Shown here one piece after another: positions 1-64,000 of a DNA stretch of 64,000 nucleotides. Location: positions 248,001 through 312,000 of the forward strand of contig NZ_CP015520.1 in the NCBI RefSeq assembly GCF_001647085.1, in the 5' to 3' direction. The translations under genes and the position numbers were made by a program. The number at the start of each line of letters is the position of its first letter. The stretch's first letter is position 1. The notes under the pieces are model-generated. The model searched no databases. It saw only the letters and a program-made list of their open reading frames with translations, and was not told where the DNA came from. This stretch comes from Thermococcus piezophilus. Its GTDB lineage: Archaea > Methanobacteriota_B > Thermococci > Thermococcales > Thermococcaceae.

Positions 1-243
1 ACCAAGGGACTCCATCTGCTTTATGTACTCAACGGTAGTGTACTGACTTGAAATGTAACTGGCAGTGTAGCCGTTCATGAGAAAGCCATAGAGAAGGCGC
101 TGAACAAATATAGACTTACCGCTACCCCTATCACCCTCGACGAGCATGATGGTGCCCGCGGGAATGCCCCCGCCGAGACGCCTGTGGAGCTCATCGCCCT
201 TAAGCTCAATCTTGAGGAGTTCCTCGACCAAGATGACCACCAC
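1..243 (-). CDS. flaH: Archaellum ATPase-like protein FlaH/ArlH (partial, 5' part only)
   Basis: This is the first 80 or so codons of a RecA/KaiC-like protein; the rest lies beyond the left edge of the window. A Walker A motif (EGDRGSGKS) follows the segment HRRLGGGIPAG, as expected for FlaH. FlaH is a nucleotide-binding protein that docks with the FlaI ATPase at the cytoplasmic face of the archaellum motor. It follows flaG by 44 bp on the same strand. The start is uncertain: in-frame GTG codons lie at 243 and 240, and a TTG at 231 sits behind a GGTGGT ribosome binding site. Confidence 0.88.
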   Translation of the reverse strand, partial: MVVILVEELLKIELKGDELHRRLGGGIPAGTIMLVEGDRGSGKSIFVQRLLYGFLMNGYTASYISSQYTTVEYIKQMESLG

Positions 244-286
244 CGTCTCGCGTTATTTTACCCGAGGATGATAAAGGCCGCCGACG

Positions 287-766
287 TCATGGGGCCTTGA
301 AGACCAGGCTGCGTCTCTTGCCGTTTTCAAGAACCACCATGATGGTGTAGTACTGTCCGGATGTAAGGAGACTACCTTTGGTGACTTTTATCACGCCGAC
401 CTCGTAGGGGCCGAGAGTAGTTATTGTATTCCCATAGACATCGGTGAAAGTGAGGTTCGCAGGGGGCACCATATCCCCGTCAATAAACACCTGAACTGCA
501 TCGGCAGTGAATGGAAAGGGTTCCTTCCCTATGTTCTTGATGTAAAACGTATACGTGTAGGGCCCAGTTCCACTTACTGGTATGTTGTTCGGGTCATTTA
601 TGATGGAGAAGTCAGTCCTGAGCTGATCTGCCAGCATTGCCCCTCTATCGTTCATGCCGTGGGCTATGTCGTTGGTGATATAAGCTAATCCGCCGGCAAC
701 GCTACCGGCAACGATCACAGCCACAATGAACATAATCAACTCGCTCGCTGGCCCTCCTGCGGCCAT
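287..766 (-). CDS. flaG: Archaellum stator protein FlaG/ArlG
   Basis: A 159-residue protein starting MAAGGPASELIMF, with one N-terminal membrane helix (about residues 8-30) and a beta-rich C-terminal domain. This matches FlaG, which with FlaF forms the pseudoperiplasmic stator complex that binds the S-layer. The ATG at 766 overlaps the flaF stop (TGATG), with GGGGTGA just upstream, so the two are translationally coupled. An in-frame upstream codon would give 166 residues, but its ribosome binding site would lie inside the flaF end. Confidence 0.88.
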   Translation of the reverse strand: MAAGGPASELIMFIVAVIVAGSVAGGLAYITNDIAHGMNDRGAMLADQLRTDFSIINDPNNIPVSGTGPYTYTFYIKNIGKEPFPFTADAVQVFIDGDMVPPANLTFTDVYGNTITTLGPYEVGVIKVTKGSLLTSGQYYTIMVVLENGKRRSLVFKAP

Positions 767-1242
767 CAGCTCACCCCCATTGGACACTGGGTCGAGTAGC
801 TGTTCACAATATAGGCCAATTTGGCTGAGTCATAATAATACTCAACCAGCAGCATACATCCGTTGTCAAATCCAAACGTGGCATAGTTAATGGCACCGCT
901 GATATCAGCTCCCCCAGTGACCGTAATGGTGTAATAATTGTTTGGTATCAAATAGCCAAGATTAACGGACGACACGTAGGTTCCGTTATGAAGTACAACA
1001 ACGGTTCCACTAATGGTCTGACCCAAATACTTGAAAGACACACTCACATCAGAGGAACCGGACGCAGTAATGCTTACATCACCAACATCGAAATGAACCT
1101 GAGAAAGCCTGAGCTCGTACCAGTCCTCGCGGGCGGCCTGGACGTTGGAGTAGCTGTTTTCCCACGCGGTGTAAAGGGTGCTGGCGGCTATTAAAAAAGA
1201 AATAAAGATTATGGCCGTACTCGCTGATACGCTGAATCCCAT
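766..1242 (-). CDS. flaF: Archaellum stator protein FlaF/ArlF
   Basis: A 158-residue protein with a single N-terminal hydrophobic helix (about residues 5-25) followed by a region rich in beta-strand, T and V, consistent with the FlaF beta-sandwich that contacts the S-layer outside the membrane. It sits between flaD/E and flaG in the usual euryarchaeal fla order, 32 bp after flaD/E, and overlaps flaG by the stop/start. FlaF diverges strongly between species, so the assignment rests on gene position plus architecture. Confidence 0.85.
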   Translation of the reverse strand: MGFSVSASTAIIFISFLIAASTLYTAWENSYSNVQAAREDWYELRLSQVHFDVGDVSITASGSSDVSVSFKYLGQTISGTVVVLHNGTYVSSVNLGYLIPNNYYTITVTGGADISGAINYATFGFDNGCMLLVEYYYDSAKLAYIVNSYSTQCPMGVS

Positions 1243-1274
1243 AGGCCGCCCCCCTCTCCCTGAAGTCCTGCACC

Positions 1275-1703
1275 TCAGATACCGTAAAACTCGTCGAGGG
1301 TCTTTTCGAGCATCTTGATTTCGCGCTCAAGCTTGTCTAGGACGTTCCTGTTTATCCTGAGTCCTCTGAGCCTCTCGATGAAGAGCAAGCTTATGAGGTG
1401 ATCCTGGACGGTGAGCTTCTCGGCCGGCTTCCACTCGGGGTCCCTGTGGTGCGGCCTGGTACCCTTGGCATAGCGCAGGAGCTGGTTGAGCACTTCCTCA
1501 CTTATCCAGCCTATCTCATAGTAAAACTCAAGCACTCTCTCAAGGTTCTGGATACCAACCCTGTCGATAAGGAATCCAAGCCACTTAAGGGCTATCATGG
1601 TGGAAACGATGTCCTCGTGGAGCTTTTCAAGGCGTGCCTTCTTTGGCTCCTCCTCAAAGAGCAGGCTTGCGATGTCCTCCGGGATCTGGATCTTCTCAGC
1701 CAT
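1275..1703 (-). other. Possible internal translation product of flaD/E (FlaE-like domain alone)
   Basis: Inside flaD/E the in-frame ATG of MAEKIQIPEDIASLL is preceded by GGAGGAAGGTGGTG at a 7-nt spacing, as good a ribosome binding site as those of the annotated genes. Initiation here would give about 142 residues, exactly the conserved FlaD/E domain without the coiled coil and acidic linker. From memory, a smaller C-terminal product of flaD has been described in Methanococcus voltae; I cannot verify that here. This is an inference from the signal, not a demonstrated product. Confidence 0.5.
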
Positions 1704-2606
1704 CTCAACACCACCTTCCTCCCTTTTGATTTCCTCAGGTTTAACCTCATGAGCGGGAACCTCTTCAATCGAAACTTCCTCGGCTACCTCGGGGACGGCC
1801 TCAACTTCCCCAACAATTCCTTCCTGCGGAGCCTCTTCGGGAAGTTCCTCCACGTTTCCAGTCTCTTCCGGAAGCACCTCGACTTCTTCCACCCCTGGGA
1901 CTTCCTCAGTCCCTTCAACTTCCTCAGGGGCAGTCTCTTCAGTGGGAGCCTCTACCTCCTCAACACCCATTATTTCTTCCACCGGGGCTTCCTCTGCTGC
2001 AGCTTGGGCCTCGGCAACCGCCTGTTCGGCGACCGCAAGCTCCTCCTCACTGATCTCTTCGCCGGCCTCTATCTTGGCCTGAAGCTCCTCCAGCTTCTCC
2101 TGGGCTTCTTCAAGTTTCTCGGCTGCCGTCTGAACCTCGACCTTCTCGGCAATCTCATCGACCTTTCTGTGGAGCTCCTCGAGCTTCTCGGTGAGTTCCT
2201 CAGGAACTTCCTCTTTCTCCTCCCCCTCGAGGAGTTCCTCAAGCTTCCCAATCTTCTTGTGGACTTCGTCGACTTTCTGGGAGACCTTCTCAGCCTTCTT
2301 CTCTTGAACATCGAACTTCGCAGATTCGAGAGTCTCAACGAGCCTGCCCAACTGAAGGCTCAGATCGGTGAGCCTCTTGCCTAGTTCATCAACGCGTTTG
2401 CTAAGCTGTTCGTACTTTGTAGCTTGACTTCCATAGGTGTCAAGGACTTTCTGGATTATCTTCTCAAGCTGGTCGTAAGTGAGGTTGTCCTTACGTGCTA
2501 TGAGCTTCTCGCGGAGGTCGTTGATGACGACTGTTGGAACCTTGCCCTTGAGCTCCGCGAGCTTGGCGTTGATGTCGGCCTCTGTAACGAGCCTGCCAAT
2601 CTCCAC
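1275..2606 (-). CDS. flaD: Archaellum accessory protein FlaD/E (ArlD/E), long coiled-coil form
   Basis: A 443-residue cytoplasmic protein. The N-terminal part (1-140) is helical with heptads; a very acidic Glu/Val/Pro-rich linker (about 200-300) follows. The last 140 residues form the conserved FlaD/E domain, with LHEDIVSTMIALKWLGFLID and the end DKLEREIKMLEKTLDEFYGI. FlaC, FlaD and FlaE form the cytoplasmic ring that receives CheF/CheY signals. The GTG start is preceded by GGAGGTG, 3 bp after flaC. An internal ATG at 1703 has its own strong ribosome binding site and could produce the C-terminal domain alone. Confidence 0.9.
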   Translation of the reverse strand: MEIGRLVTEADINAKLAELKGKVPTVVINDLREKLIARKDNLTYDQLEKIIQKVLDTYGSQATKYEQLSKRVDELGKRLTDLSLQLGRLVETLESAKFDVQEKKAEKVSQKVDEVHKKIGKLEELLEGEEKEEVPEELTEKLEELHRKVDEIAEKVEVQTAAEKLEEAQEKLEELQAKIEAGEEISEEELAVAEQAVAEAQAAAEEAPVEEIMGVEEVEAPTEETAPEEVEGTEEVPGVEEVEVLPEETGNVEELPEEAPQEGIVGEVEAVPEVAEEVSIEEVPAHEVKPEEIKREEGGVEMAEKIQIPEDIASLLFEEEPKKARLEKLHEDIVSTMIALKWLGFLIDRVGIQNLERVLEFYYEIGWISEEVLNQLLRYAKGTRPHHRDPEWKPAEKLTVQDHLISLLFIERLRGLRINRNVLDKLEREIKMLEKTLDEFYGI

Positions 2607-2609
2607 GCG

Positions 2610-3086
2610 TCACACCTCCGCAAGCACCTCGTAGATTATCGAATCGAGGTCAACCCCATATCCCGCAAGCACCTTGATGTCGTTTTTTATCTGAGCGATC
2701 TCAAGCTTTAGGTCTTCCAGTTCTTTCCTGAGATCCTGTATCTCATTGGTGAGCGGGTTCTCCTGTCCCATCTGGTCCTTAAATGGATTTACCTCCTGGC
2801 TAATAACCTCATAGAGCATCATGACGTCCTTAATGGTCTTGTCAAGCCTGTCGATGTCGTCGCGGAGTTCCTGCATCTGCTTCTTTATCGTGTCTATGCT
2901 TATCTTTATCCTTGGGATGTCGTTCTCGATCTCATTGATGCGCTCCATGAGTTGTCTTATCTGCTCGTTTTCCTCCCTGTCTTCGACACGCTCTTCTAGT
3001 TCCTCTTCAAAGATGGGCTCCTCCGGAGGGGTGGCCTCTTCCTTTGGCTTCTTCTTGAACAAAGACGAGAGGAAGTCCAGCGCCAT
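2610..3086 (-). CDS. flaC: Archaellum accessory protein FlaC/ArlC
   Basis: A 158-residue, highly charged coiled-coil protein: an acidic stretch (residues 15-45) is followed by continuous heptads, ending VLAGYGVDLDSIIYEVLAEV. This fits FlaC, a cytoplasmic component of the archaellum switch/ring complex. The ATG at 3086 follows GGGGTGG at a proper distance; a GTG at 3095 is the alternative. It lies 13 bp after flaB4 and 3 bp before flaD/E, so the genes are one transcript. Confidence 0.85.
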   Translation of the reverse strand: MALDFLSSLFKKKPKEEATPPEEPIFEEELEERVEDREENEQIRQLMERINEIENDIPRIKISIDTIKKQMQELRDDIDRLDKTIKDVMMLYEVISQEVNPFKDQMGQENPLTNEIQDLRKELEDLKLEIAQIKNDIKVLAGYGVDLDSIIYEVLAEV

Positions 3087-3099
3087 GGAAGCCACCCCC

Positions 3100-3897
3100 T
3101 CATTGCAGCTCCATCAGGTTGTCCGTGTATGTGCTTGGTGTTGTGAAGTCTATCACACCACCAGCACCGTTCTCGGGTATGACCTTACCGGTGACCTTGG
3201 TGCCTGGACCAAGACCGTAGCCGGTAGTCGGGTCACCATCATCATCAAACGGTATCGTCCAGAGGGCTATTGCCACTATGTCACCCCAGCTGAGGGTCGG
3301 GTGCGCGGGGCTTCCGCTGAGGCTCTGGTCGCTGTCGCTGACGACGATGATACCAAAGAGCATCCTTTGGCCATTACCGTCTGCATTTGTATTGTAGTAG
3401 TACAAGTTCTTCCAGAGGGTTGATATGTTGCTGGCCGGGGTTGGAGTATATGTGCTGACATTAACAGCCCCTGTTGTCGGGTCTTCACCAACATCGGCGA
3501 ACACGTTGCTCACGTCACCGGAGTAGATGAAGTAGTTTGCCTGAAGGTCCGGATCCTCGTTCGGATCGTAATACCTGTAGACGGCCATTCTCTTGCCGTC
3601 GCTGAGGACAACCCTGACGTGGGCAAGGTCTATGCCGCCAGAACCGGCGTTGGGGGAGACATAGAGCACCATCCTGGTTATATTACCGCTCCCGGCCGGG
3701 TCGGCGGGGGTGTAGCCGTAGACGTTCATCACCTTGATGCCGCTCGCCACCTCCTGGGTCGTTTGCCTGCCGGTGGCCATCGCCTTCTGCTGGAGATAGC
3801 CAGAAGTGCTTATGAGCACACCAGCGGCAACTGCAGCTACAAGCACCATTGCGATGAAGACGATGAGAGTGCCAATACCAATGGCTCCGCGTCTCAT
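3100..3897 (-). CDS. Archaellin FlaB4 (long variant)
   Basis: A 265-residue archaellin. It begins [14 protein letters not shown], a class III (type IV pilin-like) signal with the prepeptidase site after RRG, followed by the hydrophobic assembly helix and [19 protein letters not shown]. It ends [16 protein letters not shown] like its paralogues. The central region is about 50 residues longer than in FlaB1/B2 and carries Gly-, Asp- and Thr-rich loops likely exposed on the filament. Start ATG 3897 has GAGGTGATT upstream. It is the last archaellin gene before flaC and may be a minor filament component. Confidence 0.92.
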
Positions 3898-3907
3898 GGC
3901 AATCACC

Positions 3908-4572
3908 TCACTGAAGCACCATCACATTGTAATTATAAGTCGCGGGGGTGGTGAAGTCTATAACTCCCGCAGCGCCGACTTCGGGTATGACTTTACCAAC
4001 CATCTTGGTCGCTGGACCTATTCCCTTCTCCCCATTCTCGGCGCTGAACACAGTGGTCTTTATGAGGAGCGCTACCAGGTCACCCCACTCGAGGTTCGGG
4101 TGGTTGGCGTCCATCTCACTGGCGCGTCGTGGATGACGACTATTGCGAAGTTGGTGTCTGAAAAGCTGGAGTTGTCCCATATCTTGCTGCTTATCTCCGT
4201 GCCGTTGAAGAGATCGTCCACAACACCCTTATAAAGTATCCCACTGTAGTTGTAGACGACGAGCTTTATTCCGTCGCTAAGGACTATCTTGACGTTGCTC
4301 AGATCGATGCCCTCGCTGCCGGAGTTGGGGGCGATGAACACCGCCATCCTGCTTATGGTACCCTTGCTCGGCGGGGTAGCGTTGGTGTAGCCATATATGT
4401 TGAGGACTTTGATGCCGCTTGCTACCTCTTGGGTGGTCTCTCTTCCAGCGGCTTGAGCTTTCTGCTGGAGGTAGCCCGCTGTGCCTATGATTACTCCCGC
4501 CGCTACTGCAGCTACAAGCACCATTGCGATGAACACGATGAGAGTGCCAATGCCTATTGCTCCCCTACGCAT
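3908..4572 (-). pseudogene. Archaellin FlaB3, frameshifted
   Basis: The N-terminal 150 codons encode a normal archaellin: [20 protein letters not shown], class III signal, then [16 protein letters not shown]. At about 4120-4128 the frame is lost by one base. The -1 frame continues as [20 protein letters not shown] and runs to the normal archaellin end [16 protein letters not shown] at 3908. One missing G in GACGCG(G)CC would restore [12 protein letters not shown]. As read, the first frame ends after 166 residues at 4072. It may be a sequencing error, a real null allele, or a frameshift used for variation; both halves keep archaellin coding character. Confidence 0.8.
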
Positions 4573-4626
4573 AGCACCACCTCCTAAAAATTTTCAAAAA
4601 ACGAAAGATAGAGAGAAGCGGTGGAG
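4573..4626 (-). terminator. T-rich spacer between flaB2 and flaB3, possible partial terminator
   Basis: In the direction of transcription the spacer after the flaB2 stop contains CGTTTTTTG and then AAATTTTT before the flaB3 ribosome binding site GGAGGTGG. Archaeal terminators are simple T runs, so this could lower read-through from the two highly similar leading archaellins into flaB3 and the motor genes, giving excess filament subunits. This is inferred from the T run alone. Confidence 0.4.
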
Positions 4627-5271
4627 TTACTGAAGCTCTATAACGCTCTGGGTGTAGGTGCTTGGTGTGGTGAAGTCGATGACGCCCGGTGCACCGAACT
4701 CCGGAATGACCTGACCAGTAATGTGAGTCCTAACCGGAATTCCTCCGAACACCTTGTAAGTGTTAACTCCAAGTATGACCATGTCGCCCTTGTTGAGTGT
4801 CGGAGCGTTCTGTTGGACGGAGGAGTCATAATCCTGAACAACGATGATACCAAAGTCGGTTGGACCCATGGCGCTCCAGTTGAAGTTGGCAGTGTCGGCG
4901 AAGATGTCGGAGGTTAGAGTGTTGAGGTAGTAACTGGAGTTGTACTGCATTATGGCCTGGACGTTTCCGTTGCTGAGGATTATCTTAGTGTTCTTGAGGT
5001 CAATGCCGGTGCTTCCAGCGTTCGGAGTGACGTAAATGGCAAGCTTTGAGACACCGCTCTCATTAACCCATCCAATGACGCTGGCGACCTGTATTCCGCT
5101 GGCGACCTGTTCAGTGCTTTCCCTACCTGTGCTGGAGGCCTTCTGCTGGAGGTAGCCGCTGGTGTTGATGAGTACTGCTGCTGCTACTGCAGCCACTAAA
5201 ACCATGGCTATAAAAACTATAAGGGTACCGATACCCACGGCACCCTTCCTCTTCTTAAGGAACCTCATCAC
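4627..5271 (-). CDS. Archaellin FlaB2
   Basis: A 214-residue archaellin beginning [18 protein letters not shown]: a basic leader, the archaellin peptidase cleavage site after KG, and a hydrophobic polymerisation helix. The outer domain contains [20 protein letters not shown], and the protein ends [16 protein letters not shown]. Much of the 5' half is base-for-base identical to flaB1, showing recent duplication or gene conversion. It is 11 bp after flaB1 in the operon and likely a major subunit. Start chosen at the first ATG behind the GGGGTGAGATG signal. Confidence 0.93.
5088..5244 (-). repeat. 157-bp direct repeat, copy in flaB2 (other copy 5762-5918 in flaB1)
   Basis: Positions 5088-5244 and 5762-5918 read identically by eye over about 157 bp, including third codon positions. 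They encode the signal region and assembly helix. Shorter near-identical blocks also occur further along both genes (about 4963-5046 against 5634-5716). Such identity in hyperthermophile paralogues points to recent gene conversion or tandem duplication, and makes deletion of one copy by recombination likely. Confidence 0.9.
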
Positions 5272-5282
5272 ATCTCACCCCC

Positions 5283-5939
5283 TCACTGCAAGTCAACAAT
5301 GGTGCTGGTGTAGGTGCTTGGTGTGGTGAAGTCGATGACGCCCGGTGCACCGAACTCAGGAACGACCTGACCAGTAATGTGAGTCCTAACTGGTATTGGT
5401 GATCCAAACAGCTGATCTGCCCTAATGGTCAGTATAACGATGTCCCCCTGGTTGAGTGTCGGAGCGTCCTGCTGGACGGAGGAGTCATAATCCTGAACAA
5501 CGATGATACCAAAGGTCGTGCTGGTTAATGCACTCCAGTTGTAAACAGTGGGATCAGTAGTGAAGATGTCACTAAGCGGACCCTGGACATAGGTTTTGAG
5601 GGTTCCTCCAGAATACTCGAGAATGCCCTGGACGTTTCCGTTGCTGAGGATTATCTTAGTGTTCTTGAGGTCAATGCCGGTGCTTCCAGCGTTCGGAGTG
5701 ACGTAAATGGCAAGCTTGTCTATTCCTGAGGTTCCATCGTAGTGTCCGGAAACCTTCATAACCTGTATTCCGCTGGCGACCTGTTCAGTGCTTTCCCTAC
5801 CTGTGCTGGAGGCCTTCTGCTGGAGGTAGCCGCTGGTGTTGATGAGTACTGCTGCTGCTACTGCAGCCACTAAAACCATGGCTATAAAAACTATAAGGGT
5901 ACCGATACCCACGGCACCTCTCCTTGTCCTGGCCTTCAT
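5283..5939 (-). CDS. Archaellin FlaB1 (first gene of the archaellum operon)
   Basis: A 218-residue archaellin starting [18 protein letters not shown] with the class III signal peptide, then [19 protein letters not shown] and the outer domain. It ends [16 protein letters not shown]. It is the promoter-proximal gene: ATG 5939 follows GGGGGTG, and a TATA box lies at 5983-5997. In Thermococcales the first archaellin is generally the main filament subunit; that it is so here is inference from position. Confidence 0.94.
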
Positions 5940-5982
5940 TCTACACGCACCCCCTAGGGTTGTCTGCGTCGTTAATTACGCT

Positions 5983-6047
5983 ATGTAAATATAAAGGCCT
6001 TTTTTGTCCTTAGTAGTGTAGGTGGTTGTGTAGGTGCATATGTAGGT
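5983..6047 (-). promoter_or_regulatory. Archaellum operon promoter with three 12-bp-phased ACCTACA repeats
   Basis: Reading towards flaB1, three direct repeats of ACCTACA occupy 6047-6041, 6035-6029 and 6023-6017, spaced exactly 12 bp apart. They are followed by an A-rich stretch (AAGGACAAAAAAAGG) and a TATA box, TTTATATTTACAT, around 5984-5996. TATA lies about 45-55 bp before the flaB1 ATG, leaving a leader of 20-30 nt. The phased repeats are placed where an activator would help recruit TFB/TBP. The divergent EarA-like gene makes EarA the obvious candidate ligand. Confidence 0.75.
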
Positions 6048-6153
6048 ACCTGAAAGGACATCCAAAACTCAGTGGGGGATATGCCAGAAACAACAAGAAC
6101 AAAAACATTAATTAAGGATGGTACAAAGTATTAAAAAAGCAGAGACTATGGAA

Positions 6154-7107
6154 TTACATCTTCTTAACGACCAGCATGCTCCTCGCTGGCTGGCTTATCT
6201 CAACGTCAAAGCCCTCATTCAGGATGGCATCTTTCACATCCCGGGTGGACGGGAAGCCAATGAAGTCCTTGTTGAGGCCCTCGAAGAACTCCAGGGCCTG
6301 GACATACTTGAAGGTGTCTCTGAAGGGCTCAAGGATTACCATCCTACCACCAGAATTGAGGGCCTCCATGGCGCGCTTGAGTACTATGGGAAAGTCATCG
6401 ATGTACTCAAGGACGAAACTGAGGAAAACAGAGTCGTACTCGTTCACAGGCCTTATGAGCTTTGCGTCCATCTCCTTGAGCTCCACCGGCAGGCTCTTAC
6501 CTTCGATACGGGCGCGAGCTATCTCAATGAGCGCCGGGGAGTAGTCGATGCCGAGGTAGAAGCCGTTGTATCCTATCATCTCCCCGAACTGGAGCGGGGA
6601 ATATGAGCCACAGCCAATGTCAAGAACATGCATCCCCTGTCTAAGGCCGGCCACCTGGGCCATCGCCTCGCGGTAGATGCTGGAGAACCTTGTGCTCATA
6701 CGTATGTCCCAGAAGTCAGCGTCCTTGTCGAAGTCCATGAGAACGTGGGGGTGAATGGGAGTTATGAATACATAATCCACCATGCGGTAGATCTCCTCCT
6801 GAATGGGAATCCAGTCCGGGACGAGAAGGTCGTACTTCTCATCTGGTACGTTGATGGTATATGAGAAACCATTGAGGTACAGCCTGCCGTTTTTCTCCTG
6901 GACTATCTTCAGGCTCTCGAGGGTCTCTATGAAACCGAGTAGAAGGCGCCTGTTGGGAAGATCCACTTCATCTATCAGCTCCTGAATCGTTGGCCCCCTT
7001 GCAAGAAGTGGAAACACACCATGCTTGGTTCCAAGGCTGATTATTTCAAGCACCGAGAACTTAATCATCTGCTCGATGTTGGTATCGACAGCATCGAGGG
7101 GATTCAT
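6154..7107 (-). CDS. Archaellum-linked class I SAM-dependent methyltransferase
   Basis: A 317-residue protein with two parts. Residues 1-100 look like the winged-helix dimerisation domain of O-methyltransferases (GVFPLLARGPTIQELIDEV, then a wing). Residues 150-317 are a Rossmann methyltransferase with motif I VLDIGCGSYSP and the acidic post-I segment FYLGIDYS. The ATG at 7107 has GAGGTGATAAC upstream, and the gene follows the EarA-like gene by 9 bp, so the two form one transcript pointing at the fla operon. Its substrate is unknown; archaellin, a glycan or a regulator are possibilities suggested only by position. Confidence 0.78.
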   Translation of the reverse strand: MNPLDAVDTNIEQMIKFSVLEIISLGTKHGVFPLLARGPTIQELIDEVDLPNRRLLLGFIETLESLKIVQEKNGRLYLNGFSYTINVPDEKYDLLVPDWIPIQEEIYRMVDYVFITPIHPHVLMDFDKDADFWDIRMSTRFSSIYREAMAQVAGLRQGMHVLDIGCGSYSPLQFGEMIGYNGFYLGIDYSPALIEIARARIEGKSLPVELKEMDAKLIRPVNEYDSVFLSFVLEYIDDFPIVLKRAMEALNSGGRMVILEPFRDTFKYVQALEFFEGLNKDFIGFPSTRDVKDAILNEGFDVEISQPARSMLVVKKM

Positions 7108-7116
7108 GTTATCACC

Positions 7117-7446
7117 TCACATGAACCTCCTGTAATAGCGATAATATTCCTTGAGGTAGTCCACAACCTTCTTCCCGTAGTTTGTCAGGCGGTAGTATTT
7201 GAAGCCGTTATTAGAAACCTCCTCCACGAGGCCAAGGTACACAAGAGAGCTCTCACCGTTGTAGCGGTTGCCGAGGCCAACCAGGGCACCTCTGACATTC
7301 GATGGATCAGAACCGACCACCCTTGCTATCTCCGAGAGGTACGTCGCAGAAGGATATATTTCGCTCAAGTACATCAGTATCTTCTTCCGCAGTTCGCTGC
7401 GGTGGATGGAACGCAACACCTGTGGATCAACGATCACTGTGTTCAT
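7117..7446 (-). CDS. earA: EarA-like winged-helix archaellum transcription activator
   Basis: A 109-residue basic protein with one winged-helix domain: KKILMYLSEIYPSATYLSEI, then VGSDPSNVRGALVGLG as the recognition helix, then LGLVEEVSNNGFKYYRLTNYG as the wing. The C-terminus is Tyr/Arg-rich. Size, sequence pattern and location beside the fla operon fit EarA, the euryarchaeal archaellum activator defined in Methanococcus maripaludis. The ATG at 7446 follows GGAGGAAGG. It precedes the methyltransferase gene and overlaps a small ORF by ATGA. The probable targets are the ACCTACA repeats at the fla and che promoters; this is inference. Confidence 0.75.
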   Translation of the reverse strand: MNTVIVDPQVLRSIHRSELRKKILMYLSEIYPSATYLSEIARVVGSDPSNVRGALVGLGNRYNGESSLVYLGLVEEVSNNGFKYYRLTNYGKKVVDYLKEYYRYYRRFM

Positions 7447-7628
7447 CCTTCCTCCCCCCGAAGTTCATGGTCAGCTTCGGCGTCCCTGATTATAGCCGCT
7501 GAATGGTCACTAAGGATAATGGACACACCACTCCAGTACATAACATTGTCGTTTGTAGAATATATAACGTTTTTGGTTAGCCATGGGAATAACTCATCAA
7601 TGATAATCTTTGATTGTAGAATTTTCAT
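7443..7628 (-). CDS. Small ORF overlapping the earA start, doubtful
   Basis: A 61-codon frame (MKILQSKIIIDELFPWLTKN) ends four bases inside earA, the ATGA overlap typical of coupled genes. It lacks a recognisable ribosome binding site, contains no known motif, and the region is AT-rich. It may be a real upstream peptide, or just leader sequence of the earA transcript, since a TATA-like ATATATAAC (7559-7567, read in reverse) lies inside it. I do not recognise a family. Confidence 0.25.
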   Translation of the reverse strand: MKILQSKIIIDELFPWLTKNVIYSTNDNVMYWSGVSIILSDHSAAIIRDAEADHELRGEEG

Positions 7629-7791
7629 TCAGAAGTTGAACAAAATTGGTATCAAGAACAATCATCCAATGATATGGATAATTTCCAATTCACTGTTTGG
7701 TTCTCTGTGGCATATATCGACTAAATACGGTAGAAGGGCATAAAATCTAAATACCATAACGCCGCAGATTACACGGCTGAAGCCAGGTGGT
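7447..7791. promoter_or_regulatory. Divergent intergenic region between earA and the coiled-coil gene
   Basis: About 345 bp, AT-rich. Towards earA there is a TATA-like ATATATAAC around 7559-7568, with TTCTACAA beside it, and a second candidate GATATATG around 7711-7718. Towards the gene at 7792, CATAAAATCTAAATACC (7739-7755) can serve as TATA region. No ACCTACA repeat is present here, in contrast to the fla and che promoters. Apart from the doubtful 61-codon ORF I see no gene. Confidence 0.5.
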
Positions 7792-8877
7792 ATGGAGATG
7801 ATAATCGAGCTCGCCGTTACCGTGGGAGTTGCCATTGTTCTGGCGTACTACGTCAGGGACGTGACGGACAAAGTCCTGGCCAGACACTTTGAGCTCAAAG
7901 AGGAGCTCGGCGAGCTTGAGTCCAAGCTCTCAAAAGTGAGGGACGAACTAGAATCAAAGATAAGGGACGTCAGGTCGAGTGTTTCTTCAGGGGAAGCTGG
8001 GGTCAAGGAAGAGGTCAGCCAGATGCTCAGGGCGGTAGAAGAGAAGCTCAGGAGATTAGAGGATTCCCTTAAAGAGCTCCAAAAGTTCGAAACAAAGGTT
8101 GACTATGAGCTCGGTAATTTAAGGTTTGAATTAAAAAAGACAAGCCAGCATATTGAATCCCTTGAAGAGGAGCTGAAAAAGACTGAGAGTACGTTAAGGG
8201 AAGAACTTAAGAGAGAGCTCCTTTCTGAGCTACAGGAAGAGATAGAACATCTTGAGGAAACCATAGAGCGGAGAAAACGGACGGAAGTTGAAGAGTTTTT
8301 GGATGTCATCAAGGCTGCCATAACCCTACAGCCGGAAAAATTGAGTGCTGGTATGGCCGAGGCTAAAAGGGCCTTGCTGTCACTTAGGGACATAGCTAAA
8401 ATTTACGTCCTTACCGGACAGGGACAAAAGGAATTCAGGGAACTCAAAGAGAACCTTTTGCAGCTCCTAAAGAATCTGCGTAAATTGGCCATAGTGTCCC
8501 TTCCAGATGAGAAAGTCTATGCCATTTTCAACGATATAATCGTCAGGGTAAAAAGGCTCGATCTGCCGATGAAAGTGAACAAGGACGGAAAGGAAAAGGA
8601 GCTCAACCCTGAGAAGAGCTTCATTCAGATACACAAGATGGTTTACGAGCTTGCAGGTGAACTTGATAAGATAGCCGAAGAACTTCAGGAGCCCATACCT
8701 GTTACACCTGTTGAAAAGGAGTTCTACGAAAAGCTGCGGCACCAGTTTGAGGAACTTAGAAAGCTTGAAGAGCAGGTGCAAAGGCTCATGCTAAAACTAA
8801 CCGACAAAGGGGAAAACATGGAAAAGACCGGGGACAAAAGCGTAGAGGAGATACTCAAGGAACTTGACCTTATCTAA
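7792..8877 (+). CDS. Membrane-anchored coiled-coil protein, che/archaellum-linked, paralogue 1
   Basis: A 361-residue protein of unknown function. Residues 1-24 form one membrane helix (IIELAVTVGVAIVLAYYV), so the bulk is probably cytoplasmic. Residues 30-165 are a long continuous coiled coil. Residues 170-335 form a helical domain with a conserved core RLDLPMKV(N)KDGKEKELNP and IPVTPVEKEFYEKL. That C-terminal domain is clearly paralogous to the protein at 19527-20276 at the other end of the che block (TKLPIVLKSKDGKET, NPAVTPLEIKLF). The start is ATG 7792 or 7798, both behind AGGTGGT. It converges on cheW with a 4-bp overlap. A scaffold or cone component of the motility machine is a reasonable guess, not shown. 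Confidence 0.85.
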   Translation: MEMIIELAVTVGVAIVLAYYVRDVTDKVLARHFELKEELGELESKLSKVRDELESKIRDVRSSVSSGEAGVKEEVSQMLRAVEEKLRRLEDSLKELQKFETKVDYELGNLRFELKKTSQHIESLEEELKKTESTLREELKRELLSELQEEIEHLEETIERRKRTEVEEFLDVIKAAITLQPEKLSAGMAEAKRALLSLRDIAKIYVLTGQGQKEFRELKENLLQLLKNLRKLAIVSLPDEKVYAIFNDIIVRVKRLDLPMKVNKDGKEKELNPEKSFIQIHKMVYELAGELDKIAEELQEPIPVTPVEKEFYEKLRHQFEELRKLEEQVQRLMLKLTDKGENMEKTGDKSVEEILKELDLI

Positions 8878-9314
8878 AACTCTTCCCCAAGGAGTTTGTC
8901 TAGGTCAAGCATTAAGAGGAGCCTTTCTCCGTTGTTTATTTTGGCTATGCCCTTGATGTAGCGGATGTCAACCCTGCTGCTTAAGGTCTTTGGTGGCTGG
9001 TCTATCTGATCCTCGGTTAGGGTTATGACATCCGAGACAGAATCCACGATTATGCCTATTATCTCATCCCTGACCTCCGCAAGTATTATCTTTTTCTTCG
9101 AGAGGTCTTCATCGGAATCATAGTAACCGAGGAGTTTTTTGAGATTGACAACAGTAGTTATCTGCCCACGAAGATTTATAACCCCCTCAACGAAATCCGG
9201 AGAATTGGGGACTCTGGTTATTGGCATCATCTCTTTTATTTCCCTAACCTTTGAGATATCCAAACAAAACTCCTCCTTTCCAACCATAAAGGCCACTACC
9301 TGAATCTCGGTCAT
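8874..9314 (-). CDS. cheW: Chemotaxis adaptor CheW
   Basis: A 146-residue single-domain CheW. It begins MTEIQVVAFMVGKEEFCLDI, then ITRVPNSPDFVEGVINLRGQ with the conserved VINLRG motif, and ends in the second SH3-like subdomain. CheW couples chemoreceptors to the CheA kinase beneath the membrane. ATG 9314 has GAGGAGGTGATT upstream; the longer reading adds 11 residues without a better signal. It lies 4 bp downstream of the MCP gene and is co-transcribed with it. Confidence 0.95.
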   Translation of the reverse strand: MTEIQVVAFMVGKEEFCLDISKVREIKEMMPITRVPNSPDFVEGVINLRGQITTVVNLKKLLGYYDSDEDLSKKKIILAEVRDEIIGIIVDSVSDVITLTEDQIDQPPKTLSSRVDIRYIKGIAKINNGERLLLMLDLDKLLGEEF

Positions 9315-9318
9315 ATAA

Positions 9319-10545
9319 TCACCTCCTCGTGACCTTAACCTTTTCAAGAAGTTCCTTTGATTTGGTTATGGACTGTTCAATATCTTCAAGGCCACTTCGT
9401 ATCTCATTTAACCTAGATTGCATCTCGGTGAAGGATTCAACAATAGGAATTATGTTATTAGACACTTCATCCTGGAGGGATTGAACATTGTTTATGTTGT
9501 CCATGAGCATCTGGACGGATTGAGCCTGGCTATCTATGCTGTCGGAGAGCTCTTTTATCATGTTGGCAGTTTCATTAGCTCGCCTAGCTATGTCATCAAA
9601 AGCTGCTATAAGCTCTTGGACAGCGTCTTTTATCTCCTCTGTTACCTTGAACCCCTGTTTGATTGAGTTTACAACAGTTTCAATGCTCTCCTGCATGTTC
9701 CTAATAAGCTCAGCTATCTGGTCCGTGGACCTTTTTGACTGATCAGCCAGCTCACGGATGTTCTCTGCAACAACGGCAAAGCCCCTACCATGCTCACCGC
9801 TTCTTGCAGCCTCAATAGCAGCGTTTAGGGCGAGCAAATTGGTCTGCTCCGCTATGCTTCCGATAACCTCAACTATTTCCCCTATCCTCTTGGAGTGCCT
9901 TACAAGTATGGAAACCGCTTTCTCCATGTTCTGGTTGACCTCATTGATGCTCGCAACGTTAAGGGCAACGTTGTCCGAAATGCGCCTCCCTGTTTCGGCC
10001 ATGTTGGCGGTTTCTAGGGCATAATCGGTGAGAGCTTGGGCCTGGGTGTTCATCTCCTCTATACCCGCCGTTAAAGTTTGGATGTAGTCCCCAAGCTCTG
10101 CAATTGCAGAGCGTTCCCTATCGAGAACGTTGGTAATCTCATCGTATTCCACATTGCTCTCAACGTCAAGACTTGACAGGGTGGAGGACAACTTTTCTTT
10201 TACCTCCTCAAGATTTTGAAGAGCAGTACTGATCTCGAGTGGGATTGAATCCCGGTGGGTTTCAACTTTTTTTCTGCTCAGGATATTTATCCTCTCACCG
10301 ATGACATTTAATCTGGTTGCAATCTCTGCCCTAAACTTTAAGAGGTCAACCCTCTCTCCTTTTAGCATAGCCTCAATGGCATCCAGAATTTTACTTGTCT
10401 CATCACCTATCCGCGAGAGGTAAACGGAAACCGCAATAGTGGAGGCAACGCCTATAACAAGCCCTACTACAGGGGACACCAGGGTTCCGGCAAGTGTGAG
10501 AAGTGACACTGAGCCTACCGCAACTATGGTTGTTCCTCGGCTCAC
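9319..10545 (-). CDS. Methyl-accepting chemotaxis protein with membrane hairpin and no external sensor domain
   Basis: About 408 residues. Two closely spaced hydrophobic segments (about residues 5-45) form a membrane hairpin with almost no extracytoplasmic loop. A linker and a long helical bundle follow. The hairpin tip [20 protein letters not shown] with [19 protein letters not shown] is the highly conserved CheA/CheW contact region. Lacking a ligand-binding domain, it may sense an internal or membrane-state signal. The preferred start is GTG 10545 behind GGGGGGAT; GTG 10560 is the alternative. A single ACCTACA box lies upstream at 10606-10612. Confidence 0.92.
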
Positions 10546-10773
10546 GGGTAATCCCCCCACACCGCTATTTGTTTAATATCGCCTAAAGAATAAAAGATTT
10601 TCGCATGTAGGTAATAACTTTTAATACTCGTTAATATAATAATAAATCCTGACGTAATCGCCTACCTATGTACCTACACAACTACATACAAACAAAGATT
10701 TTTTATGTAGTTATGAGATAATAAAACTTTGAAAAGTCTGCAACAGCTAACCAAAAGTATCGGATAATCCCCT
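10546..10773. promoter_or_regulatory. Divergent mcp/cheR regulatory region with ACCTACA-type elements
   Basis: Towards the MCP gene, one ACCTACA (complement of 10606-10612) stands 10 bp before a TATA-like CTTTTATTC (about 10588-10596). Towards cheR, CCTAC occurs at 10661 and 10673, and the variant CATAC at 10685. These keep a 12-bp phase, followed by an A/T-rich TATA candidate (about 10697-10706). The layout matches the archaellin promoter, so archaellum and che operons probably share one activator. No reading frame of interest lies in the 228 bp. Confidence 0.65.
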
Positions 10774-11655
10774 ATGGGTGCGTGGCTTGAAATGGTGGAT
10801 GTAAATGATTCCGGCTATCAGATGGTTAAGAAGGAACTTTTCAGGCACCTAAAGGTAAATAGTGACGCCTACAAGGATACATACCTCATAAGACGCATAA
10901 GGGCAAGGATGAGAAGGCTTGGCATAAGCAGTTATATGGAATACTACCGCATAATAAAGACGAACAAGCAGGAACTTGATGAGCTACTACTAACAATCGC
11001 AATAAACGTCACAGAGTTCTTCAGGGACCCAGTGGTCTGGAGAACCTTTGAAAAAAAAGTTATTCCAGAGCTTGTCAGTTATAAGGAAAAGCATCATACA
11101 CACACCATTAAGATATGGAGCGCCGCATGCTCCACAGGACAAGAGCCCTATTCAATAGCCATGACCCTCTATGAAGCCTTAGGCGAAAATCTCGGTGGAT
11201 TTAGGGTTCGGATACTAGCAACTGACATAGACAGAGAAGCCCTTACAACGGCCATAAGAGGGGAGTATCCCGCAGACGTTGTGGAGAAACAGGTGCCGAG
11301 GCACATGATACCCAAGTACTTCACCAGAATAAGCCAAGAGCGCTATAGGATTTCCCCAAAGATAAAGCGTCTCGTCAAGTTCCAGCAGTTCAACTTATTC
11401 AGTCCAACGTACCCCAAGGGTTTTGATGTGATATTCATCCGAAACGTGCTGATCTACATAAAAAAGGACGCCCAGGAGGAAATATTTGAAAAGCTGTATG
11501 ACTCCCTTGAAGATCATGGCTATTTAATCCTTGGTAAAACTGAAACCATACTTGGTAATGCCGCCAAGTTGTTTAAATTGTATGATCTCCCCGCAAGAAT
11601 ATATCGCAAGAACCTGGAGGTGAAAGGCCATGGCACGGGTTTTGGTCGTAGATGA
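10774..11655 (+). CDS. cheR: Chemotaxis protein methyltransferase CheR
   Basis: A 293-residue CheR that methylates glutamates on chemoreceptors using SAM. An N-terminal all-alpha domain (residues 15-85; RRIRARMRRLGISSYMEYY) precedes the Rossmann domain with motif I IWSAACSTGQEPYSIAM. FIRNVLIYI and ILGKTETI follow, as in the family. It heads the plus-strand che operon and overlaps cheY by 26 bp. ATG 10774 gives the usual length; ATG 10792 is an alternative, and neither has a strong ribosome binding site, so a short-leader transcript is likely. Confidence 0.93.
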   Translation: MGAWLEMVDVNDSGYQMVKKELFRHLKVNSDAYKDTYLIRRIRARMRRLGISSYMEYYRIIKTNKQELDELLLTIAINVTEFFRDPVVWRTFEKKVIPELVSYKEKHHTHTIKIWSAACSTGQEPYSIAMTLYEALGENLGGFRVRILATDIDREALTTAIRGEYPADVVEKQVPRHMIPKYFTRISQERYRISPKIKRLVKFQQFNLFSPTYPKGFDVIFIRNVLIYIKKDAQEEIFEKLYDSLEDHGYLILGKTETILGNAAKLFKLYDLPARIYRKNLEVKGHGTGFGRR

Positions 11656-11992
11656 TGCAGCATTTATGCGCATGCTGCTGAAGAAGATACTAACCCAGGG
11701 AGGCCACCAGGTCGTTGGAGAAGCTGCAAACGGAAAGGAGGCTGTTCAGAAGTACCAAGAACTCAAGCCCGACATTGTAACTATGGACATAGTTATGCCC
11801 GAAATGGATGGGATTACCGCTGTGAAGGAGATAAAAAAGGTCGATCCAAATGCCAAGATAATCATGATTACCGCCGTTGGACAAGAGGGAAAGGTTATGG
11901 AAGCGTTAAAAGCAGGAGCCTCTGGTTACATCGTCAAGCCGTTCCAAGCCCCTAAGGTGCTGGAAGAGATAAATCGTGTGCTGTCAGGCTAA
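11630..11992 (+). CDS. cheY: Chemotaxis response regulator CheY
   Basis: A 120-residue single receiver domain: MARVLVVDDAAFMRMLLKKI carries the acidic pocket DD, DIVTMDIVMPEMDG the phospho-acceptor Asp (about residue 54), MITA the conserved Thr, and YIVKPF the Lys. In archaea phospho-CheY acts through CheF on the FlaC/D/E ring. The start lies inside the cheR end behind GGAGGTGAAAGGCC. Confidence 0.95.
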   Translation: MARVLVVDDAAFMRMLLKKILTQGGHQVVGEAANGKEAVQKYQELKPDIVTMDIVMPEMDGITAVKEIKKVDPNAKIIMITAVGQEGKVMEALKAGASGYIVKPFQAPKVLEEINRVLSG

Positions 11993-12004
11993 GGGTGAAG
12001 TCCA

Positions 12005-13117
12005 ATGCCACTGAGCCCATCCACCAAGAAAATCAGAGTGCTGGTTGTGGATGATTCAGCATTTATGAGAAAGATACTCAGGGATATAATAAATTCCGAC
12101 CCCGAGCTTGAGGTCTGTTGTGAGGCGAGGGACGGGGTAGAAGCCATTGAGATGGCCAAGCTGCACAGGCCCGATGTTATAACACTTGACATAGAGATGC
12201 CTCGAATGAACGGGCTTGATGCCCTGAGGGTAATAATGAAACAAACCCCCACCCCAGTTATAATGATAAGTGCCCTAACCCAAGAGGGTACTGAAGCAAC
12301 TATAAAAGCCCTCGAATATGGTGCCATAGACTTCATACCCAAGCCGAGCTCATCCATTTCCATAAACATGAAGGAGATGAAAGATGAGATTATAGCAAAG
12401 ATTAAGGAAGCTGCAAAAGTCCCAAGGCGATTCCTTGAGCTCAAAAGAATGAGAATTCTCAGGATCCAGAAAAGAAAGGTCAAAAAGCCCAGTGTGTCCG
12501 CCAGAACTGTTGTGGCCATGGCAGCATCAACCGGTGGCCCGCAGTCCCTCCTCAAAGTGTTTCCGAAGTTTCCAGACAATTTAAAGGCCGCGGTGCTTCT
12601 GGTGCAACACATGCCCCCGGGATTCACCAGATCATTCGCTAAGAGGCTTGATAGCGTTAGTAAGATAGATGTAAAGGAGGCTGAAGACGGTGATCCCATC
12701 GAGGAGGGAAAAGGCTACGTTGCTCCGGGGGATTATCACATGGAAGTAAAGATGAGGGGAGGGAAGCCTGTAATAGAGCTGAACAAAAAACCAAAGATTC
12801 ATGGGGTAAGGCCAGCCGCAGATCCCATGATGATAACCGCGGCGGATGTATTTGGCAGAAGAACCGTCGGGGTGGTAATGACGGGCATGGGTCGCGATGG
12901 TGCTCAGGGGATAGTTGCAATTAAGAAAAAAGGGGGAATAACAATAGCCCAGGACAAAGAAACATCGATAATCTTCGGAATGCCCAAAGCGGCTATTGAA
13001 ACCGGCATGGTTGATTATGTGGCCCCCCTTGATAAAATCGCCGAGACTGTGGTAATGGCAGTAAACAAAATTAACCGGGGTGGTGCCAGTGGAGGATCTC
13101 TCTCAGTATTTAGATGA
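12005..13117 (+). CDS. cheB: Chemotaxis methylesterase CheB
   Basis: A 370-residue protein with an N-terminal receiver domain ([18 protein letters not shown], phospho-Asp in [14 protein letters not shown]) and a C-terminal methylesterase/amidase domain. The catalytic triad is visible: Ser in [13 protein letters not shown], His in [17 protein letters not shown], Asp in [11 protein letters not shown]. It removes receptor methyl groups opposite to CheR. It follows cheY by 12 bp and overlaps cheA by about 29 bp. Confidence 0.95.
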
Positions 13118-15410
13118 GTTTCTTGCCGATGCGAGAGACAGGATAGACAGCCTCAGCAACGCCATATTAGCTCTGGAAAAGATAGTTAAAGAGGGGGGTG
13201 GCGAGGAGGAGAAGAAAGCATTAATAGACCAGATATTTAGAGATGCTCATACACTCAAAGGCACAGCCGCAACGATGGGATTTATGAGGCTCAGTGAAGT
13301 TGCCCATAAAATGGAGAACCTCTTTGACCTCGTCAGGAGTGGAAAGATCGAGCCAACTCCAGAGCTTATAGATGTTCTTTTGGAATTTCTTGATGTACTA
13401 GAGGGAATGGTGGACAACATAGAGGAGAGCGGAAGCGAAGGGGATTTTGACATTGACGAGCTATTTAAAAAGGCCCAGAAGTTCTTTGAGGAGGCGGGAC
13501 AGGTAGAGACGGCTCCTCCAAGCCCTCAACCTGGAAAGGTGGAAGAGAAGGGTGAAGAAGTTTCCAGAGAAGCAGAAATCAAGGAAACTGAGGCAATAAA
13601 GTATCGAATCAGGGTTTATTTCCACAAAGATGCCCAGCTCAGGGGTGTAAGGGCATTTCTAATACTCTCTGATTTGGAGGAACTTGGAGAGATAATTGAA
13701 ACAATGCCAAGTAGAGAGATTATAGAGGATGGAAAGGCCGATGTTGATGTTCTGGAATTTTTGATAGCTACTGAAGAGAGTCCCGAAAAGATAAAGAATG
13801 TGATAATAAGACACCCTGAGGTTGAAAGGGTTGAGATTGAGGAATACCGTCCACCTGCTAAACAGGAGGGCAAAACTTATACCGTTACCGTTTACCTGCA
13901 GAAGGATGCCCCCCTAAAGGGAGTTCGCTCTTACCTGATCCTCCAGGATCTCCAAAAACTTGGGAATATCACGAAAACCATGCCGGATGTTATGGCAATT
14001 CAAAACGGCAACATAATCGATGGGTACTACTTCAAGGTGTTGATTGCATCAAGTGCATCACCCGAGGATATTATTAACATTGTACGCAAGCATCCGGATG
14101 TGGAGGATGTAAAGGTTGAAGAAGGCGACCATATCGAACCGGAAACTGCTGAAGGTGAAGGAAAACCCTCAGGTTCCAAACAGAAAACTGAGGGGAAGGC
14201 CAAGGACAAACCCAAAAAACCCAAACCCGTGCCAACTCCAAAGATCAAGGTGTCAAAGATTATAAAGGTCGATGTTTCACACCTTGATAGGCTTATGAAC
14301 CTTGTCGGTGAGCTCGTTATTAACAAAGGGCGTCTGGAGCAGATAACCGAAAGACTGGGCGACAGGGAGCTTCTAGAAACGCTCTCAACGCTCTCAAGAC
14401 TTCTCACTGAACTCCAGGACGAGATAATGGAAATGCGCCTCACACCTGTGGCTGAAGTATTCAACAAGTTCCCTCGTATGGTTCGTGAGCTGGCAAGGAA
14501 GATGGGCAAAGAGGTTGAATTTATCATTGAGGGCGCGGACATTGAAGTTGACAGGACGATACTTGATAAGCTGGGCGATGTCCTTGTACATCTTCTGAGG
14601 AACGCCATAGATCACGGAATTGAGCCTCCGGAAGAGAGAGAAAAACTTGGAAAGCCACGTGCGGGTAGATTGGAGCTAATAGCAAGACGTGAGAGAAGCC
14701 ACGTGGAGATAATAGTTCGTGATGATGGTAGAGGAATTGATCCTGAGAAGATAAAACGCAAAGCCATTGAGAAGGGTATCATAACCCCCGAGCAAGCAGC
14801 AGAGATGAGTGATGAGGAGGCCATAAATCTGATCTTCGTTCCGGGATTCAGCACCAAGGATGAAGTCACCGATGTCTCTGGAAGGGGCGTCGGGATGGAC
14901 GTCGTGAGGGATGTGGTGAAGAGTCTGAACGGCACAATATCAGTTCAAAGCGAGGTCGGTAAGGGTACTACCTTTATCTTGAAACTGCCCGTTAGTATGG
15001 CCATTATCCAGGCTCTTCTCATAGAGGTGCAGAGCGAGGTTTATGCAGTGCCAATAAACAACATCCTTGAAAGCATCGAAATAAAACGTGAAAACCTGAA
15101 GAGCATTGGCGGAAAGGATGTCATAGTGCTCCGAGGAGAGATAATACCGGTGATAATGCTCCATGAGCTGTTTGGCCTTCCTATAGTTGAAAGGGATGAA
15201 TTCCCTGCCATAGTGGTTGACCTGGGTTCTCAAAAAGTGGCAATTGGCGTTGATCAGCTTCTCCACAAGAAGGACATAGTCATCAAGAGCCTTGGCAAGA
15301 TGCTCTCCAACATCAATGGCTTTGCAGGAGCAACAATACTGGGTGATGGTAGTGTTGTTTTGATCATAGAGATAAATGGACTGCTTGGTGGTGGTACGAG
15401 TGGAATATGA
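13089..15410 (+). CDS. cheA: Chemotaxis histidine kinase CheA with duplicated P2-like domain
   Basis: About 773 residues. The Hpt (P1) domain carries phospho-His in [14 protein letters not shown]. Two tandem, mutually similar ferredoxin-like P2 domains follow: about 167-253, [20 protein letters not shown], and about 260-345, [20 protein letters not shown]. After a Lys/Pro linker come the P3 dimerisation helices, P4 ATPase ([38 protein letters not shown]) and P5, a CheW-like domain. It phosphorylates CheY and CheB. GTG 13089 with GGGGTGGTG before it gives the usual N-terminus [14 protein letters not shown] 13080 is an alternative. Confidence 0.95.
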
Positions 15411-16023
15411 AAAATATCTTAAAAATCTCGACGAGTTCGCAAAGAGCGCGCTGGTTGAGACCTTCAACATAGGCGCTTCAAGAGCGGCGGACACCCTCAG
15501 CAGGATGACCGGTCTAACAGTCAACGTAACGGTTCCGGGAATGGAAATCACGTCAATCAAAAATCTGCCAGAAAAGGTTGGCGAGGATGTAAAGGCGGCT
15601 GTGTACATACAGCTGAGCAAGGGCTTCAGTGGTCATGCGTTCTTCATTATGGATCTAAATAATGCCCTCACGATGTCTGACCTTATGATGGGAATGCCCC
15701 CTGGAAGCACAACGGAGCTTGATGAAATGGCAAAGTCCGCGGTGATGGAGGCGGGTAATATACTGATATCCTCCTTCGCAAACGCACTCAGTGAGTTCCT
15801 CGGGACGGAGATAGAGCAAACTCCACCCAATCTGGTCATTGATTTTCTCCCCGCCATACTTGATCTTGCACTCGCCGATATAGGTCAGTATTGCGACTAT
15901 ACCCTACTCCTGAAAACTCAGATGAAAATTGAAGGTATTGAGTTCAAAGAGCACTTCATAATACTCCCTCATCCTTCCTCTATGAAGAAGATTATAGATA
16001 CCCTGCTGGGGGGATTGGTATGA
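15400..16023 (+). CDS. cheC: CheY-P phosphatase CheC, paralogue 1
   Basis: A 207-residue CheC. Both conserved E...N active-site helices are present: ALVETFNIGASRAADTL near the N-terminus and SAVMEAGNILISSFANAL in the middle. It should dephosphorylate CheY-P, and in other species is activated by CheD. GTG 15400 is chosen because GGTGGTGG lies 5 bp upstream inside the cheA end. A second cheC follows with a 4-bp overlap. Confidence 0.93.
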   Translation: MEYEKYLKNLDEFAKSALVETFNIGASRAADTLSRMTGLTVNVTVPGMEITSIKNLPEKVGEDVKAAVYIQLSKGFSGHAFFIMDLNNALTMSDLMMGMPPGSTTELDEMAKSAVMEAGNILISSFANALSEFLGTEIEQTPPNLVIDFLPAILDLALADIGQYCDYTLLLKTQMKIEGIEFKEHFIILPHPSSMKKIIDTLLGGLV

Positions 16024-16682
16024 GCGGGCACAAGAGCTGGTTTTCTGAGTGGTATCAGGACATATTTCGTGAAGCTTCCAACATAGCAATGAGCCACGCA
16101 TTGACCGCACTCTCAAACATGATAGGCGAGATTGAAATGGAGCCTCCGGAAGTTGAGGTCATACCGCGGGCAAAGTTTCTGGCCACCATCATCAGAAAAG
16201 GAATAAGCAACAGTTTTGTCGTGATGTTTGATATAACCGAAGGACTTACAGGGCTCGCCATTCTGCAGTTTCCAAAGAAGAGTGCCCAAGCGCTCGTGGC
16301 ACTGCTTCTTGGCACAGAGACCAGTGATGATGAAATAGACGATATTGGGAGATCAGCCATAATGGAAGTGGGTAACATACTCATCTCGGTCTACACCGAT
16401 ATACTGGCCAAGCTCATTGATGAACCCGTCTCGCTTAGTCCACCAAAGCATGTCACAAGTCCATACGATATAGAGAAGGAACTTACCAGACCGGACCTAA
16501 GGGATGTTCAGGAGGTTATAATTTTCAGAACGCGCTTTTATCAGTCCAACACAGGTATCGAGAGCCTGTTCTATCTCATTCCAACCAAAGATTCATTTGA
16601 CAAACTGGTTGGAAAACTTGAGGCTCAAGTCAAGGACGTTGAGCCAACGATACAATCTAATGAAGGCTCAAATCAGGGTTAG
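16020..16682 (+). CDS. cheC: CheY-P phosphatase CheC, paralogue 2
   Basis: A 220-residue CheC-family protein. Active-site helix one reads IFREASNIAMSHALTAL and helix two IGRSAIMEVGNILISVY, so both acidic/Asn pairs are kept. It differs from paralogue 1 by an extended C-terminus (residues 190-220). Two CheC copies adjacent to CheD suggest divided roles: phosphatase, CheD partner, or link to the motor. The ATG overlaps the previous stop region (GGTATGA). Confidence 0.92.
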   Translation: MSGHKSWFSEWYQDIFREASNIAMSHALTALSNMIGEIEMEPPEVEVIPRAKFLATIIRKGISNSFVVMFDITEGLTGLAILQFPKKSAQALVALLLGTETSDDEIDDIGRSAIMEVGNILISVYTDILAKLIDEPVSLSPPKHVTSPYDIEKELTRPDLRDVQEVIIFRTRFYQSNTGIESLFYLIPTKDSFDKLVGKLEAQVKDVEPTIQSNEGSNQG

Positions 16683-16719
16683 CAACCCTTTGTGAATGGA
16701 AATCAGCGAGGGTTGAGAC

Positions 16720-17208
16720 TTGCAGGAGATAAAGGTCGGAATCGGCGACTATGCTGTCGGAAAGAAGGCCGGGATAATAAGCACCTATGGGTTAGGCAGC
16801 TGTGTCGGTATAACCCTCTACGATAGACTCACAAAGGTAGGTGGCCTGCTCCATGCCCTCCTGCCGGAAGCGGCATACTATGGAAACAGGGGCAATCCTG
16901 CCAAATACGTTGATACAGGCTTACAGCTCCTCATAAGGGACTTCCAAAAACTTGGGGGTAATCCGAGAAGGGCTGAGGCAAAACTTTTCGGGGGGGCGCA
17001 CATGTTCACCAACATAACCAGCGAGCAGCTCATGATAGGGAAGAGGAACGTAGAGACAGCCAAACGGGAACTTAAAAGGTTTGGAATCAGGCTCGTGGCC
17101 GAGGATACCGGGGGGAAGGGAGGAAGAACCATCTACTTTGACCTCTCAACTGGTAAAGTCAGGATGAGGAAGGTATCCAATGGAAAGGTTATCGAGAAGA
17201 TTTACTAA
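16720..17208 (+). CDS. cheD: Chemoreceptor glutamine deamidase CheD
   Basis: A 162-residue CheD. The catalytic Cys-His pair is visible: YGLGSCVGITLYD and GGLLHALLPEA, followed by KLFGGAHMF and the late GKGGRTIYFDL. It deamidates receptor glutamines and binds CheC. The start is TTG 16720, with GAGGGTTGAGAC upstream and no better ATG or GTG, an uncommon start choice. It follows cheC2 by 37 bp and precedes the Cache receptor. Confidence 0.93.
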   Translation: MQEIKVGIGDYAVGKKAGIISTYGLGSCVGITLYDRLTKVGGLLHALLPEAAYYGNRGNPAKYVDTGLQLLIRDFQKLGGNPRRAEAKLFGGAHMFTNITSEQLMIGKRNVETAKRELKRFGIRLVAEDTGGKGGRTIYFDLSTGKVRMRKVSNGKVIEKIY

Positions 17209-17237
17209 CCCGTAAATTTAAGTTCCCATGGGGGTGA

Positions 17238-19487
<2,250 letters not shown>

Positions 19488-19526
19488 AACCTTTCATTAT
19501 TTCATTTTATCCGGGAGGTGAGACCC

Positions 19527-20276
19527 ATGGACTGGATGATGATAGGGATTGTATCCCTTGTAGTGTTGGTGGGGGCAATCATATCTGCATACATCATATC
19601 AAACACCATCAGCAACCAGATGAGCGAGCTTTACGTGATGCTCATGGAAAGAGAGCTGAAAGGAGGTGGAAAACCAGCCACACCTCCGTCAAAGACCAAA
19701 AAAGAGGACACCAGTGTTGTGGAGCAAGAAACGGTAAAGGTTTCCGGTATCAATGAGGAGGAACTCATTAAAAAGCTCAGGCAGGTTATTGACGAGAAAG
19801 TGGAAAAGGTTCTTGATGAGGCCAAGCATAAAAAGGAAAAACTTCTCATGCTCCTGGATGTGGCAAGGGGTTACACCCTTGGATATATCACGGAAGATGA
19901 ATACAATGCCTTTCTTATGAAAATACTCTCTGAGCTTGAGGAATTCAAGCGTCTCTGGCTGGCTCGCTTTCCAAGTCAAAAGGATAGAGAAAAACTCAAT
20001 CTCATGATGAATTACATAGCCAAGACTAAGTTGCCTATAGTCCTTAAGAGTAAGGATGGTAAAGAAACCATAGCCCTCCCTCCAGAGGAAGCGTTGATAA
20101 AAATCACAAACAATATAAACAGTGCACTGAATATACTTGACGAGCTCATAAGTAGCAGGGGAGAAAATCCTGCCGTTACCCCACTGGAGATAAAACTCTT
20201 TCAGGAGTGTGAAAAACTCCGTTCAAAGATTGAAAAATTGGAGAGACAGCTTGAGGAGTATAGCACTTTAACTTAG
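19527..20276 (+). CDS. Membrane-anchored coiled-coil protein, che-linked, paralogue 2
   Basis: A 249-residue protein of unknown function. Residues 2-25 form one membrane helix (MMIGIVSLVVLVGAIISAYI), then a Lys/Pro linker. A helical domain (about 75-230) is homologous to the C-terminal domain of the protein at 7792-8877: LDVARGYTLGYITEDEY, KLPIVLKSKDGKET, NPAVTPLEIKLF. The C-terminal 25 residues form a short coiled coil. It is encoded between the Cache receptor and cheF, 19 bp before cheF, so it is very likely part of the sensory or motor machinery. Start ATG 19527 follows GGGAGGTGAGACCC. Confidence 0.87.
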   Translation: MDWMMIGIVSLVVLVGAIISAYIISNTISNQMSELYVMLMERELKGGGKPATPPSKTKKEDTSVVEQETVKVSGINEEELIKKLRQVIDEKVEKVLDEAKHKKEKLLMLLDVARGYTLGYITEDEYNAFLMKILSELEEFKRLWLARFPSQKDREKLNLMMNYIAKTKLPIVLKSKDGKETIALPPEEALIKITNNINSALNILDELISSRGENPAVTPLEIKLFQECEKLRSKIEKLERQLEEYSTLT

Positions 20277-20295
20277 AGGCATAGAGGGGAGGATC

Positions 20296-21321
20296 ATGGC
20301 AGTAACGGAGACCAGGGTAAAGGTGGCTATAGTTTCATCTTGGAGAGGCTCGAGAGAGGTGAAATGGAAAGACGCAATTGGGGTTATCCAGAACGATGGA
20401 ATAACCCTTAAATACCTCCGCATGGGAGAGGTCATAGGAGAGGACACTTTCTCATTCTCATCGCTCTCCGACTTAAGTGTAAACGTTCCCGATAACTACA
20501 AGCTCAACCCCGAGAAAGAGCACTTCGGTATGAAATTTTACATTCCTGGAAGAGGGGAATTGATGTTGATACTCACCATTGGGGACAACCTGCTGATATA
20601 TGATGAAAAGAAGTTTAGAGAGTTCATTCATACAATATTCGAAGTGCTCATTAACGGCAAGGCGGTGAAGCTACTGCTGGCCAGGATTAAAGGAGGGGCA
20701 ATAAACATGGAGTCCAAGTGGGAGGACGGATCGCTCAGGATAGTCTCCATAAAGTCAGCCAAGAAGGGAACAACCGAGAGGAATATCGTGGTTCTTGACT
20801 CAACCAAGAAGCCGATACCCATATTTTCTGATGTTGAGGATATGGATGTTGAAGAGATCGACATGGATGGTAAAAAGGTGGAGGCATGGAAAATAAAACA
20901 CTTCTACGTGAATGAGACCATCACCTCCTACCTATACATACCAGAGAAGAAAACCAGATTATATGTGCTCCGCTATTTGATCAGATACATACCTGGCTAC
21001 TTTGAGTTCGTGAGGAAACTGTCGAAGGAATTTCCCGTGCTTCAGGCAGAGTTTAAAGAGGTCATAGAGAAGGAACTAAAGGAACTGGAGAGCCTTGATG
21101 AGATGGAGAAACAAATTCTCATGGCACTCTATTCAGGTCTTAACCCGCTGGAGGTTCATCAGTTCCTCGGCCTCGATGAGAGAGAAATAGAGGAGATATA
21201 CGACAGGATGATAGACAAGGGGCTCCTAAAAATAGTCATGATAAGGAAAGTTGTGGATCTCACACGGGAGGGCAGAAAGATAGTAAACAAACTGATAGAA
21301 TATGGCCTTGTGGCGATGTAA
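20296..21321 (+). CDS. cheF: Archaeal chemotaxis adaptor CheF with C-terminal helix-turn-helix-like segment
   Basis: A 341-residue protein. Residues 1-250 match the archaeal CheF family (DUF439): SSWRGSREVKWKDAIGVIQ, ISLTYLRMGE-type strands, then IKHFYVNETITSYLYIPEK. CheF binds CheY-P and the FlaC/D/E ring and is required for switching in haloarchaea. Residues about 265-341 resemble a winged helix: EMEKQILMALYSGLNPLEVH, LDEREIEEIYDRMIDKGLL, then a wing and VDLTREGRKIV. It ends the che operon. The start follows GGGGAGGATC. Confidence 0.87.
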   Translation: MAVTETRVKVAIVSSWRGSREVKWKDAIGVIQNDGITLKYLRMGEVIGEDTFSFSSLSDLSVNVPDNYKLNPEKEHFGMKFYIPGRGELMLILTIGDNLLIYDEKKFREFIHTIFEVLINGKAVKLLLARIKGGAINMESKWEDGSLRIVSIKSAKKGTTERNIVVLDSTKKPIPIFSDVEDMDVEEIDMDGKKVEAWKIKHFYVNETITSYLYIPEKKTRLYVLRYLIRYIPGYFEFVRKLSKEFPVLQAEFKEVIEKELKELESLDEMEKQILMALYSGLNPLEVHQFLGLDEREIEEIYDRMIDKGLLKIVMIRKVVDLTREGRKIVNKLIEYGLVAM

Positions 21322-21327
21322 AAAGGG

Positions 21328-22608
21328 TTAGTGCTTTCTGCGTAATAGGGGTATTATGACCAGCCCCACGAGGACAGCTGGACCGCAGATGCCCCGATTT
21401 TTCTTCCCGGCGAGTTTTCCGATGTCCACCACGTAGAAGTATGAACTTGCTGTTCCCACTATGGCCACGTTTCCTTCAACCGCGATGCTCCTGACGTAGC
21501 CGATGTCAGTGACGGCACCTAATATTTTCCCGGTCTTTGCATCAAGCGCGTAGAGGGAGCCGTAGGTGTAGATTATAGTGGTTCCATTCTCCTGCCTGCT
21601 CTCGAACTTGCCAACACCGACCAAGAGGGTGCCATTTACGTATTTGACAACCTTGACTCTGAACGGAAAGGTCTGGTTCCACAACATGTTCCCTGTTTCC
21701 GGATCGATCGCTGCGAGAACACCATTGCCGTTACCCATTCCACCAACGTAAATTCTTCCATCAGCTATTTCGATGTCCTCCGTATAAAAAAGCCTCCTCT
21801 TCCAGACCACGTTTCCAGACGGATCAATACGATAGAGGTAACCCTCAGAGGTCCCTTTGCCTGTTCCCGCGATGACGTCGTTCCCAAAAAGCTCCATATC
21901 CCTAACCCACTGTCCAGTCTCGACGGTCCAGGAGAGCGTTCCATTGGGAAGAACACCGTAAACGAAGCCAAACTGCCTTGGCCCCACGTAACCCGACGGA
22001 AAACCCGCTCCAATGTAGATTATTCCCTCCCCTACGCGAACCCTGCTCACGAGGCTCGTGAAGTTAACGATCCAGCTGTTTAGGACGACGCTATCGTTGA
22101 TTATCTCTCCCCTATATAGGTGCCCCACATATGTAACGCTATCGTTCTCAAGGAAGAAGTCTCCATCAACAGCGTAAACAGTGTTGTCCAGGATTTGGAA
22201 ATCGTAAAGCTTGTTAATGGTTAGATTCCTTGAGAGGAACTTGCCGTTCTCGTCAAATGTTACGAAGCCGCCGATGGTTCCAACGATAACTTTTCCACTG
22301 GAAAGAGGATACAGCTCTACAACATAGCCTGAGTCGTTCTGCCAAAGAAAAGTTCCGTTGAACGAGTAAGCAACCAGTTGACCGAGATAATATATACCTA
22401 TCATTCCGCTCGAGTTAACCAGCTGTCTGTATGAGCAACCGGCGTACACCCTACCGTCATTGATCGCAACAGCCTCTATGCTCTTCTGATACTGGACATC
22501 ATCACAGACCGTGCCCTTCCAAAGTATCGGATTGTCATCCGCGGTCACGGTCCCCAGCACTGAAAGAGCTAATATTAACACCAGAATCACTGGAACTCCC
22601 TGTTTCAT
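21328..22608 (-). CDS. Secreted/membrane-anchored PQQ-like beta-propeller protein
   Basis: A 426-residue protein with an N-terminal signal peptide (MKQGVPVILVLILALSVLGT) and a beta-propeller built of repeats such as GTLSWTVETGQWVRDMELFG and LAAIDPETGNMLWNQTF (PQQ-like/WD type). A C-terminal hydrophobic segment and RRKH complete an outside-facing anchor. It probably acts outside the cell as a binding or scaffold domain; no catalytic residues are seen. It converges on cheF with 6 bp between the stops and is transcribed from its own promoter (TATA in about 22630-22645). A link to motility is positional only. Confidence 0.75.
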   Translation of the reverse strand: MKQGVPVILVLILALSVLGTVTADDNPILWKGTVCDDVQYQKSIEAVAINDGRVYAGCSYRQLVNSSGMIGIYYLGQLVAYSFNGTFLWQNDSGYVVELYPLSSGKVIVGTIGGFVTFDENGKFLSRNLTINKLYDFQILDNTVYAVDGDFFLENDSVTYVGHLYRGEIINDSVVLNSWIVNFTSLVSRVRVGEGIIYIGAGFPSGYVGPRQFGFVYGVLPNGTLSWTVETGQWVRDMELFGNDVIAGTGKGTSEGYLYRIDPSGNVVWKRRLFYTEDIEIADGRIYVGGMGNGNGVLAAIDPETGNMLWNQTFPFRVKVVKYVNGTLLVGVGKFESRQENGTTIIYTYGSLYALDAKTGKILGAVTDIGYVRSIAVEGNVAIVGTASSYFYVVDIGKLAGKKNRGICGPAVLVGLVIIPLLRRKH

Positions 22609-22677
22609 GGCCTATCCCCCTAACGGTTAAGTGAAAAGCTTATATAAACCTTTGCAGTATCTCAAAACGGTGGTTGG

Positions 22678-23424
22678 ATGGAAAAAGAGCTGGACATCAG
22701 GGAGGCACTGGCCACAGGGAAACACATCAATGAGATTATCATACAAGCCACTCTTAACAAAGAATTCCTGAAGGAAGTACTTCACTACCTCGACGACGAC
22801 CTATGGATCGTGCAGAAGAATGCCCTTAGGGTAGTTGTTGAGGCAATACGAGAGATGCCTGATCTCCATGAGTCCCTCATAACTAAACTCCTGGTGATGC
22901 TCAGAAAGAGCGAGGCAATACCTCTGACTCAGGAGATAGCGAGGGCCTTCGGTGTACTCGTGGAGATTAACCCAGAAAAGGTTGCAAAAGTTGTTCCAGC
23001 GATATTCGCCAACTACAGGGTAGGTGACCCAAAGATAAAGGTCAACATGGCGTACGTCCTTGAGGAGATAATGCGTGTGAATCCCAGCCTTCTCGGCAAT
23101 GTATTTAGAGACATAGGTTACATGCTCACCTCAAAAGACACGACGGACAAACTTACTGCGCTTAATTTTATCTCGGCACTTGGAGAGAACGGTCTCAGAT
23201 ACATCAGCCCCTTCCTGCCGAAGCTCTTTACACTACTCTACGACAAAGATGAGATAGTTCGAGCAAGCACCGTTGAAACGCTCATTCACATAGTCGAGCT
23301 CAATCCAAAGCTCAGGAAAATAATTCGCTCAAAACTTGAGGAAATGGACGACAGAAGTGACCTAGTTACAAAGAAGGTTAAAGAAGGACTAACCAGGCTT
23401 ATTATCATCGAAAGAGGAAGATGA
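22678..23424 (+). CDS. HEAT-repeat protein adjacent to the che cluster
   Basis: A 248-residue all-helical protein with HEAT-like repeats of about 37 residues, for example LDDDLWIVQKNALRVVVEAI and YDKDEIVRASTVETLIHIVE. It has no membrane segment or catalytic motif. HEAT proteins are binding platforms. In Halobacterium a HEAT_PBS protein (OE2401F) encoded with CheF homologues interacts with Che and Fla proteins, so a similar adaptor role is likely here. A TATA box GCTTATATAAACC lies about 35 bp upstream. The 3' end overlaps the convergent coiled-coil gene by 36 bp. Confidence 0.8.
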   Translation: MEKELDIREALATGKHINEIIIQATLNKEFLKEVLHYLDDDLWIVQKNALRVVVEAIREMPDLHESLITKLLVMLRKSEAIPLTQEIARAFGVLVEINPEKVAKVVPAIFANYRVGDPKIKVNMAYVLEEIMRVNPSLLGNVFRDIGYMLTSKDTTDKLTALNFISALGENGLRYISPFLPKLFTLLYDKDEIVRASTVETLIHIVELNPKLRKIIRSKLEEMDDRSDLVTKKVKEGLTRLIIIERGR

Positions 23425-24465
23425 AGTTTCCTCAGACTCGCTCCCTACTGACTCTTCAAGCCTCTCCTGGAAAAGAGTCTTCAGGACCCCCTTCAACTTC
23501 TCGTTTTCGATCCTTAGCCTAGCGTTTTCTTGGCGTATCTCCTCAATCTCGCTGAGAATGCCCTTGACCTCGCGTAGAGTGCTCTCAAACTTTGACTTTG
23601 GAATAAACTGGGTTTTGAGTATGTTAAGGGCCTCGTCGACATCTCTCGTCCCCGTGAGGACAGCGAGTTCCTTCTGGATACGGCTCATCTCGGCTAGCTT
23701 TGCCTCGTAGTCGGAGAGTCTCTTGCTCAGAGTATTGACGCGCTTCGACATCTCTCTAAGGACTGCCAATTTGCGCTTAAGCTCCTCAATCTCGCGTTCT
23801 TTCTCAGCCAGTGCTCTCTTTAGCTCCTCCCTCTCCTTGACGACGGAACGAAGGCGTACATTCTCAGCAACAAGTTCCTCATAGTGTTGCTGTATCCTGA
23901 GAAGGGTTTCCGATAGGTTCACACTCACACCAAATATACTCCTCTTAAGCTCTCCCTCGAAGCTCTTAAGGCGCTCCTCAATATACGTTCTAATGAAATC
24001 GTCCATTCTCTTACTGTAATGCTCCTCAACCCGTCTGAGTATCTCTGCGGAGAGCCTCTCCATACGTTCGTCAATCTCGTTGAGTCTTGGAACCAGCATC
24101 TCAACGCTGTCAAGGAAGAGAGTCCGCTGTTCAAGCTCAGCTAGCTGGTCTTCAAGCTCCTTAATACGTTTTTCCAGCGAATGAGTGCTTTCCTTATGGG
24201 AAGAGCTTAACTCTTCGAACTTTCTGTTAAGGATCTCAATTCGCTCTGCAAGCATCTCTCTGTCGATTCTGAGCTCGCGGATTGTGGCTGCCACTGCTTC
24301 TAGAGCTAGGACAGAATAGTCCCGGATGGCCTCTGACTCGGGAATAGCTGACTTAACGCTGTCCCAATCACGGAGGGTCTTGAGTTCATCAACGACTTCG
24401 GGATGTCGCTCCTTAATGTAATCCCAGCCAATTCCCTGCTTCTTTGACCTCTTGAGCATGAGCAT
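23389..24465 (-). CDS. Cytoplasmic coiled-coil protein with motility-type promoter
   Basis: A 358-residue soluble protein of unknown function. Residues 1-60 are globular (GWDYIKERHPEVVDEL). Residues 65-130 and 200-340 are long heptad stretches (RIEILNRKFEELSSSHKEST; REELKRALAEKEREIEELKR), ending in a Ser/Glu-rich tail. No membrane helix is present. Its promoter carries an ACCTACA box and TATA like those of fla and che, so it probably belongs to the motility regulon. The transcript is nearly leaderless (predicted start within 10 nt of ATG 24465 or 24459). It could build a filamentous or polar structure; that is inference. Confidence 0.78.
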   Translation of the reverse strand: MLMLKRSKKQGIGWDYIKERHPEVVDELKTLRDWDSVKSAIPESEAIRDYSVLALEAVAATIRELRIDREMLAERIEILNRKFEELSSSHKESTHSLEKRIKELEDQLAELEQRTLFLDSVEMLVPRLNEIDERMERLSAEILRRVEEHYSKRMDDFIRTYIEERLKSFEGELKRSIFGVSVNLSETLLRIQQHYEELVAENVRLRSVVKEREELKRALAEKEREIEELKRKLAVLREMSKRVNTLSKRLSDYEAKLAEMSRIQKELAVLTGTRDVDEALNILKTQFIPKSKFESTLREVKGILSEIEEIRQENARLRIENEKLKGVLKTLFQERLEESVGSESEETSSSSFDDNKPG

Positions 24466-24490
24466 CGACCGTAAAAAAATCCCCGGAGGA

Positions 24491-24513
24491 ATTTAAATAG
24501 CTTTTGTGTAGGT
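24491..24513 (-). promoter_or_regulatory. ACCTACA box plus TATA upstream of the coiled-coil gene
   Basis: Read towards the gene at 24465, ATTACCTACACAAAAG places the ACCTACA core at 24513-24507, followed 6 bp later by the TATA box CTATTTAAAT (24500-24491). A transcript starting about 25 bp further would begin next to the ATG. The arrangement repeats that of the MCP promoter at 10606-10588. The 5S rRNA gene ends 25 bp upstream on the same strand. Confidence 0.65.
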
Positions 24514-24537
24514 AATTACTCCAAAAGGGATAATATA

Positions 24538-24662
24538 GTGGCCGGCGGCGTCCCCGGTTTCCCGCCCCCTCTCGGAGGGCAGTACACCCGGGATCGCTGG
24601 CGGGCTTAACTTCCGGGGTCGAAACGAGACCGGGTGTAACCCCACCGCTATGACCGCCGTAC
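24538..24662 (-). rRNA. rrf: 5S ribosomal RNA (unlinked copy)
   Basis: About 125 nt reading GTACGGCGGTCATAGCGG at the 5' end and GACGCCGCCGGCCAC at the 3' end; these two ends pair to form helix I. Internal CCCGGAAGTTAAGCCCGCC matches the conserved 5S loop region, and the whole agrees with remembered Pyrococcus 5S sequence. No 16S, 23S or tRNA gene lies nearby, as is usual for the extra 5S gene of Thermococcales. A palindromic TATA box sits 27 bp upstream, and CCCTTTT lies downstream as a possible terminator. Confidence 0.95.
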
Positions 24663-24684
24663 CGATATATACCTCCCGCGGTGC

Positions 24685-24694
24685 ATTTATAAAT
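24685..24694. promoter_or_regulatory. Palindromic TATA box between 5S rRNA and the MCM-like gene
   Basis: ATTTATAAAT is its own reverse complement. Its centre is about 27 bp from the 5S start (24662) and about 26-28 bp from the ATG pair of the divergent gene (24715/24718). One element could therefore set both starts, giving a leaderless mRNA on the plus side. The flank on the 5S side (CCGTAAG before the box) looks more like a BRE than the other flank. An additional GATATATAC at 24664-24672 is an alternative for the plus direction. Confidence 0.55.
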
Positions 24695-24714
24695 CTTACG
24701 GTCGATGAAGACGA

Positions 24715-26253
24715 ATGATGGAGAAGGAGATACTCGAACTACTGAGACTGGAGCGGATGAGGGAGCCGCTGAGCCCTAGCAGAAGGGTTAGGGAGTTCCA
24801 GATGAGACTTCAAAGAATAAAAAACGGCGAAGAGACAGAGGTAGCAGGTTTCCTGCTCGCGAGAAAACCTCCCAACGCCCCAAGGGATGCCGCCTATTAC
24901 CTCCTCTCCCCGCTCTCTCCATCGGAGCTGGCAGGTCTGGAGAAGGACGAGTTCAGGACGTACCTAATCGTTCGAGCCACAGAGAACACTCGGGTGAGCG
25001 GGGAAGTCAGGCCCGGGAGCTACGTGCTTGTCAGAGGCGTCATGGACGCGTATCCCCTAGGCAACATGAGGATGATGCACGCAGAGAGCATAGCAGGAAG
25101 GGACTACTCCGAATACTGGCTCGATTACAAGGACTTCGCCCTGAGCAGGAGGGAAGTAATTGACCTATTCGAGCGAACCGTTTACCTGCGCGACGACATG
25201 AGGAGGGCCCTCATATACTCGCTCTACGGTGTCCCCTACATGCCCTGGGGAAGCAACGCTCCCAGGTGGGGCGAGGGGTTTGACTACACCGTTTACAAGC
25301 ACGGAGAGGACCTGGGGCTGCTTGCACTCTGGAAGGCCCTCAAGTACCTCTATTCAAACCTGCCCTGGGAGACTCGCCTTGGGAAGGAAACGGCGCTTGA
25401 GATTGATGACCCGCTGCTCGGCATTGACTTCCGGGTAGGAAATCCTAACAAAACCGATATGATGTACTACACACCGCTATCAAAGAAAAGCCTGGTAAAG
25501 CTCCCGAAGTGGGCTGAGAGGTTCGTTATAAACAAAAACGCCATAGGCCTGCTTCCCCACAACGTTGAACCGAACCCAATGGATATCTTGGCCAAGATCT
25601 CCGAGACGCCCTTCGTCCTCGCCCCCTGGGAGGAGAAGCCCTACTTCGAGGAGAGCCGGGAGTTTAAACAGCTGCTCCCGAACCTGCTGGTCACAGTATT
25701 CATGCAGAGGGAGCGGTTCAGATCAATGAGCCCCCTGAAACTGGAGGAGCTTAAAAAGGAGCACCTGAAGTGGAGGCAGTGGGGAAGGAGGGAGTACGGT
25801 GAGACCTTTGGAAAACTGACAACCTCGGAAGGAGTTCTACACCTAGGCATGCGCTACTACCTCGATACAAGGCTCTTTGGAGCGATAACCCGGTTCAGGG
25901 GGAAGATAACAAAAAAAGCCGCAAAAGAGGTAAGGGAAATAAACGAGTCAATACTCAACGACTGGAACGTGGTTATCAACGACCTCAAAAGAACCCATCC
26001 GGAGATTGTAATGAGACTCACCCGGGAGTACGAGCGCTACGTCCCGGGGGATGTCAGGGCACAGAAAGCCGTTGAGATATTCCACGACCTCGCATCGACA
26101 AGTCTAACGGGAGAGATAACCCGTGAAGAGTTCCTAGCGGGGCTCACAGAGTACGGTTTCTCCGCGTCCGATGCATCTGAGCTGATTGAAAAACTCATCG
26201 CGACCGGCTACATTTACAAGCCATTTCCCGGAAAGCTGAGGCTGGTACGGTGA
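24715..26253 (+). CDS. Degenerate MCM-like protein (OB-fold plus MCM-type winged helix, no Walker A)
   Basis: A 512-residue protein I cannot name. Residues 25-130 look like an OB-fold region (RPGSYVLVRGVMDAYPLGNM). Residues 140-170 (EVIDLFERTVYLRDDMRRAL, then IYSLYGVPYMP) resemble the start of MCM AAA+ domains, where a helix precedes a conserved LFGG. The expected GxxGxGKS Walker A is absent. Residues 450-512 resemble the MCM C-terminal winged helix: ITREEFLAGLTEYGFSASDA, GYIYKPFPGKLRL. I infer an inactivated MCM relative with a possible DNA-binding role. It is followed 4 bp later by rnp4, so the two are co-transcribed. Confidence 0.55.
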   Translation: MMEKEILELLRLERMREPLSPSRRVREFQMRLQRIKNGEETEVAGFLLARKPPNAPRDAAYYLLSPLSPSELAGLEKDEFRTYLIVRATENTRVSGEVRPGSYVLVRGVMDAYPLGNMRMMHAESIAGRDYSEYWLDYKDFALSRREVIDLFERTVYLRDDMRRALIYSLYGVPYMPWGSNAPRWGEGFDYTVYKHGEDLGLLALWKALKYLYSNLPWETRLGKETALEIDDPLLGIDFRVGNPNKTDMMYYTPLSKKSLVKLPKWAERFVINKNAIGLLPHNVEPNPMDILAKISETPFVLAPWEEKPYFEESREFKQLLPNLLVTVFMQRERFRSMSPLKLEELKKEHLKWRQWGRREYGETFGKLTTSEGVLHLGMRYYLDTRLFGAITRFRGKITKKAAKEVREINESILNDWNVVINDLKRTHPEIVMRLTREYERYVPGDVRAQKAVEIFHDLASTSLTGEITREEFLAGLTEYGFSASDASELIEKLIATGYIYKPFPGKLRLVR

Positions 26254-26257
26254 TATC

Positions 26258-26644
26258 ATGTCGAAAAAGAAGTTCATACGCCAAAGAGAGCAGCGGGAGA
26301 AGAAGAGAATAGCAAGGGAGAGAGTGAATATTCTGTTCACGCTCGCCGAGCGCGTCTTTCCCTACGAGCCTGAATTAGCCAACCGCTACGTCGAAATAGC
26401 CCTCGCCGTTCAGCAGAAGGCCAAGATAAGGATGCCAAAGAAATGGAAGAGGCACTACTGCAAGAAATGTCACTCGTTCCTCGTTCCCGGCGTGAACGCC
26501 AGGGTTAGGCTGAGGAACAAAAGGATGCCCCACGTGGTAATCAAGTGCCTCAACTGCGGGCATGTAATGAGGTATCCGTACTTAAAGGAGCAGAAGAAGA
26601 GGCGCAGAATGCAAGCCGAGGAGAAAGATAAAAAGAATGTCTGA
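26258..26644 (+). CDS. rnp4: RNase P protein component 4 (Rpp21/Rpr2 family)
   Basis: A 128-residue basic protein with N-terminal helices (MSKKKFIRQREQREKKRIAR) and a C-terminal zinc ribbon: CKKCHSFLVPG and IKCLNCGHVMRYP hold four cysteines. This is the archaeal Rpp21 homologue, which pairs with Rnp1/Rpp29 on the specificity side of RNase P and helps mature tRNA 5' ends. It overlaps the leader of no other gene; 4 bp separate it from the MCM-like gene. Confidence 0.95.
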   Translation: MSKKKFIRQREQREKKRIARERVNILFTLAERVFPYEPELANRYVEIALAVQQKAKIRMPKKWKRHYCKKCHSFLVPGVNARVRLRNKRMPHVVIKCLNCGHVMRYPYLKEQKKRRRMQAEEKDKKNV

Positions 26645-26677
26645 TGTTACTCAGCGAGAGGAAGGAAATAGAGTAGA

Positions 26678-27823
26678 TCACGGCCTTCGAGGCCTCTCCT
26701 TCGGGACGTTTCTTATGACCTCCCTGTTGTTCTTGTAGGCTTCTTGAATCATGCTCTTTATCTGGTCCATCAGCTGCCTGGCAACGTCGTACTGACTGTT
26801 CTTGATGGCGATTTTGAACTGCTCCATAAGCTGGTTAAGCTGGGCCATGTCGAGACCGGCTTTTTCCATAACTTTTATCTGGGCCTCAAGCTTTGCCAGC
26901 TCCCTCTCGAGGGCCACCTTCTCGCTGTTCTTTATCGCTATTCTCATCTCGCCGTTCGCCGCCTTGAGGCTGAATTGAGTCTGAACTTGGAGCTCAAGCA
27001 TAAGTTGGTAGGCGTAGGTGTAGTTGCCGGCCTGAAGGGCCTGGTTGGCCTTCTCCATGGCCATCTCCATGACGCGAACCTGCTCCATGAGCTGGGTTGT
27101 ATTGGTGGCGTTGGCTATTTTCTCGATCGCCAGTAGCCTCTCCCTGACCTGAATCATTAGCTGAAGCACGGTCTCCTTGGTAACGTTGACCTGGACTTCC
27201 TCTGCGGTGCAGTTGCACTCCTTCAGCTGCTTCCTAACCAGCTCCATGGTCATTTCAGAGGCATTGGTGTGAACCATAGTCATGTTCCTTATCTGGAACC
27301 TCTCCATCAGCAGGGTGATGTTCGTGGTCTTGTTAATATAGAGTATTATGGCTCTGTTCTGAACTGCTATCCTGATGGCGTTCTGAATTGCCATGCTGTC
27401 GTTTCCAGCGACCATAACGCTTCCGTTGAACTTGAGTCCAAACTTGACAGGGGCCTGGGTCATGGCTATGAGGTTGGTCTCGTACCTGTTCTCTCCACCC
27501 CAGCGTTCGACCGAGATGCCGAGCTCTTGGAGGTCTGTAACGTACTCTTCAACTACAGCGTCAGGACCGCCGATTATTATGACCTCATCGGGAGCGTAAC
27601 TCATAATCTCAGCGGTAACGTTCGGATCGTAGACACCCCATGTGGTTGTCACGATAACCGCGCCGGTCACGTTGGCGAGGTACTCTGCTATGCCCTTGTC
27701 CGCGGCGTTATCGCTGACAAGGATGACTATGTTGCTCGTCGCCGCGCTGACACCGGTAAAACTCACTGACATTGCTACCATAAGCAATCCGAACAGGATT
27801 GCCAGAGCTTTCTTTACCATCAT
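26678..27823 (-). CDS. Secreted protein with cell-wall-binding-repeat-2-like domain and coiled coil
   Basis: A 381-residue protein. It has a signal peptide (VKKALAILFGLLMVAMSVSF, cut near VSAA), then a CWB2-type domain (about 30-175) with IVILVSDNAADKGIAEYLAN, YAPDEVIIIGGPDAVVEEYV and VERWGGENRYETNLIAM. A long, Met/Gln-rich helical region (about 200-370) follows. It is likely exported and S-layer or envelope-associated. The start is the second Met (27820) or the first. TATA GCTTAAATATG lies in 27857-27868. The gene stands alone, converging on rnp4. Confidence 0.82.
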   Translation of the reverse strand: MMVKKALAILFGLLMVAMSVSFTGVSAATSNIVILVSDNAADKGIAEYLANVTGAVIVTTTWGVYDPNVTAEIMSYAPDEVIIIGGPDAVVEEYVTDLQELGISVERWGGENRYETNLIAMTQAPVKFGLKFNGSVMVAGNDSMAIQNAIRIAVQNRAIILYINKTTNITLLMERFQIRNMTMVHTNASEMTMELVRKQLKECNCTAEEVQVNVTKETVLQLMIQVRERLLAIEKIANATNTTQLMEQVRVMEMAMEKANQALQAGNYTYAYQLMLELQVQTQFSLKAANGEMRIAIKNSEKVALERELAKLEAQIKVMEKAGLDMAQLNQLMEQFKIAIKNSQYDVARQLMDQIKSMIQEAYKNNREVIRNVPKERPRRP

Positions 27824-28052
27824 GGCACTTCACCTCAGTTATCCTTATGAAAAAGGACATATTTAAGCTTTTTTCAGGAAATCGTCCAGCTGTGTTACCC
27901 ATTGTTTAGAAAAAAGCGTTGAGATGCGGTTTTTATCCAGCAACTGTTAACAAAGGTTTCTCAATGTTTAGTTGCGTTTAAAAATTGAGGATTCACCGCT
28001 AAATCTAGAAAACGGCTGGGATGTGGAATGCCAAACAGATATCAGCACAGAC
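27824..28052. promoter_or_regulatory. Promoter of the CWB2-like gene and spacer
   Basis: The left part holds the TATA box and GAGGTGAAG ribosome binding site of the leftward gene. The rest, to the end of the leftward cyclase gene at 28053, is AT-rich with runs such as CTTTTTTCAG and GGTTTTTATC. No convincing gene is present; short frames here have no ribosome binding site. Confidence 0.5.
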
Positions 28053-28622
28053 TTATTCGGTTATAGCAACTGCTCGGACTGGACTACCCGAACCCATCCT
28101 AACTTTCAGTGGAAATGCTATGAATGTGAACTCTTTCCCCACCAAAAGCTCGAGGTTGGTAAGGTTCTCAAAAATCGGTACCTCCCCACTGAGGAGTATC
28201 CTGTGCACGGCATCATCCCCTATGCTCATGGCGTCTGTTCCAACAGCTCTGGCTCCCTCCGCGACAAGGAACAGGGCAATCTCTGGTGATAGCTCCCTTC
28301 CTCCAGTGAGGAACAGAACAACCCTCCCCAGGAATCCAAAGTCAGGCACCTCCTCAAGCCCTACCAGTCCTTCACCACTCCGGACATCGATAACGAGGCC
28401 GGGACCCATAAACTTCTCAAGGGGAAGCTCATCAACTGTTTTCCCCCCAGGTATGAAGTGCGCCGGCGCATCGACATGGGTCCCGCTGTGCTCACCCAGC
28501 TTTAAGACGTTCATGTAGTAGCCGTCACGTTCTATAACCGTCCAGGGCTTTATCCGTACCTCAGGGTCTCCAGGATAAACCCGGGTCTCCTCGGAGAGGG
28601 AAAGGGAGAGGTCGATTATCAT
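28053..28622 (-). CDS. Cyclase/arylformamidase family metal-dependent hydrolase
   Basis: A 189-residue protein of the kynurenine-formamidase-like cyclase family. The metal-binding signature is present: GEHSGTHVDAPAHFIPGG (HxGTHxDxPxHF), and IIDLSLSLSEETRVYPGDPE is the typical N-terminus. Family members hydrolyse N-formylkynurenine, isatin or polyketide-type substrates; the substrate here is unknown, and no tryptophan-catabolic genes are nearby. The ATG at 28622 lies 54 bp from the divergent ahcY start. Confidence 0.85.
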   Translation of the reverse strand: MIIDLSLSLSEETRVYPGDPEVRIKPWTVIERDGYYMNVLKLGEHSGTHVDAPAHFIPGGKTVDELPLEKFMGPGLVIDVRSGEGLVGLEEVPDFGFLGRVVLFLTGGRELSPEIALFLVAEGARAVGTDAMSIGDDAVHRILLSGEVPIFENLTNLELLVGKEFTFIAFPLKVRMGSGSPVRAVAITE

Positions 28623-28676
28623 GGAACCACCAATGGACTTTTAACGTTAAAGGATTAAAACCCTGCGGTGATAATG

Positions 28677-29942
28677 ATGGACTGCACGAAGAATTACTGC
28701 GTTAAGGACATAAGGCTCGCCCCAAGCGGCGAGAAGAAGATCGACTGGGTGTCAAGATTCATGCCGGTTTTGCAGAGCATAAGGGAGGACTTTGAGGAGA
28801 AAAAGCCCTTCAAGGGGGTTAAGATAGCCGCCACGCTCCACCTCGAGATGAAGACAGCTTTTCTGCTTCTCACGCTGAAAGCTGGAGGAGCAGAGGTTTC
28901 AGCCACTGCCAGCAACCCGCTGAGCACTCAGGATGACGTGGTTGCGGCTTTAGCTAAGGCAGGCGTTAGGGTTTATGCTGTAAGGGGCGAGAGCAGGGAG
29001 GGATACTACGAGAACATGCACAGGGCTTTGGATATAGAACCGAATATAATAATAGACGACGGTGCCGACATGATAAGCGTCGTCCACCGGGAGAGAACCG
29101 AGTTTATCGATAACATCTGGGGGGCGAGTGAAGAAACGACGACCGGCGTCATAAGGCTCCGCACCATGGAGAAGGACAGGGTTTTGAAGTTCCCAATCAT
29201 AGCGGTCAACGACAGCTATACCAAGTACCTCTTCGACAACCGCTACAGAACGGGCCAGTCTACATGGGACGGCATAATAAGGACGACGAACCTTCTCGTT
29301 GCCGGCAAGAACGTCGTTGTCGTCGGCTACGGCTGGTGCGGAAGGGGAATAGCGATGCGCGCAAGAGGTTTTGGAGCGACCGTCATAGTCGCTGAGGTGG
29401 ACCCAATAAGGTCATTGGAGGCCAGGATGGACGGCTTCTTAGTGATGCCAATGACTGAAGCGGCGAAGGTTGGAGACATCTTTATCACGGCAACCGGAGA
29501 CATCAACTGCATAAGGAGAGAGCACTTCGAGCTCATGAAGGACGGCGTCATTTTGGCCAACGCAGGCCACTTCGACGTTGAGATAAGCAAGCCCGACTTA
29601 GAGGCATTAGCCGTTGAGATAAACCAGCCGAGGCCGAACATAACCGAGTACAAGATGAAAGACGGCAGAAGGCTCTATCTCCTCGCGGAGGGCAGACTCG
29701 TTAATCTGGCTGCAGCGGATGGTCATCCCGCCGAAATCATGGACATGAGCTTCGCGTTACAGGCGAAGGCGGCCGAGTACATCAGGAACAACCACGATAC
29801 GCTTGAGCCTAAGGTCTACGTGCTCCCGAGGGAGATAGACGAGATGGTGGCGAGGATAAAACTGAAAGCCATGGGCATTGAAATCGAGCAGCTCACCGAG
29901 GAGCAGAGGAAATATCTCAAGAGCTGGGAGCACGGGACATAA
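28677..29942 (+). CDS. ahcY: Adenosylhomocysteinase (S-adenosyl-L-homocysteine hydrolase)
   Basis: A 421-residue enzyme that converts SAH to adenosine and homocysteine with bound NAD. Conserved pieces include [59 protein letters not shown], the NAD-binding [19 protein letters not shown] and NAGHFDVEI. It lacks the C-terminal extension of the eukaryotic enzyme, as usual in archaea. ATG 28677 is preferred over the two codons before it because GGTGA lies 5 bp upstream. It has its own promoter. Confidence 0.97.
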
Positions 29943-30104
29943 GGAAAGCGTTGATTTTGTCCGCAAAATAATGCAAAGGTTTTCCAATTTTTATTCACTT
30001 TTGAGAACTCTTTCATTGCTACTTGTAACGATAAGGTCTTCCTTCAAGCACAATTTAAAGAAAATTTTTTATGCATAAATCCATACCCAGTTACGGTTAT
30101 CCAC

Positions 30105-31041
30105 ATGAAGAAACTTTCAGCCATATTTATGGTGTTAGTAGTTCTATTAAGTCTACCAATGGTCGCCTCTGTTCAGCAGAGATACGACATAGACTCCTCC
30201 AAGCCCCTGTATGCAGAGGACGTGAAGATAGGACACAAGATAAGTGTGGACTACATTCCAAAGGCAGGAGGATTCCGCGGCGGAAGGGACAGGGGAACGA
30301 GCACCACAACCGCGGCAATGGGTATTCTCGGCCCCAGTCGAAGGAGAGAAGTACGCAATAGTCATCGGGATAGCAGATTACCCCGGCACGTCGAGCGATC
30401 TGCAATACACCGATGATGATGCCCAGCTGGTTTATGACACCCTGATTAACGTCTATGGATTCAAGCCGGAGAACATAATCTTCCTCCTCAACATGGACGC
30501 GAGCTTCTACAACATATACGACGCGGTTATGGAGCTCAAATCGAAGGTTCAGCCGGGTGATGAGGTTGTCTTCTACTTCAGCGGGCACGGTTCAACAGGA
30601 AGGGCCGATGATGGAGACAGTGAGGTAATAGACGAGGCAATAGTCACCCACGACGGCAACCCGGATGGCAGCTTCATCCTTATATGGGACGGACAGCTAA
30701 AGGCCTGGTTCGATGACTTCCCGACTGACAGGATAATATTCATCTTCGACAGCTGCTACTCCGGAGGAATGACCGATTTGGCTGCCGAGGGCAGGATAGT
30801 GGTTATGGCCTCTGGAGAGAGGGAATTCTCGCTTGAGAGCTCCGAGTGGGGACACGGTCAGTTCACGTACTACTTCTTCCTTGAGGGCATCAACGCGGGC
30901 TACGCCGATGTCTACGACCACGATGGAGACCCCGCCACTCCGGACGTCACTGTAGAGGAGGCCTTTGACTACACCCTGGCCAACTGCGAGCAGCAAACGC
31001 CTGTTATATCAGATGGCTTCACCAACGATTTACTGCCGTAA
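30105..31041 (+). pseudogene. Secreted caspase-like (peptidase C14) protein, frameshifted
   Basis: The 5' frame (30105 to about 30332) encodes a signal peptide (MKKLSAIFMVLVVLLSLPMV), then a mature N-terminus with a Gly/Arg-rich linker. The +1 frame continues at once with VEGEKYAIVIGIADYPGTSS and the full caspase-like domain: catalytic His in VVFYFSGHGS and Cys in IFIFDSCYSGG, ending at 31041. One extra C in the CCCC run at 30332-30335 explains the break; with three C the join reads GILGPVEGEKY. It would be an extracellular cysteine peptidase with unknown substrate. It may be a sequencing error or a real break. TATA TTTTTTATGC lies about 40 bp upstream. Confidence 0.82.
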
Positions 31042-31081
31042 AGCGTTTAACTCTCCCTTCTTTTCTTCTTCTGGTGATGGT

Positions 31082-31741
31082 ATGGACTGTGAGCCTTTCA
31101 AGATTATTCCCGTTGGCATGGTCAGGAAAGAAAACGAGAAAACTTGGCTTGAAATCTATCCGGAGTTCAGCGAGGCAGTAGAGGGGCTTGGGAAGGAGGA
31201 CTGGATAAAGCTCATCCTTTGGTTCCATGAAAGCGACACGCCCGAACGAAGGAGCGTCTTGAAAGTTCATCCCTACAACAACCCTAAAAATCCCCTCACG
31301 GGCGTCTTCGCCACGCGCTCTCCAGTTAGACCAAACCCCCTCGCGATCTACACCGTCAGGATTCACCGCATCGAAGGGAGCAGGCTGTACATAGACTGGA
31401 TAGACGCCCACGATGGGACGCCGGTAGCGGACATCAAGATACTCGTGGAGAGACTCGACTGTCCGAGGGATACTCCAATCGAGGAGTGGAAGCTCGACAT
31501 CGGGAAATCGCGGCAGGTGGGGGAGATAAACCTGATTCCGAGGAAAGACGAGCACCTCGACGAGCTGGAGGAAGTTTCTCCAGATAAATACAACGCCCTG
31601 GTGGTCGAAATCGGACCGAAGACGACGGTTCTAACTGCAAAAGAACTCGTGGACCTCATTGAAGTGTTAGAGGAGTTCTACGACAAACTGCCCGTGGAGA
31701 TAAAGGACAGATTCAGAAGACGTGAAGGGCACTCGCCTTGA
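31082..31741 (+). CDS. trmO: tRNA t6A37 N6-methyltransferase TrmO family (TsaA-like)
   Basis: A 219-residue protein. The beta-barrel TrmO/YaeB domain is at residues 5-145: [48 protein letters not shown] (SAM/tRNA signature) and [18 protein letters not shown]-terminal helical extension (150-219) is found in archaeal members. It should methylate N6-threonylcarbamoyladenosine in tRNA. The longer upstream reading overlaps the caspase-like gene and lacks a ribosome binding site; GGTGATGGT precedes ATG 31082. Its 3' end overlaps wtpC, which is convergent. Confidence 0.9.
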
Positions 31742-32747
31742 AGCTCACGTAGACTTCCTTTCCTTTCCCTATTCCTATCTCGAGCATGGATGAGCGGGTT
31801 ATAAAGGCGCTCAGCTCCAGTCCCCTAGCCCTGAGCCTCACCCTGACGAGAGGTCCAAGCTCCTCAACGGCTTCAACGGTGGCTTTGAACTCATTCCTCG
31901 CGGAGGTTCTTATGGGCTCAAGCGACAGGATTATGTCCTCCGGTCTTAGACCAACGCGAACCTTGCCATGCACCTCAACCGGGAGTTCTATCTCAAGACC
32001 GTTAGTTCTAAGCTTTCTCCCCTTGGCAAAGCCCTCGATGATGTTCTCGAAGCCGAGGAAGCGGGCGACCTCCTCGTTAGCTGGCCTTGAGAAGACCTCC
32101 CTAATGCTTCCCACCTGCACGAGTCTCCCCGAAAGCATCACTCCAACTCTATCACCCAGACTGACGGCTTCTTCAAAGGAGTGGGTAACGTGTAGGGCCG
32201 TGAAGCCGAGCTCTTTACGCCAGCGCTTCATCTCTCCTATGAGCCTGGCCCTCGTCTGGACGTCGAGGTTGGCGAAGGGCTCGTCGAGGAGGAGAAGCTT
32301 CGGTTCAATCACCAAGGCCCTCGCTATGGCGACGCGCTGGCTCTCTCCGCCGCTCAGCGTTTTCGGCTTTCTGTGGAGAAGGTGGTCTATGCCGAGGACC
32401 TCAGCTATGTCTCTCACTTTCCTTTTAATCTCCTCCTTAGGAAGCCTTCTTAACTTCAGGCCAAAGGCTATGTTGTCGTAAACGCTCATGTGGGGAAAGA
32501 GGGCATAGTTCTGTGGGATATAAGCTAAACTCCTCCTTTCAGGGGGCCAGCCTGTCACATCCTTCCCGTCGAGGATCACCTTTCCGGAATCGGGCTCCAG
32601 TATGCCCGTTATAATTTCCAGCAGAACGGTCTTTCCAGCCCCGCTTGGGCCGAGTATTATGAAGTACTCACCCGCCTTCACGCCGAAGGTTATCTCTCTA
32701 AGCTTGAACTCCTTCCAGTCCTTGGAGATTGATTTAACTTCCAGCAT
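31713..32747 (-). CDS. wtpC: Tungstate/molybdate ABC transporter ATPase WtpC
   Basis: A 344-residue ATPase. Walker A is [16 protein letters not shown], signature [15 protein letters not shown], Walker [13 protein letters not shown], and the switch His is in [11 protein letters not shown]. The C-terminal part (240-344) has MOP/TOBE-like strands that bind oxyanion in ModC proteins. It energises WtpAB; tungstate feeds the tungsten enzymes (AOR, FOR, GAPOR) central to Thermococcales metabolism. ATG 32747 follows GGAGGAGGGCAA and overlaps wtpB by 14 bp. Confidence 0.93.
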
Positions 32748-33486
32748 TTGCCCTCCTCCCCACGAGCCATCTAAGTACCACAAATATAGTGAGGCTCATG
32801 CCTATGAGTATCACCGAAATGGGCCTCGATGCCCTCAGCCCATAGTTGTTGAAGTATTCCATGACCAGAACCTGGGCAGTCTTGGGGTAGTAGGCGACTA
32901 TCAAAATCGCTCCGACCTCGCTTATGGCCCTGGCCCAGGTCATTATCGCGCCGCTCGCTATGGCTGGAAACGCCATTGGGAGGGCTATTGAGAAGAAGGC
33001 CCTAAGCCTCGAAGCGCCGAGGGTTCTGGCGACGTGCTCAAGCTCTTCATCCACTGCCAAAAACCCGTCGCGCGCGGCGTTTATCGCGAAGGGAGCTGAA
33101 ACGAAGAGCATCGCCGCTATTATTCCGGCGTAGCTGTCAAGAATGGCGCTCGAGAAGGTTACCAGGAGCATTATACCGACAACAGAATGGGGAATAACGA
33201 TTGGAACATCAACTATGGCCTGAACGAGGCTTTTACCTTTGAAGTCCTTTCTAGCCAAGACGTAGCCGAGTGGAACGCCGAAGAGGAGTGATATTAACGC
33301 GGTCGCGGTTGCCGTTAGCAGGGAGTTCTTGAGGGCCTTTATGACGAGTTCGTCGTGGAGCGTCTTTACGAGCATCCCCCAGTCGGAGGCCTGCTTAAGG
33401 AAAATCACGATTAGGGGAATTGCAATGTAGAGCACTATGAAGCTCCCCATAATGGCAAAGAACGCCACCGTGTAGTCGCGCTTCAT
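32734..33486 (-). CDS. wtpB: Tungstate/molybdate ABC transporter permease WtpB
   Basis: A 250-residue permease with about six membrane helices. The binding-protein-dependent transport EAA loop is recognisable ([20 protein letters not shown], then [10 protein letters not shown]). It begins [23 protein letters not shown] 33486 behind GGGGGGCGAAA is chosen over an upstream frame extension without a signal. It lies between wtpA (41 bp) and wtpC (overlap) in one operon. Confidence 0.93.
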
Positions 33487-33526
33487 TTTCGCCCCCCAGA
33501 AAATTTTGAAGAGGGAAATAAAAATA

Positions 33527-34636
<1,110 letters not shown>

Positions 34637-35191
34637 TTAACATTTCTGTTTACGTAGAGCGGCGAGTCCCTCAACCAGATCCTGGAAATGTTCGTAGAAC
34701 TCGCTTTTTCTGAGGTCATCCAAGGTACTCCAGAATTCGTCGAGGTTTCTGAAGCCGGCCTCCTCGTACTCAAGCGCCTGGATCAGCATCTCGAGTTTAT
34801 CGGCGAACTTAACTAACCTGCCCTCCAAGCTAAGGCCCTCCTCGTACTCCCTGAAAAGCTCGAAGTAGTCTCTGGCCTTAGGGCCGGCCTTGATGAAAAT
34901 CTCCAGCGCGGCCCTCGTCTCGGCCCTCTTCTTGTCGAGGTAGTACTGGGCAGTCAGGGGTATGTCCGTTATCCTCGCCTCGGCAAGGTCGTGGAGGATC
35001 GCTATCTTAAGGGCCCGCTCAACGTCTATGTCCACTCCCCTCTCCCTCAGCGAGTCGGCGAGAAAGAGGGTTATCAGAACGGCCCGATAGCTGTGGTCGG
35101 CTATGCTTTCGGGATTCGAAACTCCCCGAAGGAGCCACCCGGTTCTGGGGAGCCTCTTCAGGTTGCCGGCCTCAAAAAACAGATCGAGCAT
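34637..35191 (-). CDS. HD-domain 5'-deoxynucleotidase-like hydrolase
   Basis: A 184-residue HD-superfamily phosphohydrolase (YfbR/HDDC2 type). The metal site is visible: His in ESIADHSYRAVLITL and the HD pair in AILHDLAEARITDIP; FADKLEMLIQALEYE is typical of the later helix. Such enzymes dephosphorylate deoxynucleoside monophosphates in nucleotide-pool control. ATG 35191 has GGAGGA 8 bp upstream inside the preceding gene; the genes overlap and form one operon. Confidence 0.88.
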   Translation of the reverse strand: MLDLFFEAGNLKRLPRTGWLLRGVSNPESIADHSYRAVLITLFLADSLRERGVDIDVERALKIAILHDLAEARITDIPLTAQYYLDKKRAETRAALEIFIKAGPKARDYFELFREYEEGLSLEGRLVKFADKLEMLIQALEYEEAGFRNLDEFWSTLDDLRKSEFYEHFQDLVEGLAALRKQKC

Positions 35192-35193
35192 CT

Positions 35194-35508
35194 TCAATCC
35201 TCCGTAGTGAAAACCGCTTTTTCGGTCTCTATCGCACTCGCTATTATGCAGTCACCCAAGAACCTTCCATAAACCCTCACCCACTCACCCTTGCCCAAGC
35301 AGGGGCTTCCGGAGAACTCTATCCTGATGCCAGAAACTTTGAACGTGGTTCTGTATCCCGGAAGTTCCATAGGAAGGAACTCAATTAGAGGTTTGTCCTC
35401 GATGGTGCCCTCTATAACAACGTTCTTACCCCTGAAACCACCGGCATGGAGCTCATCAACGGTAACGATGTAATAGTAATGGTGACCCAGCTTGACCCGT
35501 TTGGACAT
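35194..35508 (-). CDS. Small OB-fold-like protein of unknown function
   Basis: A 104-residue, beta-rich protein with alternating strands (KNVVIEGTIEDKPLIEFLP, RIEFSGSPCLGKGEWVRVYG, IIASAIETEKAV), suggestive of an OB fold as in nucleic-acid-binding proteins. No catalytic motif is seen. ATG 35508 is preferred because GGTGA lies 6 bp upstream. Its end overlaps the start region of the HD hydrolase, with which it is co-transcribed. The function is unknown. Confidence 0.7.
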   Translation of the reverse strand: MSKRVKLGHHYYYIVTVDELHAGGFRGKNVVIEGTIEDKPLIEFLPMELPGYRTTFKVSGIRIEFSGSPCLGKGEWVRVYGRFLGDCIIASAIETEKAVFTTED

Positions 35509-35558
35509 GTTCATCACCTTTATAGCCCCATGTCGCCTATTATGTGTGGGGTGAGGGT

Positions 35559-36119
35559 ATGATAAAGGTTGCGATTATCGGTGCCGAGAATGTTGGCAAG
35601 TCAACACTCATGAACGCGCTTATCGGTGGTAAAATATCTGAGGTCGAGAACCTTCCAGGAACAACGAAGGGCATAATAAGGCGCCGCTTCGGCAAGCTGA
35701 AGATACCAAAGAGCATGAAAAACCCGCTCGGGGGTGCGGATGAGTTCGTTTTGATAGACACCGCAGGACTCTTCGACCCCCAGAGGGAGTTCAGGGGGAA
35801 GGTCCTCAGCGAGGAGAAATTCAGGGAGATTTTGAATGAAATCCTATCTTCCGATGTCGTCATCCACATGGTGGATGCCCAGTACGGCCTTCACAGGGGC
35901 ATGGAGAAGCTCCACCACCTCCTTAAGATGCGTCACGAGAAGCCAATAATAGCCGTCATCAACAAAATCGACCTCGTTCCAGCCGAGAGAGTTGAAGAGC
36001 TGAGGAAGATAATAAAGAAGCGCCTCGAGCAGGATGCCATTCCGCTCTCGCTTGTAACCTACGAGGGCTTCAACGACCTGCTGAAGGCATTGGCCTATTA
36101 CGCCCAATACGTCAGATGA
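35559..36119 (+). CDS. Small GTPase of the TRAFAC class (Era/EngB-like)
   Basis: A 186-residue, single-domain GTPase: G1 GAENVGKSTLMNAL, G2/switch PGTTKG, G3 LIDTAGLFDP, G4 AVINKIDLVP. It lacks a KH or other RNA-binding extension, unlike bacterial Era, and may act in ribosome or membrane processes; no specific partner can be inferred. ATG 35559 follows GTGAGGGT. Its stop abuts the convergent YjbQ gene by one base. Confidence 0.88.
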   Translation: MIKVAIIGAENVGKSTLMNALIGGKISEVENLPGTTKGIIRRRFGKLKIPKSMKNPLGGADEFVLIDTAGLFDPQREFRGKVLSEEKFREILNEILSSDVVIHMVDAQYGLHRGMEKLHHLLKMRHEKPIIAVINKIDLVPAERVEELRKIIKKRLEQDAIPLSLVTYEGFNDLLKALAYYAQYVR

Positions 36120-36120
36120 A

Positions 36121-36525
36121 TCAGCACTTGCATATCTTAACGAGCACCTTCCTACGCCTCGGGCCGTCGAGCTCGACGAAGAGAATCCTCTGCCAAGTTC
36201 CAAGGAGGAGCTCCCCTTCGTCTATAGGCACTACAACCTCAGGGCTCAGGAAAAGGCTTGCCCTGATGTGGGAGTGGGCGTTGCTGTCGATGGTATCGTG
36301 ACCGTAGCCAGTGCCTTTAGGAACAAGCTCCTTCATCTTTGCCTTTATGTCCTGAAGAAGCCTCTCCTCGTTTTCATTGATTAACAGGCCCGTGGTGGTG
36401 TGCTTTGTGAAAACCACCACTATGCCGCTCGTCACATCACTCCTCCATACTACGTGCTGAATTTCCCGGGTTATGTCTATTATCTGAAACCTCCCCTTAG
36501 TAGGAACCTCAATCTCGAAGAGCAT
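36121..36525 (-). CDS. YjbQ/UPF0047 family protein (secondary thiamine-phosphate synthase type)
   Basis: A 134-residue protein with the conserved UPF0047 signature: VVVFTKHTTTGLLINENEER, GYGHDTIDSNAHSHIRASL and GTWQRILFVELDGPRRRKV. Conserved His residues form a metal-like site. Some members have weak thiamine-phosphate synthase activity; the physiological role is unclear. The gene overlaps the preceding small gene by 17 bp and is co-transcribed with it. Confidence 0.92.
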   Translation of the reverse strand: MLFEIEVPTKGRFQIIDITREIQHVVWRSDVTSGIVVVFTKHTTTGLLINENEERLLQDIKAKMKELVPKGTGYGHDTIDSNAHSHIRASLFLSPEVVVPIDEGELLLGTWQRILFVELDGPRRRKVLVKICKC

Positions 36526-36790
36526 CTACCTCACCACCCCCGGGGTTTTTCTGAATCTCTATGCGGATCTCCTCAGGATTTTTAACCCCCACGACATTCC
36601 CGAAGAGAACCTCGTCTGAGTAAACCTCCTTGTTCGCCAGGAGCAGGTAGATGAGGTCTCCTATAAACTCCACCCTGCCTACCTTCTGTTCCATCAGCGC
36701 CCAGGGCCATTCCATGGCCACCCTCCCCGCAAGCTCACGTTCGAGTGCTTTGAGGAGAATCTCGGAGACGAGTATCTCTTTAATCAGCAT
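36509..36790 (-). CDS. Small conserved-looking hypothetical protein
   Basis: A 93-residue protein, MLIKEILVSEILLKALEREL, then RVEFIGDLIYLLLANKEVYS, mixed alpha/beta and acidic. I do not recognise a family. ATG 36790 has AGGTGA 5 bp upstream. It overlaps the YjbQ gene and is presumably the first gene of that two-gene transcript. Confidence 0.65.
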   Translation of the reverse strand: MLIKEILVSEILLKALERELAGRVAMEWPWALMEQKVGRVEFIGDLIYLLLANKEVYSDEVLFGNVVGVKNPEEIRIEIQKNPGGGEVDALRD

Positions 36791-36909
36791 GAAATTCACC
36801 TGCAAGAGTAAATTCTACATAAGACTCAAGCTTTAATCTAGGTGCGCGCTTAATCTTATTAAACCTAACCTTCGGAATAGTTTTAAGAGCCGGACAGAAG
36901 GGAGGAACC

Positions 36910-38004
36910 ATGTATGCGGTAATATTTGGTAAGAATCCCCACCTCAGCGAGGCAGAATTTTACGCCTTCGCGAGAAGGTTTAACCTAAAGGTCAGGGTAG
37001 TTGGGACTGGGCAAGACTGGCTGGTGTTTGAATCAAGCTCAAACGTTGAACGCTATTTTAGATGGCTCGGAGGCTCGCTAAAGCTGGTGAAGATTTTTGG
37101 TGAGGGCGAAGAGACTATAGGCGAGTTTGAATACTCCAAGCTCTTCACCGTGAGCCTCTACGGGAAGAGCGACTGGAAGCTCTGGCGGAAGCTTGGGAGC
37201 AAGATAAAACGGGAGTTCAAAGCCGAAGGACCTTCCAAGTTCTTCAAGCCAGCCAAAGTTTACGCCATGCCAGCCGAGCTCATCCTCAAGGGATTTCCAG
37301 AAACTAAAGACTTCGTATTCCTCTTCGGCGAGAGCCCCTGGGTCGGGGAGACGGTGAAGGTTGCAGATCCCTTCGAGCTCAAGAAGCTCGACGTGGAGAG
37401 GCCGGTTCAGAGGCCAATACTCTCTATCCCCCCACGGCTCGCGCGCATAATGGTGAACCTCACTGAGGTCAGGAAGGGTAACTTCCTCGACCCATTTTGT
37501 GGCAGAGGGACTATAGTCCAAGAATTCGTTCTCCAAGGATTAAACGCCCACGGGAGCGACAGAGACGAGAAGGCAATACGCGATGCCAAGAAAAACCTCA
37601 CCTGGCTAAGGAAGGAGTTCAGGCTTAAAAACTCAGCTCACCTGGAAGTCTGCGACGCGAGAAAGCTGAAGAAGTGCTTCAGGACGCGCTTTGATGCAAT
37701 AGTTACCGAGCCCTACCTCGGCAAGCCCCTCAAGAGGAACCCGAGCAGAGGAGAGGCGATAAAGCTTGCCAACGAGCTTGATAGGTTTTACTACCAGGTC
37801 TTTGAGAGCTTTGCCGACGTCCTTAAAAGAAACGGAAGGGTAGTATTCGTCTTTCCAGCCTACAGGCTCTCCGGCGGCGGAATATATAGAAAAAATAGGA
37901 AGTGGCTCGGGAAACTCGGCTTCGAGGTTCTGGGAGGGTACACTGACTACGAGGAGAGGCACAGGCTCGTAAGGGACATCCACGTGATGAGGTACAGGGG
38001 TTAA
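36910..38004 (+). CDS. Trm-G10/Trm11-like RNA methyltransferase
   Basis: A 364-residue protein. Residues 1-150 form an N-terminal region that may hold a degenerate THUMP-like domain (MYAVIFGKNPHLSEAEFYAF). Residues 170-350 are a methyltransferase domain with FLDPFCGRGTIVQEF (motif I), GSDRDEKAI and a motif IV reading VTEPYLGKP, where Trm11 and TrmG10 enzymes typically have DPPYG. It most likely modifies tRNA guanosines (N2). The altered motif IV is noteworthy but known among archaeal relatives. ATG 36910 follows GGGAGGAACC. Confidence 0.8.
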   Translation: MYAVIFGKNPHLSEAEFYAFARRFNLKVRVVGTGQDWLVFESSSNVERYFRWLGGSLKLVKIFGEGEETIGEFEYSKLFTVSLYGKSDWKLWRKLGSKIKREFKAEGPSKFFKPAKVYAMPAELILKGFPETKDFVFLFGESPWVGETVKVADPFELKKLDVERPVQRPILSIPPRLARIMVNLTEVRKGNFLDPFCGRGTIVQEFVLQGLNAHGSDRDEKAIRDAKKNLTWLRKEFRLKNSAHLEVCDARKLKKCFRTRFDAIVTEPYLGKPLKRNPSRGEAIKLANELDRFYYQVFESFADVLKRNGRVVFVFPAYRLSGGGIYRKNRKWLGKLGFEVLGGYTDYEERHRLVRDIHVMRYRG

Positions 38005-38431
38005 TCCCCTATCAGCCTCTCGTGCTCCTGCTTCATGCAGCGGTAGGCAACTGCTATAAGTCCCGCTTCCTTCGCTTTTTTGAAGGCATCCCTGTTGTAG
38101 GTTCTGAACTGGAACCAGACGACCTTGGCACCCTTATTTATCGCCTGCTCGACGAGTCCATCGTGAACTCCGGTCTAACGGCGATGTCAACGATTTCCAT
38201 CTCGTCTGGAATGCCTAGAACGCTCGAGTAGCACTTTCTCCCCAAAACTCCCTCGTAGTGGGGTTTTACTGGATAGACCTCGTAGCCGTGCTCGATAAGG
38301 CATCTCATAACCTTGTTGGCGTCCCTTTCGGGCTTTGGTGATTCGCCCACGAGGGTGATTTTCCTGTACTTGGTCAGAATTTCCTTAACGTCTTCATCCG
38401 TTAGCCTGTCGACGGGTATTATCCTTACCAT
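38001..38431 (-). pseudogene. CoA-binding (YccU-like) protein, frameshifted
   Basis: The first 90 codons read VRIIPVDRLTDEDVKEILTK, then KITLVGESPKPERDANKVMR and EIVDIAVRPEFTM, a Rossmann CoA-binding domain. At about 38151-38157 one base is missing. The -1 frame continues VEQAINKGAKVVWFQFRTYN and AVAYRCMKQEHERLIGD to a stop at 38001, the normal family end. As written, the first frame stops soon after the lesion (DSSSRR). Start ATG 38431. The stop overlaps that of the convergent methyltransferase. Confidence 0.85.
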
Positions 38432-38483
38432 GTTATCACAATATCCATTTCTTAGCCAACGTTTATAACATCTTTTGCCAAAC

Positions 38484-38918
38484 ATGCTCTATGAAGAAAC
38501 CGTGATAAGCAGGATGTTTCAGCTCTTAATGACTATCCCTCTGGCGGCAATGCTCTGGGGGACGTATCAGGCCTAAAGAACAGGGGAAGGCATTGAGGTC
38601 ATGCTCCCAGCCACTGTAGTGGTCTTAGTCCTTCTACTGGACATCATTGCGATGAGGATAGAGATAGACGACCGTAAGATAAGGATACGGGGAACCTTAG
38701 GACTAATAATGAGGAAGACAATTCCCCTGGAGAACATCGCCAGCTTCAAGGTTGGCGATAGCTGGATGAAGTGTTACGGGAGGGTGCACTTCGCATTGCC
38801 CGCCAGGTGTTATGTGGTGATAATTCCGCGGAAGGGCTGGAGCGTCTCATTCTCCACCAACCGGCCCGAGGAGATAGCAAAGATTCTCTCTATTCTGGGC
38901 ATTCCACGAGAACCTTAG
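38484..38918 (+). pseudogene. Membrane protein with PH-like domain, interrupted by an in-frame stop
   Basis: One continuous frame runs from ATG 38484 (MLYEETVISRMFQLLMTIPL) to 38918 except for a TAA at 38574-38576, after GTYQA. Downstream it reads RTGEGIEVMLPATVVVLVLL, a second membrane helix, then a bacterial-PH-like beta domain (KTIPLENIASFKVGDSWMKC, GWSVSFSTNRPEEIAKIL). The intact protein would have two N-terminal membrane helices. As written, translation could restart at ATG 38601 to make 105 residues. The function of the family is unknown. Confidence 0.7.
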
Positions 38919-39273
38919 TCCCCCTGACGGCCACTATCCTGACTTCTTGGTCAATCTTCGCGGTTCCTTTGAGGCACTCGGCGCGCCAGAGCTCGCCATC
39001 GAGCTTAATCAGTCCTTCAGAAGCCAGATCTTCAACAACCACGGCGGTTCTCCCAATCAACGCCTCCACTCCAACCTCAACCTTCCTGTCGAAGGTTCCG
39101 AGGAGAAATGGAGCCACTGCGATGTCCTTAGCGAGCAGCACCCCCAGAACTATCATAATTCCACGTATAGGGACGTTTATCCTCATTGAAGGCAGAATAA
39201 AGAGCAATAATCCAGCCACAATCAGCTCATCCGTCATCAGGGCGAGCAACTTTAGGAAATCTTCCTTTTTCAT
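38890..39273 (-). CDS. NfeD-like membrane protein
   Basis: A 127-residue protein with two membrane helices in residues 8-60 (LIVAGLLLFILPSM; IRGIMIVLGVLLAKDIAVAP) and a C-terminal OB-fold domain (VEALIGRTAVVVEDLASEGL, VRIVAVRGTKVLV) as in short NfeD proteins. Such proteins usually pair with stomatin-type membrane scaffolds; none is encoded beside it. The ATG overlaps the preceding metallopeptidase stop (ATGA). Confidence 0.85.
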   Translation of the reverse strand: MKKEDFLKLLALMTDELIVAGLLLFILPSMRINVPIRGIMIVLGVLLAKDIAVAPFLLGTFDRKVEVGVEALIGRTAVVVEDLASEGLIKLDGELWRAECLKGTAKIDQEVRIVAVRGTKVLVECPE

Positions 39274-39916
39274 TCCCTCCCCTCCAGCCAGCGCCAGTAT
39301 CGGTTCAGCTCAACCACGCGCCACCAGTGTTTGAGCTCCATTCTGGCGGTTTTGTAGTCAGGATAAGACCTTCCGACGAGCTCCCAGAAGGCCTTGAAGT
39401 GGTTAAGATGCTTTAAATGAGCAAGCTCGTGAACAACAACGTATCGCCTCAGATTTTCCGGAACGACTATGAGACGAAGATTGAAGCTCAGGTTTTTCCT
39501 CGATGAGCAGCTTCCCCACTTGCTCCTGCCGAGCCTCACGTAGACCTTCCCGGGCTCGACGTCCATCTTCCGGGAGTACTCACCTATAAGCTCGTGGAGT
39601 TCCTTCCTGAGGCGCTCCCTGAGGAGCGAGACCATCGGTTCGGGAATCGGAGGGAGGACGACCGTCTCGAACCGGTCGTGTATCTTCGGCTTTCTACCAT
39701 GGATGACGTGGTAGAATCTGCCGTCGAGGGGAAACCCAGTTCGGCCTCGTTCTTAGCCTTCTCTACCTCGGCAATCTTTTTCTCTAGCCACTCCCTGTGC
39801 TTCTCGATGAAGGAATCAACGTCGAAGCCCGATGGAGCAGTAACGACTACCCTCCCATCCAGCCTGACCTCAAGCCGGGCGTACTTCACCGGCCTCACGC
39901 AGAGCTCGTAGTCCAT
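39270..39916 (-). pseudogene. YgjP/DUF45-type zinc metallopeptidase, frameshifted
   Basis: The 5' frame starts MDYELCVRPVKYARLEVRLD and runs to EKAKNEAELGF. At about 39728-39734 one base is missing within TTTCCCC. The -1 frame continues LDGRFYHVIHGRKPKIHDRF and then the catalytic half: VVHELAHLKHLNHFKAFWEL (HExxH plus downstream His), ending RYWRWLEGRE. The two halves together make a typical length of about 215 residues. As read, only fragments would be made. Start ATG 39916 with GGTGAGCGG; divergent from the radical SAM gene. Confidence 0.85.
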
Positions 39917-39954
39917 CCCGCTCACCTTTTAAGGAAAAGTAAGAAGCTGAGCTT

Positions 39955-40752
39955 ATGAAAGTTGAGGTCCTCAAGAGAAAAGCCAAAAGCCTCTACACCC
40001 GCTCGAAGATTCCGGGAGTTAACTGGACAGTTAACCAGTACGTCGGCTGTGCCTTTTCCTGCAGGTACTGCTACGCCAAGTTCCTGTGCCGGTGGAGGGA
40101 TCACGGCGAGTGGGGAAGCTAGGTGGAGGTGAAGACCAACGCACAGGAGCTAGCCAGGAAGCGGGTGCGAGGGAGCGTTGTGATGTCAACCGTCAGCGAC
40201 CCCTACCAACCGATAGAGGCCAAACTGAAGCTGACGCGGCGGGTTCTCCGCTGCATGGACAAGAGAAACGAGCTGTTTATACTGACGAGGTCGCCGCTGG
40301 TCACCCGTGACATAGACTTATTCCGGGAGTTCCGCTCGATAGAGGTCGGCCTGACTATTAACGGCTTTGATGGGAGGGGAAAGAGGCTCTTTGAACGCTG
40401 GCACCCGTTCAGAAGGCCCGATCACCGCGCTCCAGAGGCTTTACGATGAGAGCATAAGAACCTACGTCTTCGTGAGCCCCACAATCCCAGGAGTTACCGA
40501 TTCAGAACCATCGTAGAGGAGACCCAGGGCTTTGTGGACCACTACTTTTTCGAGGTGCTGAACCTCAGGACCTCCGGAAAGGAGTTCCAATGGGTTTTGC
40601 GGGAGAACTATCCAGAGAGCTACATGATTCTAACGGACGACGAGAAGTTCACGCGCTTCATTTCGAAGCTGAGGGAAGAAATTAAAGGGCTCGACATAAA
40701 AACTGAGGGGGTGGAGACCCACAGGGAGGGGTGGGAGTTCGTCCCGCTCTGG
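39955..40752 (+). pseudogene. Radical SAM protein (SplB-like), with multiple lesions
   Basis: It starts MKVEVLKRKAKSLYTRSKIP with the 4Fe-4S cluster motif CAFSCRYCYAKF. There is an in-frame TAG at 40120-40122 (GEWGS*VEVKTN). STVSDPYQPIEAKLKLTRRV and SIEVGLTINGF follow. Single-base losses near 40395 and 40420 are needed to reach ITALQRLYDESIRTYVFVSP. Another near 40507 leads into IVEETQGFVDHYFFEVLNLR and LREEIKGLDIKTEGV. The end is unclear, around the stop of the convergent kinase at 40753. At least four lesions make this a good pseudogene candidate. Confidence 0.82.
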
Positions 40753-41385
40753 TCACCACGTCACACCAAGCAGTTCTCCACCATAAGCGAGCCACAGAAG
40801 AAGGGCAGTCGAAAAGGGGACGGTAAACTCGTCGTAGGCCGACGGGATGGGAAGGCTCTCCAAGAGTACCGCAGCCAAGGCTACCAGTGCCAGGAACGGA
40901 AGAGAATACTGCATACCAAGGACTCTGTGGGCAAAAACCAGCATGGCCAGAGATACCACAAACATAGTAACGCTCCCAACGAGGGTCTTTCTCCCGTTCC
41001 ACGGGATTCTCGGCCCGCCCACTGTCTGGCCCACTATCGCATTGAAGCAGTCACCGAAGGTCGAGACCCACAGCGCCGAGAGGGCAGCTATCTTTGGAAA
41101 GACTGAGCATACCATCGCCATCGTAACCCAGAAGAGGAAGCTCCCCAGGTAGTTGTCGGCCTCGTCCTCCCTCGCCATCTGGCGGTAGCTCAGGTCTGCT
41201 ACAGGTACTGTGAAGCGCCAGCCCCTCCTGAGCTTGAGATGCTGGAGAGTGTAGAGGAATGCGAAACCCCACACCACCAAGAGCGTTACCCACTTTGGCG
41301 TGAAGACGATTATCGGAGCCCCCAGTATTCCGGGCAGAACGTGCCAGCCCTTTCTGACAAGTTCCCTTCTAGGTATCCCTTTCAT
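40753..41385 (-). CDS. Dolichol/polyprenol kinase-like (SEC59 family) membrane protein
   Basis: A 210-residue protein with about six membrane helices. The N-terminus ELVRKGWHVLPGILGAPIIV carries the RK..H motif of dolichol/phytol kinases. The loop STFGDCFNAIVGQTVGG followed by WNGRKTLVGSVTMF resembles the CTP-dependent kinase signature (D.., G.., K.EG). It may phosphorylate dolichol or archaeal isoprenoid alcohols. The gene is intact while flanked on both sides by broken ones. Confidence 0.75.
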   Translation of the reverse strand: MKGIPRRELVRKGWHVLPGILGAPIIVFTPKWVTLLVVWGFAFLYTLQHLKLRRGWRFTVPVADLSYRQMAREDEADNYLGSFLFWVTMAMVCSVFPKIAALSALWVSTFGDCFNAIVGQTVGGPRIPWNGRKTLVGSVTMFVVSLAMLVFAHRVLGMQYSLPFLALVALAAVLLESLPIPSAYDEFTVPFSTALLLWLAYGGELLGVTW

Positions 41386-41431
41386 AATTTCATCTCCCCT
41401 TAGATTTCAGCGAAGATGTTTATATCCCCTA

Positions 41432-42647
41432 CTACGGAATCACGGCTACTATCAGCGAGTTGACGTTCGTCACCGTCGGGCCGGTTCTAAGGAGCGCACC
41501 TACTTTTTTGAGGGCCCTGTAGGCGTCGTGTTTCCTAAGGACTTCCTCCACATCTATTCCAGCCCCGTTGAGCTTTTTAATAGTGGATCCGTCAACAATT
41601 CCTCCGGCTGCATCGGTGGGACCGTCGGTTCCGTCGGTGTCAAGGGCCAGAACTCCGGCGTTTAAGCCGGCTATCTTCCTCGCTATGCTCAGCGCGAACT
41701 CCTGGTTCGGGCCGCCGAGACCAGTTTCCCCCTCAATCGTGACTGTCCACTCACCGCCGGCTATCAGAACGGCGGGCCTCTCAAAGGGCCAGTTTCTCGA
41801 AGCTATCTCCTGAATCAGCGAGCCGATTGCGAGTGCTACCTCCCTTGCCTCGCCTTCAAGAGTGGTCGTCAGGATGTGGGCATTAAAACCTAGCTCTCCG
41901 GCATTTCTCTTCGCGGCCCCACACGCTATAGCCCCACCCCACACTATGAAGTTGTGAACGTTGGGCAGATTTTCTTTGAGGTCTCCTCTACTTCCCCCCG
42001 GAGGCCTTTTTCTATGTGCTCCCTAACACTCTCCGGGAGCTTGTCCCACACGCCGTAGAGCCTCAGAACCCTGTGGGCATCTTCAAAAGTCGTGGGATCG
42101 CTCACAGTTGGTCCAGAGGCGGTGGCCTCCAAGGGGTCACCGACGACATCCGAGAGGATTAAACTTACAACCGTCCCCTTCACGAGCTTTGCCAGTTTTC
42201 CGCCCTTCACCTTTGAGATGTGCTTCCTGACGGTGTTTATCTCACAAATCTTCGCCCCGCTCTTCAAAAGAAGCCTTGTCGTCGAGGCTTATGCCGTCCT
42301 CGGGGAGAGTAAAGAGAGCTGAACCTCCACCTGAAATCAGGACGAGAAGTAAATCGTCTTCTCCAACTTTTTCCGCAAGCTCAACGCCAGCCAGCGCGTC
42401 CCTTATAGAGTTCTCATCGGGGACTGGGTGGCCCGCCCCGATTATCGTGATTTTCGGGTCGTCCACGCAGTTTGCAGCGTATCCGTATTTTGTGACGATG
42501 AGGCCTTCCGGAGACGAAGTAGGCCCTCTCGCCCTCTATGGTTCCGAGGTGAAGGTCGTAGCCCCATGCCCTTAAGTCCTTGAACTTGAACCTCCTCCCA
42601 GCAGGGACGACTCCCGAGTTCTCGATTATGTAATACCCCTCGAGCAT
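41432..42647 (-). pseudogene. Glycerate 2-kinase (MOFRL family), several frameshifts
   Basis: Four successive frames together spell one glycerate kinase: MLEGYYIIENSGVVPAGRRF; then VDDPKITIIGAGHPVPDENS with LLLVLISGGGSALFTLPEDG; then KSGAKICEINTVRKHISKVK with SDVVGDPLEATASGPTVSDP; then the MOFRL end LALDTDGTDGPTDAAGG. Breaks lie near 42501-42514, 42271-42285 (apparently more than one base lost, removing a few codons before LLLKSGAK) and 41979-41985. Glycerate kinase makes 2-phosphoglycerate. The multiple and unequal lesions argue for a pseudogene. Confidence 0.85.
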
Positions 42648-42744
42648 TTTCATCACCAAAGATTAATAAAATGGGTAAGTATTTAGAGGTTTAGTTACAC
42701 ATCTCAACAAAGGTATATTGCAAAAACAGCGGTTGAAAGAGCGC

Positions 42745-43164
42745 TCAATCAAGAATAATCAGCTCTATCTCCGCCATGGTTTCGGGGTTCTTCAGGAGCT
42801 CAACGATGCGCCTGTCTATGTCTTTAGCGGCTTTGTTCGCTTTTATCGCAAGCGTTCTCCCATCCACATATGTGCTCTTCCGTATCACCATGGAGTACTC
42901 ATGGTTCAGAATCAGCTCTGGACTGCCACAGGCTAAGACCTCGTCCACGAGCTCCCCCACCTTAATGCGGATTAGAAGCCTCTTCCCTTCTTTCAGCGCC
43001 CGCTTAAACTCCCCACTAAGGTCGTTTATTCCTTTGTCAGCTTCAATACAGAGTATGCAATCTCCCTTCGGCGTGAGGTAATCCTCCTTTGTAAACTCAA
43101 GCGTGGACTTGTGCGTGGCCCTAACGTTCTCGTGGCCCCGGCAGTGGATGATTTCCTTGAGCAT
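42745..43164 (-). CDS. DUF371 family protein
   Basis: A 139-residue conserved archaeal protein of unknown function. Recognisable segments are CRGHENVRATHKSTLEFTKE, GDCILCIEADKGINDL, IRKSTYVDGRTLAIKANKAA and DIDRRIVELL, matching DUF371. No membrane segment. It has its own promoter region facing away from rps17e and is intact. Confidence 0.85.
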   Translation of the reverse strand: MLKEIIHCRGHENVRATHKSTLEFTKEDYLTPKGDCILCIEADKGINDLSGEFKRALKEGKRLLIRIKVGELVDEVLACGSPELILNHEYSMVIRKSTYVDGRTLAIKANKAAKDIDRRIVELLKNPETMAEIELIILD

Positions 43165-43274
43165 GGTTCCAGTTTTGAAGGTGGGCTTATAAGCCTAAGC
43201 CAGGGAAAAGTTTTAAAACGGCTTTCGAGATTGGGCATATGGTTGTCAAACTCAAGCTAATGGGGGGATTGATG

Positions 43275-43478
43275 ATGGGAAACATCAAGCAGACGTTCAT
43301 TAAGAGGGTTGCAAGGGAGCTCTTTGACCGCTATCCAGACCAGTTCACCAGGGACTTCGAGCACAACAAGAAGAAGGTCGAGGAGCTGACCAACGTCACC
43401 AGCAAGACCATCAGAAACAGGATAGCCGGCTACATCACCAGGCTCGCGAGAATGAAGGAAGAGGGCAAGATACTCTGA
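43275..43478 (+). CDS. rps17e: 30S ribosomal protein S17e
   Basis: A 67-residue basic protein, [20 protein letters not shown], with [20 protein letters not shown] and [20 protein letters not shown], the archaeal/eukaryotic S17e of the small-subunit head. The correct start is ATG 43275 behind GGGGGGATTG; the frame can be extended upstream to 43239 without support. It converges on the phr-like gene. Confidence 0.97.
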
Positions 43479-43531
43479 TGCCCTATCCATCGTTTTTCTG
43501 AGCTTTAACTTTCTCCTTCTCAATGCGCTTT

Positions 43532-44128
43532 CTAAAAGTCATCGAGGTCTTCCGATATCTTCTTGGGGAGCCTTGGGCCAAACTCGCGCATGAGCCTCTC
43601 GAATTCGCGCTCGTTCTCCAGGGCTATTCTCCGCAGGAGGTTCTCGATGTAGGTCTCCGTTAGGAGGCGAACCTCTTCAAGCTCCTGCTTTGTCCTTATG
43701 AGTTCCTCTATTCTCTCCTGAATCTCAGAGAGAAACATCACGAGCTCTCTGATCTTGTCCTCGGTCGGCTCGGTGGACTTTATAAGCTCTCTCGCCTGGG
43801 CGTACTCACGGGTGGGCCTTGGTGCTTTGGGCTCGTACATCTCGGTTCCAAAGGTGTAAGGTGTCAGGAGAACCTCCAAACGGAAGCCGCGCTTTATCAT
43901 GTAGTACTTCCTCGGCCTGCCGCGCGGGATCTTCTCTACCCTGCCCTCTACCAGTCCGGCACTCTCAAGTATCCTGAGGTGCTCCAAAACGGCCTTCTGG
44001 CCAACTCCAAGCTCCTGGCTAAGCTCGCTCACGAAGTATGGTCTCCTAGTGAGCAGGATGAGTATCCTACGCCTCGTCTCGTTTCCCAGTATGTCAAGCA
44101 ACCGTCCCATGTTCTTATTTAACTCCAT
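43532..44128 (-). CDS. phr: Phr-like heat-shock transcription repressor (ArsR-type winged helix)
   Basis: A 198-residue regulator. The winged helix (residues 8-90) reads LLDILGNETRRRILILLTRR, ELSQELGVGQKAVLEHLRIL and EKIPRGRPRKYYMIKRGFRL, very close to Phr of Pyrococcus furiosus as remembered. A coiled-coil dimerisation C-terminus follows. Phr represses heat-shock genes (Hsp20, AAA ATPase) and itself. ATG 44128 with GGGGGTGAGAGC. The paralogous possibility of another ArsR-family regulator is not excluded. Confidence 0.85.
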   Translation of the reverse strand: MELNKNMGRLLDILGNETRRRILILLTRRPYFVSELSQELGVGQKAVLEHLRILESAGLVEGRVEKIPRGRPRKYYMIKRGFRLEVLLTPYTFGTEMYEPKAPRPTREYAQARELIKSTEPTEDKIRELVMFLSEIQERIEELIRTKQELEEVRLLTETYIENLLRRIALENEREFERLMREFGPRLPKKISEDLDDF

Positions 44129-44149
44129 GCTCTCACCCCCCATCTTTAC

Positions 44150-44167
44150 CTAACTTAATGTAAGAAA
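44150..44167 (-). promoter_or_regulatory. Inverted repeat TTAC-N10-GTAA near the phr transcription start
   Basis: TTACCTAACTTAATGTAA has matching ends (TTAC...GTAA) and lies between a TATA-like CTTAAAG (about 44174-44180) and the phr ATG, over the expected transcription start. A repressor there would block polymerase recruitment, as described for Phr autoregulation. The spacing in this copy is 10; I cannot confirm the exact published consensus. Confidence 0.45.
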
Positions 44168-44240
44168 ATACCACTTTAAGCTTTTCGGTTTGGATGCCCA
44201 ACTTTAAAAGGCATCGAAAGAATTACCAGCGGTGATCCCA

Positions 44241-45410
44241 ATGTTCGCAGTGAAGCTGGTCTGCACAAAGTGCGGTGAGGAATACTCCCTAGCATGTGGA
44301 GTTTATAAGTGCACCAAATGTGGTTCACCCCTAGATGTTCGCTATCATTACGACGATATAGCAGACCTCATCCAGGATAACGACCCCTGGTTCAGGGAGC
44401 ATCCGCACGTCTGGAAGTACTGGATGTTCCTTCCAGTCTCCAATCTTAAAAAAGCGGTTACGCTCAATGAAGGCGGTACAAGACTTTACAGGGCAAAAAG
44501 GCTTGAGGAAAAAATAGGCATCTCAAAGCTGTACATCAAGAACGAAGGCGAGAACCCAACTGGGGCTTTTAAAGACAGAGGCTCAAGTGTCGAAATTACA
44601 AAAGCCCTCGAGTTTCACGCGCAGAAAGTGATAGTAGCTTCAACCGGCAACATGGCGGCGTCAATAAGTGCATACGGGGCAAAAGCTGGCCTCAAAGTCA
44701 CTATAATAGTTCCTGAGGGAACCCCAGAGGGCAAGCTCGTCCAGGCCAAGATGTATGGAGCAAACGTGGAGGTTTTCGGAAAGACGTACGATGAAGCGCT
44801 GGCAGAGGCAGAGAGAAGGGCGCTTGAGGATGGCTACTATCTGACCGGCAACTACCACTACCGTGTCGAGGGACAGAAGACGACGGGATTTGAAATCATC
44901 GATCAGCTCCACTTCAACGTTCCCGACTGGATAGTAGTGCCCATAGGAGCCGGAACACACCTCCGGGCAATCTGGAAGGGCCTAAAAGAGTTTTACCGGA
45001 TTGGCCTCATCAGTGAGCTTCCAAGGATAGCAGGCGTCCAAATTGAGGGCTATGACTCAATAGTTAGAGCTTGGAAGACCGGCAAACCCATTGAAAAGAT
45101 AACAAAAAAAGTCCTAACAATCGCCAGTGCAATAGCCGTCAAGGCCCCAGTCGATGGAGAGAACGTTCTCAAGGCGGTAAAGGAGAGCAATGGATACCTC
45201 GATACAGTTGCCAATGAAGAAACAGCCGCTGCTGGCCTTCTCCTCGGAAGGGAAGGACTCTTTGTTGAGCCCTCCTCCGCAACCTCCCTGGCCCTTGCTC
45301 AGAAAATGAGGGAAGAGGGAATAATAGACAAAGGCGAAAGTGTAGTTATCATCGCAACCGGCCACGGACTCAAAGACATCAACACCTGGAGCAAAGTGCT
45401 GACGAGCTAA
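44241..45410 (+). CDS. thrC: Threonine synthase
   Basis: A 389-residue PLP enzyme converting O-phosphohomoserine to threonine. It has an N-terminal zinc ribbon (CTKCGEEYSLACGVYKCTKC). The PLP lysine is in NPTGAFKDRGSSVEI, and STGNMAASISAYGAKAGLKV and GAGTHLRAIWKG are family segments; VVIIATGHGLKD lies near the end. ATG 44241 has GGTGA 6 bp before it. It converges on tdk, overlapping by 4 bp. Confidence 0.94.
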   Translation: MFAVKLVCTKCGEEYSLACGVYKCTKCGSPLDVRYHYDDIADLIQDNDPWFREHPHVWKYWMFLPVSNLKKAVTLNEGGTRLYRAKRLEEKIGISKLYIKNEGENPTGAFKDRGSSVEITKALEFHAQKVIVASTGNMAASISAYGAKAGLKVTIIVPEGTPEGKLVQAKMYGANVEVFGKTYDEALAEAERRALEDGYYLTGNYHYRVEGQKTTGFEIIDQLHFNVPDWIVVPIGAGTHLRAIWKGLKEFYRIGLISELPRIAGVQIEGYDSIVRAWKTGKPIEKITKKVLTIASAIAVKAPVDGENVLKAVKESNGYLDTVANEETAAAGLLLGREGLFVEPSSATSLALAQKMREEGIIDKGESVVIIATGHGLKDINTWSKVLTS

Positions 45411-45985
45411 GGCACCTCGTGATGGAGCCTGCATCTAGCCTCGTAGCTCTCCCTTCCCCCAACTAAGATTACCGGGGAATCCCTGGGAGCAGGCTTTCCA
45501 TCGATAAGCCTCTGACTTCGGGTCGCAGGCCTCCCACAGACAGTGCAGACCGCGGTTAGGTAGACTATGTTGTCAGCCCTGACAAGAAGTTCCCTAGTTA
45601 CAGGGAACGGATCTCCCTTGAAGTCGAGATTCAGACCACTCGCTATGACGTAAACACCATCATCGGCAAGCCTGTCGAGTGTTTCAACGATACTCATCGG
45701 AAAGAACTGCACCTCGTCAATTCCTATGACCTCAAAGTTCTCTCTCTTGGTTATTTCTCCTATCGTTCTCACACCCTCTTCATCCGTCGGTATGACAAAA
45801 GCTTCATAGCGCAGCCCGTTGTGGGCAACGATCTCATCTTCGCTGTACCTGTTGTCTATGGCAGGTTTGAAGAGCGCTGCCTTTCTTTTTGCAAACATCT
45901 GGCGTTCTATGCGCTTAATCAGCTCCGTTGTTTTACCCGCAAACATTGGGCCCGTAATGACTTCCAAGAACCCTCCCGGATGCAT
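45407..45985 (-). CDS. tdk: Thymidine kinase (type II)
   Basis: A 192-residue kinase with Walker A ITGPMFAGKTTELIKRI and the lasso/zinc region CTVCGRPATRSQRLIDGKPA; VIGIDEVQFFP is the Walker B/DEVQ motif. It phosphorylates thymidine in nucleoside salvage. The ATG follows GGTGAGACC. Confidence 0.95.
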   Translation of the reverse strand: MHPGGFLEVITGPMFAGKTTELIKRIERQMFAKRKAALFKPAIDNRYSEDEIVAHNGLRYEAFVIPTDEEGVRTIGEITKRENFEVIGIDEVQFFPMSIVETLDRLADDGVYVIASGLNLDFKGDPFPVTRELLVRADNIVYLTAVCTVCGRPATRSQRLIDGKPAPRDSPVILVGGRESYEARCRLHHEVP

Positions 45986-46082
45986 GGTCTCACCGAAGAA
46001 CCAAGAACCTTGGGGTTAAAATTACCTGCGGAAGAAAAGTTGAACGGAAGACGAAAATGGGAAGAAAAAGCCGTCAGAGCGG

Positions 46083-47416
46083 TCAGATTGGGGTGACGTG
46101 GCCCCACTTCTCCAATGCCCTTGCGAGCTCCTTGTGGGTCTTGGCGTACTCGTCGAGTGGTATACCCTGGACGAGGGCATCGATAGCCTGCCTCACTGCT
46201 CTCGCTCCAGCGGCAGGCCCGTCCGGATGGCCGAGGGTTCCACCGCCAAGCTGGATGACTATGTCGGTTCCAAGGGCGTCTATGACTATCGGCAGGTTGC
46301 CCGGGTGCAGGCCGCCTGAGCTGGTCGGGAAGGCTGGCTTTATGCTGTAGAACTTCTGCTCCAGGTGGAAGACGTCGTTCTCGTCGGGCTTGTAGTGGTC
46401 CTCCCTCAGGATTCTGGCGTTCTGTATGACGTCCCACTTGCCACCCTCAAGCTTGCCAGCTCCAGCAGTTCCAACATGGAGCTGGTCGATACCGATGAGC
46501 CTGTAGAGCTTCGCCAGGACGAACATCGAGATGCCATGGTAGGGGTTCCTGGTGAAGGTCGCGTGCATTGCCCTGTGGCCGTGAATGGCCAGACCGTAGT
46601 CTGCCGCGAGGTCGCGGATGTATTCAAGGGCTCCCCAACCGGTTATGACGACGTCAACCATCGCGTGCTTGAGGCCGAGGTCAGCCAATATTTCCAGCCT
46701 GCGCTCCATCTCCCTAACGTCAGCTGTTATGTTGGCGAACCAAGTCTTCTTCTCGCCGTCTCGCTCTCGACCCTCTCGATGATTTTGGCGATGGTCTCAG
46801 CCCTCTCCTCAAAGCGATTGTACCATGGACTGGTGAGGTTCTCGTCATCCTTCATGTAGTCGGCCCCGTTGAGAAGAAGCTCATAGGAAAGCTTCTCAAA
46901 CTCCTCCGGAGAATAGCCGACCTTTGGCTTGGGAACGACACCGTAGATGGGCCGGTCCTTGATCTCAAGCATCTTCCTGACGCCCTTGATACCAAAAGCC
47001 GGACCGCTGAACTCTCTGATGAGCTTCTCCGGAAAGTACATGTCCTCAAGGCGTAGCCCCTTGGCACGCCTCATTCCAAAGACGTTTCCGGCTATGCTGG
47101 CGAGAAGTCCCGGAAGGTTAGCCTCCTCGAAGGCGTGGAACGGATAAGCGATCTTAACTATCCATGAGCCGTCACCCATGTCAATGAAGTCATAGGCCTT
47201 AGCTGAAAGGTCGGCCCAGCGCTCCTCCTCGTACCAGTTGTAGAGTGTTGTCCAAGTTCCCGTAGAGCTTTCGGCGGCCACACCTCCGGCCACCTGCTCG
47301 ATGGTATATCCCTCAGCAGGGGTTATGCGGAATACGGCTATGATGTCCCTCTTCTTGTAGGGTTCGTAGCTCTTGTCCACGTAGTAGTCATATATCTTGT
47401 CAAACTTCTCTACCAT
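46083..47416 (-). pseudogene. rbcL: Ribulose-bisphosphate carboxylase, form III (frameshifted as read)
   Basis: Form III RuBisCO converts ribulose-1,5-bisphosphate plus CO2 to 3-phosphoglycerate in the archaeal AMP pathway. The 5' frame MVEKFDKIYDYYVDKSYEPY contains GVVPKPKVGYSPEE (catalytic Lys) and GADYMKDDENL (carbamylated Lys). At about 46757-46758 one G is missing in GAGACGG(G)CGAG. The -1 frame continues KKTWFANITADVREMERRLE, AIHGHRAMHA, SSGGLHPG and GGGTLGHPDG to 46083. Apart from this base the enzyme is complete (about 444 residues) and well conserved, so a sequencing error is likely. ATG 47416 follows AAGGAGGTGAAAGG. Confidence 0.92.
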
Positions 47417-47807
47417 CCTTTCACCTCCTTGGTAACCTAAAGGTTGCATAAATCCCTATAAAAATGCTATGGTTCAATTTTGGGACATTGATGCCTCTAT
47501 GTGCGTATTAAGGGCGCTTTTCCTTCGCCAGCGACCCAAACTCCCATCCCCTTTTGGGAAATCAGAACAACAAGCAGTAAGTAAACCTGATTTAAATGCC
47601 CAAAATCGACTTTCGAAACTTCGCCCTGAAGTTAGTATTGAGCCGTTTATAAGTCACAGACCCAATGATGCCCAATTTCTCAATACCCCACTGAAAAATG
47701 GCCGAGTATTGCCTCCAGAGTGCCCCATTTCCGAAAAGTTTATATAGCTCCTTGTTCTTAGAATAGAACGCAGATGCCTGCAAAACAACGTTTAGGAGGT
47801 TGGGAAA
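47417..47807. promoter_or_regulatory. Divergent promoters of rbcL and the histone gene
   Basis: About 390 bp. Towards rbcL: TATA TTTTTATAGG (about 47455-47464) and a perfect palindrome AACCTAAAGGTT (47435-47446 area) close to the transcription start, a possible operator. Towards the histone: CGAAAAGTTTATATAGC (about 47733-47749) gives a strong BRE/TATA, followed by a 60-nt leader with GGAGGTTGGGAAA. The middle 250 bp contain no convincing gene; short frames there lack ribosome binding sites. Confidence 0.6.
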
Positions 47808-48011
47808 ATGGCTGAGTTGCCGATTGCCCCAGTTGACAGGTTGATAAGGAAGGCTGGCGCTGCCCGCGTCAGCGAGGACGCTGCCAAGCTCCTCGCCGAG
47901 CACCTTGAGGAGAAGGCTATTGAGATCGCCAAGAAGGCGGTTGACCTTGCCCACCACGCCGGCAGGAAGACCGTCAAGGCCGAGGACATCAAGCTCGCTA
48001 TCAAGGCCTGA
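47808..48011 (+). CDS. Archaeal histone
   Basis: A 67-residue HMf-type histone fold: [59 protein letters not shown]. It forms dimers and hypernucleosomes on DNA. It matches the HpkA/HpkB type of Thermococcus; the single gene here lies next to rbcL as in T. kodakarensis. Strong upstream TATA and GGAGG signals indicate high expression. Confidence 0.97.
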
Positions 48012-48043
48012 AAGCCTTTCTTTTCTCTTGATTTTCCACTGTC

Positions 48044-48538
48044 CTACCAGAAATTAATGCGCTCGACTGAGATGTTTGTACTGTCCACTTTTAGAAAAGC
48101 AAATCCCGCGGAGTCCATCCTCGGAAAGGTCGGCGAGCCCGGGTTAAGAAGAACAACCCTCTGGCCATGAAAGGAGTATGTGTCGTAGTAATACCTATGA
48201 GTATGGCCAAAAACGAGAACGTCAACGCCCATGTCGAGGGCCTTGTAGGTGAGTGTCTGGGCGTTCATGATCACGAACTGGTGACCGTGAAGTACGCCAA
48301 TTTTGAGGCCTTCGACCTCGATAACCTGCTCTTCAGGCAGGTGCAGGTGGTCTACGTTGCCTCTGACCACCACTACCGGGGCAAACTCTTCGAGCCTCTC
48401 AAGGAGCTCCGGAGAGGTAATATCTCCGGCGTGTAATATAAGGCCTGGGCGTTTCTTTTCAAGATGCTGAAAAAGAAGGGAAGGGAGGTTTTTTGTTTTA
48501 TTGCCGTAATGTGTGTCGCTAATCACTGCCACGAGCAT
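48044..48538 (-). CDS. YfcE/MJ0936-type metallophosphoesterase
   Basis: A 164-residue calcineurin-like phosphoesterase: VAVISDTHYGNKTKNLP (D.H), ILHAGDITSPE (GD), VVRGNVDHLHLPEE (GN.D), VLHGHQFV (GH) and VLVFGHTHRYYYD (GHTH), the full dinuclear metal site. Family members act on phosphodiesters of unclear identity. It is encoded 9 bp downstream of tfb on the same strand. Confidence 0.93.
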   Translation of the reverse strand: MLVAVISDTHYGNKTKNLPSLLFQHLEKKRPGLILHAGDITSPELLERLEEFAPVVVVRGNVDHLHLPEEQVIEVEGLKIGVLHGHQFVIMNAQTLTYKALDMGVDVLVFGHTHRYYYDTYSFHGQRVVLLNPGSPTFPRMDSAGFAFLKVDSTNISVERINFW

Positions 48539-48547
48539 GATTATCCC

Positions 48548-49459
48548 TCAGATGGGGACGTTTATGCCGAGCTTCTCTACGAGCTCCTTGTAGCGGTTCC
48601 TAACGGTGACCTCCGTGACGTGAGCAACCTCCGCCACTTCTCGCTGAGTCCTCTTCTCTCCCTCCAGCAGGGAGGCGACATATAAAGCAGCCGCTGCCAA
48701 ACCTGTTGGCCCCTTTCCGCTGGTTATGCCCCTCCTGATGGCTTCCTGGAGTATCTCCTTGGCGCGCTTTTTGGTTCTCTGGCTCACGCCGAGGGCATCG
48801 CCGAAGCGGTCGACGTACTCTACGGGACTAGTTGGCCTGAGGTTCAGGCTGAGGCCTCTCGCGAGGAAGCGGTAGCTCCTGCCTATTTCCTTCTTTGTAA
48901 CCTTGGAAACGGCCGCTATCTCATCGAGCGTCCTCGGAATGTCCTCTATCCTGCAGGCGGCGTAGAGGGCAGCCGAGACCATTCCCTCGATTGACCTTCC
49001 GCGGATGAGCTTCTTCATGACGGCTTTCCTGTAGAGCGAGGCGGCGACCTCCTTAACGTGCCTCGGCAGCATCATCTGGGCCGCCATCCTGTCGAGCTCG
49101 CTCAGGGCGAATGCCAAGTTACGCTCGGCGGCGTCGTTTATCCTCATCCTGCGCTGCCACATCCTCAGCCGGCGCATCTTGGTGCGGTACATTCCCGTAA
49201 TCTGGTTGCCGTGAATGTCCCTGTCGCGCCAGTCTATATCGGTAGAGAGGCCCTTATCGTGGATCATCAACGTCATGGGCGCACCGGTCCTAGCGCGCTT
49301 CGCCCTCTGGTCTGGGTCAAAGGCGCGCCATTCGGGGCCCTCATCGATGATGTTCTGCTGAATGACGTAACCGCAGACAGAACAGACGATTTCGCCTCTC
49401 CGCGGATCGTAGAACAGCTTATCGGAGCCACAAATGGGACAAACATTCTTATCAGCCAA
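48548..49459 (-). CDS. tfb: Transcription initiation factor B (TFB)
   Basis: A 303-residue TFIIB homologue. Zinc ribbon [26 protein letters not shown]-finger/linker [20 protein letters not shown]; two cyclin repeats ([19 protein letters not shown] and the second ending [19 protein letters not shown]). It binds BRE/TBP and recruits RNA polymerase. Its position beside gar1 and the phosphoesterase resembles the T. kodakarensis TK2287 locus. Thermococcales carry two TFBs; which one this is rests on synteny. Confidence 0.96.
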
Positions 49460-49472
49460 AAGCTCTCACCCC

Positions 49473-49781
49473 CTACTTCCTGGGGGCAGGGCGCCTTTTC
49501 TTCCCAACCTTGGAGGGCTTTCTTGTCTTTCCGTGATTCGCCTTAGCCTTCTTGCGTTTGGTGTCGACATAGAGTAGAGCCCCGACGTAGTTCTCGGGGT
49601 TCCTGACACGAGGTTTAACAGCTACGTAGGGCTTCTCAACAGGCCCAAAAACATCCTTCACTACCCCAACCACCGTAAGCTTCTTATCCACCACGAGCTC
49701 GTTGAGCGAGGGAACCCAGTCAGTGCGCAGAATTAAAAACCCCTGCTTTGCGTAGTGAGAAACCTTGCCTAGGCGCTTCAT
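49473..49781 (-). CDS. gar1: H/ACA ribonucleoprotein component Gar1
   Basis: A 102-residue protein: beta-barrel Gar1 domain (MKRLGKVSHYAKQGFLILRT, VVGVVKDVFGPVEKPYVAVK) and a basic Lys/Arg-rich tail. It binds Cbf5 in H/ACA guide RNPs for pseudouridylation of rRNA. It is 13 bp upstream of tfb on the same transcript, a common Thermococcales arrangement. Confidence 0.95.
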   Translation of the reverse strand: MKRLGKVSHYAKQGFLILRTDWVPSLNELVVDKKLTVVGVVKDVFGPVEKPYVAVKPRVRNPENYVGALLYVDTKRKKAKANHGKTRKPSKVGKKRRPAPRK

Positions 49782-49903
49782 AGCCCCACCCCAAAAGGAA
49801 CATCCTTTTAAGCTTTTCGCTTTTAGGTTTATAAACTTTTCGGCGAATTTCCAAAAGGTTTTTATTTAAGGCGCTCTCTATATTTGAAGTTAGGCGGGGT
49901 CAA

Positions 49904-50749
49904 ATGAAGTGCCTTCTCGTGGGTTATCTCACAGCTGACATCATAGCCAAGGGTTCAACCAACGAACGGCGAATCGGGGGCGGTGCCTATTACTCCGCGC
50001 TCGCGCTGGCAAAGTTCTGCGAGGTCGAGATACTAACCAGTGTGGGCAGAGATTTTCCGGGAGAATGGCTGGACGGCCTCAGGGAGAGGGGGATAAAAGT
50101 AAAGGCCATTCCCTCAGAGAAAAGCACCACCTACGAGCTCCGCTATTCGGACGGGAACACGAGGACGCTGAGGCTCCTCGGTAGGGCCGAGCCGATAACC
50201 GAAGTTTCTCCCAACCGCTATGACATCGTAGTACTCAATCCCGTTGCCAACGAGATTCCTCCAGAAACCGTTGAAGCTTTCAAGGAAAGGACGGACTTCC
50301 TAGTAGCAGACGTCCAGGGGTTCATAAGGGCTCCCCAAATCGGGGAGGTCAAGCTCATTTCCATTGATGCCTCTTTCCTCAAAGGCATTAAGGTGCTCCA
50401 CGCGGACATATCTGAGATTCCCTACCTGAAGAGTCTCCAGCCAAAAGACGTTGAGGTCCTGTTGGCTTCCAACGGACCAGAGCCCGGAAGGGCCTACCTG
50501 AGAGGTAAAGAATACATCTACAGACCGGCTAAGTTTGACGTGGAGGAATCCACTGGGGCAGGGGATGTCTTCCTCGCTTCCTTCAGCTACTTCTACAAGA
50601 GCTGCCCCTTCATCCAGGCTCTCAAGAGAGCAAACGCTTTCACGGGACTGTTCCTGGAGAGAAGGAGCTTTGATTTCTCCATGGAAGAGGTGGACGAGCT
50701 GGCGAGGAGGGTAAAAGTCGAGAAAAGTGAGGGTGTTTCTCAACATTGA
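49904..50749 (+). CDS. PfkB-family sugar/polyol kinase, myo-inositol 3-kinase type
   Basis: A 281-residue ribokinase-fold enzyme: MKCLLVGYLTADIIAKGS, RRIGGGAYYSALALAKFCEV at the substrate side, VEESTGAGDVFLASFSYFYK as the PfkB signature 2 with catalytic Asp in GAGD. It resembles, from memory, the T. kodakarensis TK2285 myo-inositol kinase, and the neighbourhood (gar1, tfb, histone, rbcL) matches that locus. That would link it to the inositol-phosphate genes at 55 kb. TATA TTTTTATTTAAGG about 35 bp upstream. Confidence 0.78.
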   Translation: MKCLLVGYLTADIIAKGSTNERRIGGGAYYSALALAKFCEVEILTSVGRDFPGEWLDGLRERGIKVKAIPSEKSTTYELRYSDGNTRTLRLLGRAEPITEVSPNRYDIVVLNPVANEIPPETVEAFKERTDFLVADVQGFIRAPQIGEVKLISIDASFLKGIKVLHADISEIPYLKSLQPKDVEVLLASNGPEPGRAYLRGKEYIYRPAKFDVEESTGAGDVFLASFSYFYKSCPFIQALKRANAFTGLFLERRSFDFSMEEVDELARRVKVEKSEGVSQH

Positions 50750-50781
50750 AAACTATAAAAGCCCCACGGGAACTATTCTCT

Positions 50782-50838
50782 ACCGATGATGGAACGTCAG
50801 CGTGCTGAAGATGATGAGAAGGGACTTAACTGAGGTGG
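50782..50838 (+). ncRNA. C/D box sRNA (2'-O-methylation guide) overlapping the Nudix leader
   Basis: All four boxes are present at canonical spacing. C-like box ATGATGG 50786-50792 (one mismatch to RUGAUGA), 12-nt guide 50793-50804 (AACGTCAGCGTG), D' CTGA 50805-50808, 2-nt spacer, C' ATGATGA 50811-50817, 12-nt guide 50818-50829 (GAAGGGACTTAA), and D CTGA 50830-50833. ACC and GGT flanks can close a short terminal stem. Two 12-nt guides directly abutting D and D' are the hallmark of archaeal C/D sRNAs. It ends about 5-10 nt before the Nudix ATG. rRNA or tRNA targets were not determined. Confidence 0.85.
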
Positions 50839-50842
50839 TGAT

Positions 50843-51352
50843 ATGGACAGGTACGTTCTCCTCGTAAAGGCCCCCAAGGGGCTGGACATGGAATCCATAA
50901 GGGAAGAGCTCAAGGCTTTTCTCGGAGAAAAACATCCAGAGCTAACGATTGGGCTCCACAGATGTATAGGCCTGACCATTGATCTCGTCATCCTATACCG
51001 CGAGGGCATTGTTCTCGTGAAGAGAAAGAACGAGCCCTTCAAGGACCACCTGGCCCTGCCGGGGGGCTTCGTCGAGTACGGCGAAACGGTAGAGGAAGCC
51101 GCGGTAAGGGAGGCGAAGGAAGAGACCGGTCTCGACGTAAAGCTCCTCCGCCTTGTCGGGATATACTCAGACCCGAACAGGGATCCAAGGGGACACACTG
51201 TGACGGTGGCCTTTTTGGCCTTCGGCAGGGGGGAGCTCAAGGCAGGGGACGATGCAAAGGAAGTCATGGTTGTCCCAATCGATGGAGTTAAGGAAGTCCC
51301 CCTCGCCTTCGACCACGCGAGGATTATAGAAGACGCCCTGCCACTGAGGTGA
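50843..51352 (+). CDS. Nudix hydrolase (ADP-ribose pyrophosphatase type)
   Basis: A 169-residue protein. Residues 1-40 are a short helical extension ([20 protein letters not shown]). The Nudix box is exact: [26 protein letters not shown] (G..E/5U with REAKEE catalytic residues), shown in two parts as [17 protein letters not shown] and AKEETGLDV. It likely hydrolyses ADP-ribose or related dinucleotides. Start ATG 50843 follows GAGGTGGTGAT, which itself overlaps the sRNA end. It is 4 bp before the MTH938 gene. Confidence 0.9.
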
Positions 51353-51356
51353 TGAC

Positions 51357-51710
51357 ATGATCGAGATTCCAGAGTTTGGAAGGATAATCGTGGACGGGAA
51401 GGAATACACGTATGATATAGTGGTCTACCCCAGCGGCAGGGTGGAGCGCAGGAAGAAGGAGATAAGCAAGAAAAAGCACGGCACGAGCCACAAGCTCGAC
51501 CCGGAGGAGCTAAGGGAGTACCTCACAGAGGACTTTGACGTTCTCGTCGTTGGGACCGGCCTCTGGGGTATGCTCTCCATTCTACCGGAGAGTAGGGAGC
51601 TGGTCAAGGACAAAGAAATCATTGAGAGCCCAACGCCAGAGGTGGCCGAGCTCTTCGAAAAGCTGAGAAAAGAGAAGAGAGCCCTTGGGATATTCCACAT
51701 CACGTGCTGA
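51357..51710 (+). CDS. MTH938/NDUFAF3-like (DUF498) protein
   Basis: A 117-residue protein with a compact alpha/beta fold. IVVYPSGRVERRKKEISKKK and FDVLVVGTGLWGMLSILPES, ending in KRALGIFHITC, match the MTH938 domain family. The role is unknown in archaea; the eukaryotic relative NDUFAF3 assembles complex I. It follows the Nudix gene with 4 bp between and overlaps the convergent ABC permease by 11 bp. Confidence 0.85.
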   Translation: MIEIPEFGRIIVDGKEYTYDIVVYPSGRVERRKKEISKKKHGTSHKLDPEELREYLTEDFDVLVVGTGLWGMLSILPESRELVKDKEIIESPTPEVAELFEKLRKEKRALGIFHITC

Positions 51711-53166
51711 CGGCCTTCAGAAAAACGACAACTCCAGCAAGGGCCAAGGCCAGTGTGTACCAGTAGCCGAAGAGGAACCAGACGACACTGACTGTTCCAA
51801 GGGCTATTCCGTTGAGTATCATGAGGACTATAACGTCGCCAACGTTCGTCTCTGGCAGGGAGAGCTCTTTCTCACCGCGGTAGAAGTAGAGCATGGCCAG
51901 CGAAGACGTCATGAGGGGCAGAACTACAGCCGCCGGGAGGAGCCTCACGAGGGATGGCTTAAGGTAAGCAGCCATCGCAACCAGAAGAAAACCTGCCGAG
52001 ACCGGAACGGCGTTCATCGTTATCAGCTTTCCCCTGACAAACTGGCTGGGAGTTATGGGCAGGCTTTGAAGAACCTCAAAGGCCAGTCCGTCTATCTTAA
52101 GCACCGTATCGACTCCGATGGAGCCCATCCAGGCTATCATGAAGAGAACCGGCATGATGGCATGCTCACTCGTTCCGCCCTCGCTCAGCACGCTCAAAGC
52201 CGTGGGGAGGACTATGAAAATAGGAAGTATTAGTCCGACGAGGAGAGCGCTCTTCCGGAAGACTATTTTAAAGTCCTTCACAGCAATCGCCACCGCAGGG
52301 AGTAGCGTTTTAGCCTTAAAGACTGTACTGCCACCCTGCGACACGATCCTGCCCTCGCCCATTCCCTCCCAGAGCTTTCCAATCACCGCAAGATAAACGG
52401 GAACGAGCACCGCAACGTAGCAGAGGAGCATTAGAACCGAGGTAGGAGGTTCCAGTATAGACGTCACGGAGAACGGGTAGGCTATGGCGTAACGGGAAAA
52501 CAGACCCGCCAGCTCCTCGTAGTGCTCAGAAACATAGGCCTGAAGATAGTTTATCGCGTAGAACATACCGATGAAGAGCAAAATCCCAATCGCCCTGGCG
52601 AGAGTTTTGAGGCCCGAGAACCTTCCGCCGATACTCGTGCGGAGGCCGAAGAGCGAGAAGATTACAAGCCCCAGGGTGTGGCCCAGGAACGCGCCGACGA
52701 CAACCCAGAGCAGGCCCAGAAAGCCAACAATGCCGTAGCTGAGCGTGAGGAAAGCCACCGCTGGGAGCATAGCCACCAAAGCCGGGACGTTGTCAACCAT
52801 GAGGAGCAGGCTGAGATACTTCGCGCCAGTTTTGATGGGGAGTGGTTTCAACGGCTCGAAGATGCACATAGAGGTTGCGTAGGAAGCGTTGACGGCTGTC
52901 GTGTATAGGGCCATCACGAAGGGGAGCATCGCGTAGGTGGAGAACACCACTACCGCCTTGAACTCATCATTGGTGGAGTTAACCGCCATCCCGATCATAA
53001 AGCCAAAGAGTAGAAGGACCGCAGACTGGAAAATGACGCCCTTAACCAGATCCCCACTGGTCTTCAGCTGTTTCGCGAGCTTTTTGGGATCGCTCGCTAT
53101 CTGAGGGTTGTTCTTCAGCCTTCTATAGTGAAGCTCCTTATAGAGTATCCCCACAATCTCAAGCAT
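51700..53166 (-). CDS. ABC-2-like exporter permease (large multi-pass protein)
   Basis: A 488-residue membrane protein with about 10-12 hydrophobic helices (GFMIGMAVNSTNDEFKAVVV; LLMVDNVPALVAMLPAVAFL; MILNGIALGTVSVVWFLFGY). It has no nucleotide-binding motif. It is encoded 8 bp after an ABC ATPase of the exporter class. Together they probably export lipids, drugs or a peptide; no specific substrate can be deduced. Confidence 0.85.
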   Translation of the reverse strand: MLEIVGILYKELHYRRLKNNPQIASDPKKLAKQLKTSGDLVKGVIFQSAVLLLFGFMIGMAVNSTNDEFKAVVVFSTYAMLPFVMALYTTAVNASYATSMCIFEPLKPLPIKTGAKYLSLLLMVDNVPALVAMLPAVAFLTLSYGIVGFLGLLWVVVGAFLGHTLGLVIFSLFGLRTSIGGRFSGLKTLARAIGILLFIGMFYAINYLQAYVSEHYEELAGLFSRYAIAYPFSVTSILEPPTSVLMLLCYVAVLVPVYLAVIGKLWEGMGEGRIVSQGGSTVFKAKTLLPAVAIAVKDFKIVFRKSALLVGLILPIFIVLPTALSVLSEGGTSEHAIMPVLFMIAWMGSIGVDTVLKIDGLAFEVLQSLPITPSQFVRGKLITMNAVPVSAGFLLVAMAAYLKPSLVRLLPAAVVLPLMTSSLAMLYFYRGEKELSLPETNVGDVIVLMILNGIALGTVSVVWFLFGYWYTLALALAGVVVFLKAVST

Positions 53167-53174
53167 GCTCCCAC

Positions 53175-53936
53175 CTAAAGAGTCTCCTTAAGGGCCTGGA
53201 CAACTGCGAAGACCTCAGCTTGACTCTCCGTCAGCTTGAGGAACACATCCTCCAGGCTCTCCTCGTGGGCGAACTCTTTGAGCTCATCCACCGTCCCTTC
53301 AGCTATTATCTCGCCGTTGTAGATGACCCCGACGCGGTCGCAGAGCATCTCCGCGAGCTGGAGGACGTGCGTCGAAAACACTATGCTCCGCCCCTCGTCC
53401 TTGAACTGGATGAGGAGCTCCCTCAGGATCCGCGCGCTCCTGGGATCGAGGCCGTTCATGGCCTCATCGAGAATGAGTACCTTGGGGTCGTGGAGGAGTG
53501 CACTTATGAGGGAGATCTTCTGTTTGGTTCCAAAGCTGAGCGAACCTATGAGCTCTCCGAGATATTTTTCGATGCCGAAGGCCCTGGCAAGAGTGGTTAC
53601 CCTCTCCTCAAGCTGCTCCCGTGGAATCCTCCTCACGCTGCCGATGAAGTTGAAGAACTCAACTGGGGTGAGGCTCTCGTAGAGGGCTGGAGTTTCCGGG
53701 ACGTAGCCGGTTATCTCCTTTACACGGAGCGGGTTCTCACTAACGTCGATACCATCCACCAGAACCCTGCCGGAAGTGGGTTTCATTATTCCAGCGAGAA
53801 TCTTCAGGGTTGTTGATTTTCCACTCCCGTTGGGCCCAAGGAGACCGTATATCTCGCCATTTTTGACGGTGAAGCTTATTCCCCTAACCGCGCGCGTGGC
53901 GCCGAAGCTCTTAACTAGGTTCTCGACTTCAATCAC
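53175..53936 (-). CDS. ABC transporter ATPase (exporter type)
   Basis: A 253-residue ATPase: Walker A LLGPNGSGKSTTLKIL, Q-loop TGYVPETPALYESL, signature SFGTKQKISL (variant of LSGGQ), Walker B VLILDEAMNGLD and H-loop FSTHVLQ. The start is GTG 53936 behind GGGGAGGGGT; the frame continues upstream to 53999 without support. It pairs with the permease at 51700-53166. Confidence 0.9.
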   Translation of the reverse strand: MIEVENLVKSFGATRAVRGISFTVKNGEIYGLLGPNGSGKSTTLKILAGIMKPTSGRVLVDGIDVSENPLRVKEITGYVPETPALYESLTPVEFFNFIGSVRRIPREQLEERVTTLARAFGIEKYLGELIGSLSFGTKQKISLISALLHDPKVLILDEAMNGLDPRSARILRELLIQFKDEGRSIVFSTHVLQLAEMLCDRVGVIYNGEIIAEGTVDELKEFAHEESLEDVFLKLTESQAEVFAVVQALKETL

Positions 53937-54165
53937 ACCCCTCCCCCAACTAAAAGCCGAGCGATCTTTAATAAACCTTGCTGGTTGGATGACTTTCACT
54001 GAAGAAACTCTTAAAATAGGAGATAGCTAGAATTGCATAAAATCCAAACCTCCGTATGGGGCTTAATTTCTTTTCTCATTACTATTAGTCAATCGGGTTG
54101 AAACTATGGGAGCAAAGCACTTGGAAAACAGATGAAAACAAAAGACAGACCCAGAAAAGCCCAAA
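53937..54165. other. Gene-free spacer between ABC ATPase and dph6
   Basis: About 230 bp, AT-rich. The left part carries the ABC ATPase ribosome binding site and TATA-like TTTAATAAACC (about 53970-53980). The remainder holds TATA-like and T-rich pieces but no convincing gene, guide RNA or repeat. A GTTGAAAC stretch near 54098 resembles part of CRISPR repeats but is single. Confidence 0.5.
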
Positions 54166-54852
54166 TCATTTCTGAGCGTCCTTCCACTCCAAATGAGCCC
54201 TCTTGACAATCAGCGTTCCAGAATAGCTGCACTCGTCCCACCGCTTCTCTACCTCGTCGAAAACGACCCTAGCTTTGAAAAACGGCGCATCCCTCACGAA
54301 AGTCTCGAACTCGCCCCCCTCGCCAGCGACGTGGATGCCGTACTTCTTGTTAATCTTGATGAGCTCTTCCAGGGCTTTCTCGTCTACTTTCCTGCCAAGC
54401 CATTTCTCGTCGAGACCGTAGGCTGAGACTCCAACAAAAACGACGTCAAAAATCTCAATTATCTCCCTCATGTAGTCGACCGGGTCTCTGTGCCACGCCG
54501 GAGCAAAGCTCTCCAGGCCAAGCTCCCCAGCAACCCTGTCCACTCTTTTCTTTTGATACTCGCTCGCCAAAGCCCCCGCAACAACGCCGTCTATCCTAAG
54601 GCCCTCAAGAACCTCCTTCAGGTCTTCCACTTCCTTCTCCTTCTCACCGCTTGTGAAGCCCTTAATGAGGGGAATCCCTATCGCCTTCGCCTGGAGCTCT
54701 GTGAGATGTATATTCGGCACGTGGTACATGTAGCTGTCTTCCCTCTCGCTCACCATCGAAACGAGGTATTTTACCTCAAATCCCTGCTTGAGGACCCAGT
54801 AGAGGGCGTAGTTGGAGTCCTTTCCACCGGAATAGAGCACTGCAACGCGCAT
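54166..54852 (-). CDS. dph6: Diphthine-ammonia ligase Dph6 (ATP pyrophosphatase family)
   Basis: A 228-residue protein with the PP-loop [53 protein letters not shown] and [17 protein letters not shown], the Dph6 signature set. It amidates diphthine on EF-2. ATG 54852 follows GGTGAGGGG. It stands alone on the minus strand, head-to-head with the damaged IPCT/DIPPS gene. Confidence 0.92.
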
Positions 54853-54952
54853 CCCCCTCACCCCAAAATCTTAAATTACCTGTAGTTAATTTAATCTTAG
54901 ATTCTAAGGACCTCTCAAAGCGCTCGATGGGAACTTTAAAAAGGTGATGTTA

Positions 54953-55933
54953 ATGGTGCCAAAGACAGCAGTGGTTCTCGCGGCTGGCCTGGGAAGTAGG
55001 ATGGGCAAAAAGCCTAAGGGCCTGCTCAAGGTGGCCGGCAGGGAGATAATTTACCGAACGATGAGAACGCTGGAAGAGCTTGGAGTTTCCAGGTTTGTCA
55101 TCGTCACTAATACCCAATATTCGAATCTCTACAAAGAGTTCGTCGAGCGAAATGGCTTCAACGCCGAGATAGTAATCAATCCCGAGCCGGAGCGGGGCAA
55201 CGGCTACTCGCTTTAATAGCCGACAGAGAACCAAAATAGGCCAATGTTGAAGAGGCCACCAAGGTCAGGGTGGAAAGCGACAAAGTTGCTAAGATTGGAA
55301 AGGACCTCCACGAGTGGGACGCCGTTGATACTGGCTTCTTTGTGCTAGGCGAGAGCATCTTCGAAGTTACTTCAGCGCTTGCTAGTGAAAAGGAAAGCTT
55401 TGAGCTGAGGGAAGTCGTTGAAGGGGCCAAGTTGAAGGTTACCTTCATCGACGGCCTCCCCTGGATAGACGTAGATATGCCAGAGGACGTAAAACGCGCG
55501 AGGACTCGACGGCGGTGACGGGGAGCTCGCGAGGGCCCAGCTGAGGACGAGCAGGCTTGGTGGCTACGTAGACTCGCTCCTCGACCGCTACGTTGACGGC
55601 TCCTTTTTGGCCCTCCTAGCCTATTCGACCCTCAGGGAGCCCATCTGGTACCTCGTTGCGCTCTTGGCCATCCTCGGCTCTGTGCTGGTGAGCTACTCTA
55701 CCGAGAGGTTCAAAGGAGCCTTCTGCAGGGACGCTTACAAGGAGGTTCCTGTCCTCAGAAGGCTCCCTGGAAAGAGGGATGAGAGAGTCTTCCTGACCAT
55801 GCTCTTCCTCCTCTGGCCCTCGACCTTGTCGGTCAAGACCCTCTTTGCGCTACTCGCCATACTGACAAACGTCCGGGTTGCCCTGACAGCGTACCTCTTG
55901 GCCAAAAAAGTTTGGCAACCAAAAACTATTTAA
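54953..55933 (+). pseudogene. Bifunctional inositol-1-P cytidylyltransferase / DIPP synthase, broken with internal deletions
   Basis: Segments of the fused IPCT-DIPPS protein appear in order but disconnected. First KTAVVLAAGLGSRMGKKPKG to NPEPERGNGYSL (stop 55216). Then LIADREPK, an in-frame TAG, and ANVEEATKVRVESDKVAKIG to DVDMPEDVKRAR (another frame, stop at 55518). Then, in a third frame, DGGDGELARAQLRTSRLGGY with the CDP-alcohol phosphotransferase motif, and SLLDRYVDGSFLALLAYSTL to 55933. About 35 residues after NGYSL and the start of the transferase domain are missing. The enzyme makes di-myo-inositol phosphate; it should be non-functional here. Confidence 0.88.
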
Positions 55934-55967
55934 CTACTGTAAAATATTTGAAAACAACAAAAAGGAG

Positions 55968-57125
55968 GTGGGTGAAATGGTCAGGGTTGTGATACTCGGA
56001 CAGGGCTATGTCGCAAGCATCTTCGCGAGTGGACTGGAGAAGATAAAGGCCGGAAAGCTCGAGCCCTACGGCGTCCCCCTTGCCGACGAGCTCCCGATTA
56101 AGATAAAGGATATCGAGATAGTTGGCTCTTACGACGTTGACAAGGCCAAGGTCGGAAAGGATCTCTACGATGTTGTCAAGTCCTACGACCCCAAAGCCCC
56201 TGAAAGCCTCAGGGGAATACCCATCAGGAAGGGTGTCCACCTTGGAAGCCTCAGGAACCTTCCGCTCGAGGCAACTGGCCTCGACGACGAGATGACCCTT
56301 AAGGAAGCCGTTGAGCACCTCGTCAAGGAGTGGAAGAAACTCAAGGCAGAGGTCTTCGTCAATGTCTGTACCACCGAGGCCTTCGTCCCCTTTGAGGGCA
56401 AGGATGAGCTTGAGAATGCCATAGCCGAGGACAGAAAGGAGAGGCTCACTGCCACCCAGCTCTACGCCTACGCCGTCGCTCAGTACGCCAAGGAAGTCGG
56501 AGGAGCGGCATTCGTCAACGCGATTCCCACCCTCATAGCCAACGATCCGGCCTTCGTTGAGCTCGCCAAGGAGAGCAACCTCGTCATCTTTGGCGACGAC
56601 GGTGCCACTGGTGCAACCCCGCTCACCGCCGACGTACTCAGCCACCTCGCCCAGAGGAACCGCTACGTCTTGGATATAGCCCAGTTCAACATCGGTGGAA
56701 ACCAGGACTTCCTGGCTTTGACCGACAAGGAAAGGAACAAGAGCAAGGAGTTCACCAAAAGCTCCATCGTCAAGGACCTGCTCGGCTACGACGCACCGCA
56801 CTACATCAAGCCGACTGGATTCCTCGAGCCGCTCGGCGACAAGAAGTTCATCGCCATGCACATCGAGTATGTCAGCTTCAACGGCGCCCACGATGAGCTC
56901 GTAATAACTGGAAGGATAAACGACAGCCCTGCTCTGGCCGGCCTGCTCGTTGACCTCGCCAGGCTCGGCAAGATAGCCCTCGACAAGAAGGCCTACGGAA
57001 CCGTCTACGAGGTCAACGCCTTCTACATGAAGAACCCGGGACCAGTAGAGAAGGGCAACATTCCAAGGATCATCGCCCACGAGAAGATGCGCATGTGGGC
57101 CGGTCTCGAACCCAAGTGGCTCTGA
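55968..57125 (+). CDS. Inositol-3(1)-phosphate synthase (MIPS)
   Basis: A 385-residue enzyme converting glucose-6-phosphate to L-myo-inositol phosphate with NAD. VRVVILGQGYVASIFASGLE is the Rossmann start. AEVFVNVCTTEAFVPFEG, FVNAIPTLIANDPAFVELAK and IFGDDGATGATPLTADVLSH are family blocks; DIAQFNIGGNQDFLALTDKE and IKPTGFLEPLGDKK complete it. It is intact and immediately follows the broken IPCT/DIPPS gene (35 bp). Ribosome binding site GGAGGTGGGTGAA. Confidence 0.94.
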   Translation: MGEMVRVVILGQGYVASIFASGLEKIKAGKLEPYGVPLADELPIKIKDIEIVGSYDVDKAKVGKDLYDVVKSYDPKAPESLRGIPIRKGVHLGSLRNLPLEATGLDDEMTLKEAVEHLVKEWKKLKAEVFVNVCTTEAFVPFEGKDELENAIAEDRKERLTATQLYAYAVAQYAKEVGGAAFVNAIPTLIANDPAFVELAKESNLVIFGDDGATGATPLTADVLSHLAQRNRYVLDIAQFNIGGNQDFLALTDKERNKSKEFTKSSIVKDLLGYDAPHYIKPTGFLEPLGDKKFIAMHIEYVSFNGAHDELVITGRINDSPALAGLLVDLARLGKIALDKKAYGTVYEVNAFYMKNPGPVEKGNIPRIIAHEKMRMWAGLEPKWL

Positions 57126-57188
57126 GCCTTTCTCCATTTTCCAATAAAGTTTTAATCTCCTTGCCATACTTTTCTCGGAGGGAAGCCG

Positions 57189-57791
57189 ATGAGCTGGAAG
57201 AGGGGAGCCTATCCAGAGTTCACGCTTGAGGATGCCGTTGCGATTCTGTTCATGCTGAGAAACCCCACGGGTAGAAAAACTATTTCGGAGATTCTCGACC
57301 TTGGAGAAGGAAGTGTTAGGACCCTCCTGAAGAAGCTCGCTAATCTTGACATTATCGAGTCCACCCAGAGGGGACATGTCCTCAACGAGAAAGGCATGAG
57401 GCTACTTGGAAAAATTTCAAAACACTTCTCCGAGGTTCATAAGGTGGGAAAAATCGATGGTTACCTAGCCTACGCCCTCGTCGTTAGGAACCCGCCGGAG
57501 TTCAAGAGTATAGAGCTCCGCGATGAGGCCATAAGGTTTTTCGCCAAGGGAGCTATGATACTGCTCATCAGGAATGGAGAGCCTGTCTTTCCGGAGGACG
57601 GAAGGTCCCTAAGTGAAACCATGCCCGAGCTGGCGGAGAGAATAACCCAGACCTTCCAGCTTGGGGAGGGCGACCTCGTCGTGGTGACGTGGGCGGAGAG
57701 GGAGCCGGATGCAATGAAGAGCGCCTATCACGTTGTGGTTTTCCTGAAGGAGAGCGAGCTGCCAGAGGACATTAAATCACTCGTGAGGTGA
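57189..57791 (+). CDS. DUF4443 protein with winged-helix N-terminus
   Basis: A 200-residue protein. Residues 15-85 form a winged helix (LEDAVAILFMLRNPTGRKTI, SEILDLGEGSVRTLLKKLAN, IIESTQRGHVLNEKGMRLLG), and residues 95-200 a DUF4443-like sensor domain. It is probably a transcription regulator of nearby genes; pyrF follows after 4 bp. No ligand is deduced. Confidence 0.78.
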   Translation: MSWKRGAYPEFTLEDAVAILFMLRNPTGRKTISEILDLGEGSVRTLLKKLANLDIIESTQRGHVLNEKGMRLLGKISKHFSEVHKVGKIDGYLAYALVVRNPPEFKSIELRDEAIRFFAKGAMILLIRNGEPVFPEDGRSLSETMPELAERITQTFQLGEGDLVVVTWAEREPDAMKSAYHVVVFLKESELPEDIKSLVR

Positions 57792-57795
57792 GGAA

Positions 57796-58427
57796 ATGAG
57801 CAGGCTGATCCTCGCCCTCGACGTTTATGAACGTGAAAAGGCCCTTGAGATAGCCGAGTGCACCGCTGAGTACCTCTGGGCTGTGAAGGTGAACTGGCCT
57901 CTCATAATAGGCTCTGGGCTAGGCATCATCACCGAGCTTAAGCAGGTTACTGGGCTGCCAATAATAGCCGACCTCAAGTTAGCCGACATCCCGAACACCA
58001 ACAAGCTGATAGCAAGCAGGGTCTTTGAGGCAGGAGCCGACTACATTATAGCCCACGGCTTCGTTGGGAGGGACAGTGTTGAAGCCGTCATGGAGCTCGG
58101 GAAAACGATAATGGTCGTCGAGATGAGCCACCCGGGAGCAAAAGAGTTCATCCAGCCAGTGACGGATAAGCTAATCGAGATGGCCAACGAGCTGAGACCC
58201 TTCGGCGTCATAGCCCCCGCCACGAGGTCCGAGCGCGTCGCGTATATCCTCGAGAGGCTAGAACCAGAGATTAAATTACTCACCCCCGGCGTCGCGCCCA
58301 AGGGGGAGATGCACGTGCAGTTTTAAAGGCTGGCGCTGACTACATCATAGTCGGGAGGAGCATCTACGCGAGCGAGAATCCAAGGGAGAGCGCCAAAAGG
58401 CTGTACGAAGAGATTGAGGAGGTGTGA
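57796..58427 (+). pseudogene. pyrF: Orotidine-5'-phosphate decarboxylase, frameshifted near the 3' end
   Basis: It starts MSRLILALDVYEREKALEIA, with the catalytic region GLPIIADLKLADIPNTNKLI (DxKxxDI) and GRDSVEAVMELGKT. At the GGGGG run 58302-58306 one base is missing. The correct frame then reads GDARAVLKAGADYIIVGRSI and ends YEEIEEV at 58427, while the given frame stops after MHVQF at 58326. The phosphate-binding end is therefore lost as read. One restored G gives a full-length enzyme, so error or a young null allele are both possible. Uracil auxotrophy would follow if real. Confidence 0.9.
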
Positions 58428-58430
58428 GCC

Positions 58431-58949
58431 ATGGAGCTGAAGGTCAAGTACCCCCTTAGCAAGAAGGAGATAAAGGAAACCATCCGCGAGATGGGTGAAA
58501 TTTTCGGTGAAGAGGTGGCAGAAAAGCTTGTGAGAAAGAAGGACCGGGTTGAACTGGCGGAGTTCGACAAGACTACAGAGATAATTCTCGTCAACGGCAG
58601 GCCGACGTTCATAAGGCGGAAGGGCCTCATCTTTCCGCTCGTCATAGCGCTCTACGAGTTGTCTAACGAAGAGGATTTGAGAAAGTGGAGGAGAAGAGTC
58701 GTCGTTGACGCTGGAGCGGTTCCCTTCATCCTGAAAGGGGCAGATGTTATGGCACCAGGCATAACAGACGCCGACGAGGGAATTAAAGAAGGGGATTTCG
58801 TCTTCGTCGTTGAGGAAGACTACGGGAGGCCTCTGGCCATAGGGATAGCACTAATGGACGGTAAGAATATGAAGGAAAAACCCAAGGGCAAAGCCGTGAA
58901 GGTAATCCACCACGCCAAGGACAAGATTTGGGAGCTGACGGTGGGATGA
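58431..58949 (+). CDS. PUA-domain RNA-binding protein (MCT-1/DUF1947 type)
   Basis: A 172-residue protein: N-terminal DUF1947-like domain (residues 1-85; [20 protein letters not shown]) and C-terminal PUA domain (90-170; [40 protein letters not shown]). Relatives include eukaryotic MCT-1/eIF2D parts that bind tRNA and ribosome. It is encoded 3 bp after pyrF and abuts the FAD synthase gene. Confidence 0.88.
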
Positions 58950-58950
58950 A

Positions 58951-59391
58951 ATGGGAAAGAAGATAAGGGTGCTCGTGGGCGGGGTCTTCGACCTCCTTCA
59001 CGTCGGTCACATCCACTTTTTGAACCAGGCCAAAAGTTTAGGCGATGAGCTGGTAGTTATAGTCGCCCACGACGAAACTGTTAGAATGCAGAAGCGCCGC
59101 AACCCGATAAACCCAGCCGAGGACAGAGCTGAACTCCTGAGGGCTCTGAGGATGGTCGATGAGGTCTACATAGGCACCCCCGGGACGATAGACTATGAGC
59201 TAGTGAAGAAAATAAACCCAGACATCATAGCAATCGGGCCGGACCAGAGGTTCAGCTGCGAGAGGCTCAAGGAAGAGCTGGAAAAGCATGGCATCCGGGC
59301 CGAGGTCATAAGGATTCCATACCTCTACAGGGACGACAGGGCAAAGACGAGCAAAATAATCCAGAGGATAGTAGAAACCTACTGCGAGTGA
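58951..59391 (+). CDS. ribL: FAD synthase (RibL-type cytidylyltransferase-like)
   Basis: A 146-residue nucleotidyltransferase: [20 protein letters not shown] (GxFDxxHxGH), [18 protein letters not shown] and the [19 protein letters not shown] segment. ISSKI-like end is seen as [13 protein letters not shown]. Archaeal RibL converts FMN to FAD with air-sensitive cysteines; one Cys is in [10 protein letters not shown] and another in the C-terminal TYCE. It starts one base after the PUA gene ends (TGAAATG). Confidence 0.88.
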
Positions 59392-59463
59392 TTGCACTCT
59401 GATTTAATCCCAACGGGGTTGGGGCCCCGATTTTAGCGGGTTATTCCACGGGCTTGATTAACG

Positions 59464-59805
59464 TTAGAGTTTGAACTTCTCCATGTACTCCCTCAGGAAC
59501 TCGGAATCCTCCCTCCTGACCGCGCTCATGAGCTCGTCGAACTTCTTCTCGCCAAGGGCCTGCTTGAGGTAGTAGTATAGGTTGACGGCATCTTCGACGA
59601 TAATGCTCTGCCTCCTGCCCTCTTCTCCGTAGAGCTCGATGAGCTTCCTGTTTATGTCGAGGCTTATGTAAAGGGTCTTCTGCTTCTTTTCCTTCTTTAG
59701 GTCCATAGATTTGGCCCTTTCCTCCTTCCTCTTGGGCTTTGACGGCCTGGTGAGCTCGTTAACGGAACCATCAAAAAGCTTTGGGATTTTATTATTCCTC
59801 GACAA
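59464..59805 (-). CDS. Ribbon-helix-helix partner of ParA (SegB/ParB-like)
   Basis: A 113-residue basic protein. The N-terminal tail (RNNKIPKLFDGSVNELTRPS) is followed by Lys-rich residues and an RHH fold: KTLYISLDINRKLIELYG and RRQSIIVEDAVNLYYYLKQA. Its start overlaps the parA end; TTG 59805 is chosen because GAGGTGG lies 6 bp upstream. As with crenarchaeal SegB, it likely binds a centromere-like site and stimulates the ParA ATPase. Alternative start ATG 59703 would drop the tail. Confidence 0.75.
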   Translation of the reverse strand: MSRNNKIPKLFDGSVNELTRPSKPKRKEERAKSMDLKKEKKQKTLYISLDINRKLIELYGEEGRRQSIIVEDAVNLYYYLKQALGEKKFDELMSAVRREDSEFLREYMEKFKL

Positions 59806-60562
59806 GTTCAACCACCTCTCTGGCGAGCTTTGAAAAGGCCTTTGCGGCCCTGCCACCACCCTCAAACTCGAATATGCTCAACCCCATACCCTGTGCCTTT
59901 TCGAGTGCTATCGCTTTCGGGATCGTGGTCAGGATCGGTGCGTCGGGGTAGGCCTCCTTCAATTCCTTGAGACGGGTCTTAGGAACCTTGGTCTGGCGCG
60001 TGAACTTGTTGGGAATCAGGCCGAGGAGCTTGAGGTTTTCGTTGGTTTCTTCCCGTATCATGCGCATTAGATTGAACATGAGCTGCATTCCGATGACGCC
60101 GAAGTAACTCAGCTCGAGCGGGATGAGAACGTAGTCGGAAGCGGTGAGCGAGTTGACGAGGAAGATGCCCATGCTTGGCGGGTTGTCGATGAGCACGTAG
60201 TCATAGTCGGGCAGTATAGGAGTTAAGGCCTTTTCAAGCCTTCTCTCGCGGTTGTAGGCGTTGATTATCTCTATTTCCTTGGCAGAGAGGTTAAGGTGCG
60301 ATGGTATAAGGTGGAGGTTCTCCTTAACCTCCACGATGGTTTCCTCGACGCTGCTCTCGCGTGTCATTATTGTTCCGACGTTGTTCCCCTCATAGTTGAG
60401 CACTTCCATGCCGATGAGCCCAAATGTGAGATTGAACTGCGGGTCAATGTCTACCAGAAGAACGCGCTTCTCCATGGCGGCGAGCGCGTGGCCGAGGTTC
60501 ATGGTGAGCGTTGTCTTCCCTACCCCACCCTTTTGGTTGGCTATGCTAATCACCATTGCCAT
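59792..60562 (-). CDS. parA: ParA/Soj-family partition ATPase
   Basis: A 256-residue deviant Walker ATPase: VISIANQKGGVGKTTLTMNL (signature KGGVGKT), VLLVDIDPQFNLTFGLIGME and DYVLIDNPPSMGIFLVNSLT. It binds DNA nonspecifically and drives segregation with an RHH or ParB partner. Start ATG 60562 follows AGGTGATTCTA. It lies 39 bp after ftsZ and overlaps the partner gene by 14 bp, so the division and segregation genes are one transcript. Confidence 0.92.
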   Translation of the reverse strand: MAMVISIANQKGGVGKTTLTMNLGHALAAMEKRVLLVDIDPQFNLTFGLIGMEVLNYEGNNVGTIMTRESSVEETIVEVKENLHLIPSHLNLSAKEIEIINAYNRERRLEKALTPILPDYDYVLIDNPPSMGIFLVNSLTASDYVLIPLELSYFGVIGMQLMFNLMRMIREETNENLKLLGLIPNKFTRQTKVPKTRLKELKEAYPDAPILTTIPKAIALEKAQGMGLSIFEFEGGGRAAKAFSKLAREVVELVEE

Positions 60563-60600
60563 TAGAATCACCTGCCTAAAGGTTAAAAAGTGGAAAGAAA

Positions 60601-61845
60601 TCATGTGAAGTCTATAAAGCCGTCGAGAACCCTCTTCGCGTAGGGTGGAAGGCCCTCCTCGTTCTTCCTCCCAATGATGGCACTGAATATCTCGTTGAAG
60701 TCCTTGCCCTTTGATGGGAACGGCTTGATATCTTCTGGTGCTATAAGGTTATCCTTTTCGGTGCCAATACGGAGGGCCTGCTCACCGCCGAATATCTGCG
60801 GTGATTTGACTCCGGTCATGATTACCATTGCACGAACAACTTTACCCATGTCCTCGTCTATCCTTGCACCCCATTTGATTTCCGACTTCTCACCGAGCTT
60901 CTCGTAGACAACGTCCATGGCAGCGCTTATCTCGCCAAGGCTGACATCAGGACCAACGGTAAAGTGGACAAGCGCCTTATCGCCGCTCCCGAACTCGACG
61001 TCGAGCATCTTGTTCTCTAGGGCATTCTTGACGGCATCAACGGCTCTGTTGCTGGAGTCGCTTTCACCTATTCCAATGAGGGCCGCCCCACCGTTGTGCA
61101 TGACGCTGTAAACATCGGCGAAGTCAATGTTAACCATCGACGGGAGCTTTATGGTCTCCGTGATTCCCTTAACCATCCTGGCGATTATCTCATCGGCGAA
61201 GCGGAAGGCGGCGTTTATCGGAAGTTTGGGAACTAGCTTAAGGAGCTTGTCATTCTCGATGATTATGACAGTGTCCGAGTAGTACATGAGGGCCTTTATG
61301 CCCGCCTTGGCCTTCTCGATCCTAATCTTACCCTCGTTCCTGAAGGGGAACGTAACGACGCTGACGACAAGCGGTTCCCTAAAGCGACCGTTGTGCCTCG
61401 CGCGCTCCTTGATGACCTTGGCAACGACTGGAGCAGCACCCGTGCCCGTGCCGTTACCCATACCGGCGGTTATGAAAACCAGATCAGCATCACCTATGGT
61501 CTCGGCAATCTCGTGGGCGCTCGCTTCGGCAGCACGGTAGCCCATCTCAGGATTTCCTCCAGAACCCTTACCATGGGTTATCTCCTTACCCAGAAGGAGC
61601 TTCTTGTGAGCTTTGGTCCTAGCGAGATGCTGGGCATCGGTGTTCATGGCTATAAGCTCAGCACCCTGGACACCAAGCTCATAGAGCCTGGTTATCGTGT
61701 TGTTTCCAGAACCACCCACACCCACTATGACTATCCTTATCAGATCCTCAAGGTTCTCTTTGGAGAACCCATCAAGCTTCGCTGTTTTTGGCTCATCATC
61801 CAAATCCAGTTTAATTCCAGCCTGCTCTAGGAGCTTAAATACCAT
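60601..61845 (-). CDS. ftsZ: Cell division protein FtsZ
   Basis: A 414-residue tubulin-like GTPase. The N-terminus [19 protein letters not shown] and the tubulin signature [18 protein letters not shown] are exact; [20 protein letters not shown] and the C-terminal domain follow. It forms the division ring. The ribosome binding site is GGGGTTGGGGCC. An RHH regulator gene lies 65 bp upstream and parA downstream. Confidence 0.95.
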
Positions 61846-61910
61846 GGCCCCAACCCCCTCGGTTCATAGGCAATTACATTGAAAGTTAGTTTAAACGTGA
61901 TTTCAGCAGC

Positions 61911-62102
61911 TTATTTCATGATGTAATCTGGTGTTGAACGTTCCTCGGTCTCGAGCTGGTACAGCTCCTTCTTCAAAAGCTCGCGAATTGCCTCCCTGAT
62001 TACCTCACTCCTGTTGGGATAGACTCCCTTTCTAACAAGCTGATCCATGGCGTTTATCAAACCCTGCGGGAGCTGTACACTAATGACGCGCATCTTGCTC
62101 AT
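61911..62102 (-). CDS. Ribbon-helix-helix regulator upstream of ftsZ (CdrS-like)
   Basis: A 63-residue RHH protein: MRVISVQLPQGLINAMDQLV (beta strand plus helix A) and YPNRSEVIREAIRELLKKEL (helix B with the NRSE turn). Haloarchaeal CdrS, a small RHH factor encoded next to ftsZ2, activates division genes; position and size suggest the same role here. ATG 62102 behind AGGTGGTG. It probably autoregulates the operon. Confidence 0.8.
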   Translation of the reverse strand: MSKMRVISVQLPQGLINAMDQLVRKGVYPNRSEVIREAIRELLKKELYQLETEERSTPDYIMK

Positions 62103-62312
62103 CACTGCACCACCTAGTCTAATAAGCTGCTAAAATAAGTAGTGCTTTAATTAGTTAAATACTTTGCGCTTGCTTAATATTATCAGCATATTATAATTTT
62201 CAAAAAATTTTAAAAAAAAGTTTAAATGAACAAAAAATACATTAATCCTCGAAAAGACGGGGGAGAGAAAGGGTTTTAACGTCGAAAATTTCAGCTAACT
62301 TTGGGTGGCTCG
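62103..62312. promoter_or_regulatory. AT-rich divergent promoter region between the division operon and cgi121
   Basis: About 210 bp with unusually AT-rich tracts (AAAAAATTTTAAAAAAAAG around 62202-62222). Leftward TATA candidates lie in 62140-62165, and a rightward one (AAGTTTAAATG) at about 62218-62228. No gene fits. The A/T tracts could aid DNA bending or RHH binding; this is speculation. Confidence 0.45.
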
Positions 62313-62720
62313 ATGAGAAAAATAAGGGAGAACCTCTACATTGCAAAAGTTCACGTGAAAAACGCAGATAAGCTCATCCCCAAGCTGGGCGGGGACTTTC
62401 AGATCGTTTACACCGAATGCTGGGAAGCGGCGGCATTTGCAGCACTCTTAGCCATCCGCTCATTCGAAAGAGGTAAAAACCACGCAAGAACCCCAAGTGG
62501 TGAGCTGCTCCTCCGCCTCGCCGGAACCCTGCAGATAAAAGACGCCATAGCCCAGCACGGAGTTAGGAACGGGGAGAATTATCTCATTGTCTTTGGAAAC
62601 CGCAGCAGGATGGAGGCCATTATTCGAGAGCTGGGCCTGAAAGAGCTGCCGATGGACGACTGTGATAAAGAAAAAGTGAAAACTTTTTTTGAAAAAGCAG
62701 CACTTGTTGAAGTTTTATAG
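62313..62720 (+). CDS. cgi121: KEOPS complex subunit Cgi121
   Basis: A 135-residue protein with the Cgi121/TPRKB fold: QIVYTECWEAAAFAALLAIR, GELLLRLAGTLQIKDAIAQH and LIVFGNRSRMEAIIREL. In KEOPS it binds the tRNA CCA end and activates Bud32 during t6A37 synthesis. This complements the TrmO gene at 31 kb, which acts on t6A. ATG 62313 behind GGGTGG. Confidence 0.9.
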   Translation: MRKIRENLYIAKVHVKNADKLIPKLGGDFQIVYTECWEAAAFAALLAIRSFERGKNHARTPSGELLLRLAGTLQIKDAIAQHGVRNGENYLIVFGNRSRMEAIIRELGLKELPMDDCDKEKVKTFFEKAALVEVL

Positions 62721-62804
62721 GGGCCATATGACTATTTTCTGTACTCCCTCTAGGATAGATTTATAAAATCCCTTCCTCATTTTGGACTGCTTGGGGTGGT
62801 GCTC

Positions 62805-63983
62805 ATGAAGTATAAAAAGCGCAAGTACTTCCTTGCGGGGCGTATAAACCTGATTCAACGCTCAAAGATCAGAGAGCTTTTCGAAAAGGCTTCAAAGATG
62901 GAAAATGTCATTTCCCTTGGCATCGGCGAACCCGACTTTGACACGCCTGAAATCATCAAAGAGGCCGCAAAAAGGGCCCTCGATGAGGGATACACCCATT
63001 ACACACCCAATGCGGGCATTCCAGAGTTCAGAGAGGCGATAGCCGAATACTATAAGAGCTACTATAAGGTAGACGTTTCTCCAAATGATATAATCGTTAC
63101 CGCCGGAGCTTATGAAGCTACATATCTCGCTTTCCAGACGCTCCTCGAGAAGGATGACAACGTTATCATTCCAGATCCGGCTTTTGTATGCTACGTTGAG
63201 GATGCCAAGATAGCAGAAGCGGGAATAATCAGGATTCCCCTCCGTGAGGAGAACGAGTTCCAGCTTAACCCAGACGAGCTCGTCGAGGCCATAACCAAGC
63301 GCACGAGGATGCTCGTCATCAACTACCCGAACAATCCTACCGGAGCCATACTGAAGAAGAAGACTGTAAAGGCCATAGCCGACATAGCCGAGGACTACAA
63401 CCTCTACATCCTCAGCGACGAGCCCTACGAGCACTTCCTCTATGAGGGAGCAAAACACTACCCGATGATAAAGTACGCCTCAGACAACACGATTTTAGCG
63501 AACAGCTTCTCCAAGACTTTCGCCATGACGGGCTGGCGCCTCGGATTCGCCATAGCCCCGACCCAGGTAATAAGAGACATGATAAAGCTCCACGCCTACA
63601 TCGTCGGAAACGTCACCTCCTTCGTCCAGATAGCAGGGATAACCGCCCTTCGCGACAAGCGCAGCTGGGAAGCCGTTGAAAGAATGCGCCAGACCTACGC
63701 CGAGAGAAGGAAAGTCGTTCTCAGATACCTCAACAAGATGCCACACATAACACCCTTCAAGCCAAAGGGTGCTTTCTACATATGGGCAAAGATAGATCCG
63801 GAGCTAGACATGAGCAGCGAGGACTTCGCTGAGTGGCTTCTGGAGAATGCCAGAGTTGTCGTCATACCCGGAACGGCCTTCGGAAAGGCCGGCGAGGGCT
63901 ACATTAGAATCAGCTACGCCACCAAGAAGAGCCAGCTAATCGAGGCAATGGAGAGGATGAAGGCAGCCCTCTTAGAACTATGA
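62805..63983 (+). CDS. Class I/II aminotransferase (aromatic/aspartate type)
   Basis: A 392-residue PLP enzyme: VISLGIGEPDFDTPEIIKEA, NYPNNPTGAILKKK, LSDEPYEHFLYEG and the PLP-lysine segment LANSFSKTFAMTGWRLGFAI, with RISYATKKSQLIEAMERM near the end. It resembles Thermococcales aromatic aminotransferases, but substrate choice cannot be read with certainty. ATG 62805 follows GGGGTGGTG. TATA GATTTATAAAATCC lies about 40 bp upstream. Confidence 0.92.
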   Translation: MKYKKRKYFLAGRINLIQRSKIRELFEKASKMENVISLGIGEPDFDTPEIIKEAAKRALDEGYTHYTPNAGIPEFREAIAEYYKSYYKVDVSPNDIIVTAGAYEATYLAFQTLLEKDDNVIIPDPAFVCYVEDAKIAEAGIIRIPLREENEFQLNPDELVEAITKRTRMLVINYPNNPTGAILKKKTVKAIADIAEDYNLYILSDEPYEHFLYEGAKHYPMIKYASDNTILANSFSKTFAMTGWRLGFAIAPTQVIRDMIKLHAYIVGNVTSFVQIAGITALRDKRSWEAVERMRQTYAERRKVVLRYLNKMPHITPFKPKGAFYIWAKIDPELDMSSEDFAEWLLENARVVVIPGTAFGKAGEGYIRISYATKKSQLIEAMERMKAALLEL

Positions 63984-64000
63984 TGGTGAAGGTAATGGAC

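Follow-up and report, generated by a model that had tools for sequence, protein, structure and literature searches.

Judged from its sequence, the spacer between mcp and cheR carries a real and conserved EarA-type operator at the promoter of the chemotaxis (che) operon. We put at roughly 80% the probability that EarA binds the repeat units of the cheR promoter and activates the che operon together with the archaellum. The repeats of the archaellum (arl) promoter are conserved across the family before most receptor genes as well as the che operon. Swimming and steering are thus probably under one activator, EarA, and the che operon likely belongs to its regulon.

Repeat units at the arl and che promoters

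The analyzed stretch of DNA (the window) covers 64 kb of a Thermococcaceae genome of 1.93 Mb. The arl (fla) promoter (6016–6047, − strand) served as the reference element. It contains three EarA-type units in 12-bp phase, in the order ACCTACAT, ACCTACAC, ACCTACAC, the last of which ends 20 nt before TTTATA, and the operon is transcribed leftward from position 5939. The gene of the presumed regulator, earA (7117–7446, − strand), encodes a protein of 109 aa matching PF07381 (EarA-like, E 9.5e-34) and lies 3.2 kb from the mcp–cheR spacer; a search by sequence found no solved structure resembling EarA. The spacer is bounded on one side by cheW (8874–9347) and the divergent mcp (9319–10560), both on the − strand (PF01584 and PF00015), and on the other by cheR (10774–11655, + strand; PF01739, E 4.4e-56), the first gene of the che operon. 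The remaining genes of this operon (11630–21321, + strand) are cheY, cheB, cheA, two cheC genes, cheD, a second mcp, a coiled-coil gene and cheF; judging from their spacing, the genes from cheR to cheF are presumably co-transcribed. The che genes are flanked by genes for coiled-coil, membrane-anchored proteins without a known family (7792–8877 and 19518–20276), which are paralogues of each other (31% identity over 142 aa, E 4e-11).

Three arl-type units precede cheR on the + strand. Unit 2 (ACCTACAC, 10672–10679) is an exact match to A(C/G)(C/G)TACA(T/C) and serves as the anchor of the array, and the units on either side of it are degenerate: unit 1 (GCCTACCT, 10660–10667) lies 12 bp 5′ of unit 2, a phase that is kept in relatives, and unit 3 (ACATACAA, 10684–10691) abuts the BRE, which was assigned by eye as AAACAAAGA. 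The predicted TATA box of the cheR operon, TTTTTTAT (10699–10706, + strand), follows 7 nt after unit 3. The initial annotation had pointed to two CCTAC repeats and one CATAC repeat facing cheR, and a recheck of the exact coordinates (10661–10665, 10673–10677 and 10685–10689, all on the + strand) confirmed both their positions and their 12-bp phase. A further block, resembling AATAACCnTTAATACGnGTTAnAATAATAA and located between the mcp-side and che units (10620–10660), shows fairly good conservation in the window clade without fitting any known element.

The crude pattern CMTAC-N7-CMTAC occurs five times in the window versus 0.23 expected, with two matches at arl, two at the che array and one within cheR. 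Genome-wide it produced 24 matches versus 14 for a reversed control, and we dropped it as genome-wide evidence because of this weak specificity, using an arl-trained matrix in its place. The matrix was built from 23 distinct units of relatives' arl promoters and included no che sequence. Its tandem scores were 29.3 and 29.2 at arl and 22.2 and 18.8 at the che array, and the best score elsewhere in the 64-kb window was 13.6. Random sequence of the spacer composition gave no score of at least 17 in 2 Mb, and random sequence of the window composition gave none of at least 20 in 4 Mb. When the pattern matches of the window's own genome were ordered by core score, arl ranked first, che second and the promoter of an odp–mcp operon third; the next matches scored 18.5 and below versus 19.4 for che, about one unit apart. 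Since these other matches nearly equal che, the score alone does not define a regulon, and position and conservation do. The matches with two mismatches that were inspected in this genome all fall within long open frames.

Conservation and register of the array

A comparative alignment of the spacer had been proposed in the initial annotation, which named non-conservation of the repeats as one of the results that would refute its reading. The alignment contradicts that outcome for the cheR-side array, which proved to be the most conserved part of the spacer. CheR is present in 33 of 94 Thermococcaceae genomes, and the array lies 5′ of cheR in 30 of these 33, Pyrococcus-like genomes among them. 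Of the three genomes without it, one has a CheR of 36% identity, and in the other two CheR is divergent at 55% identity; these two have EarA and arl. One genome (G076) retains the array, and EarA and archaellin genes were not found there, possibly owing to an assembly gap.

Sixteen representatives with a mean spacer identity of 47% were used for the promoter alignment. Among them, unit 2 is the top 8-nt window of the promoter, with 1.92 bits per column compared to about 0.45 in the flanks; the A, T, C and A of the unit 3 core are invariant, and the core T and C repeat at all three 12-bp steps. Tens to hundreds of kilobases separate che from earA in the Pyrococcus-like genomes (g3), and neighbourhood therefore does not account for the shared array.

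In 28 of the 30 che promoters, 19 nt separate unit 2 from the TATA box. At the arl promoters, the last clear unit lies 20 nt (13 genomes), 32 nt (10 genomes) or 44 nt (8 genomes) from the TATA box, and the spacings at arl and che thus represent steps of 12. The corresponding distances at receptor, AAA ATPase and DUF835 promoters, as given by a simple TATA score, are mostly 4–8 nt.

On the other side of the spacer, a single EarA-type unit, ACCTACAT (10605–10612, − strand), faces mcp and cheW; TGTAGGT at 10606–10612 of the + strand reads ACCTACA on the − strand, exactly where the earlier annotation had placed it. This unit (10612–10605) sits 9 nt before TTTTAT, and the predicted BRE and TATA box of mcp, CGAAAATCTTTTAT (10590–10603, − strand), are conserved in the clade and recur as CGAAAAnnTTTTAT in several more distant genomes. 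Within the window clade, 13 genomes keep the unit itself, in the form ACCTACAT, ATCTACAT, ACATACAT or ACCTACAG and at a constant 67 nt from unit 2; outside this clade, including in the Pyrococcus-like genomes, it is absent. As an arl-like element it is the weaker case, since it is a lone unit, conserved only in 13 close relatives and placed differently, at 9 nt from the TATA box, and so does not form repeated units in the arl register. Control of mcp and cheW through this unit is plausible rather than established.

Published motifs and the wider set of promoters

In P. furiosus, archaellation requires EarA, and an EarA motif is found 5′ of arl across Thermococcales (Stöckl et al. 2023; PMC10665913). 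That study attributed the arl repeats to EarA and left a che link as a question; it contains no description of che or receptor promoters. In the mechanism put forward for arl, EarA brings TFB to a weak BRE. The cheR array resembles the Thermococcales arl promoter of that study in its A(C/G)(C/G)TACA(T/C) units, the adjacency of the repeats, their placement just 5′ of the BRE/TATA and a register that agrees within 1 nt, but differs in its degenerate outer units and in a third unit that touches the BRE.

Villain et al. 2021 (PMC8643681) described in T. kodakarensis a 23-bp motif common to the promoters of fla, che, TK0156, TK2147, TK1139 and TK1605, two receptor genes among them; its function was called unclear and no regulator was named. 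The genes carrying it respond jointly to gyrase and to histone mutations (PMC8643681; PMC8155482). The reverse complement of this motif, ACCTACATAAVCASVTACACAAA, corresponds to two EarA-type units in 12-bp phase, whereas the published description was limited to one species, drew no link to EarA, and neither split the motif into 12-bp units nor traced it across the family. Compared with it, the window has 2–3 mismatches at arl and 4–5 at che, and no other place in the 64 kb has five or fewer; in another genome (G024), the che, receptor, odp, AAA and arl promoters have 1–3 mismatches and carry both units.

Shared fla/che control is thus partly in print already (PMC8643681, PMC10665913), and the initial annotation, to which a coupling of chemosensory genes to the archaellum activator was not known to be described for this group, needs qualifying with regard to the fla/che/receptor motif (PMC8643681). 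We found no paper in the open-licence literature joining the EarA motif with the 23-bp fla/che motif. The central proposal of the annotation, an archaellum-activator element at a chemotaxis promoter, while not wholly undescribed, is well supported by conservation, the TATA register and recurrence at receptor genes.

More distant systems offer partial parallels. In the fla promoter of Methanococcus maripaludis, four EarA sites are necessary (Ding et al., as cited in PMC5512572). Several short TACA-containing sites lie directly 5′ of the BRE there, as they do at cheR, and the Methanococcus BRE is weak; these sites differ in being 6 bp long and in belonging to a methanogen, in work that did not cover chemotaxis genes. 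In Haloferax volcanii, one regulator, CsmR, is bound at archaellum and chemotaxis promoters (PMC13286277), as proposed here for EarA, but CsmR is unrelated to EarA and its motif is TATCA-N4-TGATA.

We surveyed 30 receptor loci besides the divergent mcp in seven genomes, with a threshold score of at least 17. Seven of the 30 are located in or beside the che operon and lack an array of their own. Among the 23 receptors outside the operon, 18 have an array scoring at least 17, either at their own promoter or ahead of the first gene of a two-gene operon, and some of these arrays are inverted. The third receptor of the window's own genome comes second in an operon whose first gene encodes ODP, an oxygen-binding diiron protein (PF19583, E 5.5e-70; PDB 6qrq, E 1.4e-60). 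This operon (L193 744–1527, − strand; G000:C1 about 603100–605100) lies next to a gene for an A-type ATPase subunit. The TATA box of the operon is directly bordered by an inverted array, an arrangement kept in six of the seven genomes, other genera included.

Arl-type arrays were also observed at other genes. A Vps4-like AAA ATPase gene (PF00004, Vps4_C; TK1139-like) has one at its promoter in G018, G022 and G024 (second array of L199, L200, L203); no close homologue of it was found in the window's genome, and no array before the G005 homologue. In G018 and G022, an array lies directly 5′ of the TATAAA box of a DUF835 gene (L199 1270–1290, L201). The common spacer of two small divergent genes (L202, L204) contains arl-type units and, after them, an inverted one (ACCTACA...TGTAGGT).

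EarA is present in 32 of the 33 CheR-bearing genomes (Fisher p 3e-4, uncorrected for relatedness). Counts of the pattern against its reversed control were 281/86 in genomes with EarA and che, 174/106 in those with EarA only, and 62/51 in those with neither. Autoregulation of earA was considered as a general feature and rejected, with clear arrays 5′ of earA in only 5 of 30 loci checked and none in the window's genome. One clade (G018, G057, G062, G043, G025; L038, L052, L057, L058, L060) carries two arl-type units 83–98 nt 5′ of the EarA domain, which suggests autoregulation in that clade and not in the window's genome. Three other genomes (G077, G085, G073) have an EarA-like domain within open frames of 435–470 aa, an unusual, longer architecture.

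Alternative explanations and implications

Because the che units occupy the same place as the arl units, an arl-like mechanism is the simplest inference. EarA would bind the 12-bp-phased ACCTACA units just 5′ of the BRE/TATA of the cheR operon, and bound EarA would assist the loading of TFB at a poor BRE, in line with the proposal for arl; the che operon would thereby be switched on jointly with the archaellum. Several observations count against this model: only the middle cheR unit is perfect in this genome, coding matches elsewhere in the genome nearly equal che in score, two genomes with EarA, arl and a divergent CheR lack the array at cheR, G076 has the array with neither EarA nor archaellin genes found, and the inverted receptor arrays are not explained by the simple version of the model.

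The array could be a true operator that serves another regulator common to arl and che, with EarA acting at arl only or indirectly. In the literature we found, the demonstrated binding of EarA concerns Methanococcus (PMC5512572) and not Thermococcales DNA; TK0168, a regulator of the Lrp/AsnC type, changes together with fla and che in a histone mutant (PMC8155482). However, the arl units are the very ones assigned to EarA (PMC10665913), EarA accompanies che in nearly every genome that has it, and the motif excess is near zero in EarA-less genomes, and we regard a different regulator as unlikely. A topology- or chromatin-sensitive promoter element without a dedicated binding protein, as speculated by Villain et al. 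(PMC8643681), would agree with the strong response of fla and che to gyrase and histone mutations (PMC8643681; PMC8155482), but would sit poorly with the sequence-specific core, the 12-nt TATA register and the link to EarA occurrence. In Methanococcus, moreover, removal of EarA sites phenocopies EarA loss (PMC5512572). We consider such an element highly improbable, and an effect of topology may act through EarA.

Chance resemblance, or similarity left over in a young spacer, draws on the shortness of the units and on a crude pattern that is fairly common genome-wide. Yet the array is conserved beyond the remaining spacer, even in genomes in which che is distant from both arl and earA, and its scores are unmatched in random sequence; conservation in divergent genomes and these scores led us to reject this explanation, whose remaining probability is negligible.

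With EarA as the preferred regulator, a broader reading has a good chance of being correct, namely that EarA is the master activator of a whole Thermococcales motility-and-sensing regulon. This regulon would comprise the archaellum, the che operon, the dispersed receptors, the oxygen-sensor ODP–receptor operon and, in some species, the AAA ATPase and the DUF835 gene. EarA would read 12-bp units at 12-nt steps from the TATA box, and the 23-bp motif of T. kodakarensis would be its operator.

Judging from the 12-nt steps between units and TATA box, contact between an archaeal activator and the basal machinery may follow a simple geometric rule. For the question of EarA targets besides arl, raised by Stöckl et al. 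2023 (PMC10665913) above all for species with chemotaxis, the conserved arrays supply a concrete list of candidate targets and the exact bases to mutate. Two separately published observations, the EarA motif and the fla/che motif of 23 bp, are hereby joined into one testable regulon.
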